Numbered from the stretch's first letter, positions 1 to 44,736 are shown. The stretch is DNA of 44,736 bases from Candidatus Kuenenia hertensis (GCA_021646465.1 SOET01000035.1:1-44736), one strand, 5' to 3'. A program made the numbers and translations. Notes: generated by a model not told the origin, from the letters alone.

Positions 1-51
1 TCTCTATTATCTTTATAGAGCATATTGTTATGTTATTTAGGAATCAATATA

Positions 52-162
52 CTAGTGCTTAATTGCAAAAATAATCGCTATATCATTTTTCGCTCTAAAG
101 CACACAAATCAAGGGTTACAGGTTTTACGGACAGAGTAATAACTAACGCAATTAAGCACTAG
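52..162. mobile_element. Small element bounded by perfect 15-bp inverted repeats
   Basis: CTAGTGCTTAATTGC at 52-66 is repeated as its exact reverse complement at 148-162, giving a 111-bp unit with perfect 15-bp terminal inverted repeats and no coding capacity inside. This is the architecture of a MITE or solo IS-end pair. I see no convincing target-site duplication. The right end lies against a reading frame (to position 277) that looks like the tail of a broken gene, so the element may have caused or accompanied a truncation. Confidence 0.5.
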
Positions 163-277
163 ATTTAAAAATCCTGTTGATATTAAAACCTTTATTGCAA
201 AAGGAAAGTCGAAAGCCGAACTGAAAACGATTAGGAAGAGATTAAAAGAAATTTTTCTAAATACGCTGAAAAGTTAA
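143..277 (+). pseudogene. 3' remnant of an unidentified gene
   Basis: An open frame from 143 to a TAA at 275-277 encodes a basic helical tail, including NPVDIKTFIAKGKSKAEL, and has no start codon of its own. It enters directly from the right inverted repeat of the small element at 52-162, and the frame is closed by a stop at 140-142 inside that element. The simplest reading is the C-terminal stub of a gene whose 5' part is gone. I do not recognise the family. The rest of the first 342 bases shows nothing further. Confidence 0.35.
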
Positions 278-342
278 AGTGACTGAAAGGTTAAGAATTC
301 CATTTTACAGAGGCAACTTAATTGGGATGAAATTGTAAGCAA

Positions 343-1035
343 ATGAAAGTATCTATTGTTATTCCATGTTATAACGAGATTAATACAATCTCTGAAATTA
401 TCAAGGCTGTTCAACATTCTCCTCTTGAGAATAAGGAGATTATCTTGGTTGATGATTATTCAACCGATGGAACAAGGGAAATTATTAAAAGAGAGATCGA
501 ACAGTATATATATAAAGTTATTTATCATGAAAAAAATATGGGTAAGGGTTTTTCATTAAGATCCGGGTTTAAAGAAGCAAATGGAGACATTATTATAATA
601 CAAGATGCCGATCTTGAATATGACCCTAATGAATATCCAAAATTGTTAAAACCAATTATTGATGGAAAGGCTGATGTGGTTTATGGCTCACGCTTTATTG
701 GCGGTGATTCCCGCAGGGTTTTATTTTTCTGGCATTATGTTGGCAATAGATTTTTAACACAATTATCAAATATGTTTACAAACTTAAACCTGAGTGATAT
801 GGAAACATGTTATAAGGCATTTCGTAAAGAAGTTTTACAGTCTATATCTTTAAAAGAAGATCGGTTTGGCTTTGAACCTGAAATTACTGCAAAAATTTCA
901 AAATTAAATGATATAAAAATATATGAAGTTGGAATCTCGTATTCAGGAAGGACATATAACGAAGGTAAGAAAATTTCCTGGAAGGATGGAATAAGAACAG
1001 TATATTGCATATTCAAATATAAATTTTTTAGATAA
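343..1035 (+). CDS. GT2 glycosyltransferase, DPM1/polyprenyl-phosphate type
   Basis: A 230-aa cytoplasmic GT-A enzyme of family GT2. The N-terminus [12 protein letters not shown] is the nucleotide-binding strand, VDDYSTDGT supplies the first Asp pair, and DADLEYDP the DXD-like metal site. YGSRF and the ETCYKAFR segment are typical of DPM1-like and GtrB-like enzymes that load a sugar onto a polyprenyl phosphate. The protein is the compact, soluble form with no C-terminal membrane helices. It is followed 4 nt later by a methyltransferase and then by a GT-C-like membrane protein, the class that uses polyprenyl-phosphate sugars, so the run probably makes and uses a lipid-linked sugar. The sugar cannot be predicted. 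No good Shine-Dalgarno precedes this ATG. Confidence 0.85.
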
Positions 1036-1039
1036 ACTA

Positions 1040-1642
1040 TTGTTCATAGGGAAAATCAGGTTGAATAAATATTATAAAATCAAAGAACCTCTTTTGGAAC
1101 CAATACTGCGGTGGATGAGGATACGGAGGGTCCTAACGGTAATAAGGCAATATGGAAAATGTAAAATGCTTGATATCGGATGTGGATATGATTTCAAATT
1201 ATTACGAAACCTTGAACCTTATATAGAACATGGTTTTGGAATTGATTTTAAGGCGAATGATCTGGAAAGCTCAAAAATTACCATAAGAAAAATTTTATTA
1301 TACGAAAAGCTCCCATTTGATAACGAAATATTTGATGTAGTAACTATGTTAGCAGTCTTGGAACACCTAAACAAACCATTAGAAATCATAAAGGAAATTG
1401 AACGAGTTCTGGCGCCAGGTGGAAAGCTGATTTTAACAGCCCCAAGTAAGTTATCCAAACCTGTACTGGAGTTTTTGTCGTACAAGCTAGGTATAGTTAA
1501 CAAAGAAGAGGTAAAAGACCATAAGAAATATTATGACCTAAATGAATTAAAGTTACTATTTAGGGAAACTAATTTAGTGATAGAAAGGCATACATACTTT
1601 CAATTCGGTATGAACAATTTTTGTGTTGCTAGATTAAAATGA
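1040..1642 (+). CDS. Class I SAM-dependent methyltransferase
   Basis: A 200-aa Methyltransf_11-type protein. Motif I is MLDIGCGYDF (about residues 44-53), and the later AVLEHL and VLAPGGKLILTAPS are the post-I and motif II/III regions of small-molecule methyltransferases. The frame opens with TTG at 1040, 4 nt after the upstream glycosyltransferase stop, which fits translational coupling; an internal ATG near 1113 is a weaker alternative because it would leave little sequence before motif I. It may methylate a sugar or lipid intermediate of the surrounding glycosylation operon. Its TGA overlaps the ATG of the next small frame (ATGA at 1639-1642). Confidence 0.8.
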   Translation: MFIGKIRLNKYYKIKEPLLEPILRWMRIRRVLTVIRQYGKCKMLDIGCGYDFKLLRNLEPYIEHGFGIDFKANDLESSKITIRKILLYEKLPFDNEIFDVVTMLAVLEHLNKPLEIIKEIERVLAPGGKLILTAPSKLSKPVLEFLSYKLGIVNKEEVKDHKKYYDLNELKLLFRETNLVIERHTYFQFGMNNFCVARLK

Positions 1643-1758
1643 AAGATAAAATTTGGCTTTTCGATATTATTTTTATATTACTTTATAGCACCTTGCTCGT
1701 TATTTTTGCTAAATATTTTATCTTCTCAAAATTCAAGATAATGCTAAATTGTTTTTAG
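1639..1758 (+). CDS. 39-aa membrane peptide, translationally coupled
   Basis: A short frame starts in an ATGA overlap with the methyltransferase stop and ends with TAG at 1756-1758, one base before the ATG of the 563-aa membrane protein. It encodes a 39-aa peptide: a charged start (MKDKIW), one hydrophobic segment rich in Leu, Ile and Phe, and a basic end (FSKFKIMLNCF). Overlap on one side and 1-bp spacing on the other argue for real translation, either as a small membrane subunit or as a coupling leader for the next gene. I know no homologue. Confidence 0.5.
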   Translation: MKDKIWLFDIIFILLYSTLLVIFAKYFIFSKFKIMLNCF

Positions 1759-1759
1759 T

Positions 1760-3451
1760 ATGTTTTTTGAGAATATCATAAATCATAGTATCTTATTGTT
1801 TTTCTTCTGCGCATCATATGCTATTGGACGGCTGATTTTTAACACCTTTATACCTGCACTTGCGTTTGGCATATCAGTTTTATTGTTTATTATCTACAAC
1901 ATATTTTTATTTTTGGGAATTAATTTATCAAGCGTTAGTTTAATATTTGTGCTTATGTTTGTGTCAATAACAACAACCGGTATTATTAATCGGCTAAATA
2001 TTATAGATTTTATAAAAAATGCAATCTCAATTCCCTCCTTTAATAAACCGCTCCGTCCGGAATTTCTCATATCCGCTTTTCTTCTGTTTATATATTTTAC
2101 AAAATGCTCTTTTCCATTGGCCGATGGCGATTCTTTAAGCCATTACAGTTATCTGCCAAAACTTTATATTTCAGAAGGAAATTTTTCTGCTGGAAATTTT
2201 ATTCTGCACGGAAAGATGCCATTAATGCATCCAGCCCTTATTGCATTTCTGGCTTATTTTGGAACTTTAGATATTGTTATGGCTTTTAATTTCTATTTAA
2301 CACTTCTTATTATAACAACTTTATATAAGATGTGTACTACTGCTTATACTCAGGAAAAAGTTAGTTCAAATTCATTTTTTTTAATCATTTGTATCTTTTT
2401 AGCCAATCCGTTAATGAGCTTTATTATCTCTACGGGGAGGCCATACATCTTAATTGCTTATTTCAGCACAGTATTGCTATACTTTCTTTTATCAAATTTT
2501 GATAAAAGAAGTTCCGAAAATTTGTATACCTTTTTTTTGGGTTTTGTCGGCGGTGCACTTGTTTCTTTAAATTATTTAGGCATGACCATATTTGGTTGCT
2601 TACTGTTCGCCCTGCTTATTGCTAACTACAATGTTTTAGACAAATTTATAAAACCAATTTTTATTAGTATAGTATTAGCCGTTGTGTGTTCACTGCCTTT
2701 TTATATACGGACTTATTTTCTTACCGGTGAGTTAATTTACCTTCCATCCTTTGTAAAATTAGAAGTGAACGAATTTGGTGGTTATTTGGGAGCTATAAAG
2801 GCCTTATTTATTTTATCAATACGGAATAATCAAGGCGGTAATTCATGCTGTATTGGTATCTTATATCTTTCTTTCTTCCCGATTATTCTATACTTTATAT
2901 TCAAACGACGTCTGTGGAAGATTAGATCTTTATTTTTTTTATTTGTATTTATTGTCTTATATTATTTTATTTGGTTAACCAAACTCCCACAAGCTCGCTC
3001 ACTTATAGGTATCTTTCCTCCATATCTTCTTTTATTGTATGTATTAGTTGATCTAAGGAAACCACTTTACAGGTACGCCATTTATCTTTTTTCCGGTGTG
3101 ACTATAGCTTATTGCGTTTTCCAATTGGGCAGATTTGGTTATGGCAACTATTTGTTAAGCAAACAACCAAAGGTTGATTTTGTTTATAATATATTAAATA
3201 ACTGGAGCGCCAACCATGATATTTATAATGAGCAAAATGAAATTGCAACCTATATCATTTCAAGTTTTCCAAACTATGATGTTGTTTTTTGTGATGGGGT
3301 ATTTCCTCTCACATTGCTACCAAATAAAGTTTTTAGATTAGGTTCGGAAAGACAAAAACTTAATACGATCCTTTTATGCCCGAATACTACTCAGCAAACA
3401 TTTAAACCATTGAAACATTTTAACTCCTATACTATCTATGCATATCAATAA
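1760..3451 (+). CDS. Polytopic membrane protein, probable GT-C glycosyltransferase
   Basis: A 563-aa, very hydrophobic protein with about ten or more predicted membrane helices. After the first helices comes a loop with PLADGDSLSHYSYLPKLY, resembling the acidic first periplasmic loop of GT-C enzymes (PMT/ArnT-like) that take sugars from polyprenyl phosphate. The last 80 residues form a soluble tail (EIATYIISSFPNYDVVFCDG). Assignment rests on topology, this loop and the DPM1-like enzyme upstream, not on a decisive motif; an O-antigen flippase or polymerase-like role cannot be excluded. It begins one base after the 39-aa peptide. Confidence 0.6.
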   Translation: MFFENIINHSILLFFFCASYAIGRLIFNTFIPALAFGISVLLFIIYNIFLFLGINLSSVSLIFVLMFVSITTTGIINRLNIIDFIKNAISIPSFNKPLRPEFLISAFLLFIYFTKCSFPLADGDSLSHYSYLPKLYISEGNFSAGNFILHGKMPLMHPALIAFLAYFGTLDIVMAFNFYLTLLIITTLYKMCTTAYTQEKVSSNSFFLIICIFLANPLMSFIISTGRPYILIAYFSTVLLYFLLSNFDKRSSENLYTFFLGFVGGALVSLNYLGMTIFGCLLFALLIANYNVLDKFIKPIFISIVLAVVCSLPFYIRTYFLTGELIYLPSFVKLEVNEFGGYLGAIKALFILSIRNNQGGNSCCIGILYLSFFPIILYFIFKRRLWKIRSLFFLFVFIVLYYFIWLTKLPQARSLIGIFPPYLLLLYVLVDLRKPLYRYAIYLFSGVTIAYCVFQLGRFGYGNYLLSKQPKVDFVYNILNNWSANHDIYNEQNEIATYIISSFPNYDVVFCDGVFPLTLLPNKVFRLGSERQKLNTILLCPNTTQQTFKPLKHFNSYTIYAYQ

Positions 3452-3454
3452 AGG

Positions 3455-3464
3455 AAGGAGGTGA
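3455..3464 (+). promoter_or_regulatory. Full-consensus Shine-Dalgarno
   Basis: AAGGAGGTGA lies 6 nt before the ATG at 3471 and matches the whole anti-Shine-Dalgarno core. It is the strongest ribosome-binding site I saw in the first 10 kb and predicts high translation of the antitoxin-like gene compared with the toxin-like gene that overlaps its end. Confidence 0.7.
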
Positions 3465-3470
3465 GTCATT

Positions 3471-3722
3471 ATGGGGATAACTATTGCAGAATTAAAAAAA
3501 GAAATTTTGAACGAAATAGACGAATTATCTTATGAAAAGATTAAAGAGGTATTAGACTTTATATGTTTTATAAAGGCTAAAAATGCTATAGATCCTTCAC
3601 AAACATATTTTTGGACAAAACAGTGGCAGTATATGGAAAGAGAAGCAGATATAGACAGAGAAACAGGCAATATAATAGGTGATGGTACAGTAGAAGACCT
3701 TCTCAAAGAGATTAAAGGATGA
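3471..3722 (+). CDS. VapB/DUF2281-like antitoxin candidate
   Basis: An 83-aa protein. Its first half (ELSYEKIKEVLDFICFIKAK) matches the DUF2281-type helical pattern; its second half (FWTKQWQYMEREADIDRETG) resembles the toxin-binding tail of VapB/MazE-type antitoxins, which often carry a WxxxWQxxExEAD pattern. It has a full-consensus ribosome-binding site and its stop overlaps the start of the next gene (ATGA at 3719-3722), the usual arrangement of toxin-antitoxin pairs. The expected partner of such antitoxins is a PIN or RelE toxin, but here it is a nucleotidyltransferase-HEPN protein. The role is inferred from family resemblance and context. Confidence 0.6.
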   Translation: MGITIAELKKEILNEIDELSYEKIKEVLDFICFIKAKNAIDPSQTYFWTKQWQYMEREADIDRETGNIIGDGTVEDLLKEIKG

Positions 3723-4261
3723 AAAAAACAGATTTGTCATTATTGAGTAAACGTCTTGATGAGGAGTACGAGGAAAGGGAGAGGCGGCGTAGAGAAACAC
3801 TAAAAAAAACTATTGAATCATTAAAGACTTATTTTAAGGATAAGCATGTCGGAAAAGTAATTCTTGTTGGTTCTGTTCTTATGGAGGGAAGGTTCTATCC
3901 GTTCTCTGATATCGACGTGGCTGTTGATGGTTTGGAGGAAGATTATTTTAAAACATTGGCGGAAGAGATAGCAAAGACCTTTGAAAATAAGGTAGAGGAT
4001 CCGGCTAAATACCATAGGGAACTTCTAAAGCGTATGTACATGGATATCCCGGGTATAAGGCCAAAATTGCTCTCTCAGGAGAGTTACCGTGTCCTTGATG
4101 AAATAAGGGGGTTTAGGCATATCTTCCGGCATGCTTATGACTATGAGCTTGACCAGGAAAGAGTTGACAACCTTAAGCAAAAGATCATTATGAACTGGGA
4201 TCACATAAAGAAGGATATGCACTGTTTTATGTCCTTCTTACAAGACACCCTGAGGGATTAG
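3719..4261 (+). CDS. Fused MNT nucleotidyltransferase-HEPN protein
   Basis: A 180-aa protein with two halves. Residues 45-88 are a minimal nucleotidyltransferase core with GS at 51-52 and DID at 64-66 (11 residues between, one more than the usual GSX10DXD). Residues 95-180 match the second half of a HepT-like HEPN domain: YHRELLKRM, IRPKLL, then R133-x4-H138-x-Y140, the RX4HXY RNase motif. In HEPN/MNT toxin-antitoxin systems these are normally two proteins of about 140-150 aa each. Here the C-terminal part of MNT and the first HEPN helices seem to be missing, as if an internal deletion joined the two genes in frame. It overlaps the VapB-like gene by ATGA. Confidence 0.65.
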   Translation: MKKTDLSLLSKRLDEEYEERERRRRETLKKTIESLKTYFKDKHVGKVILVGSVLMEGRFYPFSDIDVAVDGLEEDYFKTLAEEIAKTFENKVEDPAKYHRELLKRMYMDIPGIRPKLLSQESYRVLDEIRGFRHIFRHAYDYELDQERVDNLKQKIIMNWDHIKKDMHCFMSFLQDTLRD

Positions 4262-4379
4262 TACTTTACAAAAAATATTTTTACATTTTTGATAAAAATT
4301 GTAGCACCGATCCCTCTGGTAACTCCAAAGACCTGACTGCTGAGAAATTATACATAACGACATAAGTTTATAACTGTCT

Positions 4380-4441
4380 GTCATTCCTGGCTTGACCCGG
4401 AATCCAGCGTTTTTCTGGATTCCCGCTTTCGCGGGAATGAC
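4380..4441. repeat. GTCATTCC...GGAATGAC dispersed palindromic repeat
   Basis: Outer arms GTCATTCC (4380-4387) and GGAATGAC (4434-4441) enclose a second pair GGAATCCAG (4399-4407) / CTGGATTCC (4415-4423) and a short CCCGC/GCGGG hairpin. This is the widespread REP-like palindrome seen in many bacterial genomes. The rest of the 353-base gap 4262-4614 shows no gene, promoter or further structure I can support. Confidence 0.75.
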
Positions 4442-4614
4442 ATACTTGTCCTCGTGAAAACGGGTATTCGTATCTGATTAATGACGCTGTGTATGGAAGC
4501 AAAAATCAAAGATTTTCCGTATATGAAAGTCATTCAGACAGGCCGTAAGGGCAAAATTCGGCAAATAAATTATATACTACAAAACACGAAGTCAGATTTT
4601 ATAATAAATACCGA

Positions 4615-5052
4615 ATGACTATGAAGCGAAGAAACATGAGTGAAACAAGGTTTTTAAAGAAAAACAGAATTGACGAAGAAACAAAGACACAAATACGAGG
4701 GATACTAAAAGAATCTATTTATAGGATAAAAGACATCGTCTTTGCATATTTACACGGGTCTTTCGTGGAAGGGGCCGATTTCAGAGATATAGATATTGCA
4801 CTTTTTGTAGAAGAATCTGTTAATAAATTAGAAACAGAAACTACTCTTTCTTACGAACTTACGGAAAAGACAGGTTATCCTGTCGAAGTAAAAGTAGTAA
4901 ACGATGCGCCCGTTGCATTTCAAATGGCTGTTTTGAGGAAAGGTGTTCTTCTTTTAAGCAGGTCTGAAGATATCAGGACTAACTTTATTGAAAAGATTAG
5001 TAGAAGATACTGTGAGTATGTACACTTTAGAAATATCATATTGGATGCATAA
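4615..5052 (+). CDS. Solo MNT-family nucleotidyltransferase
   Basis: A 145-aa minimal nucleotidyltransferase. The active-site signature is YLHGSFVEGADFRDIDIALF, i.e. GS followed by DID with eight residues between, the shorter form of the GSX10DXD signature. The central EKTGYPVEVKVVND segment fits the third acidic strand, and the C-terminal LRKGVLLLSRSED matches the usual ending of these proteins (ReGv.L..). Two downstream ATGs (for example MSETRF at 4636) could be the true start. Such proteins usually act as the AMP-transferring antitoxin to a HEPN toxin; no HEPN gene follows, so it is an orphan or works with the fused protein upstream. Confidence 0.7.
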   Translation: MTMKRRNMSETRFLKKNRIDEETKTQIRGILKESIYRIKDIVFAYLHGSFVEGADFRDIDIALFVEESVNKLETETTLSYELTEKTGYPVEVKVVNDAPVAFQMAVLRKGVLLLSRSEDIRTNFIEKISRRYCEYVHFRNIILDA

Positions 5053-5184
5053 TAGTGTTTAAAATAAAAATGATCTCATGGAATTTGTAAATCAAATTAC
5101 CGGTTTTATTTCCTCTGTGGAAAGGGCAAAAGAGTGAAAATGGTATCGTTACAGTTTTTTGGAAAAATTTTTTAAAATAAAAAA

Positions 5185-5299
5185 ATTCGTAACAGTTTAG
5201 TATTTTGAAAAATAAATTTAATCTGCTCGCTCCCAAACTCCTGTTTGGGAACAAGCAAGCAGAAACCGCTGGTGTTTCAAAAAGCTAATGTGTTACAAA
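5185..5299. mobile_element. Inverted-repeat element A with internal hairpin
   Basis: A left arm at about 5185-5212 (core GTAACAGTTTAG) and a right arm at 5275-5299, reverse-complementary at about 22 of 28 positions, enclose a hairpin at 5223-5262 whose core is TCCCAAAC/GTTTGGGA with a 4-nt loop. Related arms recur as a pair at 12931-13101 and singly near 16163, so this is a repeated genomic element rather than chance. It lies just ahead of the open tail of a broken gene. The rest of the 5053-5402 gap holds only low-complexity AT sequence. Confidence 0.55.
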
Positions 5300-5406
5300 A
5301 TTCTGCACTGGCTGAAAAGGATACAAACAATTGGGAACGAATTATGGTGGATGATGGTGTATTTTTCTTCAAAAAATACAGTGGAATTAGTCCGAAGATA
5401 CCGTGA
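5300..5406 (+). pseudogene. C-terminal gene stub ahead of the GT2 gene
   Basis: The frame ending with TGA at 5404-5406 is open back through element A and reads ...EKDTNNWERIMVDDGVFFF... without a start codon. Its stop overlaps the GTG start of the GT2 gene (GTGA), as expected of an upstream operon partner that has lost its 5' part. I do not recognise the protein. Confidence 0.35.
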
Positions 5407-6194
5407 AAGTTAGCGTAATTATTCCTTCCTTTAACAGCGCAAAGACCATTGAGGATACTCTTAAAAGCATAATGGGCCAGAACTGGCCTGATATCCAAAT
5501 TATTATACAGGATGGTGGCTCCACAGACAATACCAAAGCCATCGTTACAAAATACCCGACTGCGATATCCGGCTGGCAGTCAGAGCCAGACAACGGCATA
5601 TATGACGCAATGAACAAAGGCATTAAACGTGCAACGGGTGAAATCATTGCCATTCTTAATAGTGATGATGCATGGTTGCCAGGTACACTTGATCGTGTTG
5701 CATCGGCATTTTCACATAACCCCGATGTTGGTATAGTTTCCGGCTCGATTGAAGTGTGGGAAGACTCTCCTGATGGAGCTAAGGTTGTTCTAAAATCGAG
5801 TTTACTGTACCTTCATAAAGGAATGACAGTACAACACCCTGCGACCTTTGTACGGCGCACTGTGTATAAACGTGTCGGACAATTTAATACGTACTACCGT
5901 ATAGGAGCTGATTACGATTTCGTATTGCGATGCCTTCAGGAAAATATTTCCTGGATTATACTCGATAATGTCCTTGCCCGGATGCGGGCAGGGGGCATGG
6001 GGGGGGCGACCTTTACTTTTAATGACTGGATGATCCGGAGATCTTACAAACTTTCTTCAACCTTTAACGAGACATGTATTTGTGCAAACAGCTTTGTAAG
6101 GCATTTAGCCAGGCAGGCAGTTTTAAAAGTTTTTGGGAAGAAGGTTTTATCAACTCTCAGAGATTATTTATGGCAAAAGCGGATATATCGATAA
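5403..6194 (+). CDS. GT2 glycosyltransferase (WcaA-like)
   Basis: A 263-aa family-2 glycosyltransferase starting at GTG 5403. VSVIIPSFNSAKTIEDTL is the first strand and helix, IIQDGGSTDNT carries the nucleotide-binding Asp, NDGIYDAMNKGI-like SEPDNGIYDAMNKG is the typical helix of WcaA-type enzymes, and NSDD is the metal-binding DXD equivalent. QHPATFVRR in the acceptor half is also typical. No membrane segment is seen. It is probably involved in surface polysaccharide or glycan assembly, like its neighbours; donor and acceptor are unknown. Only a gene stub precedes it, so its original operon seems broken. Confidence 0.85.
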   Translation: MKVSVIIPSFNSAKTIEDTLKSIMGQNWPDIQIIIQDGGSTDNTKAIVTKYPTAISGWQSEPDNGIYDAMNKGIKRATGEIIAILNSDDAWLPGTLDRVASAFSHNPDVGIVSGSIEVWEDSPDGAKVVLKSSLLYLHKGMTVQHPATFVRRTVYKRVGQFNTYYRIGADYDFVLRCLQENISWIILDNVLARMRAGGMGGATFTFNDWMIRRSYKLSSTFNETCICANSFVRHLARQAVLKVFGKKVLSTLRDYLWQKRIYR

Positions 6195-6403
6195 AATTCG
6201 CAAAGCAGAATCATGAGATATTTCTTCTCTTTTGTTATGAATGAAGTCTTTTGATGGAAAATACATGGTACATGTTCCATGATATATGGTTGAATGGTTA
6301 TATGGCTATACACCATCCAATTATGTAGCTATACAATCCAACTTGAATCTTGCTTCTCATTGGTCTGAAGCTTGTCTTTGCCAGTGGTTATATAAGTAGA
6401 AGC

Positions 6404-7531
6404 CTATCCAAAAACCCTCAAAGTTTTTGCTGCAGTATTTTCCCAGGAAAAGATTTTTGCCCTTTCTTGTGCTTTTTTGCTCATCGTAAAAATTTGGTTT
6501 CGGTCTCTTAGTGTTGTATATAGTGTATCTGCCATTGCAGCAAAATCCATCGGGTTGAAATAGATAGCTGCGTCCCCACAAATCTCTTTCATTGGTTCCA
6601 TCTGAGAAGCAAGTACTGGAGCACCACAAGCCATTGCCTCCACCAAAGTCATTCCAAATGATTCACAGGTTGAAGGATAAACAAATATCATACAGTCAGA
6701 ATAGAGGTATGGTAATTCCTCATATGGGATATTGCCCAAAAAAATTATCCGGCTCTCATATCCTTGCTCTGCAATAAAAGCCTTCATTTCATCGTAATAT
6801 TCCCTATCAAAACACTTTCCAGCAAACACAAGTTGAACGTCATCATCGACATTACCATTCAGTAGTATAAACGCCTTTATAAGCTCCAGGAAATTTTTGT
6901 ACCTCTGGATATGAGATACATAAAGAATAAATTTATCTAAACCATATTTTTTCTTTAATAGATAAGATGTTTTATCTTCAATACGGGGATAAAATATTTT
7001 TTTATCTATACCATGATAAATGACTTCAGCACGCTGAACCAAGATTCCAAACCTTTCCGTAAGAGCATATGCTTTTATTGAAGGGAAAATAACCCGTTGG
7101 GATCTTTTGATCGATAATATTGTTAATAATTTTAATAGTTTCAATCTTATTCTTTGGATTAAACCCTGCCCTTTTGTAAGCTCGTTGTTAAATGGTTCAA
7201 CGTTTTGTACCATAACGACATTTGGTATTGTTGAAAAAAGTGGACATAAATTTCCGGGAGAAAAAAGGACATCGACACATTCCTTTTTCAGTAAAAAAGG
7301 TAAAATGATCTGTTCCCAAAGAATGCGTAATAAAGAACTTTTTGAGGGTATTCTAAAAGACAAAAATTTAAAATTCGGGTGCTGAAAATAAAATATCTCC
7401 TTTCCTTTGAGCGTCGTAAGGATAAGAAATTGATGATGTGTATTTAGGTTTGACAGATATGTTAAAAGATTTTTTATGTAGGTAACGCCACCACCGGCAA
7501 CGGCAGACGTTGTGTTTATAGCTATCTTCAT
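6404..7531 (-). CDS. GT4 glycosyltransferase
   Basis: A 375-aa GT-B fold enzyme of family GT4. The N-terminus MKIAINTTSAVAGGGVTYIK is the acceptor-domain start with the glycine-rich loop, VIYHGIDKKIFYP marks the start of the donor half, and CESFGMTLVEAMACGAPVLA holds the E-x7-E motif that binds the nucleotide-sugar phosphates. Length is normal for GT4. It is transcribed opposite to the GT2 gene and is monocistronic as far as the window shows. The about 200 bases between the two convergent genes hold only short imperfect repeats around ATGGTACATGTTCCAT and no clear terminator. Confidence 0.88.
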   Translation of the reverse strand: MKIAINTTSAVAGGGVTYIKNLLTYLSNLNTHHQFLILTTLKGKEIFYFQHPNFKFLSFRIPSKSSLLRILWEQIILPFLLKKECVDVLFSPGNLCPLFSTIPNVVMVQNVEPFNNELTKGQGLIQRIRLKLLKLLTILSIKRSQRVIFPSIKAYALTERFGILVQRAEVIYHGIDKKIFYPRIEDKTSYLLKKKYGLDKFILYVSHIQRYKNFLELIKAFILLNGNVDDDVQLVFAGKCFDREYYDEMKAFIAEQGYESRIIFLGNIPYEELPYLYSDCMIFVYPSTCESFGMTLVEAMACGAPVLASQMEPMKEICGDAAIYFNPMDFAAMADTLYTTLRDRNQIFTMSKKAQERAKIFSWENTAAKTLRVFG

Positions 7532-7720
7532 GTAATGTTGGTTCGTAAATTCTCAATAGGACACGGATGAATACGAATTATATAACATTCCAATATTTGA
7601 AACAACCGATAAAACATTATTCTGATATGTAATAAATGTGATTTCTGGAGATGTGAGGTGAATATTGAGAAGTGGTTGAGGTGTAAGATAATGCATGGGG
7701 ATTAAATTTAGGCATTAATA

Positions 7721-8168
7721 GGACATGGATAAACGCAGATGAACACGGATTTTCAGCATATTAAATTTAAAGACCTAACCGAAAAGATTATAGAAATTTT
7801 TTACAAGGTTTATAATAAACTTGGTTATGGTTTTTTAGAAAAGGTCTATGAAAATGCAATGATGATAGAATTCAAAAAAGAAGGTGTTCCTGCTGTACCT
7901 CAATGTGCAATAAAGGTGTTATATGAAGGTGAAGTTGTCGGTGAATATTTTGCTGATATACTGATTGACAATAAAGTAATTGTTGAGGTAAAAGCAGCGA
8001 AAAATTTAGCAGTAGAACATGAAGCCCAGTTATTAAATTATCTGAGGGCAACCAATATTGAGGTTGGGCTTTTGCTAAATTTTGGCTCCAAACCCGAGAT
8101 TAAACGTAAGGTGTTTGATAATTTTAGAAAATAGTTTTGATCCTGTTTATCTGTAAAAATCCGTGTCC
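7721..8168. repeat. GGACAYGGAT inverted repeats framing the GxxExxY gene
   Basis: GGACATGGAT followed by AAACGCAGATGAACACGGAT at 7721-7750 is mirrored by ATCCGTGTCC at 8159-8168 with TGTTTATCTG just before it. A further GGACACGGAT sits at 7559-7568. The left copy contains the gene's start codon. The arms are imperfect but share the same short words in the same order when one is reverse-complemented. Confidence 0.55.
7739..8134 (+). CDS. GxxExxY protein (PD-(D/E)XK_3 family)
   Basis: A 131-aa member of the GxxExxY family (PF13366-like). The naming motif is seen in LGYGFLEKVYENAM, and the predicted nuclease core in EYFADILIDNKVIVEVKAA, with D and E-x-K placed as in PD-(D/E)XK nucleases. HEAQLLNYLRATNIEVGLLLNFG is the conserved C-terminal half. 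Length is typical and the frame intact. The start ATG lies inside a repeat (GATGAACACGGAT) whose reverse complement follows the stop, so the gene travels with its repeats. The family has no firmly known function; a nuclease role is inferred only from the fold. Confidence 0.85.
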   Translation: MNTDFQHIKFKDLTEKIIEIFYKVYNKLGYGFLEKVYENAMMIEFKKEGVPAVPQCAIKVLYEGEVVGEYFADILIDNKVIVEVKAAKNLAVEHEAQLLNYLRATNIEVGLLLNFGSKPEIKRKVFDNFRK

Positions 8169-8251
8169 AAAATTATTTGCTATTAAAGAAACACAGCCCG
8201 CTTTCCCCTTTTGCCGTTGATTTCACATAATGATTTTGTTACTTTTGTGTC

Positions 8252-8563
8252 ATGAATAAATCTTACGATCTCATAAAAAAACTTGAACCCAAAATCGGTG
8301 AAGAAGAGGCCAAGTAACTTATAGAGTTCATTGAGTCATTCAAAGGGGATATTGCCACCAAGACAGACCTACAATTGCTAAAGATAGGACATGGAAGGTA
8401 AAATTGAAAAGACAAAGAGTGACCTTGAGGGTAAAATTGAAAATCTGCGGCTCGATCTGATCGGTAAGATTGGAACGGCAAAGATAGAGATGCTCACAAA
8501 TGGCTTTTTGGTTTCTGGATTACACTCCTGGGCACTATGATCGCCCTCTGGTTATCCAAATAG
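8252..8563 (+). pseudogene. Decayed membrane-anchored coiled-coil gene
   Basis: From ATG 8252 the frame reads MNKSYDLIKKLEPKIGEEEAK, hits TAA, resumes with LIEFIESFKGDIATKTDLQ, then shifts frame to EGKIEKTKSDLEGKIENL and again to KWLFGFWITLLGTMIALW before TAG at 8561-8563. Joined, this is the same architecture as the intact gene at 9176: acidic N-terminus, K/E/D/L coiled coil, and a single C-terminal membrane helix beginning KWLF. One in-frame stop and two frameshifts make it a pseudogene unless the sequence is wrong. Confidence 0.65.
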
Positions 8564-8605
8564 AAACCTGCCTGACTTTTTTGAATTATTAAAGAGGTAT
8601 TATAA

Positions 8606-8925
8606 ATGGCTGTTTTAGCAAAAGATGGTAATTTAGAGCAAATTGCGGAAACTGAGGTAAAAATAGGCGTTCAAATGTTTCACAAACTTGTGGAAATGGA
8701 AATGCTGAAAGAAGATGATAGAAAAATGGGAGAATGTACAAAATGTCTCCGTTAGGATTAAGACATATGGCAGTAGTTGATAAACTTGGTATGTTATTTG
8801 GCAAATCTGCTGATAATGAGTTTATAATGAGAATTCAAGGTGGTATAAAATTAAGTGAATATTCAGAGCTTTATCCTGATATTGAAACTTTGAATTTCCT
8901 TAGCATTAAATTAGACCTCCAGTGA
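8606..8925 (+). pseudogene. Decayed Uma2-family gene
   Basis: ATG 8606 opens 49 codons ending in FHKLVEMEMLKEDDRK, the usual start of a Uma2 domain, then the frame is lost near 8733. A second frame from 8734 continues with MYKMSPLGLRHMAVVDKL and YSELYPDIE, the next Uma2 segments, and stops at 8925. About four codons (expected ELIE) and one base are missing at the joint, and the catalytic C-terminal half is absent. It follows the decayed coiled-coil gene by 42 nt, in the order seen for the intact pair at 9176-10359. Confidence 0.65.
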
Positions 8926-8952
8926 CTTTTTTATATCACCTGTGTAGGGGAG

Positions 8953-8973
8953 GGGCGAACCTTGTGTTCGCCC
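8953..8973. repeat. GGGCGAAC/GTTCGCCC palindrome
   Basis: Perfect 8-bp arms around a 5-nt loop. Together with the palindrome at 9031-9055 it fills the gap between the decayed Uma2 gene and the coiled-coil gene. Both are of the kind dispersed through many genomes. Confidence 0.7.
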
Positions 8974-9030
8974 AAACGGGAAACAAACATAAAACATTTT
9001 GAATTGTGCCGGATAAGGGAGAACACAAGT

Positions 9031-9055
9031 AGGGGCAGGTTTAGAACCTGCCCCT
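9031..9055. repeat. AGGGGCAGGTT/AACCTGCCCCT palindrome
   Basis: Perfect 11-bp arms separated by TAG. It has no T-run on either side, so a dispersed repeat is more likely than a terminator. Confidence 0.75.
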
Positions 9056-9175
9056 AATCAACAGATATTGAAGTTCCCTTACAATTAAAATAGCGTTAAA
9101 ACTCCTAAAATCTGCTATAATTAAAATATTTGCCGGTAAATATGCGGCGTCTTACTTTCAAATATGGAGGTTGTT

Positions 9176-9604
9176 ATGCCTATCATAAACACCCTTGAGA
9201 TTTATGAAGACCTAAAATCACAATTCAAGGAAGAAGAGGCACGTGCTTTAACAAAGGCATTAGAAAAGTCCTTAGAGGAATACCAAAAGAAACAAGAAAC
9301 TTTTTTGGCAACAAAGAATGATATTACTGATCTGCGAACTGAATTAAAAGAAGATATTAACAAAGTAAGTTTAACAACAAAGGACGATATTGCCAGTTTG
9401 CGAAGTGAATTGAAAGATGATATTAATAAAGTAAGTTTAACAACAAAGAATGATATTGCCAGTTTGCGAAGTGAACTAAAAGAAGATATTAATAAAGTTA
9501 GAAATGATCTCGCTAACGTAAAGGCTGAAATTATCAAGTGGTTGTTTATTTTCCTGATAGGTCAGGGGGCAACAATTATTAGTATTTTGAAATTTATAAA
9601 GTAA
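9176..9604 (+). CDS. Coiled-coil protein with C-terminal membrane anchor (DUF1640/CCDC90-like)
   Basis: A 142-aa protein. The start at ATG 9176 is chosen over 9164 because GGAGG at 9166-9170 sits 5 nt before it. An acidic helical N-terminus (LKSQFKEEEARALTKALEKS) is followed by a coiled coil of nearly three 22-residue repeats with the pattern TTKxDIASLRSELKEDINKV, then one membrane helix near the C-terminus (KWLFIFLIGQGATIISIL). The repeats are also 66-bp DNA repeats (9313-9499). Such proteins often sit beside Uma2 or other PD-(D/E)XK genes in multicellular or planctomycete genomes, but their role is unknown. A Uma2 gene follows, now separated by a MITE. Confidence 0.75.
   Translation: MPIINTLEIYEDLKSQFKEEEARALTKALEKSLEEYQKKQETFLATKNDITDLRTELKEDINKVSLTTKDDIASLRSELKDDINKVSLTTKNDIASLRSELKEDINKVRNDLANVKAEIIKWLFIFLIGQGATIISILKFIK
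9313..9499 (+). repeat. 66-bp tandem repeats inside the coiled-coil gene
   Basis: Units start at 9313, 9379 and 9445, exactly 66 bp apart; the third is partial. Units two and three are nearly identical in DNA, which suggests recent slippage or unequal crossing-over. Each unit encodes 22 residues, three heptads plus one residue, so copy number changes would alter coiled-coil length and phase while keeping the frame. Confidence 0.85.
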
Positions 9605-9612
9605 AAATGAAG

Positions 9613-9791
9613 GTAATTATTCAGCGTATAATACACACCCCGTCAGCTGCGCTGCCACCCCTCTTTTTAGAGGGGATAGTTATACGTTTCCTATAACGCG
9701 TAACATGCAAGTAGAGACGCACGGCCGTGCGTCTCTACAAACTATCAAGAGGGGATTTAGGGGTGTGTTATAAATTACGCTGAATAATTAC
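9613..9791. mobile_element. 179-bp MITE with 8-bp target duplication
   Basis: GTAATTATTCAGCGTA at 9613-9628 is exactly mirrored at 9776-9791, and the similarity continues inward past ACACACCCC with small gaps. The direct repeat AAATGAAG flanks it at 9605-9612 and 9792-9799. There is no coding capacity. A perfect 28-bp palindrome sits in the middle (9711-9738). The insertion lies between the stop of the coiled-coil gene and the ribosome-binding site of the Uma2 gene; removing it and one repeat leaves 19 bp between the two genes. The transposase that moves it is not in the window. Confidence 0.85.
9711..9738. repeat. Perfect 28-bp palindrome (GTAGAGACGC family)
   Basis: GTAGAGACGCACGG is followed directly by its reverse complement with no loop. 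A relative (TAGAGACGCAT, 4-nt loop, then its complement) is at 13028-13053, also inside an inverted-repeat element. The sequence class is dispersed in many bacterial genomes; here it appears as cargo of two unrelated small elements. Confidence 0.85.
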
Positions 9792-9810
9792 AAATGAAGG
9801 GGGGTTCGCT

Positions 9811-10359
9811 ATGGCATCAGTTATAGAAAAGAAAAAATATACCTATGAAGATTATGTGAAAACCTCAGATGATAAAAGATATGAGCTTATCGATGGAGAA
9901 TTACTTATGACACCATCTCCTGTCCCGGGGCATCAACGAATTTCAAGAAAGATCGAATTTATGCTTGAGAAATTTGTAACAAAAAATGATCTAGGTGAGG
10001 TTTTTGATGCACCATGTGATGTATATCTCGACGAAGAAAATGTTGTTCAGCCTGACATACTGTTTATTTCAAAGGACAGATTGAATATTATAGGTGAAAA
10101 GAATATACAAGGCGCCCCGGATCTCGTAATAGAGATCGTGTCAGAAAATAGCGCTTACAGGGATATGGTGCTTAAGAAAAGACTATACGCAAGGCACGGT
10201 GTAAAGGAATATTGGATTGTAATTCAGGAAACAGAAGAAAGAGAGGTTTATATCCTGAAAGACAACACATACCAACTTTATATGACATATTGCAAGGAAG
10301 ATATCCTTGAATCTCCCTTGATAAAAGGTTTAAAAATTGGACTGAAGGAAATATTTTGA
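9811..10359 (+). CDS. Uma2-family PD-(D/E)XK protein, copy 1
   Basis: A 182-aa Uma2 protein (PF05685). YTYEDYVKTSDDKRYELIDGELLM is the typical N-terminal region with the first acidic residue, QPDILFISKDRL and APDLVIEIVS carry the conserved Asp and Glu of the PD-(D/E)XK core, and KKRLYARHGVKEYWIV the distal Lys region. A strong GAAGGGGGG lies before the ATG, created or bordered by the MITE's right target duplication. It is almost identical at the start to copy 4 (11720), indicating duplication inside the island. Uma2 proteins are predicted nucleases of unknown role, found in large paralogous sets in cyanobacteria and planctomycetes. Confidence 0.88.
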   Translation: MASVIEKKKYTYEDYVKTSDDKRYELIDGELLMTPSPVPGHQRISRKIEFMLEKFVTKNDLGEVFDAPCDVYLDEENVVQPDILFISKDRLNIIGEKNIQGAPDLVIEIVSENSAYRDMVLKKRLYARHGVKEYWIVIQETEEREVYILKDNTYQLYMTYCKEDILESPLIKGLKIGLKEIF

Positions 10360-10374
10360 AGAAAGAAGCCGAGC

Positions 10375-10971
10375 ATGACAACCTTACTTAAGACTTCTAA
10401 TAAGGTAACGGAAAAGGCTCTTAAATATCTAAGTAGCTCTGAATATACTCTGACATTTGAAGGTACATTGGAGGATTATTATAAAATTGAAGAAGGGAAA
10501 GCTGATTATCTTATTGGGGGGATAATTGTAATGCAATCGCCTGCAAGTGTTGAACATGAAAGGATATTTAGGAATATCTTAACGCAATTCCATAATTATG
10601 GGACAAAAAACGATGTTGGAGAGGTACTGGGATCGAGATTTACAATCGCATTTAACAGTGATTTTAGATTTGAACCAGATATAGTATTTATATCAAAAGA
10701 CAATAAGGGTTTTTTTGCTGAATATGAATTTTCAGGCATTCCGGATTTGATAATGGAAATTATGTCTAAAACCAGCAAAAACTACGATTTGAAAACAAAA
10801 AGAGAAATTTACAGGAAATATAAAGTTAAAGAAATATACTTCGTAGATTATGTTGAAAAAGAGGCCGTCATAGATATCCTTGAAGATGATAAATACGATT
10901 GTTTTACCTTGAAGTTTAACGAACCTTTTAAAAGCAAGGTGTTAAAGGGGTTGGATATAAAAATAATCTGA
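10375..10971 (+). CDS. Divergent Uma2-family protein, copy 2
   Basis: A 198-aa relative with a longer N-terminus (about 30 residues before TLEDYYKIEEGKADYLIGG). EPDIVFISKDN and IPDLIMEIMSKTSKNYDLKT keep the core acidic positions, and KREIYRKYKVKEIYFVD the C-terminal motif. The first acidic motif is altered (ADYLIGGIIVM in place of YELIDGEL), and VMQSPASVEHE replaces the common TPSP.P.H. It starts 15 nt after copy 1, so the two are co-transcribed. The divergence suggests an older duplication and perhaps a different partner or substrate. Confidence 0.8.
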   Translation: MTTLLKTSNKVTEKALKYLSSSEYTLTFEGTLEDYYKIEEGKADYLIGGIIVMQSPASVEHERIFRNILTQFHNYGTKNDVGEVLGSRFTIAFNSDFRFEPDIVFISKDNKGFFAEYEFSGIPDLIMEIMSKTSKNYDLKTKREIYRKYKVKEIYFVDYVEKEAVIDILEDDKYDCFTLKFNEPFKSKVLKGLDIKII

Positions 10972-10997
10972 GAGGGAAATAGGAAGGAGGTTTTATC

Positions 10998-11570
10998 ATG
11001 GCTGTTGTACCGATAGAAAAGATAGATAAAGAAAAGTCTTATACTTATAAAGACTATGAAAAATTGCCGGAAGGTTCACCTTACCAGTTAATAGGAGGGG
11101 AGTTGGTTATGACGCCATCACCTGTACCGTATCATCAAATAATTTCGATGCGGATGGAATATGAATTGTTAAAATTTGTTGAGGAAAGAAAACTCGGTAT
11201 TATACTTGATGCACCAATTGATGTATATTTTTCAGAAGAGGAAACCTATCAGCCAGATATTATTTTTATCTCAAATGACAGACTTAACATCATTGGACAA
11301 AAAAAGATAGAGTCTGCTCCTGACCTGATTGTAGAGATACTTTCGCCAGCCACTGCCTATTATGATCTTAGACACAAAAAAAGGATATATGAATCATCAG
11401 GCGTAAAGGAATTCTGGGTTATTGACCCTATAGAGAAAAGCATAGAGATTTATGAAAATGTGGGTGGGATGTTCAAATTATTCAATGAGGGGATTAAAAA
11501 AGGTAAAATTCATTCTAACCTACTTAAGGGATTCGAGGTTGAAGTAGAGATGGTATTTAAATTGGCATGA
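10998..11570 (+). CDS. Uma2-family protein, copy 3
   Basis: A 190-aa Uma2 protein with YTYKDYEKLPEGSPYQLIGG, TPSPVPYHQIIS, QPDIIFISNDRLNIIG, APDLIVEILSPATAYYDL and KRIYESSGVKEFWVIDP in order. The N-terminal ELIDGE is replaced by QLIGGE, so the first acidic residue is shifted or lost while the core Asp and Glu remain. AGGAGG precedes the ATG by about 9 nt. It lies 26 nt after copy 2 in the same direction and closes the first group of three. Confidence 0.87.
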   Translation: MAVVPIEKIDKEKSYTYKDYEKLPEGSPYQLIGGELVMTPSPVPYHQIISMRMEYELLKFVEERKLGIILDAPIDVYFSEEETYQPDIIFISNDRLNIIGQKKIESAPDLIVEILSPATAYYDLRHKKRIYESSGVKEFWVIDPIEKSIEIYENVGGMFKLFNEGIKKGKIHSNLLKGFEVEVEMVFKLA

Positions 11571-11589
11571 TAAAAATTGAAAATGGTTA

Positions 11590-11660
11590 TTGAGTTAACT
11601 CAACAATAGATTTAAAAGTAACTCAAGCTTCCCTGTCTGCCGACAGGCAGGCAGCTTGAG
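11590..11660. repeat. Two palindromes between Uma2 copies 3 and 4
   Basis: TTGAGTTAACTCAA at 11590-11603 is a perfect 14-bp palindrome that could be an operator. CTCAAGCT at 11622-11629 pairs with AGCTTGAG at 11653-11660 around a GTCTGCCGACAGGCAG core, a dispersed repeat type. They sit just upstream of copy 4 and just downstream of copy 3. Confidence 0.6.
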
Positions 11661-11719
11661 CGGTAAAAGCAAGCAGGATGCTTGTGATACTATAGTAAAG
11701 ATAAATGAGGGAATTTGCC

Positions 11720-12268
11720 ATGACATCGGTTATAGAAAAGAAAAAATATACCTATGAAGATTATGTGAAAATCTCAGAGGATAAAAGGTACGAACTTATT
11801 GATGGAGAATTACTCATGACGCCATCTCCTATTACAAGGCATCAAAGGATTTCAAGAAAGATTGAATTTATGCTTGAAAAGTTTATAGTAGAAAATAATC
11901 TTGGGGAGGTTTTCGATGCGCCTTACGATGTTTATCTTGATGAGACAAATGTCGTGCAGCCGGATATCCTTTTTGTTTCTAAAGACAGGTTGAATATTAT
12001 AGGTGAAAAAAATATTCAGGGAGCGCCTGACCTGGTAATTGAGATAGTTTCAGAAAACAGTGCTTATAGAGATATCGTTCTGAAGAAGGGACTGTATGCA
12101 AGATTTGGCGTAAAGGAATACTGGATTGTGATACCGGAGACGGAAGAAATAGAAATCTATATCTTAGAGGAAAATCATTATCAGATCTTTAAAGCATTTA
12201 TGAAGAACGAATCCCTTAAATCTCCAATATTGAAGGGGTTAAAAATGGAACTAAAAAATATATTTTGA
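11720..12268 (+). CDS. Uma2-family protein, copy 4
   Basis: A 182-aa protein counted from ATG 11720, where it aligns from the second residue with copy 1 (SVIEKKKYTYEDYVK). An in-frame ATG at 11705 exists, but GAGG at 11707-11710 fits the 11720 start at 9 nt. Core motifs are YELIDGELLM, QPDILFVSKDRLNIIG, APDLVIEIVSENSAYRD and GVKEYWIVIPE. The close likeness to copy 1 in protein and DNA indicates a recent duplication, while the C-terminal 30 residues differ more. Confidence 0.87.
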   Translation: MTSVIEKKKYTYEDYVKISEDKRYELIDGELLMTPSPITRHQRISRKIEFMLEKFIVENNLGEVFDAPYDVYLDETNVVQPDILFVSKDRLNIIGEKNIQGAPDLVIEIVSENSAYRDIVLKKGLYARFGVKEYWIVIPETEEIEIYILEENHYQIFKAFMKNESLKSPILKGLKMELKNIF

Positions 12269-12293
12269 AGAGAAAGATTGTTTAACTAACCTC

Positions 12294-12842
12294 TCAGGTG
12301 GAAAATACCTCTTTTAAATCAAGCCGAAAACCCTTTAAAAGGGGAGACACTAGTTCATCGTCAATAAAATATATACCAACAGTTTCATAACCAGTGTCCT
12401 TTAACACCATAATTTCAACAGTTTTTTTGTCAGGATCAACTATCCAGAATTCTTTCACGCCATATTCCATATAAAGCCTCTTTTTTACCAGTTTGTCTCT
12501 TTCTTTAGTGGTACTGGATAAAATCTCGATGACTAAATCCGGTGCTCCCCGTAAGTTTTTTTCTGTCATCAACCCCATTCTCTCATTAGAAATAAAAACA
12601 ATATCAGGCTGGACTACATCTGTTTCCGATAGGACAACATCAAAAGGTGCGTAAAGAACTGTTCCTAAGTTATTCTTTTTTACGAATTCCCATAGAGCTA
12701 CGCCTAAATCTCTTGAAATGGTTTGATGTTGGAAACCGGGTGCCGGTACCATATACAATTCTCCCTCAATAAGTTCGTATCGTTTATCATCATCCATGGC
12801 TGCATAGTCATTATAGGTGAGTTTTATTCTGGTCTTGAGCAT
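12294..12842 (-). CDS. Uma2-family protein, copy 5 (opposite strand)
   Basis: A 182-aa Uma2 protein from ATG 12842, preferred over an upstream ATG at 12941 because AGGAGA lies just ahead of it and LTYNDYAAMDDDKRYELIEGEL then begins at the usual distance. QPDIVFISNERM, APDLVIEILSSTTKERDKL and KKRLYMEYGVKEFWIVDP complete the core. It converges with copy 4, ending 26 nt from it, with no clear terminator between. Confidence 0.87.
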   Translation of the reverse strand: MLKTRIKLTYNDYAAMDDDKRYELIEGELYMVPAPGFQHQTISRDLGVALWEFVKKNNLGTVLYAPFDVVLSETDVVQPDIVFISNERMGLMTEKNLRGAPDLVIEILSSTTKERDKLVKKRLYMEYGVKEFWIVDPDKKTVEIMVLKDTGYETVGIYFIDDELVSPLLKGFRLDLKEVFST

Positions 12843-12930
12843 AATTTTCTCCTGGATATTAATTAATATATAGTCATTTGTTTGACTATATCTCATTGCA
12901 AAAAGGCTAAAATTCTGCCATAATAAAAAA

Positions 12931-13101
12931 CTTTGCAACAATTTAGATTTTTGAAAAATTCACCACGCTCTTGCAGTGGTGGCAGGAGTTTCCTCCTGTC
13001 ACATGATACAGCGTTAGGGTTACTGTATAGAGACGCATCGCAATGCGTCTCTACTTCTGATAGCACGGTGTTTATATTTTTCAAACGGCTAAATTGATAC
13101 A
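12931..13101. mobile_element. Inverted-repeat element B with internal palindrome
   Basis: The left arm at 12931-12960 (core CAATTTAGATTTTTGAAAAA) and the right arm at 13076-13101 match as reverse complements at about 23 of 30 positions. Inside is a TAGAGACGCAT palindrome with 4-nt loop (13028-13053) and a short CAGGAG/CTCCTG hairpin. The arms resemble those of element A at 5185-5299. The rest of the gap to 13228 is AT-rich with no clear promoter. Confidence 0.6.
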
Positions 13102-13228
13102 AAAAAAACTTTTAGTTCTGTTGTGCTAATGACTCAATTATTATAATACTTATAAGATACCGTTCAATTAATAATTATACTCTTTTTCGTGACGATGGCG
13201 ATATGTATTTCTTTGAAATTTTTGTGAT

Positions 13229-16072
13229 TTGGAGAGAAAAATTTTTCGCGTGAAGAATATTTCCAAGAATATAATAATCTGTTGCGACAAGATAATAATA
13301 GGATTACTGTGCGCGGCAACTGTTGTTGTTCCATTATTCTTTGATATAAGACTGTATAGTGTTTTTGATTTAAGTAAGGTAACGGCGTTATATTTATTTT
13401 CAATAGTGATACTTGTAATGTGGACAATCTTGCTGGCAGTTAAGCATGATTTTACGTTTTTGCATGTTCCAATAAACATTCCAGTACTTGCCTATATAGC
13501 GGTCTTTGTTGTTGCTACAAGCATATCGATAAATCCGATTATGAGCCTTTTTGGCACATATAAGCGTTTTGAAGGGTTGACCGCAACTATTTGTTATATA
13601 TTTCTCTTCTATGCTACAATACATTTTATTACTACACGGACAAGGTTCTATTTGCTTTTCATGTCGATGGCGGGCTGTGCGGTAATTTCATCAATTTATG
13701 GCATTTTTCAGCGGTGCGGTATTGATTATTTTTCTTGGAGCAGCAGCGGCCCCCGGGTATTTTCTACGTTTGGAAATCCTGTATTCTTTGCGGCGCAACT
13801 TGTTATGGTATTGCCAGTGGCTGTTTCATTGTTTTTCGGTAACTGCTTTACTGCTCAAAAGGGAAATGGAGAAAATGGGTTTTTAATTAACAAACTATAT
13901 GTAATTTGGATTTTTTATGTAGTGTCTGTAATTATATACACCGCCTTTTGGCTTACCAATACGAGAGCATGTTTTGTTGCGCTTATTGGAGGAGTCTTTC
14001 CGTTTCTTTTTTTTATTTTTAAAAACCAGACCACAGGAAGGCATAAATTTGTAATCATTGTCGTTTCATTTATTCTTATAGGAATATTTTTTAATGTAAG
14101 ACATGATACGTCATTCATTAAGCATTTTGCTGATGATGTGCAAAAAGCAAAAGATTCCGGAGAGGAATCACCCGTGATTTTTGAGCGACATACCCACCCA
14201 CGACCATGGATTTCTCAGAAATTTGCTGTTACAGGTTCCTCCTTTTCCCGTATTTTTCAATATCTGGCAGCGATAGAGATCATAAAGGACTACCCTGCTC
14301 TTGGTATTGGGCCCGATACCATAGGGATTGTCTTTCAAAAAAATTTGGCAAAGGTATTTTCTGTTTTAGAAAAGGATAAAGGGTTTCAATTCCCCCGACA
14401 AGATAGAATTCATAACGATATCCTTGATACCGCCGTTACCCGTGGTATTTTTGGATTGGGAACGTATGTCTGGCTCTTGGTCGCCTTTGGAATATATGTT
14501 AGTAAAAACTATAAACATCTGAACAATCAGGATAAGATTCTTATATTGGGACTTTCTTCCGGCTTAATTTGCTATCTTATCCAAAATCAGTTTAGCTTTG
14601 GAAATACACCGATTGTTATGCTTTTTTGGGTGATGATGGGGCTTTGTATTTCGATAATTAAAATAAATAATACCGAAAAAAAGGTTGCAGCCGAAGAAGA
14701 GAGGCTTAAGCATGGAGAAATTATTCAAAAGAGCAATGAGGGATTACGGCAAGGTAAAGTCTATCTTAAGTGGATTTGTTGTGGATTGGTATTTGCCATG
14801 TTGGGTTTTATTACTGTATTTATTTTACGCGCTTACACGGCGGATATGTATTTTGAATATGGAAGGAGAATTTTAAATTTTTCCGAAAGGGAAAAATCAG
14901 AACCAATTGTGGATAAAGGGTTGTTTTTTATAAACAAGGCAGTGCTTCTTAACCCTTATGAAAATATGTATCGTGATGAATTGTGCAAAGTATACATACA
15001 AAAAGCTTCAAATACAAATGATGAAAAATGGGTGCAAAAAGCGTTTGTGGAAGCAAATAATTCTTTAATGGTTATTCCGCAACATTTCGTTGGGTTTTTT
15101 CATTTTGGTATGATTTATCAGATGTTGGCTGAGAAATTTAATCGGCCTACGGTTGATCAAGCTATTGATTTTTACAACAAGGCAATAGAAATGGACCCTT
15201 TTCAGGCACAGTTCCATGGGAATCTTGGTTTTTTATATCTAAATAAAGGGAATAAGGATCGTGCGGCGGAAGAATTCTATCAGGCATATTTGATCCGGCC
15301 AACAGATCTCACGTATTTAGAACGTCTGACAAACATTTATTTACAAAAAGGAGAAATGGAGAAGGCATTCTATTTCTCAAAAAAAACTGTGGAAATAAAT
15401 CCTTCCGAACCTGCGTATTATAATAATTTTGGTGCGATTTTTCTTAAAAAAGGTATGCCGGATAAGGCAATTGAAAGTTTTAAAAAGGCGCTGGAACTAA
15501 ATCCGGATGGGCAAGCCTACCTGGAAAATTTAACAAAGACCTGTCTATCCGTTGGAAAATATGATGAACTCCTCGATTGCTATAAAAACCTCATTGAACG
15601 AAATCCGTCCGTTGCGGATTACTACAATAACATTGCCGTTATTTATAAAAGAAAACAACAGTACGATGATGCCATTCAATTTTCACAGAAGGCAGTTGAG
15701 TTGGCGCCGGATAATCCGATTTATACACATAATTTAGCAGGGGAGTATCTTGATGTGCAGAATTATGATCGTGCGGAGGTTCTTTTGCGTGAATTCAACA
15801 GAAGTTATACTGATCATGGATATATAAATATTCATTTGCTCCTTGCGGATATTTACTTGAAGAAATTAAACTGGGAAAACGCTGTTAACGAATGCCAGAA
15901 AGCGATTAAAATAAATGAGAAATCAATTGATGCCCACAGGATACTTGGTATTGCTTACTATAATATGAAGCAATATGAATTGGCGAAAAATGCGTTGAGT
16001 AAGACACTAATACTTGCGCCTGATGATAAGATTGCGCACGAACTTCTCGAAAAGATCGGAGGAAAAATCTGA
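13229..16072 (+). CDS. O-antigen ligase/polymerase-like membrane protein with C-terminal TPRs
   Basis: A 947-aa protein. Residues 1-490 hold about ten membrane helices with the Wzy_C/WaaL-type loop near residues 390-410 (DRIHNDILDTAVTRGIFG); the periplasmic loop before it has the His/Arg-rich region typical of such enzymes. A further helix at about 510-530 (GLVFAMLGFITVFILRAY) leads to a soluble domain with about ten TPRs (for example FHGNLGFLYLNKGNKDRAAE) from 575 to 940. TPR-tailed Wzy_C proteins occur widely and are thought to ligate or polymerise surface glycans or modify proteins. The start is TTG 13229 or GTG 13250; neither is ideal. Confidence 0.85.
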   Translation: MERKIFRVKNISKNIIICCDKIIIGLLCAATVVVPLFFDIRLYSVFDLSKVTALYLFSIVILVMWTILLAVKHDFTFLHVPINIPVLAYIAVFVVATSISINPIMSLFGTYKRFEGLTATICYIFLFYATIHFITTRTRFYLLFMSMAGCAVISSIYGIFQRCGIDYFSWSSSGPRVFSTFGNPVFFAAQLVMVLPVAVSLFFGNCFTAQKGNGENGFLINKLYVIWIFYVVSVIIYTAFWLTNTRACFVALIGGVFPFLFFIFKNQTTGRHKFVIIVVSFILIGIFFNVRHDTSFIKHFADDVQKAKDSGEESPVIFERHTHPRPWISQKFAVTGSSFSRIFQYLAAIEIIKDYPALGIGPDTIGIVFQKNLAKVFSVLEKDKGFQFPRQDRIHNDILDTAVTRGIFGLGTYVWLLVAFGIYVSKNYKHLNNQDKILILGLSSGLICYLIQNQFSFGNTPIVMLFWVMMGLCISIIKINNTEKKVAAEEERLKHGEIIQKSNEGLRQGKVYLKWICCGLVFAMLGFITVFILRAYTADMYFEYGRRILNFSEREKSEPIVDKGLFFINKAVLLNPYENMYRDELCKVYIQKASNTNDEKWVQKAFVEANNSLMVIPQHFVGFFHFGMIYQMLAEKFNRPTVDQAIDFYNKAIEMDPFQAQFHGNLGFLYLNKGNKDRAAEEFYQAYLIRPTDLTYLERLTNIYLQKGEMEKAFYFSKKTVEINPSEPAYYNNFGAIFLKKGMPDKAIESFKKALELNPDGQAYLENLTKTCLSVGKYDELLDCYKNLIERNPSVADYYNNIAVIYKRKQQYDDAIQFSQKAVELAPDNPIYTHNLAGEYLDVQNYDRAEVLLREFNRSYTDHGYINIHLLLADIYLKKLNWENAVNECQKAIKINEKSIDAHRILGIAYYNMKQYELAKNALSKTLILAPDDKIAHELLEKIGGKI

Positions 16073-16162
16073 AGGAAGGTGGTGCAATTAAACTAAAAAT
16101 AAGCGAGATTGTGTAACCCACGCTTTTTCAGGGCTAATGCAAAATCAACAACACTCCATTTA

Positions 16163-16189
16163 ATCGTAACAATTTGGCCGTTTGAAAAG
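16163..16189 (+). repeat. Solo arm of the A/B inverted-repeat family
   Basis: ATCGTAACAATTTGGCCGTT followed by TGAAAAG matches the arm consensus of elements A and B (GTAACAATTTAGCCGTTTGAAAAAT). It lies between two convergent genes. A weak inverted partner (CTTTTTCAGGGCTAATGC, about 16123-16140) precedes it, but in the inside-out orientation, so it is listed as solo. Confidence 0.45.
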
Positions 16190-16200
16190 AGTGAAAACAA

Positions 16201-17178
16201 TCAAAAACTATGCAGATATCCCGTGCTTTTGCATATATGACATATAGTGTTTTTCTTATTTTTCTTTCCCAAAATTTCTTTTCGGGCGGAAATGTACATT
16301 TCGTTATTCCATATTTGGGCAAATGATTCCTTCTGAATATTGCCAAATGCAAATGTTTCACTATATACAGCGCAGCAGGGTAATACAGTACCATCCCAAT
16401 TAATAACGGTTTCTGTCCACGGAAGTGTGCAGGCTATCCGTTTTTTCTTTTTACCCGGGTATACTAAAAATTTCCGGTTTTCAGGTATCCATTCAGCGTC
16501 CCTTTCCAATGCGCTTTGTGTCGTTTCAAAGATTTCTTTTCCCATGTCGGGTCTCATCTTGTTTCTTTTAATCTTAATACCGATTTCTTTTGCCATTTTC
16601 TGTGCTTCTGCTATTTCATGTTCATTATGTTTAAAAACATGAAATAACCATACTAGTTTCGTCCTGCAGCCGGTCATTTCTTTTTTCTTTTGCACAAGCC
16701 GTTTCATATTATCTATCACCAGACCAAAATCTCCTCCGACATGGTATTTAAGGTACGTGTCCTTACTCGCACCATTGCAGGAAATGTACAGTATCTTTAA
16801 TCCCGACTGTAACAGTTCTGTAATATCAGTGTCGTCTAGTTTCAATGAAAGGTTTGTGCTTATTTTTACCTCTACTCCATATTGCCGGGCATAGAGGATC
16901 ATGGGCAGCAACTCTTTATTTAAAAGAGGTTCCCCCCAATTATATAACCTTATCAGGCGGAGGTATCCGCCAATTTCATCAAGTATTTTTTTGTATAATT
17001 CAAAAGAAATAAATCCCTTTTTGGCGCTGTTATCATGTTGCCCCGTCGGACATAAAGGACACCGCAAATTGCACACATTGCCGGATTCGATGGTAATTTT
17101 TGAAGGAAAATATGGCAAGCGTGTCTTGCCAAGGAAGATAGAGAGGCGGGATAGTATTAAATTAGATATCTTTTTCAT
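16201..17178 (-). CDS. Radical SAM protein with SPASM domain
   Basis: A 325-aa enzyme from ATG 17178, which overlaps the stop of the upstream GT2 gene (ATGA); an ORF start at 17220 is possible but lacks this coupling. CNLRCPLC gives C36, C40 and C43 of the CX3CX2C cluster. The C-terminal SPASM-like region has CTLPWTETVINWDGTVLPCC and CHICKSTG, able to bind one or two extra iron-sulfur clusters. Such proteins without a precursor peptide nearby often act in sugar or lipid modification in glycosylation clusters. Substrate unknown. It is the last gene of the minus-strand run from 22359. Confidence 0.87.
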   Translation of the reverse strand: MKKISNLILSRLSIFLGKTRLPYFPSKITIESGNVCNLRCPLCPTGQHDNSAKKGFISFELYKKILDEIGGYLRLIRLYNWGEPLLNKELLPMILYARQYGVEVKISTNLSLKLDDTDITELLQSGLKILYISCNGASKDTYLKYHVGGDFGLVIDNMKRLVQKKKEMTGCRTKLVWLFHVFKHNEHEIAEAQKMAKEIGIKIKRNKMRPDMGKEIFETTQSALERDAEWIPENRKFLVYPGKKKKRIACTLPWTETVINWDGTVLPCCAVYSETFAFGNIQKESFAQIWNNEMYISARKEILGKKNKKNTICHICKSTGYLHSF

Positions 17179-17954
17179 GACGAATTTTTCTCTATGCCAC
17201 TTCCCCGTGTACGTTCCCAAAGTTTTACGTATTTAACAAAGATGTAAAAAGAATTCGTAATCGCAAGAATGAAGCCGGGCAGGCCGTCTAAAAATCCTCT
17301 CTTTATTATGTATACCTTAATAAACTTGTAAAGCGGTCTGAAAACGAGCTGGAACAAACTGAAATCTTTATTCCGTTCTATCATAATGTCGGAAAAGATG
17401 TCAGAGTAATTATCAATCGTCCTTAGCTGGTGGGAAAGATTCCTGTAGTTAAAGTGATACAAGTCGTATTTCAGATACTGTGTTTTTCCCTCAATAATTA
17501 CCCGCCCGTGAGGGTTTGTTCCCTGCCATGTTCCGTGTCCCCTTTTGAAAAGCCGTAATTGATAATCGGGGTACCAGTCGCCGTGAAAAATCCAGCGGCC
17601 AAGGTAGCTGCTTCGTCTGGGGAAAAAAAAGCCGTCTGCCGTATCGGAGTTTTTGAGGGCATTTTGTATTTCCTTCGTAAGTTCCGGAGAAAGTCGTTCA
17701 TCGGCGTCCAGGCAAAGCAGCCAGTCTTTTGTCGCCAGTCCTATCGTATAATTCTTCTGATCGATATTTCCTCCCCATGCACGTTGATAAACTCGTTCCG
17801 TATATTCTTTGCAGATATCCACCGTTCTATCTGTACTGAAGGAATCCACCACAATGATTTCGTCTGCCCATTTGATACTTTCAAGGCAATCACGAATCCG
17901 GGCTTCTTCGTTAAAAGTGATAATACAAACGGAGATAGAATACTGTTGAGTCAT
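17175..17954 (-). CDS. GT2 glycosyltransferase, WaaE/KdtX type
   Basis: A 259-aa GT2 enzyme. SVCIITFNEEARIRDCLESI, ADEIIVVDSFSTDRT and CLDADERLSPEL are the hallmark segments of the WaaE/KdtX group of LPS core glycosyltransferases; FFFPRRSSYLGRWIFHGDWY and YQLRLFKRG continue the same family pattern. No membrane helix except a weakly hydrophobic C-terminus. It follows gyrA by 38 nt on the same strand and is coupled to the radical SAM gene. The donor is unknown; planctomycete core glycans are poorly defined. Confidence 0.87.
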   Translation of the reverse strand: MTQQYSISVCIITFNEEARIRDCLESIKWADEIIVVDSFSTDRTVDICKEYTERVYQRAWGGNIDQKNYTIGLATKDWLLCLDADERLSPELTKEIQNALKNSDTADGFFFPRRSSYLGRWIFHGDWYPDYQLRLFKRGHGTWQGTNPHGRVIIEGKTQYLKYDLYHFNYRNLSHQLRTIDNYSDIFSDIMIERNKDFSLFQLVFRPLYKFIKVYIIKRGFLDGLPGFILAITNSFYIFVKYVKLWERTRGSGIEKNSS

Positions 17955-17992
17955 TTATTTTATCCTGTTTATAGGATAAGGAAGGTATATAT

Positions 17993-20494
17993 TTAACTTT
18001 GTTCCGGTTCAGGGGCATTGCTTTCATCAGTAGGGGTATTGTTTTCGTATTCAGTTTCTTCCTGGGGTGGATTTTCCTCAGGAATTACGCGTGCAACTGA
18101 AATTAATTTGTCGGTTTTATCAATCTCAAAAAGTTTGACGCCCTGAGTATTTCTTCCGATAACTCGAATGGTATCTACCGGAGTGCGAATAATCTTTCCT
18201 CCTTTGGTTATCATGATTAATTCATCGCTTTCCCTGACGTCAAGTAATCCCACCACCTTCCCGTTTCTTTCGGTAGTTTTAATATTAATAACACCCTGTC
18301 CGCCTCTGTTTATTGCTGAGTACTCTTCAAAATTTGTTCGCTTGCCAAATCCGTTTTCACAGATAGTCATGAATGACGCTTGTTCATCGACAACAACCAT
18401 GCCGCGTACTTTATCACCCTTTTTAAGCGTTATTCCCTTTACCCCGCGCGTAACCCGCCCCATCGACCTGACGTCTTCTTCCGAAAAGCGTATAGCCTTT
18501 CCCTGTTCTGTCCCCAGAACGAGGTCTTGTTTTCCGGTGGTTAACTTTACCCCGATTAATGTATCGCCTTTATCGAGGTTAATTGCCATAATGCCGCCTT
18601 TTTTCGGGTTACCATAAGCATTAAGCACTGTCTTTTTAATAATACCATTGCTGGTCGCCATAACCAATTGCCGTTCATCAAAAGTGCGGACAGGGATGAG
18701 AGAGGTAACATTTTCTCCTTCTTTTAATTCCAGCAGATTAATAAGCGCCCTGCCTTTTGCTATTCTGCCCATTTGAGGAACATCGTATACCTTAAGCCAG
18801 TATACTCTGCCCTGATCCGTGAAAAAGAGGATATAGTCATGGGTTGAGGCGACAAATAAATGTTCGATAAAATCACCTTCTTTCATTTCAGCGCCGACAA
18901 CGCCCTTTCCCCCGCGTTGTTGTTTACGGTAAGAACTTAAGGGCAATCGTTTGATATATCCTTCATGGCTGATAATTACCGTAACATTTTCTTCCGCTAT
19001 GAGGTCTTCTATGTTTAAGTCTCCCACAGCACCAACAATTTCCGTTCGGCGTTTATCTCCAAACTGTTCTTTTATTTCCGTAACGTCTTTTTTAATAATA
19101 TCCAACACTAACTTTTCACTTGCCAATATAGCCATGTATTCCTTTATATCAGCGCATAGTTTTTCGTATTCGGCTTCAATTTTTCCTTGTTCAAGTCCTG
19201 TAAGTCTTTGAAGCCTCATATCCAGGATAGCATTTGCCTGGATTTCCGTAAGAGAAAATGAAGTAATAAGCCCTTTGCGTGCCGCATCAACTGTTTCCGA
19301 AGTTTTAATCAGCTCGATTACTTTGTCTATATTTTTTAAGGCTATCCTTAAACCTTCAAGCACATGTGCTCTGTTTTGTGCTTTTTCCAATAAAAATTTT
19401 GTTCTGTTGACGATAACAACTTTTCTGTGTTCAATATAGCAAACCAACAACTGCTTGAGATTAAGCGTTTCCGGACGATTGTTTACCAGCGCGATCATAA
19501 TAATACTGAAACTATCCTGCAGCTTTGTATGTTTATACAACTGGTTTAAAACGACCTCTTCATCCTCTCCCTTTTTCAGATCAATAACCAGGCGGCTTCC
19601 CTCTTTATCGCTTTCGTTCCTCACGTCAGAAATGCCCTTGATTTGATCTTCACGTACCAGGAGGGCAATGCGTTCCAAAATATTATCTCGGTTGAGTTGA
19701 TAAGGGATTTCCGTTACTACAATGCTCTTTTTCCCGCTTTTTGACGTCTCAACATGTGCCCGTGCCCGTACAACAATAGTCCCCCTGCCGGTTTTATACC
19801 CTTCCTTAATTCCCTCTGTTCCGCAAATTAACGCCCCGGTGGGGAAATCCGGCCCTTTGATCACTTTCATCAATTCTTCTATGGTAATGTCAGGATTGTC
19901 AATAACCATGGTAATTCCGTCACATATTTCATTTGTATTATGCGGCGGGATACTTGTTGCCATGCCAACGGCAATACCGGAACAACCATTACAAAGCAGG
20001 TTTGGGAATTTTGACGGCAGAACAACCGGCTCTGTACGGGTATCATCATAGTTGGAAACATAATCCACCGTTTTCTTTTCCAGATCCTCCATGATTGTCA
20101 TTGTTACATCCGTCATGCGTGCTTCCGTATATCGCATCGCAGCAGGAGGATCTCCGTCAATTGATCCGAAATTTCCCTGACCTTTGATAAGAGGATAACG
20201 GTAATTAAAATCCTGCGCCATACGAACGAGGGTAGGATACACTACCTGTTCGCCATGAGGGTGATAGTTTCCGGTGGTATCTCCGGCGATTTTGGCGCAT
20301 TTCCTGAATTTAGCCCTCGGGGTCAGGTTCAGATCATTCATAGCGACAAGTATACGCCTCTGCGAAGGTTTCAATCCGTCTCTGACGTCAGGAAGTGCCC
20401 TGCTCATGATAACGCTCATGGCATAGCTGAGATACGAATCCTTCATTTCTTCTTCAATGAATAAGTCTTTTATGTTTTCTCTTCTTTCTGACAT
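17993..20494 (-). CDS. gyrA: DNA gyrase subunit A
   Basis: An 833-aa type IIA topoisomerase subunit that cuts and rejoins DNA with GyrB. SYAMSVIMSRALPDVRDGLKP opens the winged-helix region; the catalytic tyrosine is Y122 in AAMRYTEARM. The GyrA-box QQRGGKGV (about residue 530) and the pinwheel repeats that follow identify a gyrase rather than a ParC. The quinolone-determining region reads HPHGEQVVYPTLVRMAQ: by E. coli numbering position 83 is Gln instead of Ser and 87 is Pro instead of Asp. An acidic Pro/Glu-rich tail follows. It starts 11 nt after the MBL gene and belongs to the minus-strand run. Confidence 0.95.
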   Translation of the reverse strand: MSERRENIKDLFIEEEMKDSYLSYAMSVIMSRALPDVRDGLKPSQRRILVAMNDLNLTPRAKFRKCAKIAGDTTGNYHPHGEQVVYPTLVRMAQDFNYRYPLIKGQGNFGSIDGDPPAAMRYTEARMTDVTMTIMEDLEKKTVDYVSNYDDTRTEPVVLPSKFPNLLCNGCSGIAVGMATSIPPHNTNEICDGITMVIDNPDITIEELMKVIKGPDFPTGALICGTEGIKEGYKTGRGTIVVRARAHVETSKSGKKSIVVTEIPYQLNRDNILERIALLVREDQIKGISDVRNESDKEGSRLVIDLKKGEDEEVVLNQLYKHTKLQDSFSIIMIALVNNRPETLNLKQLLVCYIEHRKVVIVNRTKFLLEKAQNRAHVLEGLRIALKNIDKVIELIKTSETVDAARKGLITSFSLTEIQANAILDMRLQRLTGLEQGKIEAEYEKLCADIKEYMAILASEKLVLDIIKKDVTEIKEQFGDKRRTEIVGAVGDLNIEDLIAEENVTVIISHEGYIKRLPLSSYRKQQRGGKGVVGAEMKEGDFIEHLFVASTHDYILFFTDQGRVYWLKVYDVPQMGRIAKGRALINLLELKEGENVTSLIPVRTFDERQLVMATSNGIIKKTVLNAYGNPKKGGIMAINLDKGDTLIGVKLTTGKQDLVLGTEQGKAIRFSEEDVRSMGRVTRGVKGITLKKGDKVRGMVVVDEQASFMTICENGFGKRTNFEEYSAINRGGQGVINIKTTERNGKVVGLLDVRESDELIMITKGGKIIRTPVDTIRVIGRNTQGVKLFEIDKTDKLISVARVIPEENPPQEETEYENNTPTDESNAPEPEQS

Positions 20495-20505
20495 CTGCTA
20501 CTTTC

Positions 20506-21162
20506 TTATTGGAGAAAAGTGTTATTTTTTTTCTCTTCTGCTAAGGTTGTAGATGGACCATGTCCGGGATAGACGATTGTTCTCTCGTCAAGGACGAGTA
20601 ATTTATTCCTGATAGAGTGTAAAAGTATTTCCTGGCTGCATCCCGGAAAATCAGTGCGGCCTATTCCATCTTTAAAAAGACTGTCACCGGAAAACAACAC
20701 GGGCGGCTGTCCGTTTTCCTGATTTTTACCGTAGAGACATATCCCTCCGGGTGTGTGGCCGGGAGTATGAAGTATTTCAAAAACACATTTACCTATTGAG
20801 ATATTATCCCCGTCTTTAAGCAATCGGTCTGCGAGAGGAGACCGCACCGTTTTGCCACCGTAAAAGGCGGCAAGGATTGAGAGGTTTTTTGCGGGATAAG
20901 GCAGCATATCCTGGTCTTTTTCGTGTATACAAATTTGTATCTCAGGGAAAGTCTCTTTCAGTAAAGCATTTGCCCCGATATGATCTCCATGGCCATGGGT
21001 AATTACGATATGTTTTGGAACTAATTTCAATTCATTGAGAAATGTAATAATTTTTTCCGCGTCGGCTCCCGGATCAATAATCATTGCTTCAACAGAATCA
21101 TCATCTTTCACAATATAGGTACATACCTGCAATGGTCCGACATTTATCTTTTTGATAATCAT
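20506..21162 (-). CDS. MBL-fold hydrolase (glyoxalase II-like)
   Basis: A 218-aa single-domain metallo-beta-lactamase protein. THGHGDHIGA gives the H56-x-H58-x-D60-H61 metal motif, HTPGHTPGGICLY the third-ligand loop, SGDSLFKDGIGRTDFPG the bridging Asp, and VYPGHGPST the last His. This arrangement is that of YcbL-like glyoxalase II homologues, which hydrolyse thioesters such as S-lactoylglutathione. The C-terminal glutathione-binding domain of true glyoxalase II is absent, so the physiological thioester is uncertain. It lies 6 nt from the tandem NDK gene and 11 nt from gyrA. Confidence 0.88.
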   Translation of the reverse strand: MIIKKINVGPLQVCTYIVKDDDSVEAMIIDPGADAEKIITFLNELKLVPKHIVITHGHGDHIGANALLKETFPEIQICIHEKDQDMLPYPAKNLSILAAFYGGKTVRSPLADRLLKDGDNISIGKCVFEILHTPGHTPGGICLYGKNQENGQPPVLFSGDSLFKDGIGRTDFPGCSQEILLHSIRNKLLVLDERTIVYPGHGPSTTLAEEKKNNTFLQ

Positions 21163-21168
21163 TTATAA

Positions 21169-22359
21169 TTATTTATTGCTTAAATATTCTTCTATCAGAT
21201 TCCTCAGTTCCTGCGTGCTTTTGCTGTCCCACAATCCGATAATCTTTCTTTCCCGTTCTGCATTTTCTAAAGAATCTGAGGCATGGGCCGCGTTTTTCAT
21301 AATATCCTCCCCATAGATTCTTCGCACCTTGCCTGGCTCGCCTTTTTTCGAATCGGTAGGTCCCAAAATATTTCTTATTTCATTAATTGCGTTTGGCCCA
21401 CGATATAAAAGGGCAAGGCAACGAGTCGTTCCGGGCTTCCTTTTCTCAGACTCTGTGGCCTTTGCCACATCCAATCCGGTCATGTAATGCACAATTTTAT
21501 TAAACTCGTGTATCGCATTCATCCCTTTTAACTGTTCTGTTAATTGCGCCGCATGGTCATTTATCGTTGTCTCCGGGATCTCAAAAGAGAAAATGGATTT
21601 TAGACCTTCTTTTAATTGTACCGCAATTTTCTCAGGTTTTGGTTTCAACTTTTCTTCAAAGATGCTTACCAGCGGACCGTAAAATTCTTCCGCCTGGGCA
21701 ATACTCATAGTCAATAATTTTATGCCGACAATAAATAAACCCGTTCTTGAAAACATATCGATGATATTACCTGGCAGTGGACTTTGTTTTTCAAAAGGTT
21801 TTAAAATTACCAGTGTTGTTTCCGGTTTTGCTCCTTCAGAAAACGTAACAATATTCTCCAGAATTCCGCCATCGGTTGTTAAATAATCCGAGAACAGTTT
21901 CAGTTGTTTCTTGTTGGAGTTATGATCGGCAGCAGTCAAAACTGCAGGTTCAAAATATTCAACTGTGCCGTCTGAACGTTCTATGTAATCGCCAAAACTA
22001 CCGCGAATAGTATGGCCCTGAAAACTTGAAATAGGGCCGATCACATCGTCTTTTAATTTTTTAATGGCATTGTGTCCTTTGAAAAAAAGCAGTACCGCCC
22101 TGTTGGTAATGCCAAATTTGTTTCCTTTTCTCAAGCTGCTGTTAATGTAATTAATCATAACTTCTTTCCATGAGGATTTCCCTTCCTGTTCCTCAATGGT
22201 CGCGCAATATTTCTCAACAAATTCATCGCTCGGAGCAAACATTGTCGCCCCGATAAACTCGAGATTTGATAGTGAAAGCAAACGGCCTAAAATACCTCCG
22301 GTACGGCTCTTTAAAAGGCTGTAAGGTGTTATTAACGCGTAAGTTAGTTCTTCTTCCAT
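21169..22359 (-). CDS. Tandem nucleoside-diphosphate-kinase-like protein
   Basis: A 396-aa protein from ATG 22359, chosen because GGAGA lies 8 nt ahead; a longer frame reaches 22452. Two NDK-like modules are visible. The first (LTYALITPYSLLKSRTGGIL ... ALLFFKGHNAIKKLKDDVIG) has ALTAAD where the catalytic His motif should be. The second (TTLVILKPFEKQ ... CLALLYRGPNAINEIRNILG) ends in NAAHASDSLENAERE, with H359 in the place of the catalytic His of NxxHxSDS. So one half looks degenerate and one potentially active. Standard NDKs are about 140 aa; each module here carries inserts. Confidence 0.75.
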   Translation of the reverse strand: MEEELTYALITPYSLLKSRTGGILGRLLSLSNLEFIGATMFAPSDEFVEKYCATIEEQEGKSSWKEVMINYINSSLRKGNKFGITNRAVLLFFKGHNAIKKLKDDVIGPISSFQGHTIRGSFGDYIERSDGTVEYFEPAVLTAADHNSNKKQLKLFSDYLTTDGGILENIVTFSEGAKPETTLVILKPFEKQSPLPGNIIDMFSRTGLFIVGIKLLTMSIAQAEEFYGPLVSIFEEKLKPKPEKIAVQLKEGLKSIFSFEIPETTINDHAAQLTEQLKGMNAIHEFNKIVHYMTGLDVAKATESEKRKPGTTRCLALLYRGPNAINEIRNILGPTDSKKGEPGKVRRIYGEDIMKNAAHASDSLENAERERKIIGLWDSKSTQELRNLIEEYLSNK

Positions 22360-22568
22360 AATAACGTTCGTTCTCCAAAAACAAGTAAAAACCAAGGAAT
22401 TATAAAAAGTTAAATGATAACACAATAAGTATATTTGGTCAAATACTTTCAACTAAAGTATATATACAAAATAAAGGGATTTAATGCTCCGTATATGGGG
22501 TAATTTTTATTTATCCATATGTTTGGTTTAATGGGTCCTATAGCAAAATCAAAACGAATGCTATGAAG

Positions 22569-22597
22569 TTGACTCGTTGCACGTGAAGTGATACACT
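22569..22597 (+). promoter_or_regulatory. Candidate sigma70 promoter for folC
   Basis: TTGACT (22569-22574), 17 bp, then TACACT (22592-22597), about 80 bp before the folC start in the divergent gap. Start of transcription would be near 22604, just at the palindrome that follows. Confidence 0.4.
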
Positions 22598-22604
22598 TTT
22601 TTTA

Positions 22605-22622
22605 TTTGTAAGTTCTTACAAA
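22605..22622. promoter_or_regulatory. Operator-like palindrome TTTGTAAG/CTTACAAA
   Basis: Perfect 8-bp arms around a 2-nt spacer lie immediately downstream of the candidate folC promoter and about 245 bp upstream of the divergent NDK start. Its size and place suit a repressor site, but no regulator is encoded nearby. Confidence 0.4.
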
Positions 22623-22678
22623 GTATGCAGTTTTTTGTTTATGGTGATTATAACATGTTTTCTGAAGGTTGATTATAT

Positions 22679-24061
22679 ATGGATACAAAAAATAATTTAG
22701 ACTTACCGTCATACGAAGAGGCATATGCGTTTCTTAACAAATCCCTCGACTATGAAAAGCTCATCAGTTACCAGTATAATGCATCAACGTTCAGCCTTGA
22801 CAGGATGGTTCGGTTGCTTGAACAAGTAGGTAATCCTCACAGGGAATTTCCCTCTCTCCATATAACAGGGACAAAAGGAAAAGGATCAACCGCGATTATG
22901 CTGTCAACCATTTTTCAACATGCCGGATATAAGACCGGACTCTTTACTTCCCCGCATTTGACAGACCTTAAAGAGCGGATTCAGCTAAACCATAAGAATA
23001 TATCAGAAGCGGAATTTACCGATGCACTGAACATGCTTGGTCCGTATATTCAGCATTTGAGAAATACGAATCCCTCTGAATCTCCCACTTTTTTTGAAAT
23101 ACTTACCGCAATATGTTTCCTTTATTTCAGGAAAAAAAAGGTAAATATGGCCATTCTGGAAGTAGGAATGGGAGGACGGTTAGATTCTACCAATGTAATA
23201 ATGCCGCTCGCCTCCATTATTACCAATATCGGCCTTGACCATGTCAATATTCTGGGGCATACGATACCCGAAATAGCGTATGAAAAGGCGGGAATTATTA
23301 AAAAAGGCATACCGGTACTTTCTGCTGTGGAAAAACCGGAAGCCCTTTCCGTTGTTAATAAGGTATGCGAAGAAAAGAGAGCGCCTCTTTATCTCCTGGG
23401 TAAAGATATTCAAATAGAAGATGCACGACCGTATACAAAACACGGTACAAAAGGGTTGTTGTGTACTATAAAAACCTGGCAACATACGTATGAAAATTTG
23501 TTTATTTCTCTCCTGGGAATACATCAGGCAAAAAACTGTGCGGTGGCATTAGGGGCGTTGGAAATCCTGCATGATCAAAACAACATTTTCATCGACAATG
23601 AAACCATACGCGGGGCGCTTGCACATATTCAGTGTCCGGGTCGTATAGAGGTTTTAAGGGAAAATCCATTGATAGTGCTGGATTATGCCCATACGGTTGA
23701 ATCAATGGCATCTTTACGGGAAACCTTGTTTGAAAATTTTACCTTCGATAAACTGATTATCATATTAGGATTCTCACAGGATAAGGAACTGGACAATATT
23801 CTTCAGGAAATTGTGCCATTTGCAAACGTTATTTTCGTTACAAAGAGCATGAATTCCCGTGCTGCTCCCCCGGAAGAGTTAGCCAAAAAGATAAAAGTAG
23901 TATATGGAAAACAAGTTGAAATATATGAGAGCACCAGAACCGCAGTAATTGCCGCACAAAGCACCGCTTCCCGTAACGATTTAGTGTGTATTACCGGGTC
24001 AGCATACATTGCAGGTGAAGCAAAGCAGGAATTGATGCGTCAAAGTTTTGCTGTGGCATAA
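22679..24061 (+). CDS. folC: Folylpolyglutamate synthase/dihydrofolate synthase
   Basis: A 460-aa Mur-ligase-family enzyme that adds glutamate to dihydropteroate or tetrahydrofolate with ATP. GTKGKGST (residues 64-71) is the P-loop, LFTSPHLTDLKERIQLN the folate-loop region, and LEVGMGGRLDSTNVI the family's second signature. GLDHVNILGHTIPEIAYEKAGIIK and VLDYAHTVESM mark the middle and C-terminal domains. Length and order are normal. The following mnmE-like gene begins 11 nt after the stop, so the two one-carbon-linked functions are probably co-transcribed. Confidence 0.93.
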   Translation: MDTKNNLDLPSYEEAYAFLNKSLDYEKLISYQYNASTFSLDRMVRLLEQVGNPHREFPSLHITGTKGKGSTAIMLSTIFQHAGYKTGLFTSPHLTDLKERIQLNHKNISEAEFTDALNMLGPYIQHLRNTNPSESPTFFEILTAICFLYFRKKKVNMAILEVGMGGRLDSTNVIMPLASIITNIGLDHVNILGHTIPEIAYEKAGIIKKGIPVLSAVEKPEALSVVNKVCEEKRAPLYLLGKDIQIEDARPYTKHGTKGLLCTIKTWQHTYENLFISLLGIHQAKNCAVALGALEILHDQNNIFIDNETIRGALAHIQCPGRIEVLRENPLIVLDYAHTVESMASLRETLFENFTFDKLIIILGFSQDKELDNILQEIVPFANVIFVTKSMNSRAAPPEELAKKIKVVYGKQVEIYESTRTAVIAAQSTASRNDLVCITGSAYIAGEAKQELMRQSFAVA

Positions 24062-24071
24062 TTTTAATAAA

Positions 24072-25379
24072 ATGAATATCAGTCTCTATAACAAAACAAT
24101 TGCAGCGATAGTAACCCCTCTGGGAGAAGGGGGAATTGGCAAGATTGTTGTTTCCGGTCCCGAATCTTTAAATATTGTGAATAAATTATTTGAAGGGAAG
24201 CACATAAAGGACCTTTGCGACGCGGAAAACAATAAACTTTATTACGGCCATGTCGTTAATGGCAACCAAAGGATCGATGAGGTTATCTTGAATGTTGAGA
24301 AACATGAGAGTAGTTTCACCGGCGAAGATATAGTTGAGATAAATTGTCATGGCGGTATTCGTATTCTCATGCGGGTGTATGAACTGATTATTTCGCATGG
24401 GGCAAAAAAGGTAGATTGGGAGGGGCTTGCAGCACAAGCGATTGAAAAGAAAAAAATAGATGCTATTCAAAAAGAGGCTTTAAGAGAACTCGTTACATCG
24501 CGCACAAAATTATGTGCAAAAGTGCTTCTCGACCAATACAAAGGGGCATTATCAAAAATACTTCATGAATGCATGGACATAATAAAAGGAGCAGAATGTT
24601 TTCCCGGAGGGAAGGAAAACACTGACGTAAGAAACGATTCTTTTATCAAAGAAATTGCACATCGTATTGAACCTCTGCTAAACACCGCTTCGTTCGGTAT
24701 GGCATTGACAGCTCCCCAGGCTATAGTAATCCTTGGCAAGCCAAACGTTGGCAAATCAACGCTGATTAACGCTATACTTGGCGAAGAGCAAATGATCGTA
24801 CATCATGAACCGGGCACAACACGCGATTATGCAAGTGAAATCGTCTCTATTGCAGATATCCCATTTGAAATTATCGATACGGCGGGTATGAGAAAAACAG
24901 AAGACATGCTGGAATCTATGAGCATCGAAATGACGCGGGAACAGCTCCGGCGCGCAGATAAGGTACTTGCCGTTTTTGATAATTCAAAGCCGTTCGATCA
25001 TGAGGATTGGGAGATATTAGGCGCCCTGAAATTGTGGAAAACGGCAAAAGATTGCGAAATGCAGAGAACGCGTATCATAATTCCTGTGATAAACAAAAAC
25101 GATCTTCCCGCACAATTAGACAAAAAGATCATTGAATCACAAATTGCATCTCCGGTATGTTATATTTCCGCTCAAAAAAAGGAAGGACTGGACGTTATAT
25201 ATGAAAAACTGGTGCAGGAGTTTGATACATGCTATCACCCGGGAACGCCTGTTGTATTTAATAAAAGGCAATTTTATTTACTTTCGAGGGCATGCCGGAC
25301 GTTACAAACAATAATATCCCGTGCCGCCGCCATACGTGAATTAGAGGATATTTTTACAGAATGTTTGTGGGAAACCTAA
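24072..25379 (+). CDS. Divergent MnmE/TrmE-like tRNA modification GTPase
   Basis: A 435-aa protein from ATG 24072 with the MnmE layout: N-terminal folate-binding-like domain ([34 protein letters not shown]), helical middle, and G domain from about residue 219 with [23 protein letters not shown] and NKND. Two MnmE hallmarks are missing: the GEFTKRAFLNGK-type segment (here [20 protein letters not shown]) and the C-terminal FCIGK with its essential Cys (the protein ends [10 protein letters not shown]). It may be a paralogue with an altered reaction, or a GTPase-only regulator. True MnmE works with MnmG on the tRNA wobble uridine. Its end overlaps the glyQ end by 4 bp. Confidence 0.8.
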
Positions 25380-26263
25380 CAAGTTGGCACAGTGGCATTT
25401 TTTAAAAGCGGCCATTGTAATGATTCGCGCAACTGAATATAACTTTCGGCACAACCTCTGGCAAGGTTTCTTACCCTTTTTATATATCCTGTTCTTTGGG
25501 TAACGCCGATTGCTCCGCGTGCATCCAGTAAATTAAAGGTGTGAGAACACTTCATAACATAGTCATACGCAGGCAGTGGGAGATCCTCTTTTAATAACCG
25601 CTGGCATTCTGCTTCGTAGAATTCAAAAAGTTTAAAAAGCATAGACGTATCCGCAACCTTGAAATTATAGGTAGAGAATTGCTCCTCATCCGGCTTATGG
25701 ATATCGCCATAGGTGTATCCTGCTACCCATTCCAGGTCAAACACCGACTCCTTTTCCTGAATGAACATAGCAACGCGTTCGAGTCCGTAAGTGAGTTCGA
25801 GAGTGATGGGCTCAAGTTCAAATCCGCCTATCTGTTGAAAGTAAGTGAATTGCGTGATCTCCATGCCGTCCAGCCACACCTCCCATCCCAGTCCTGTCGC
25901 CCCAAGCGTGGGAGACTCCCAATCGTCCTCAACAAATCGCACATCGTGTTTTACAAGGTCTATCCCCAATGCCCGCAAACTGTTTAAATAAATCTCCTGT
26001 GAATCGTCGGGAGCGGGTTTTACGATTACCTGGAATTGGTAATAGTGCTGTAATCTGTTCGGATTCTCCCCGTATCTTCCGTCTGTCGGGCGTCGGGATG
26101 GCTCAACATAGGCACATTTCCATGGTTCAGGGCCAAGTACCTTGAGAAATGTTGCGGGGTTAAAGGTTCCTGCCCCTTTTTCCGTATCATACGGCTGCCA
26201 GAGTATGCACCCATAGTCTGCCCAGTATTTTTGTAAAGTTAAAATAATTTCTTGAAATGTCAT
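25376..26263 (-). CDS. glyQ: Glycyl-tRNA synthetase alpha subunit
   Basis: A 295-aa class II synthetase alpha chain of the tetrameric bacterial Gly[61 protein letters not shown] and [21 protein letters not shown] are near-invariant family segments, and the length matches. It cannot charge tRNA without the beta subunit GlyS, usually encoded directly downstream; here the downstream DNA is the convergent mnmE-like gene, so glyS must lie elsewhere. The 155-bp upstream region shows no T-box features. Confidence 0.96.
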
Positions 26264-26418
26264 TATGTCAGATCAGCGTGATTTACGAATAAAAATATTT
26301 GTTTGCGGTTGCCTAACCATGCAATGTTCACGTACTTATGCTTTTATATTAGATAACTTTCGGAGTCTATCATCGCACGTATTCCTTGTCAAGAGATTAA
26401 CATAAAAGAGCTATTCAT

Positions 26419-29400
26419 TTATATTTTTTTAGTAATATTGGGTGGGAGTACATTCAGCAGGTCTATAGGATTCTTTTCCAGTTCCACCCCGATTCTGCTT
26501 GTTACGGTTGATAACAGAGGCAGAGGGTTTTCCTCTAATTCAATGTTTCCGTTTTTTTGATTCATAATTTGTGGTAAATAAAAACCTGCTGCGATGGAAA
26601 TAAGAGAGCCTGCAGTTATAATTGCATAATGATTCAGGTTAATGGTTTTCGGGATACCGGCAAAAAAACTTGTTTGGCCTGCGATGAAAACCAGAAGAGA
26701 AAGGAGTATTATCGTTACGGGGCCGGCTTTTTCTGCAATCCACTGTGTAGAAACCTTATGTAGTTTTTTTTGCAATAAATTGATCGCTATGGTTGCCGGG
26801 ATGTTGCCAGGGTTATAATTTCTGCAGTTTTCAAAGTCTTCAAATGCCAGGGGGTAAAGTTTATTGTCTTTCGTTTTCCTGAATGCCAGGTGGTTTTTTA
26901 TTCTGACGTACCCTCTTAAATAGAATAGAGCCGCAAGTATATTTTTTTCAAGTCTTTTAGAACCCACGTCTGATTTGGCAAGAGTGAGTGCCTGTGATAT
27001 ATGTGAGAGTGCTTGTTTATAACAACCTCCGTTGCCGCGATCTCCCATTATTCTGTATACTTCCGCCAGACCGATGTGAGATTCCACGTGGTTTGGGAGG
27101 AATTCTAAAATTTTTTTGTATATATCTTCAGCATTTTCCCATTGTTCCATCTTAAGAAAAGCCGCAGCAATGTTACATTGTGCCGCAAGGTTCGCTGGGT
27201 CTAGTTCGATAGCGTTTTTCAGATATTGTATTCCCGACCGGAAATCTTTTTTATGGAGAGAGATTACTCCTAAATTTGTATAGGTCTCTGATTTTTCTCT
27301 TTCAGTCAATGTACTGTCTTCGGTTCCTTCCAGGGCGTTTTTGAAATACATCTCCGCATCTTCAAGGTTTTCCATGATTAATAACAATTGTGCCAATTGG
27401 TAAAGTTTTCCCGCGTTTTTTGCCAGCTTAAGTTGTTCTTTTAAGCTGGTTTCCGCTTTTTGAAATACTTCCTGCGACTTCAAAAATGCATAAGTTCCGG
27501 AGTCTTTGTTTGCAGTTTTTTTTTCCTGGTATAACTGCGTAAGGCTTATCAAAATTCCGGTATGCTCCGGGTTAAGTAAAAGCCCTTCCTGATAAATTTC
27601 TTCCGCACTGTCCAATTCTCCAAACACTTCGTAGAGAATGTCTCCATAATTTTGAAATGAATCGGCAGAATGAGTCTCTTTTGCCGTTACTTTCATTTGT
27701 TCGTAAAGTGTACAAGCGGTTTTCCAGAGTTCCCGGGCTTTTTCGTACTTTCCCTGTTTCCAATGCAGGTAAGCAGTAACATTAAAAATGTCTGCATGAG
27801 CGGTATCATATAAAGTTGCCTGTAAAAATTTTTCAGCAGCATCTTCGTATCGTTTAAATTTATAAAGGGTGAGTCCCAAGAGAGAAAGGGCATTGGGATG
27901 TGCGGGGTCGATAGATGCGGCATCTTCACATCTCTTCAGGGTATCTTCATATTGATTTGTTTCATAGAGGGTCACTCCCCAGCCAACATAGGCGTTTGTA
28001 TAATTCGGGATGATTGTTAATGTTTGCTTATGCTTTTTAATTGATTCGTTAAACTTCTGTAATTTACACAGGGTCAATCCCCAATTGTAATGCGCATCTA
28101 AATTATTGTGATCCAGAGATGTTGATTTTTTATATTTTTTTATTGCATCCTCATAGTTTTTTAATTTGAAGAGGGCATTGCCCCAACCATGATTTGCGAT
28201 ACTATTTTTTGGATTAAGACGGGTAGCCTTTCTGAATTTTTTAATGGCTTCGTCATATTCTTTTTGTTCATACAGAATTATTCCAAGGCAAGCATGAGGC
28301 ATAGACGCTTTAGGATCAAGCGTTGCACAATGTTGGAATGTTTCGATAGCCGCTTCGTATTTTTTCAGGTTGTAATAAGACAGACCAAGGGCAAGGAACG
28401 CCTCTATGTTGTTAGGGTCCGAAGAAACTACCGTATTAAATTTTTCAATAGCTTCCTTATATTTTTTAAGATTGTAAAGACATCTTCCCCAGTTATATAA
28501 GGCGGGAATGTCATTCGGTTTGGTTTCGATTATTTGCCGAAATATTTCAATAGCTTCTTCATGTTTGCTTGCCTCAATAAGGGCGGTACCATACGAGAGG
28601 CAGGCAGTCATTGAGTAAGGGTCAATAATGATAGCTTTTTTGAATTTCTCTAGTGCTTCATGGAATTTTTTCAACTCCACAAGAGAATTTCCCCAGTTTA
28701 AATATACGACTGCTGCATCAATATCTTCGTCAATTACCTCGGTGTAAATAGTAACGGCATCTTCATATCTTTTCAGCCGATAAAAAAGATTTCCCATTAC
28801 TATACGGATACCGGATTGATTTGGGTTTATTTCTACTGCCTTTTGCAATATTTCAATAGCACTTTCATACTCTTTACCCTGTGCAAGTGCGTTGCTCCAG
28901 TATGCATATGCCTCTATGCATGTAGGGTCTATAGAGACGGCTTTTTGGAATTTTCCGATAGCTTCTTCGTATTTGTTAAGTTCCTGAAGGGCAAGGCCCC
29001 AGGAGAGGTAAGCCTCAGTATCGGACGGGTCAATCTGTGCGGCTTTTTGAAAATTTTCGAACGCCTTTTCATAAAGTTTCAGTTTCGCTAAAGCATTACC
29101 CAAGTGGGTGTATATGCAGGCATTTGAGGGTTCTTTTGCAATAGCTTGCTGGTATATTTCTGCTGCAAGCTGAAATTTTTTTTGATGATAAAAGGCAAGA
29201 CCACAGCCAATGTATGAATCGATAGAACGGGGATTTATTTCCAGTGCAGCTTGAAATATTTCCGCCGCCTGGTCATATATCTCAAGGTTGATGAGTGCAT
29301 GTCCCCAGTTGTAATAAGCGTCGAAATACTCAGGATCTATTTCAATTGCTTCCTGAAATTTTTCAATGGCTTCTTCATATTCTTTAAGATCACAGAGGGC

Positions 29401-29751
29401 AATGCCCCAGCTTGCATATGCTCCCACGTGATTTGGATTTTTTCCAACGGCCAGTTGAAATTTTTCGAAAGCTTCGTTGTATTTTTTTAAATGATAAAGC
29501 GCAAGCCCCCAACTGTTGTAAGCGCGGACAATTTCGGGCTCGATCGAAATTGCTTTCTGAAAATTTTTGATTGACTCTTCAAATTCCTTAAGTTCGAAAA
29601 GGGCGAGTCCATAATTATTGTAAGCAATAGCATTGCCCGGATCCAGTGCTATGGCAGCCTTGTATGCGCTGCATGCATCGAGATGATTCCCCTGTTCATA
29701 TAATATGTTACCTGATTGCAGATTGCGTTGGGATTCTGAAAGGTTTGACAT
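26419..29751 (-). CDS. Giant TPR protein with C-terminal membrane helices
   Basis: An 1110-aa protein. Residues about 5-690 form an unbroken array of some 20 canonical 34-residue TPRs, many with the form AYxxWGxALxxLKKYEEAIEKF. About five less regular TPRs follow up to residue 960. Two hydrophobic helices near 1000-1055 (VTIILLSLLVFIAGQTSFFA and HYAIITAGSLISIAAGFYL) anchor it, leaving a 50-residue tail. There is no signal peptide, so the array probably faces the cytoplasm or riboplasm. Such superhelices act as protein-binding scaffolds; large TPR proteins are numerous in anammox genomes. Partner unknown. Confidence 0.88.
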   Translation of the reverse strand: MSNLSESQRNLQSGNILYEQGNHLDACSAYKAAIALDPGNAIAYNNYGLALFELKEFEESIKNFQKAISIEPEIVRAYNSWGLALYHLKKYNEAFEKFQLAVGKNPNHVGAYASWGIALCDLKEYEEAIEKFQEAIEIDPEYFDAYYNWGHALINLEIYDQAAEIFQAALEINPRSIDSYIGCGLAFYHQKKFQLAAEIYQQAIAKEPSNACIYTHLGNALAKLKLYEKAFENFQKAAQIDPSDTEAYLSWGLALQELNKYEEAIGKFQKAVSIDPTCIEAYAYWSNALAQGKEYESAIEILQKAVEINPNQSGIRIVMGNLFYRLKRYEDAVTIYTEVIDEDIDAAVVYLNWGNSLVELKKFHEALEKFKKAIIIDPYSMTACLSYGTALIEASKHEEAIEIFRQIIETKPNDIPALYNWGRCLYNLKKYKEAIEKFNTVVSSDPNNIEAFLALGLSYYNLKKYEAAIETFQHCATLDPKASMPHACLGIILYEQKEYDEAIKKFRKATRLNPKNSIANHGWGNALFKLKNYEDAIKKYKKSTSLDHNNLDAHYNWGLTLCKLQKFNESIKKHKQTLTIIPNYTNAYVGWGVTLYETNQYEDTLKRCEDAASIDPAHPNALSLLGLTLYKFKRYEDAAEKFLQATLYDTAHADIFNVTAYLHWKQGKYEKARELWKTACTLYEQMKVTAKETHSADSFQNYGDILYEVFGELDSAEEIYQEGLLLNPEHTGILISLTQLYQEKKTANKDSGTYAFLKSQEVFQKAETSLKEQLKLAKNAGKLYQLAQLLLIMENLEDAEMYFKNALEGTEDSTLTEREKSETYTNLGVISLHKKDFRSGIQYLKNAIELDPANLAAQCNIAAAFLKMEQWENAEDIYKKILEFLPNHVESHIGLAEVYRIMGDRGNGGCYKQALSHISQALTLAKSDVGSKRLEKNILAALFYLRGYVRIKNHLAFRKTKDNKLYPLAFEDFENCRNYNPGNIPATIAINLLQKKLHKVSTQWIAEKAGPVTIILLSLLVFIAGQTSFFAGIPKTINLNHYAIITAGSLISIAAGFYLPQIMNQKNGNIELEENPLPLLSTVTSRIGVELEKNPIDLLNVLPPNITKKI

Positions 29752-29898
29752 TTTTTCTTTTATTACAGTAACAGGATAAAGATCAAATTTAAAATTTCAA
29801 TAACGATTCGTTAAGAATCCAGAATGCCCTCCCTTTCTTTGCAGGAAAGAATTTAATGGTTTGTATACATAAAAATTAGACAGTATTTTCAGAGAAAA

Positions 29899-30432
29899 TT
29901 ATTCGCATAGTTGTCTTGGCCAGCCAGGTGGTGGTAATGCGCCCGTGTATTTTTTAAAGTATTGTATAATTTTTTCATGCGATTCATAATCAGGTTCTTT
30001 TGTGTTTTCTGTCCGTGTCATAACAAGATAGTTGTTTTTAAATTCTATTGAGGTTGACCAGGTGGTAGTGCTTCCGTCTTCGGAGTCTGTCCCTTCCCAA
30101 AATGGACCGATAAGTTTGTTGCCGGAGAGTTTATAAGTAATGGTATCATCCACTTCGTAGCATTTTTCCTCTTTTGTATACCATTTTACGATAGTTGCAT
30201 TAAACTGGAAAATTTCTTCGTCAATTACATTAGTTTCGTTCCAGTCTTCTCGTTCACCTTCATCTATATCATACCCAATAACATTTTCTTTCTCCAATAC
30301 CCAGATGCCGGAAAGTTCCGATGATTCATGAGGTTTTGGAGATGTTAAAGTTGTTTTGCCTTTCTCTTTGCAGCCAAATACGAATAACAGAGGAAAAATA
30401 AGTAGCAAAGCAATTCCTGAATAATTTCTCAT
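29899..30432 (-). CDS. Predicted lipoprotein of unknown function
   Basis: A 177-aa protein with a lipoprotein signal peptide: MRNYSG, hydrophobic core, and lipobox FVFGC with Cys near residue 21. The mature part has a WVLEKENVIGYD start, paired acidic segments and alternating polar/hydrophobic strands (IEFKNNYLVMTRTE), which suggests a small lipocalin-like or META-type beta fold; I cannot name the family. AAGGAAAGGGG precedes the ATG. It lies 24 nt behind the CBS gene and is probably co-transcribed. Confidence 0.7.
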   Translation of the reverse strand: MRNYSGIALLLIFPLLFVFGCKEKGKTTLTSPKPHESSELSGIWVLEKENVIGYDIDEGEREDWNETNVIDEEIFQFNATIVKWYTKEEKCYEVDDTITYKLSGNKLIGPFWEGTDSEDGSTTTWSTSIEFKNNYLVMTRTENTKEPDYESHEKIIQYFKKYTGALPPPGWPRQLCE

Positions 30433-30455
30433 AACAACCCCTTTCCTTAAAATAT

Positions 30456-30875
30456 TTAGTATGATTTTGCCAGGTATTTGATCAAATCCGTACTGGTAAT
30501 TATTCCAATAAGATTGCGGTCATCATCAATTACCGGAAGTGAGTGAAAAAGCCCATTACTGAGAAGGTATGCGGCTTTTCGCACCGAGTCCTTAATGTTA
30601 ATGGTAACTAAATTTTTCTGCATTACTTGCTCTACAGTATATTGTTGATCCATTAATTCATCAATGGATTTATTATCTGTTTCCGCGAATTTGATGTTTA
30701 ATTTTAATATATCTGTGGCGCTGATGAGTCCTGCGAGTTTCTGATCATTTACCACAGGGATGTGGTGGATTTGATTTTCCGCCATCATTTTGCGTACAGT
30801 GCTCAGTTTTTGGTCTATGGAGACGGTCTTTAAGTTTGCCGTCATGACATGGGAAATCGGATCAAGATTTTTCAT
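30456..30875 (-). CDS. Tandem CBS-domain protein
   Basis: A 139-aa protein made of two CBS motifs and nothing else. The first covers about residues 10-58 (MTANLKTVSIDQKLSTVRKM ... HIPVVNDQKLAGLISATDIL), the second about 78-135 (VMQKNLVTINIKDSVRKAAY ... SLPVIDDDRNLIGIITSTDL). A Bateman pair normally binds adenine nucleotides and signals energy state to a partner. No enzymatic or transport domain is fused, so it must act in trans. It is transcribed divergently from the anchor-V protein gene at 31100. Confidence 0.9.
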   Translation of the reverse strand: MKNLDPISHVMTANLKTVSIDQKLSTVRKMMAENQIHHIPVVNDQKLAGLISATDILKLNIKFAETDNKSIDELMDQQYTVEQVMQKNLVTINIKDSVRKAAYLLSNGLFHSLPVIDDDRNLIGIITSTDLIKYLAKSY

Positions 30876-30977
30876 ACCAAAATTATTTTATATCAAAAAA
30901 TCCGATAACTCAATCAAAAGATGGATGTTTCGTTATTTGATGTTTTTAATTTAAAATCATTGTGAAAATATAATTGA

Positions 30978-31006
30978 TTGACATAAAACACCGAACTTAC
31001 TATAAT
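30978..31006 (+). promoter_or_regulatory. Consensus sigma70 promoter
   Basis: TTGACA at 30978-30983, exactly 17 bp, then TATAAT at 31001-31006. Both hexamers are perfect. Transcription would start near 31013, giving an 87-nt leader before the ATG at 31100. It predicts strong, constitutive expression of that gene. Confidence 0.8.
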
Positions 31007-31099
31007 GGCGGCACACTTTGGCGTTAAACAGTAGTTTGACTTATAATATATATTAATTGTCATATGGAGTGGTTTAATTTTTATCAGGAGGCGTGTGTT

Positions 31100-31999
31100 A
31101 TGAAAAACTTTTTTAAGCTGTCAGCATGTATTATTTTTTCATTAGTAACGATGGGTGTTGGTGTAAATGTGGCATACTCTTATTCTTCAGGTCCTCCGGA
31201 CGGGCGTACGGGTTCTCCTGCTGATAATGGAGATACTTGTGCTTCTACACAATGTCATGATTCCTTTGAGGTGAATTCCGGAAGTGCGGTATTTTCTCTC
31301 TCTGTACCAAGCACATATACTCCGGGAGAAGAAGTAGAAATCATCGTATCATTTACTAACTCCACCACTTCTAAACATGGTTTTCAGCTTTCTGCCCTGG
31401 ATGCCAATAATGAGCATGTTGGGCTTTTTAACAATGTTGATAATAAGACGCAAACGGGTGAAGGCGATTATATTTCGCATACCCTTAACGGATCGGATGA
31501 TTCTAGCTGGTCGGTTGTGTGGATAGCCCCTTCCGGCGCTGCTGATGACCCCGTTACAATTTATGCTGCGGGAAATGAGGCAAATGGAAACGAAACGAAC
31601 AAAGGCGATTATATTTATACAACAACTGCCACAATGATTGCCGGAGCAGTTGCATCGCCGACACCAACGGCAACGCCTGTACCTGGTTCGTGTGAAGCTG
31701 AATATATAGACGTTTCTGATTCAAAAATTAAACTATTATTTGAGGAAAGCGATGAAGTGACAGTAATGGTAACAGGAGATGATGATTGTGCCGCTGAAGG
31801 CGTGACTGTTACGGCTTCATTAAATAGAAAGAGCAAAAAACGGATAGAAATATCGCCGGAAAGTACTGCAACGGATGCAAATGGAGAGGCGGTGTTTACA
31901 ATTACCGCCAAAAATAAGAAGGGTAATGCGAAAGTGACTTTTAAGGCGGATGGAGTAAAAGGCAAGGCAAAAACGGTAGTAAAAGTGAGAAAAAAATAA
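31100..31999 (+). CDS. Secreted choice-of-anchor V/Reeler-like protein with Ig-like tail
   Basis: A 299-aa exported protein from ATG 31100, set by AGGAGG 8 nt upstream (an earlier ATG at 31064 has none). A signal peptide ends near SYSSG. Residues about 30-175 resemble the anchor-V/Reeler domain (PDGRTGSPADNGDTC ... FQLSALDANNEHVGLF). In this family a CXXCH follows GDT; here it is CASTQCH, a CX4CH form. A PTPTATPVPG linker leads to a Big_1/invasin-like domain with AEGVTVTASLNRK and TDANGEAVFTITAKNKKG, ending in a Lys-rich tail. It is probably a surface or periplasmic protein, perhaps with one heme. A consensus promoter and a clean terminator make it a single-gene unit. Confidence 0.75.
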   Translation: MKNFFKLSACIIFSLVTMGVGVNVAYSYSSGPPDGRTGSPADNGDTCASTQCHDSFEVNSGSAVFSLSVPSTYTPGEEVEIIVSFTNSTTSKHGFQLSALDANNEHVGLFNNVDNKTQTGEGDYISHTLNGSDDSSWSVVWIAPSGAADDPVTIYAAGNEANGNETNKGDYIYTTTATMIAGAVASPTPTATPVPGSCEAEYIDVSDSKIKLLFEESDEVTVMVTGDDDCAAEGVTVTASLNRKSKKRIEISPESTATDANGEAVFTITAKNKKGNAKVTFKADGVKGKAKTVVKVRKK

Positions 32000-32030
32000 A
32001 AAGATATTTATCTTTTAGTAAAAATTTCAA

Positions 32031-32068
32031 AAAGGGACGTTGCACTGAAGAGTGGCGTCCCTTTTTTT
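32031..32068 (+). terminator. Rho-independent terminator
   Basis: AAGGGACG (32032-32039) pairs with CGTCCCTT (32056-32063) around a 16-nt loop, followed directly by seven T. It starts 32 nt after the stop of the anchor-V gene and isolates it from the next gene. Confidence 0.85.
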
Positions 32069-32223
32069 ATTTGATATACACAATTAATGAGTGATAAACT
32101 AATGCGATTGGTTAAATAAATCCTTTTGGCACTTGAGAATAGAGTGATTGGTAACAGATGCAAATCTTATACAAGTGATAATATATTTAGTAAATATTTA
32201 TTGTGGTGAGGAGTTTTTATTAA

Positions 32224-33312
32224 ATGATGAAATCGTATGTAATGGTTTTGTTTTTGAGCGTATGTTTTTCTTCCGTAACCAGCGGAGATGTAATTGTGTT
32301 GAAAGATTTCAATAAAGAAATTGATTTTAGGGTGCTGGGTGCTACTGATGAATATGTAAGTGTGGAAATACCAAAAAGAGATATGAAATCTTTGAAAATG
32401 CAGTTTTCTCAAAACGATTATTTCTCCGATGTGATTTTTTTGGATAAAGAAGAAATAACTTTGGAGTGTAAAGTTAAAGAGATAAAAAAAGATGAAATAA
32501 TTATATTGATTCCAGCCTTTGCGATATCTTCTATCCAGATGTCATTTAAAGAGAATGGTGAATTGGTGACAGATGAAAAAATGTACAGTTCCAATATGCC
32601 GGAAGTACATAGTAAAAATGGCGAAAAAGATCGAATTCGCGAATATAAAACGCAAAATCAGAGAAATGATATGCAAAAAGAAGGGTCGGGAGAGATTGCA
32701 GATGAGTTAAGAACTGACATTAGCGGTGGACTGAATTCAAAAAAACATTATAAATTTAAAACAAAAAAGGTTTTTAAGGAAGAAAATGTTGGAGCTGAAG
32801 CAGGGGATCGTTTCGATAAAAATGAATTTGCTGATTTTAGGGCAAGTGACGATACTGAGGCTACACGTATGTTGGAAGAAAAGACATTTCGAATCAATGA
32901 AAATAAAGAAGATATTTTGGGGAATGAGGAAGTTTTTGACACTGCGGAAGCACTTGTAGAAGAAGCAACCACCTTACAAGACCCGAATCTTGGCATTGTT
33001 GAAGGGCGAATATTAAAAAGTGGAAAACCAATAAAGGATTGTCTTGTACAATTGCGCAGGCTTGAAAAGAGTGGTTTATTGTTAAAGGAGTATCGTCTGG
33101 TAGAGGGTGCTTTGGAACTTGAAACGGTCACAAACGATGAGGGATATTATCATTTTATGAATGTCTCGCCCGGCGAATATAAATTATATTGGAAGTCACT
33201 AGAGGAAACAACATGGGTAAGGCGTTTTAAGATGGAGCCTGACGTTATTGTAGAATCGGGGAAAACAGTGAAACCGAGAGATATTGAAATTTTAAAAAGA
33301 ACATTAAACTGA
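32224..33312 (+). CDS. Exported protein with C-terminal carboxypeptidase-regulatory-like domain
   Basis: A 362-aa protein with a signal peptide (MMKSYVMVLFLSVCFSSVTSG). Residues 22-110 are two beta-rich repeats (VIVLKDFNKEIDFRVLG..., VIFLDKEEITLECKVKEI...) like the short SH3-like modules of exported planctomycete proteins. A long charged, probably disordered middle (120-255) follows, then a beta-sandwich at 257-355 of the CarboxypepD_reg type (GIVEGRILKSGKPIKDCLVQ, TNDEGYYHFMNVSPGEYKLY). The final domain is usually a binding module. Function unknown. About 440 AT-rich bases follow before the respiratory operon. Confidence 0.65.
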   Translation: MMKSYVMVLFLSVCFSSVTSGDVIVLKDFNKEIDFRVLGATDEYVSVEIPKRDMKSLKMQFSQNDYFSDVIFLDKEEITLECKVKEIKKDEIIILIPAFAISSIQMSFKENGELVTDEKMYSSNMPEVHSKNGEKDRIREYKTQNQRNDMQKEGSGEIADELRTDISGGLNSKKHYKFKTKKVFKEENVGAEAGDRFDKNEFADFRASDDTEATRMLEEKTFRINENKEDILGNEEVFDTAEALVEEATTLQDPNLGIVEGRILKSGKPIKDCLVQLRRLEKSGLLLKEYRLVEGALELETVTNDEGYYHFMNVSPGEYKLYWKSLEETTWVRRFKMEPDVIVESGKTVKPRDIEILKRTLN

Positions 33313-33601
33313 TGTTAAAAAGTGAAAAAAAATTTTATTGTTTCTTTGAAAATTTTGACATTACAAAGGTGAAATAAAAGCGAAGCAGTTATTTCAGAAG
33401 TGAAATTGAACTTTTTATTGTGATTGACTAAGTTTTTTTCGATAAAGAAAACTAAGAAATTGATGCTTAGGTAGTTACGAAGATTTTTTCGTTTTTTTTT
33501 AATTTTTTTTAAAAAAAGGAATGAATCTTGTTGTTGCTTGTGACCTATTGCAAGATCTTGTGTAAAAAAAATTTCATGATACATAAGCAGTAAGTTTCTG
33601 G

Positions 33602-33630
33602 TTGACAATTTAATTTAATGAAAGTATTAT
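33602..33630 (+). promoter_or_regulatory. Sigma70 promoter of the respiratory operon
   Basis: TTGACA (33602-33607), 17 bp, TATTAT (33625-33630), about 138 bp before the first gene of the operon. Only one base of the two hexamers departs from consensus. The rest of the 33313-33767 gap is very AT-rich, with poly-A/T runs but no gene or terminator I can support. Confidence 0.65.
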
Positions 33631-33767
33631 AGCCGACCGTTCAATCATAATAAGTATAGTTAATAGTTTTAAGTATTCTTAATATTCATCAATGTGATTG
33701 CGGATGTGTCTCTAAATTAAGAATAATTCTTGAATTAGGAAATTTCAGACGAAGTATGGAGGGTATG

Positions 33768-34511
33768 ATGAAAAGTTTAAATATTGTTGGTTTGATGGGA
33801 GGTCTCGTGCTGAGTTTGGTGTGTGCGAGCCAGGCAGCAATGGCAAAGGGGAAGGCCCCGGTTTATAACGTGGTTGAGGTTAAAAACGGCGGGACAATTG
33901 TGGGAACCGTGAAGTTTGAAGGAAATGTCCCTAAAGCTAAGATGTTAAAAATAGATAAAGATGAGCAGACATGTGGCCATGGCCAGATGGCTTCTGAGGA
34001 GTTGGTGATTAATCCTGATAATATGGGTGTCAAGTATGCAGTTGTATCGCTGGATGACATTGCAGAGGGAAAGGCGATGGATACTGCGCCAGTTACGCTA
34101 GACCAGAAAGGTTGTATGTTTGAACCTCATGTTGTTGCTCTTTGTGCTGGTACTGAAGTGAATTTATTGAACAGCGACAACATTATGCACAATCTCCATT
34201 CCTGGTCGATAAGGAATCCTGCCTTTAATGAGGGGGTTTCTGGCAATGGGAGTATGGTGAAAAAGTTTGATATTCCGGAAATGGTAAAAATAACGTGTGA
34301 TGTCCATAAGTGGATGAGTTCCTACCTCGTGGTGAAGGGGAATCCTTACTTTGCGGTAACGGATGCAGACGGGAAGTTCAAGATGGATAATGTACCGGCT
34401 GGTAAATACGCGATATCGGTCTGGCAGGAGAAATTGGGCAAGAGAAAAGGTGAAGTTACCGTAGCTGCTGGTGGGGAAGCAGTTGTGGATTTTGTTTATG
34501 CGAAAAAATAA
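33768..34511 (+). CDS. Exported cupredoxin-like protein
   Basis: A 247-aa protein from ATG 33768 (GGAGGG 33758-33763; ATGs at 33756 and 33765 are too close). A signal peptide ends near ASQAAMA. GTIVGTVKFEGNVPKAK opens a beta domain, and a cupredoxin-like fold follows with MHNLHSWS and TCDVHKWM, giving likely type-1 copper ligands His, C177, H180 and M183. The CX2HX2M spacing is shorter than in plastocyanin. A carboxypeptidase-regulatory-like end (DADGKFKMDNVPAGKYAISV) completes it. It is the first gene of the operon, so a soluble periplasmic or anammoxosomal electron carrier or a copper donor to the membrane complex is likely. Confidence 0.78.
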   Translation: MKSLNIVGLMGGLVLSLVCASQAAMAKGKAPVYNVVEVKNGGTIVGTVKFEGNVPKAKMLKIDKDEQTCGHGQMASEELVINPDNMGVKYAVVSLDDIAEGKAMDTAPVTLDQKGCMFEPHVVALCAGTEVNLLNSDNIMHNLHSWSIRNPAFNEGVSGNGSMVKKFDIPEMVKITCDVHKWMSSYLVVKGNPYFAVTDADGKFKMDNVPAGKYAISVWQEKLGKRKGEVTVAAGGEAVVDFVYAKK

Positions 34512-34565
34512 GTGTAATGATTTTTATGGTTTGTGTAACTTACTTGTGAAAAGGCGTACCATATA

Positions 34566-36668
34566 ATGAATATTTCTAAGTTATTGTCAAAGTTAGTAAA
34601 ACAAAAAAGCATTTTTTTTATTTTAGTTGTTTTTGCTTTAGGTGCGGTTTTTTCTCTTTCCTGGCAAGGTGGAGCGTTGCGCTCTGCAGTGCATGCCGAA
34701 GAGGCTGGAGTTGAATTGCCTGAATTCGAGGGTGAGGGTAAATCATCCGGAGAGCAACAAACCGCTGAGGGTGTCGCAGAAGGAGAGGTGCCGCCTGAGG
34801 AAGAGGAAGAAGGGGAACTGGAGCCGGTTCAATACCGTACATTTTTTGGGTTAGATTCGCGTGTTGTTGTGTGGATTGTATCTGAATTGCATTTGATGTT
34901 TGCGGCATTTGTGCTTGGCGTGCCGATATTTGCAGTTATCGTTGAAATCGTAGGGTTTAAGGGTGGGGATATAAAGTATGATAAGATGGCGAAGGAATTT
35001 ACCAAGTTGCTGTCTGCTGCGTTTGCAACAACAGCTTCGCTGGGTGGTTTGCTCGCTTTCTGTTTATTTGGATTGTATCCTGAGTTCATGGGTCACTTGA
35101 CAAATGTGTTTGCCCCGACGATGTATGTTTATGCACTTTTGTTTTTTGGTGAAGCCTTTACGCTGTATGGCTACTATTATTCCTGGGATATTCTTAAGGG
35201 GACGTCGGTTAAGAAATGGAGTCACATTTCTTTGGGTGTGCTGCTGAATCTCTTTGGTACCGCTCTTATGTTTTTAACTAATTCATGGGCGACATATATG
35301 ATGAGCCCGGCAGGCGTTAGCATGAAGACAGGGAGGCTTTTAAGTTTAAGTGAAGCATTTTATAATGAGTTGTGGATGCCTGTCAATATTCATCGTTTAA
35401 TTGCAAATGTTTGTTTTGGAGGTTTTATTGTTGGGGCGTATGCGGCAGTTAAATTTCTCGGCTCCAAAACCAAAGAGGAACGGGCTCATTATGACTGGAT
35501 GGGTTATGTTGGTAACTTTATTGGCATAGGCGCTTTAATTCCCTTGCCGTTTGCAGGATACTGGCTGGGCCGCGAGGTTTATAGTGCAAGTCCGGTCATG
35601 GGGAACATCATGATGGGTGGAGCTTTTTCCTGGACATTTATAATTCAGGCGATTCTTATCGGTATGTTGTTTATAGGCGCCAATTACTACCTCTGGTTGG
35701 GTATGGGGAGGATTAAAGGATCTGAACGGTATACGGGATACATTAAATACCTTAATGTTATCATTTTTATGTGTTTTGCTGTTTGGCTCACACCGCACAA
35801 CTTACCTCTGAGCGGCGAGGAGAGGGCGATGATTGGTGAGCAGTATCATCCTTTCTCTAAGTATTTTGGCGTTATGGCGGCCAAGAATGCAGTGGTTAAC
35901 CTTATCATTCTGTCTACATTCTTTTCATTCCTTATATATAGGCGAAGCAACAAAGGGGAGACGGTGAGATTCTCTGAGCAGGGGAAGGCGGGGAAGATTG
36001 GTATTTTGTCCGGCTTGGGATTTTGTCTGCTGATGCTTATCTCCTATGCAATTTCGTTGAATTTTGTTGAATTGGACGCACAGATTAAAGGATACGTAAA
36101 ACCGTTGATATTTGCTTTGTATATCCAATCGTTAGCCGTTTGTTTTGCCGCATTTTTGACGTTTAAAGATAAGGGAAAACTCGCACAGTTTATTCTGTTT
36201 GGTGTTACGGCGTGTATTGCGGTTTTGTACTTTTGGTTTTACGGTTTTCAGGTTATGCAGAAGGCAAATTTGGTGTTAAGATACTTATCGGTAACCCAGG
36301 TGTCTATTGTGATGAGTTGTCTGATTATGAATGCTGTTATCGATATTTTTGTGTTCCGTAAAGCTAAGGTTGTCGGAGATATTGTGTGGGGCAAGATGCC
36401 TGTGAGGTCGCAGTATGCATTGCTTCTGCTATGTATCGTAATTGTAATTTTGATGGGGCTTATGGGATTTATTCGTTCGGGCTTGCGTATGGATTGGCAC
36501 GTGTATGGTCTTTTGCAGGATACTTCTCAGTGGACGTATACGCCAACTCTTTCGTTTATGGGAAGGGTTGTTGGTTTGATCGTGGCTCTGTTCCTTGGAT
36601 TAGTGTCGTTTGTGTTCTGGTTAGCAAACCTGGGAGAAAAAAAAGTAAAAACTGAGGCGGAAGCATAG
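34566..36668 (+). CDS. CydA-like bd-type oxidase-related membrane subunit
   Basis: A 700-aa polytopic protein. A signal-anchor and an acidic Glu/Pro-rich linker (about 40-85) precede a CydA-like core: SELHLMFAAFVLG (H109, in the position of the first heme-ligand His), FFGEAFTLYGYYYSWD, TNSWATYMMSPAGV, and NIHRLIANVCFGG (H276, like H186 of CydA). The region that holds the b558 Met ligand in CydA seems to read FIIQAILIG, with no obvious Met. Some 230 residues with extra helices follow where CydA ends. No CydB is encoded. Related bd-like subunits linked to cytochromes c are known in nitrogen-cycle bacteria such as Nitrospira. Oxygen or NO chemistry is inference. Confidence 0.75.
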   Translation: MNISKLLSKLVKQKSIFFILVVFALGAVFSLSWQGGALRSAVHAEEAGVELPEFEGEGKSSGEQQTAEGVAEGEVPPEEEEEGELEPVQYRTFFGLDSRVVVWIVSELHLMFAAFVLGVPIFAVIVEIVGFKGGDIKYDKMAKEFTKLLSAAFATTASLGGLLAFCLFGLYPEFMGHLTNVFAPTMYVYALLFFGEAFTLYGYYYSWDILKGTSVKKWSHISLGVLLNLFGTALMFLTNSWATYMMSPAGVSMKTGRLLSLSEAFYNELWMPVNIHRLIANVCFGGFIVGAYAAVKFLGSKTKEERAHYDWMGYVGNFIGIGALIPLPFAGYWLGREVYSASPVMGNIMMGGAFSWTFIIQAILIGMLFIGANYYLWLGMGRIKGSERYTGYIKYLNVIIFMCFAVWLTPHNLPLSGEERAMIGEQYHPFSKYFGVMAAKNAVVNLIILSTFFSFLIYRRSNKGETVRFSEQGKAGKIGILSGLGFCLLMLISYAISLNFVELDAQIKGYVKPLIFALYIQSLAVCFAAFLTFKDKGKLAQFILFGVTACIAVLYFWFYGFQVMQKANLVLRYLSVTQVSIVMSCLIMNAVIDIFVFRKAKVVGDIVWGKMPVRSQYALLLLCIVIVILMGLMGFIRSGLRMDWHVYGLLQDTSQWTYTPTLSFMGRVVGLIVALFLGLVSFVFWLANLGEKKVKTEAEA

Positions 36669-36802
36669 CGGGGTATTTTTGGATCGATAGTTAATGTATT
36701 TATTTATTTGATAGCCTTGGTAGTTGACTCATTATGATAAATAATGATTGTGTTGATAAATTTTTAAGATCATGGTGGTAAGAAGAAGGCAAAAGAAGGC
36801 TT

Positions 36803-37753
36803 ATGAATAAGACGATGTTAAAAATTGTAGCGTTTGGAGTTGCTGTCATTGGATTTTATATGTACATCACTGTCTATGTGACAGGTTTGTCCGGTACGGG
36901 CGGAGGAGAGTCTGCGGGTGGTGTTACCCCTGAAGCAGGAGAGCAGATTTTCTGGGGTGATGGGCAGTGTAGTACCTGTCATAAAATTGGATCTAGTGGT
37001 AGTGCCACAAGGGGGCCAGATCAGGAGGGTTTGGCGGAAAGGGCAGAGGAGAGAGCGAAAACCCTTGGTTTGTCTAGCGGTTTGGATTATCTGGTTGAAT
37101 CTATAGTTGACCCTGATAAATATGTGGTGGAAGGATATGATAAGATCATGCCAAAGGTTTATGATCCGCCTATTATGCTTTCGCGTGAAAAAATATTGGC
37201 TGTTATTGCATATTTGCAAACCTTGGGTGGAGAGCCGGATATAGATTCCATTATGAAATTTAAGGATAAGATACCGGAGGCTTCAAAGAAAAAGGTAAAA
37301 CCGTGGGTTTCACCTATGGAAGTTACAGCAGAAGAAGGCGAACAGGTATTTTATGATGAATCGCTTGATGTTACCTGTGGTAAATGCCATATGGTAAAAG
37401 GTCGGGGGACGAAAGTTGGGCCGGAGCTTACCGGTATTGGAGCAATTCAAACTCCGGAATATTTTGTTGAATCAATTTTGAATCCGAGTGCAGTTATCGT
37501 GAAAGGTTACGAGACCGTCTTTGTGATAACTGTTGATGGCATACCGTATAACGGGTTAATAAAAAGTGATACGGAAGAAGAGCTTACACTGATTGTAGAG
37601 GAAAGCGGTACTATGGAAGAGGTGGTTATTCCAAAAGATGAGATAGAAGCAATGAAGAAGCAGGAGGTCTCGATTATGCCTGGTAATATAAGCGAATTGT
37701 TGAGTGTGCGGCAATTTTATGCAGTAATCGAATTTTTGAGAAGTTTAAAATAG
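36803..37753 (+). CDS. Membrane-anchored diheme cytochrome c
   Basis: A 316-aa protein with an uncleaved-looking N-terminal helix (MLKIVAFGVAVIGFYMYIT) and two class-I c domains. The first has CSTCH at 56-60 and the second CGKCH at 192-196; distal Met candidates are in DKIMPKVYDPP and the VSIMPGN region near the C-terminus. ILAVIAYLQTLGG and FYAVIEFLRSLK are the closing helices of each domain. ESIVDPDKYVVEGY and ESILNPSAVIVKGYETV are the repeated segments typical of this cytochrome group. It follows the CydA-like gene by 134 bp and probably docks on it. Confidence 0.88.
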   Translation: MNKTMLKIVAFGVAVIGFYMYITVYVTGLSGTGGGESAGGVTPEAGEQIFWGDGQCSTCHKIGSSGSATRGPDQEGLAERAEERAKTLGLSSGLDYLVESIVDPDKYVVEGYDKIMPKVYDPPIMLSREKILAVIAYLQTLGGEPDIDSIMKFKDKIPEASKKKVKPWVSPMEVTAEEGEQVFYDESLDVTCGKCHMVKGRGTKVGPELTGIGAIQTPEYFVESILNPSAVIVKGYETVFVITVDGIPYNGLIKSDTEEELTLIVEESGTMEEVVIPKDEIEAMKKQEVSIMPGNISELLSVRQFYAVIEFLRSLK

Positions 37754-37802
37754 GTCTTGATGAGGATGGTTAGGGCGATGTTAAAGTTAGGAGTGTTTAT
37801 TA

Positions 37803-38573
37803 ATGGGGAATAAGCGAAGTCCATATTTAATGTTTTGGGTTGTTGCGGCAGTCATATTTTTATTTTTCTTCTTAAAATATGTATCTCCAAGGGTATTTCA
37901 GGTACTAATGGGGAAGGGGCACCCTATGCCTACCCCAAGTACACTGATGACGTGGTATATAATTATGGGGGTTTTGGCAGGGTTGGTATATGCTACGACA
38001 AGTAATCAAAAATTTGTCGATTTTTTAGGGTTTTTATTGCCTGGTCAGGGCCCGATTCTTAAGTTATTCTTTCAGAAAATATTTCTTATTGCATTTCCGC
38101 TTGTTGTTGGTTGGTTTGTGTATTCATACTCTTTGCCTGGTGCAGCTTCGCCGGTTGAACTGAGAATTCAACATCCCACGTTACCTCAGAAATATGAGAA
38201 GCTGGAAAATCCTTTCAGAGAGAAAGATGCAGATACCCAAAGGCGGTGTATTGAGGAAGGAAAGGTGCTTTTTCAGACGTACTGCCGTCCTTGCCATGGT
38301 TCCAAAGCGGATGGTAACGGGCCTTTTGCGAATTCATTCCGGCTTAGGCCAATTAATTTTCAGGATCCGGGAACAATTGCAACGGTAGTTGATAACTATC
38401 TCTTTTGGAGAATTAAGGAAGGCGGGCCTGGTCTTCCTTCTGAATCGACCCCATGGGATTCTGCAATGCCTGCGTGGGAAGGTGATTTGGAAGATGAACA
38501 GATGTGGAAGATTATCATGGGCGAATATGATACTGCCGGTGTGATGCCTCGGCAAAGAGAAAAAACAGAGTAG
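37803..38573 (+). CDS. Monoheme cytochrome c with three membrane helices
   Basis: A 256-aa protein. Three hydrophobic segments near 8-30 (YLMFWVVAAVIFLFFFLKYV), 48-65 and 88-108 anchor it; then a single class-I c domain with CRPCH at 161-165, a GNGPFANSFRLRPINF loop typical of cytochromes near DMSOR-like or alternative complex III systems, and SAMPAW as the Met-ligand segment. The tail VMPRQREKTE is polar. AGGAG lies about 10 nt before the ATG. It is the third membrane component of the operon. Confidence 0.87.
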   Translation: MGNKRSPYLMFWVVAAVIFLFFFLKYVSPRVFQVLMGKGHPMPTPSTLMTWYIIMGVLAGLVYATTSNQKFVDFLGFLLPGQGPILKLFFQKIFLIAFPLVVGWFVYSYSLPGAASPVELRIQHPTLPQKYEKLENPFREKDADTQRRCIEEGKVLFQTYCRPCHGSKADGNGPFANSFRLRPINFQDPGTIATVVDNYLFWRIKEGGPGLPSESTPWDSAMPAWEGDLEDEQMWKIIMGEYDTAGVMPRQREKTE

Positions 38574-38649
38574 CGGGCTTCTTGTTTATAGTAGTTGTTT
38601 TATCGGGATTTAAAAGTTTTGAGATTATGTTAATTTTAATGAAGAGCTA

Positions 38650-40260
38650 GTGAATACAATGATAAAACTGTTTAAAAACAAAGTAATTAATTTTAGCTTG
38701 ATTGTTTTCGGTGTTCTTGCGTTTTACAAGATAGAAGTGGCAAAAGCGCAAGCATCACATATGTTCAGAACTTACAAGCGGGAGGTACCTCAGAAATTGC
38801 CTGAAAACCAAAATGCGATTGCAGAGGGGAAAAAGGTTTACGAGAAGAGGTGCTGGTATTGCCATGGTATCACTGGTGGAGGAAATGGGCCTGCTGCAAA
38901 GACTATGTTTCCGAAACCTCGTAATTTTACTCGAAATGAGTTTAAAGTAAGATCCACCCCTTTCGGCTCAGTACCAACGGATGAAGATCTTTTTCGAATA
39001 ATTACAAGTGGTATCGAAGGGACTGCGATGCCTTTCTGGAGTACAATAAGCGAAACGGAAAGGTGGCAGGTACTATATTACATTAAAACACTTAATGAAC
39101 AGTTCAAAAAAGAAACCTCTCCTGAGGTTCTGACTGTAGGAAATGTCATTTCTACTCAGGAAAGCATAGAAAAAGGCCACGAATTATTTAAAGAAATGAA
39201 ATGTTATAATTGTCATGGAGAAGACGGCAGGGGCAACGGGCCTCTTACTGTTGCTTTGCAAACAGAATGGAATATGCCTTATCGTGCGAGGGATTTAACG
39301 AAAGCGTGGAATTTTAAGGGGGGAAATACGGCGGGAGATATTTATCGCACCATTTCCACGGGATTTAATGAAACTCCAATGGGTTCATATCGGGAGAAAC
39401 TTAGTGATGAGGAGCGATGGAGCCTTGCCCATTACGTGGAGAGCCTGGCAAATAAAATGGCTTCTGATGTTGTGGTAAAGGTAAAGCTTTTGGAAGGTGC
39501 GGAAATGCCAGAGGGCCCTCTGGGTGAAGCTTGGGGATTGGCAACGCCAATGGAGATTCCACTGGCAGGGCAAATTGTTGCTCATCCGCGGTTATGGGAG
39601 CCATCTATTGATGCCGTTATGATTCGCGGGTTATATAACGATAATGAAATCGCTTTTCTTATCGAGTGGGACGATCGGACGAATAAGCAGGAAGAAGTAT
39701 TCAGGGACACCGTTGCGTTGCAATTTCCGGCAAAAATACCGGAATCCTTAAAAAAACCTTATTTTGGGATGGGTGATTCCGGTGGTATGGTAAATTTGTG
39801 GCAATGGAAAGCGTATTGGAATGAAGGTTTTGGTTCTGCTATAGAGGCACCTGAGAGTGAGCCTGGTGAGATTGTTGAATTAAATGCAAAAGGATTTAAG
39901 AAAATTTCAGTGCAGTCGCCGGAAAGCCAGAATGTTGAAGGTGCTGGAATTTATAATAACGGACGTTGGAGAGTAATGTTTAAAAGGCCTTTGAAAACGG
40001 AAGATGAGAAAAAGGATATCCAGTTTGAGATAGGCAAGTTGATACCAATAGCATTTGCTGCATGGGATGGTTCGAATAGTGATGTCGGGAGCCAAAAATC
40101 TGTATCTGCCTGGTATTATATATTACTCGAGAAGCCAATGCCTAAAACGGTATTTGTCTATGTGTTAATTGCGGTTGTTATGGGGGCGAGTGTAGAGCTC
40201 TGGTTCCTTGCTCGTTTGAGAAGGTTTCCTCCTAAGTTAGAAGAAGATGATCAAGAATAA
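38650..40260 (+). CDS. Diheme c protein fused to a type II DMSOR gamma-like heme b domain
   Basis: A 536-aa protein starting at GTG 38650 or ATG 38659, with a signal peptide ending near AKAQA. Two c domains carry CWYCH (68-72) and CYNCH (185-189), with PKPRNFT and RARDLT loops alike. Residues about 265-500 match the heme-b gamma subunit of type II DMSO reductases (EB_dh-like): NEIAFLIEWDDRT, DTVALQFPA, GDSGGMVNLWQWKAYW and PIAFAAWDGSNSDVGSQKSV, the region that holds the Met/Lys heme ligands in EbdC. A C-terminal helix (VFVYVLIAVVMGASVELWFL) anchors it. No molybdenum subunit is encoded beside it, so the gamma domain has been recruited to another complex. Confidence 0.82.
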   Translation: MNTMIKLFKNKVINFSLIVFGVLAFYKIEVAKAQASHMFRTYKREVPQKLPENQNAIAEGKKVYEKRCWYCHGITGGGNGPAAKTMFPKPRNFTRNEFKVRSTPFGSVPTDEDLFRIITSGIEGTAMPFWSTISETERWQVLYYIKTLNEQFKKETSPEVLTVGNVISTQESIEKGHELFKEMKCYNCHGEDGRGNGPLTVALQTEWNMPYRARDLTKAWNFKGGNTAGDIYRTISTGFNETPMGSYREKLSDEERWSLAHYVESLANKMASDVVVKVKLLEGAEMPEGPLGEAWGLATPMEIPLAGQIVAHPRLWEPSIDAVMIRGLYNDNEIAFLIEWDDRTNKQEEVFRDTVALQFPAKIPESLKKPYFGMGDSGGMVNLWQWKAYWNEGFGSAIEAPESEPGEIVELNAKGFKKISVQSPESQNVEGAGIYNNGRWRVMFKRPLKTEDEKKDIQFEIGKLIPIAFAAWDGSNSDVGSQKSVSAWYYILLEKPMPKTVFVYVLIAVVMGASVELWFLARLRRFPPKLEEDDQE

Positions 40261-40275
40261 TATCAAGGAGCTTTT

Positions 40276-41763
40276 ATGCAGTTAAAGTTTATATCAAGGC
40301 TATATGCAAGATTAATATTGTTGGCAATGGTGATTTGTTTGGCATCGTTTGCTCATTACCGAGAGGTTTCTGCACAAGAAGGAAGCATAGATCCAATGTA
40401 TTTGGAAATAGACAAAAAATACCAGATACCTGAAGGTTGGTCTGTACTGCCTTTAGAATTAGAGGATCCATATAAACGGATTAAAAACGGGCCGATACTT
40501 ACAAATGTTATTCACAAAGCGAATGTAGAATGGATTTCTAAATGGGTGGCTAACCCTAAAGCGGTAGTCCCGAATGCCAAAATGCCTGATCTTGGCTTGG
40601 AGTTTGACGAGATTAAGGCTGTGATTGCATATTTGGGTAGTATCGCAGATGATGGGATTTCAAAGGTCCAATGGGATGATTATTTGCTAAAATCCGAAGA
40701 TGATATGACAGACGAAGAATATGATAACATGGATCAAGTATATCAGATGGGAAAAGGGGTATGGAGCCGTGCACGCTGTACCATATGTCATCCTGTTAAG
40801 GGGCTTGGTGGAAATGTTGGAGTCGGGCCTGACTTAGGAAGAATTGTTACCAAAATTAACAGGGACTGGCTGCATGGATGGCTTACGAATACAAAAGAGC
40901 ATTTTCCGGATACAATGATGGCGCAGTTCCGATTCTCCGATGAAGAAGTGCGCGGGTTGGTCGAATACATTATGCGGGATACTCAGTTTATGCCTGAGGA
41001 AGAAGATGAAGAGGAGGAAGGTGCCGCACCGAAAGCTGCTGAAGAGCCAGAAGTTTTGACACAAGCTGAATATGACAGTAGTAAAGGGGATGATGCACTT
41101 ATTTTAAAAGGCAAGAGTATCATAGAAAATGCACGTTGTTTTGTTTGCCATGATATCAAAGGTTTTGATGAATTGATGCCTGTTGTAAAAAGAGACAGAG
41201 AGGGATTAGAAGGGTTTGAAAAGGTGTTGTATGATATCAGGTGTTTGACATGTCATACCATACAGGAAAAAGGTGGCACTTATGCACCAAACATTACCGA
41301 AGTAGGCACAAAGATAAAGATGGATTGGGAAAAGGACTTTTTGAAGGCTCCTGATATTATTCGCCCTCTGAGTCAGCAAATGCCTAAATTTAACCTGACG
41401 GAAGAGGATGCTTCTTTTGCGACAGGATTTATGGAGAAGTATCTTGTAAATAATGAACTTCCTTCAGGTGTTTTTGAGGACGAGAAACCTTCTGAGGAAA
41501 TAGTAGAAGCAGGGAAGGTACTGTTCTATAGTAAAGGTTGTAATGCATGTCATGCTGATGGTGTAAAAGGTGGTGGTGTAGTAGGGCCGAATCTTGGTAC
41601 CGTAGGTGATCGATTACAACCAGCATATATGTTTCACCACTTAAAAAATCCGACAGTGGTAAATCCTCGGGCAATTGAGCCGAATTATGGTTTTTCTGAT
41701 CAGGAAATTAAGATGTTGGTTGGATTCTTGGTTGATCACGTCAAGGGAAAAGAGGGGAATTAA
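40276..41763 (+). CDS. Tetraheme cytochrome c with an extra heme-less domain
   Basis: A 495-aa exported protein; AAGGAG lies 6 nt before the ATG, and a signal peptide ends near REVSAQ. Four sites are seen: CTICH (168-172), CFVCH (288-292), CLTCH (323-327) and CNACH (422-426). Residues about 65-120 (HKANVEWISKWVANPKAVVP, AKMPDL, EIKAVIAYL) look like the second half of another c domain without CXXCH. An acidic linker (PEEEDEEEEG) splits the protein. The domain ends SDEEVRGLVEYIM and SDQEIKMLVGFLV are typical closing helices. Multi-heme arrays of this kind serve as electron wires. Confidence 0.85.
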   Translation: MQLKFISRLYARLILLAMVICLASFAHYREVSAQEGSIDPMYLEIDKKYQIPEGWSVLPLELEDPYKRIKNGPILTNVIHKANVEWISKWVANPKAVVPNAKMPDLGLEFDEIKAVIAYLGSIADDGISKVQWDDYLLKSEDDMTDEEYDNMDQVYQMGKGVWSRARCTICHPVKGLGGNVGVGPDLGRIVTKINRDWLHGWLTNTKEHFPDTMMAQFRFSDEEVRGLVEYIMRDTQFMPEEEDEEEEGAAPKAAEEPEVLTQAEYDSSKGDDALILKGKSIIENARCFVCHDIKGFDELMPVVKRDREGLEGFEKVLYDIRCLTCHTIQEKGGTYAPNITEVGTKIKMDWEKDFLKAPDIIRPLSQQMPKFNLTEEDASFATGFMEKYLVNNELPSGVFEDEKPSEEIVEAGKVLFYSKGCNACHADGVKGGGVVGPNLGTVGDRLQPAYMFHHLKNPTVVNPRAIEPNYGFSDQEIKMLVGFLVDHVKGKEGN

Positions 41764-41765
41764 CA

Positions 41766-42332
41766 ATGAGTCATTTTTCGTTTTCTAAAGGAAAGTTTTT
41801 TATTATTCCGATATTTGTCTTAAATTTGGCGGGTGGTGTTGGTTTTGCGAAAGAATTGATAACTTCTCCGAGAGATTCCGAATTTTTGATTTCCGCAAAA
41901 ACATCATTTGAATACTATTGTTCACCGTGTCATGGAAAAGACGGTGACGGAAGAGGTACTTTTTATACGATTGATTTAAACCCAAAACCAAGGGATTTTA
42001 CGGACGCGAAGTATATGGCAACGAGATCGGAATCGGATTTAACACAGTCAATTACCGGAGGAACGGCATCGATTGGAAAGTCAAATCTTTGCCCGCCTTG
42101 GGGGAACGTTTTTACAGAGGAAAGAATCAAAGAGCTGGTTGCCTATATCAAAGGTCTTTCTGTTGAAGAAACAACACAAGAAGCCGTTGCAGAGAAAGAG
42201 TCTGTTGTCGAGGAAGAAAAATCTCCTGGTTTTAAGTCTGCACTACGATGGTTGTTCATTGCGGTTATTACCGTGGCTTTGGCAGGCGGTGCAATTAGTG
42301 AATGGAAGAAGTTGAAAAGTGAATCCGCATAA
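41766..42332 (+). CDS. Tail-anchored monoheme cytochrome c
   Basis: A 188-aa protein starting 2 nt after the tetraheme gene. A signal peptide (FFIIPIFVLNLAGGVGFA) is followed by one c domain with CSPCH at 52-56, GRGTFYTIDLNPKPRDFTDA resembling the c domains of the 536-aa protein, and a C-terminal helix (ALRWLFIAVITVALAGGAI) anchoring it. The acidic linker before the helix would let the heme domain swing, as in other tethered cytochromes. No clear MP motif is present; NLCPPWG may replace the Met-ligand loop. Confidence 0.85.
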   Translation: MSHFSFSKGKFFIIPIFVLNLAGGVGFAKELITSPRDSEFLISAKTSFEYYCSPCHGKDGDGRGTFYTIDLNPKPRDFTDAKYMATRSESDLTQSITGGTASIGKSNLCPPWGNVFTEERIKELVAYIKGLSVEETTQEAVAEKESVVEEEKSPGFKSALRWLFIAVITVALAGGAISEWKKLKSESA

Positions 42333-42373
42333 ATTCTTATAATTTTAGAGTTACCTTAGTGAAAAGTATAGCT

Positions 42374-43702
42374 ATGTATAAAAAAATATTAATACCGATA
42401 GATAATTCGAATTATTCGAACTATTGTATCGATCTTGGAATCGCGATTTCGGCTAAATATGGTTCTCTGCTTGTTGGGTGTCATGTTTACGATGCGGCGT
42501 TGCATCAGAAGAGGTTTCGCGATATGGAAGAAGGACTACCGGAAAAGTATCAGGAAGCGAAAGAGTTGCAACGACAACGCGACTTGCATACTTCACTTAT
42601 TAATCAAGGTTTAAAAATGATTTCTGAGTCGTACCTTGATGTTTTTAAAGATAAGTGCGTAAGTGCAAATGTTAAACATGATGTAGTTTTGCTCGAAGGT
42701 AAAAATTATTATGAAATAATTAAGGAAACGCAGCGTGGCGGTTACGATTTGGTCATAATTGGTGCTTTGGGTCTTGCTTCTGTTAACGAAAATCTGATAG
42801 GCAGTGTTTGCGAACGTGTTGTCAGGCGCATAAAAACGGATGTTATTGTAGTTAAGAAAAGTGGCTTAGGAGAAAGGATCGTCGTAGCAGTTGATGGAAG
42901 TCTGCAATCTTTGGAAGGGTTAAAATCTGCAATTTCGTTTGCAAGGTCGTTTAATAAAAAACTTAATGCGGTATCGATATATGATCCTCATTACCACCGG
43001 GTGGCATTTGAAAGTATTGCGAAAGTGCTCTCGGAAGAAGCAGGGAAAATATTTAGATTTAAGGAGCAGGAAACTCTTCATGAAGAGATCATAGATAAAG
43101 GACTTGCGAAAATTTACCAAAATCATCTAGATAGTGCATGTAATATTGCTAAAAAAGAAGGTGTAGAGATGTTCTCTGTATTATTAGATGGAAAGCCTTT
43201 TGATCAGGTGTTACGTTATTTAAAAAAATGTCCCCATTCGTTACTTGTTCTGGGAAGAACAGGAGTACACAATACGAATGGTCTGGATTTGGGGAGCACC
43301 ACTGAAAACCTATTGAGGCTGGCCCCTTGCAATGTAATGTTAACTGGTGGCAATATATCAACAGAGGTAGGGTCCTCGGCTCTTACGGATATTTCTTCTA
43401 AAAAAATAATTGATGACGCAAAAGAACGGGTTAATTCAAAATACGGAGAGGATGCATTGGATACTCCTGGTACTAATCGGAAGGAGTATGTGGAAAATGA
43501 TACTTCCGAAAAACTACTGCCTTTAATTTGGTCGAATGAGGCGCGTGAGCAGACCGAACGTATTCCTTCTTTTATCAGAGGTGTGGTGAGGAAAAGAATA
43601 GAAAAATATGCCCGGGAGAATGGCTATAGGGAAATTACTGAAGAAATAGTAAACGAGGTCAAAACTCAATATATGGGGAAGGATCTAACCCATACTCATT
43701 AA
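42374..43702 (+). CDS. Tandem UspA protein with PCP_red-like C-terminal domain
   Basis: A 442-aa cytoplasmic protein from ATG 42374 (MYKKILIPIDNSNYS); a GTG at 42359 is possible. Two universal stress domains each keep the ATP-binding G-x2-G-x9-G-S signature: GALGLASVNENLIGS and GRTGVHNTNGLDLGS. The last 60 residues (LIWSNEAREQTERIPSFIRG, KRIEKYARENGYREITEEIV) match the PCP_red domain first seen in protochlorophyllide reductase subunit B. It starts about 40 nt after the last cytochrome, so it is expressed with the complex and may couple it to energy state or help assembly. Confidence 0.8.
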   Translation: MYKKILIPIDNSNYSNYCIDLGIAISAKYGSLLVGCHVYDAALHQKRFRDMEEGLPEKYQEAKELQRQRDLHTSLINQGLKMISESYLDVFKDKCVSANVKHDVVLLEGKNYYEIIKETQRGGYDLVIIGALGLASVNENLIGSVCERVVRRIKTDVIVVKKSGLGERIVVAVDGSLQSLEGLKSAISFARSFNKKLNAVSIYDPHYHRVAFESIAKVLSEEAGKIFRFKEQETLHEEIIDKGLAKIYQNHLDSACNIAKKEGVEMFSVLLDGKPFDQVLRYLKKCPHSLLVLGRTGVHNTNGLDLGSTTENLLRLAPCNVMLTGGNISTEVGSSALTDISSKKIIDDAKERVNSKYGEDALDTPGTNRKEYVENDTSEKLLPLIWSNEAREQTERIPSFIRGVVRKRIEKYARENGYREITEEIVNEVKTQYMGKDLTHTH

Positions 43703-44600
43703 AATCTTTTGGTATAATGTTTTTTGGCACTGATTTAATCGGCCTTCCATAACAAGTTACATCATTTCTTCGCTCAAGCATTGTTCCATCTCATAACCTT
43801 GCAAAAAAGGTAAGCTTAAGGGAATAAGACAGAACGGATAACATTAATTGCGATATTTGGTTTTATAATTTGTTAGTTTCTTTCTGAATTTAATTCTATT
43901 AATCAAATAATCAAAGCCTCTCTGGTTAGCGTATTTCTGCATGCACGATTATAAGCTTTTGAGAATGTTATAATTTAGTATCGGCATGATTTGCATGTTT
44001 TTAAAATCACACCGCTGTGAAGCCCCATGGAACATGTGGCACTCGTTTTCTCAGTAAGTGGATTTCGATAATTGCACATACGGAGTCAGTGTATTTTTTT
44101 CTGATGTTCAGACTGTTATGATCTTACTCTTTATTATGCAGTATTGAACGGAACATTTCAAAATAGAAATGCTAAAGTACGCAGGAGAGTTTTCAAATAA
44201 AAATTATAATCTTATGTATAGTGTGGTGGTGAAATAAGTAATGAAGTGTTTTTAAAATTGAAAGGCACTTTGACTCAGAGGGTATGGGGATTGCTACAGT
44301 AAGATTGAGCAAGTTTGTACGTATAAGGGTAAACTTCATTAAAAAAATCAGAGAGATTTACATGAGAATATGTGTAGCGAAAAAAAATACTTTTGTTGTA
44401 TTATGAATATTTAGTATAGTTAATTTTGATGTTCTTTATAATTTTCTCTGTGGCATTTTGCTGTGACATTTTAGGAAGGAGGTCGTTAGTACACTAAACA
44501 TACATGAAAGTTTATGTTAATTCTGATTATGAAAATCATATGTTTTGGTAGAAGGATTTTTAAGATCTGACTTGGAGAAAGTTTTTAAGGGAGGAGAGGG
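43703..44600. other. Long AT-rich gap before an exported protein gene
   Basis: About 900 bases with no frame above 20 codons that I would support, no tRNA and no strong terminator. AGGAAGGAGGT at 44473-44483 is an excellent ribosome-binding sequence but no start codon follows at the right distance. A weak promoter-like pair TTGTTG/TATAGT (44393-44420, 16-bp spacer) lies upstream of the gene at 44601. The length suggests a long regulated leader or decayed sequence. Confidence 0.5.
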
Positions 44601-44736
44601 ATGGAAAAGATTTTTCGCTTATTTAGAGGTTGTTGTATAGCCCTCCTTGGATTTTTGTTTTTGAGTGCAACACTATGTGTTGCAGAGGAGGCAGAAGGAG
44701 TAAAAGGTATGGCGGAGGAAGAATTTACGCCAACGA
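44601..44736 (+). CDS. Exported protein, 5' end only
   Basis: ATG 44601 follows GGGAGGAGAGGG and opens a frame that runs off the window end after 45 codons. It encodes a signal peptide (MEKIFRLFRGCCIALLGFLF, then LSATLCVAEE) and an acidic mature start (AEGVKGMAEEEFTPT). Nothing of the mature domain is visible, so the function is unknown; its position behind the cytochrome operon makes another redox or periplasmic protein plausible. Confidence 0.7.
   Translation, partial: MEKIFRLFRGCCIALLGFLFLSATLCVAEEAEGVKGMAEEEFTPT

Follow-up and report, generated by a model that had tools for sequence, protein, structure and literature searches.

Gene content and identity of the cluster

The window (the whole stretch of 44,736 nt that was analysed) is contig C26 of a genome of 4.17 Mb, whose nearest named relatives place it in the anammox family Brocadiaceae. 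Eight open reading frames occupy nt 33756–43702 on the + strand, separated by gaps of 2–134 bp; no tRNA gene was found in the window. The features are listed here with their counterparts in Kuenenia stuttgartiensis.

33756..34511, + strand: g1, cupredoxin, ortholog of kustd1713 (blue copper protein); H145/C181/H184/M187 invariant in 76 homologs
34566..36668, + strand: g2, CydA-like (bd-like) subunit of 700 residues, ortholog of kustd1712; PF01654
36803..37753, + strand: g3, membrane-anchored diheme cytochrome c, ortholog of Kustd1711; matches PDB 7zs0
37803..38573, + strand: g4, membrane monoheme cytochrome c, ortholog of kustd1710; one CXXCH
38650..40260, + strand: g5, diheme cytochrome c with an EB_dh/NxrC-like heme-b domain and a C-terminal TM helix, "alternative NxrC", ortholog of kustd1709; PF09459
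40276..41763, + strand: g6, tetraheme cytochrome c, ortholog of kustd1708; four CXXCH, Cytochrom_C/CBB3 domains
41766..42332, + strand: g7, monoheme cytochrome c with a C-terminal TM helix, ortholog of kustd1707; one CXXCH, PF13442
42359..43702, + strand: g8, Usp-Usp-PCP_red protein, ortholog of kustd1706; PF00582 twice, PF08369 4e-15
44601..44736, + strand: 5′ end of nxrC (NXR gamma subunit), truncated where the contig stops; MEKIFRLFRGCCIALLGFLFLSATLCVAEEAEGVKGMAEEEFTPT, compared with the NxrC start of locus L124

The initial annotation had placed eight co-directional genes, with ten CXXCH sites in five cytochrome c proteins, at nt 33602–43702. All eight are recovered, the motifs of g3–g7, all with cytochrome c domains by Pfam and NCBIfam, add up to ten (2+1+2+4+1), and nt 43702 is the end of g8, but the first gene starts at nt 33756. 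The cluster also extends beyond nt 43702, since nxrC begins 0.9 kb after g8 and the last 136 bases of the window encode the N-terminus of NxrC before the contig breaks off.

It is practically certain that g1–g8 are the orthologs of kustd1713–kustd1706, the accessory half of the anammox nxr cluster. That cluster is already described; kustd1713–1706 form half of its 15 genes, kustd1699–1713. The published table gives kustd1713 as conserved hypothetical, 1712 as cydA, 1711 as diheme, 1710 as monoheme, 1709 as diheme, 1708 as tetraheme, 1707 as monoheme and 1706 as uspA, with nxrC as 1704 (PMC6423088), and all eight accessory genes of the window match it in order. Each gene also agrees with its counterpart in domains and hemes, and nxrC follows. 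The content given by the initial annotation holds, but it missed that the eight genes are half of a published cluster. The window differs from kustd1699–1713 in that no NXR-T-like ORF is visible between g8 and nxrC and the contig ends inside nxrC, so that nxrB, the chaperone gene and nxrA would fall past the contig end. Two NxrA genes are present elsewhere in the genome. Their contigs, C36 and C85, each start with a TorD-like gene, the pattern that a repeat breaking the assembly would leave. In a genome of the same genus assembled as a single contig (G001, 4,406,153 bp), the eight genes are followed by an NXR-T-like cytochrome, NxrC, NxrB, a TorD-like chaperone and NxrA; the contiguous cluster, with the order NxrC-NxrB-TorD-NxrA, is seen in L124.

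When nitrite was replaced by NO in a reactor, the kustd1713–1706 set was down-regulated together with nxrABC (PMC6423088). The kustd1705–1712 proteins were jointly recovered at 84–99.5% in the membrane fraction, and the cupredoxins, including kustd1713, named there a blue copper protein, were found mostly in the cytosolic fraction (PMC11897245). By orthology, these transcription and fractionation data, and the structure and potential of Kustd1711 given below, would apply to the genes of the window.

The CydA-like subunit

G2 matches PF01654 in its N-terminal half (4e-21) and is the sole PF01654 protein of the genome. CydB (PF02322) is absent from the genome, as the earlier description of a CydB-less subunit held. 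An AlphaFold2 model of g2, built from a 55-row alignment of the window and fetched loci, has a pLDDT of 86.1 and a pTM of 0.84. The proposed CydA fold was put to the test with this model, which matches ten solved CydA chains with Z scores of 33–36 in alignments spanning about 350 residues; the next-best structural match is 6btm_F (23.4). ActF and ActC also resemble the g2 and fusion models (Z about 19–23). This likeness may reflect a shared four-helix-bundle arrangement and is not counted as kinship.

Compared with the CydAB of E. coli and Geobacillus, g2 retains H19, E107, H186, R448 and W451 in the sequence alignment as H109, E196, H276, R641 and W644. The equivalents of the heme ligands H19 and H186 are 98–100% conserved, and many residues are invariant across the extra helices of the g2 family. 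In contrast, E99 of CydA aligns with an invariant Tyr, Y189, and no acidic residue was found in the aligned g2 helix 613–640 for the heme b595 ligand E445 (E. coli numbering), in a C-terminal region where the alignment to CydA is weak outside R448/W451. The region of the canonical Q-loop is taken by helices, and the quinol residues K252 and E257 are not aligned. Their absence from the bd-like protein has been reported before (PMC3578206).

In a 65-row tree, the anammox proteins fall inside a 100/100 clade of 36 rows (clade A), apart from canonical CydA and also from the shorter second-copy paralogs (clade B). A Trp aligned with W441 is present in 20/24 clade B rows and absent from clade A, in a stretch where an insertion makes the alignment to canonical CydA less secure. 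All 32 other Brocadiaceae genomes searched have one CydA-like paralog each (two of the copies are split by contig ends).

The PF01654 match and the CydA fold would suit a canonical cytochrome bd quinol oxidase subunit that has simply lost CydB. However, CydB is missing from the whole genome together with the quinol residues of g2, the protein sits in its own clade far from canonical CydA, and its dedicated c-type partners are kept across phyla. On the missing CydB, quinol residues and E445 and on the tree position, a canonical CydAB was rejected, and we give descent of this kind hardly any credence.

Closer likeness is found in the bd-like oxidase cluster of Nitrospira (bd-like_3 with alt_NxrC_2) and Nitrospina (PMC6606698, PMC3578206, PMC8026999). 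It shares with the present cluster a bd-like protein of about 14 helices without quinol residues, two cytochromes c, and an alternative NxrC that carries two hemes and a TM helix. The bd-like paralogs number four in Nitrospira but one in Brocadiaceae, which have extra tetraheme and monoheme genes. The OR-N family of the cytochrome bd superfamily (Murali et al. 2021, cited in PMC10839748) also consists of CydA homologs with cytochrome c partners and without a quinol site, features that g2 shares. The OR-N oxidases are proposed to combine two CydA paralogs (CydAA′); a second paralog was not found in the genome of the window.

The cupredoxin, the cytochromes and g8

Pfam sees only a C-terminal regulatory-like domain in g1. 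The protein is assigned as a cupredoxin because its type-1 copper ligand set, H-C-H-M, is 100% conserved in the homologs. A cupredoxin gene lies within 1.2 kb upstream of the g2 homolog in 49/70 loci with room for it.

G3 matches PDB 7zs0 (Kustd1711) over its full length, residues 1–316, with a phmmer E-value of 1.8e-189. The crystal structure of Kustd1711 is known, and its potential is about +350 mV (PMC11791136), close to that of the nitrite/nitrate couple. G4 carries its CXXCH at residue 161, and H124 and M222 are conserved among 97 homologs.

The type II DMSOR gamma-like heme b domain that had been read in g5 is confirmed by PF09459 (1.4e-28, 101 bits against a cut-off of 33); TIGR03477 gives 1e-31 and 109 bits, under its cut-off of 170. 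This gamma half matches the NXR-C chain 7b04_C (1.3e-20), and the diheme half matches 6h5l_B (2.5e-53), which we take to be the small partner of an octaheme HAO-like protein. Contig C36 carries a similar set of cupredoxin, diheme and octaheme proteins. The distal residues M127 and M244 of g5 are invariant, and His/Met ligand sets are found in both g3 and g5.

Homologs of g2 and g3 are fused in frame, joining the bd-like protein to the diheme cytochrome, in four genomes (L043, L104, L113 and L115), and homologs of g4 and g5, the monoheme and NxrC-like proteins, are fused in L113 (nt 3719–5992). The L043 fusion comes from Scalindua and shares its record with L116. Its model joins a CydA fold (Z 32–35) to the Kustd1711 fold (Z 30), and its Kustd1711 part has 66% identity over 278 residues; its ORF reaches the contig edge at the 5′ end, and the other fusions are independent of it. 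The order g2-g3-g4-g5 is kept in 58/61 fetched loci with enough sequence, so the gene set is not a chance assembly. Together, the fusions and the conserved order support a physical complex of g2–g5, which we consider very probable. The earlier proposal had put all of the genes into one complex; it stands best for g2–g5, given that most of the cupredoxin ortholog was cytosolic on fractionation (PMC11897245) and that g8 is probably cytoplasmic. Because the quinol-binding residues are absent and the c-type subunits are physically linked, as the fusions show, the c hemes or the cupredoxin are the likely electron donors of g2 rather than quinol, in keeping with the initial annotation.

G8 indeed carries two Usp domains and a PCP_red domain. 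It has no export signal and no heme motif, and it is taken to be cytoplasmic. PCP_red (PF08369) occurs in 37/37 genomes bearing the module of g1–g5 homologs and in 0/5 genomes of the same order without the module, a comparison that is one correlated sample rather than independent trials and in which g8 itself supplies the match in some genomes. The one control genome out of 14 that has the domain is that of a cyanobacterium. Apart from g8, PCP_red in the genome of the window appears in heme-biosynthesis contexts only: a NirJ2/AhbD-like radical SAM protein that carries the domain twice, and a NIR_SIR/ferredoxin protein encoded directly upstream of AhbA and AhbB, siroheme decarboxylases that both exceed their curated cut-offs. 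In some 20 further loci, similar radical SAM proteins, part of them with PCP_red, are encoded close to the module. From these partners and neighbours we infer a tetrapyrrole-related role for g8, possibly as a heme-handling or assembly factor.

Distribution of the module and the proposed electron path

A search for the same gene order elsewhere found it in anammox bacteria, Nitrospirota, Nitrospinota and many other phyla, so that neither this check nor that of the fold refuted the initial annotation. The five-gene module (cupredoxin, CydA-like, diheme, monoheme and NxrC-like proteins) occurs in at least 12 phyla. The best 80 loci out of at least 472 related stretches from a contig scan include Planctomycetota, Nitrospirota, Nitrospinota, Pseudomonadota, Gemmatimonadota, Rokubacteria, Poribacteria, KSB1, Myxococcota, Chloroflexota, Acidobacteriota, Actinomycetota, Calditrichota and SAR324. 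Of the 57 module-bearing genomes, 12 encode an almost complete NxrA with an identity of 60% or more, and another 3 encode one of 41–43%; the remaining 42, many of them incomplete MAGs, give only generic short or low-scoring matches. On this count a module specific to nitrite oxidation was rejected.

Outside the nitrite oxidisers the module lies beside Aio-type enzymes, Rieske/cytochrome b proteins or ActAB. An arsenite-oxidase-type large subunit adjoins it in 21/80 loci, with MauG-type peroxidases alongside; three examples exceed the TIGR02693 cut-off, and one Rieske subunit exceeds that of TIGR02694. Other neighbours in the 80 loci are NxrB (10), cytochrome b (7) and ActA/ActB (3). A literature search for iodate reductase together with bd-like proteins found nothing. 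Canonical CydA occurs in 4/57 module-bearing genomes and heme-copper oxidases in 47/57.

Our overall reading, to which we give a probability of about 0.5, is that the cluster encodes an NXR-linked membrane complex fed by cytochrome c or cupredoxin, with the quinone pool as the likeliest endpoint in anammox bacteria. G2–g5 would form the membrane complex, composed of a CydA-fold subunit with neither CydB nor a quinol site of known type, a diheme cytochrome c of +350 mV, a membrane monoheme cytochrome c and an NxrC-like diheme/heme-b protein. The soluble cupredoxin and the tetraheme (g6) and monoheme (g7) cytochromes would serve as carriers, and g8 would be a cytoplasmic, probably heme-related factor. 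Electrons leaving NXR at about +0.4 V inside the anammoxosome would pass through NxrC to the c hemes or the cupredoxin, then to the b hemes of the CydA-like subunit, and finally be exchanged with the membrane quinone pool, uphill and powered by the proton motive force. Reverse electron transport, which the initial annotation had also offered, may occur.

The quinone endpoint taken by itself is tentative, somewhat short of even odds. No quinone site was identified, and helices replace the canonical Q-loop in g2. The hemes of solved CydA lie near the periplasmic face, so that uphill transfer across the membrane is not obviously driven. Where a bc complex or ActAB adjoins the module, a quinone-linked role would also be partly redundant. 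A doubtful but weightier alternative is that the complex only docks NXR at the membrane and shuttles electrons among NXR, cytochromes and nitrite reductase, with no redox reaction at the CydA-like subunit. The NxrC-like domain of g5, the association of the cluster's proteins with the membrane along with NXR (PMC11897245) and the altered heme ligands of g2 are all consistent with this. Yet the retained H19/H186 pair and the many invariant residues of the extra helices imply that heme function is kept, and in most module-bearing genomes, many of them incomplete MAGs, the module occurs without NXR.

Less probable for the anammox bacteria is an OR-N-type cytochrome c:O2 (or NO) oxidoreductase, in which the c hemes or cupredoxin feed the CydA-like site for detoxification in anammox and respiration in relatives. 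For aerobic Nitrospirota and Nitrospinota, published work proposes that OR-N proteins reduce O2 with electrons from cytochrome c (PMC10839748, PMC12342949), which supports an oxidase role in relatives. The CydA fold with its five retained residues suits this role, every donor beside the module either has a high potential or reduces cytochrome c, and 10/57 module-bearing genomes, many of them incomplete MAGs, show no heme-copper oxidase. However, heme-copper oxidases accompany the module in the other 47, it is universal in an obligately anaerobic group, and the O2 uptake of Scalindua is credited to a cbb3 oxidase (PMC13253579). The E445 ligand and E99 are not conserved, and the single Brocadiaceae paralog belongs to the clade lacking the W441 Trp, against the two-paralog CydAA′ proposal (PMC10839748). 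O2 reduction in anammox thus appears unlikely from the lone paralog and its missing quinol site and E445 ligand, and the O2 or NO reduction that the initial annotation had offered is not borne out for this organism, an anaerobe; the orthologous genes are moreover down-regulated when NO replaces nitrite. An endpoint other than quinone, a relay or O2/NO reduction is improbable.

On a broader and more speculative reading, the five-gene set may be a general membrane electron-transfer machine with swappable donors: nitrite oxidoreductase, arsenite-oxidase/iodate-reductase-type enzymes, bc complexes or ActAB. It might have maturation proteins of its own linked to tetrapyrroles (Usp-PCP_red and NirJ2/AhbD-like radical SAM-PCP_red), and the single subunit of Brocadiaceae might have switched from O2 reduction to quinone-linked exchange in the service of an anaerobic pathway.

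Within the literature searched, four points appear to be new: the fusions as evidence, the partners outside nitrite oxidation, the argument from the single paralog, and the link of PCP_red to the heme pathway; the last is a first hint on the Usp-like gene of the nxr cluster. What a CydA-like core subunit does in an anaerobe is an important question raised by the known cluster, and the fusions, the arsenite-oxidase-type partners and the single Brocadiaceae paralog without the oxidase ligand make the choice between oxidase and quinone directly testable. Anammox bacteria and nitrite oxidisers have to raise the +0.4 V electrons of nitrite towards CO2 fixation, or discard them; how they do so has long been asked, and the obvious candidate for the task is this conserved complex.

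PCP_red domain and the upstream flank

The PCP_red domain of the cluster's Usp protein is also found in a NirJ2/AhbD-like radical SAM protein of the window's own genome, and in a NIR_SIR protein of that genome adjoining siroheme decarboxylases. PCP_red is present in 37 of 37 genomes with the bd-like module, versus none of the five same-order genomes without it. The PCP_red-related coordinates, in the window and at two further loci of its genome, are:

window 42359-43702
L145 4888-6780, minus strand
L146 2929-4855, plus strand

On the 5′ side of the cluster, window nt 32224-33312 encode a 362-residue protein with a regulatory-like domain, whose synteny is kept in most Brocadiaceae genomes examined.

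Paralogs in the window's own genome

Contig C36 (L134, 14519-17818) carries a paralogous cupredoxin and diheme cytochrome, followed by an octaheme HAO-like protein. This diheme cytochrome displays 42% identity to the diheme half of g5, the NxrC-like diheme protein. Both NxrA-bearing contigs, L133 and L134, open within their first 830 bases with the identical N-terminal peptide of a TorD-like chaperone, QFNLISRWFMVVNN; this points to a duplicated nitrite oxidoreductase (NXR) region at which the assembly was broken.

Module neighbours and a fusion in other genomes

In Pseudomonadota, SAR324 and Rokubacteria, an arsenite-oxidase-type large subunit, a Rieske subunit and MauG-type peroxidases lie immediately 5′ of the module. 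Such arsenite-oxidase-type neighbourhoods are:

L069 4425-7127
L106 255-4634
L058 7149-9815

At L058 one module is flanked by both NXR and the arsenite-oxidase-type enzyme. A HEAT-repeat protein of about 740 residues separates the module from the arsenite-oxidase-type gene in Pseudomonadota (L069 7249-9474 and 15 other loci).

At one locus, a single protein with three CXXCH motifs carries the membrane monoheme cytochrome joined to the NxrC-like diheme protein:

L113 3719-5992, monoheme and NxrC-like diheme fusion, 758 residues

In three Acidobacteriota loci (L103, L109 and L110), ActA/ActB-like genes precede the module. Neither ActC nor ActD occurs in L110 between ActB and the monoheme gene 5′ of the CydA-like gene; thus the CydA-like protein may there replace the NrfD-type subunit.
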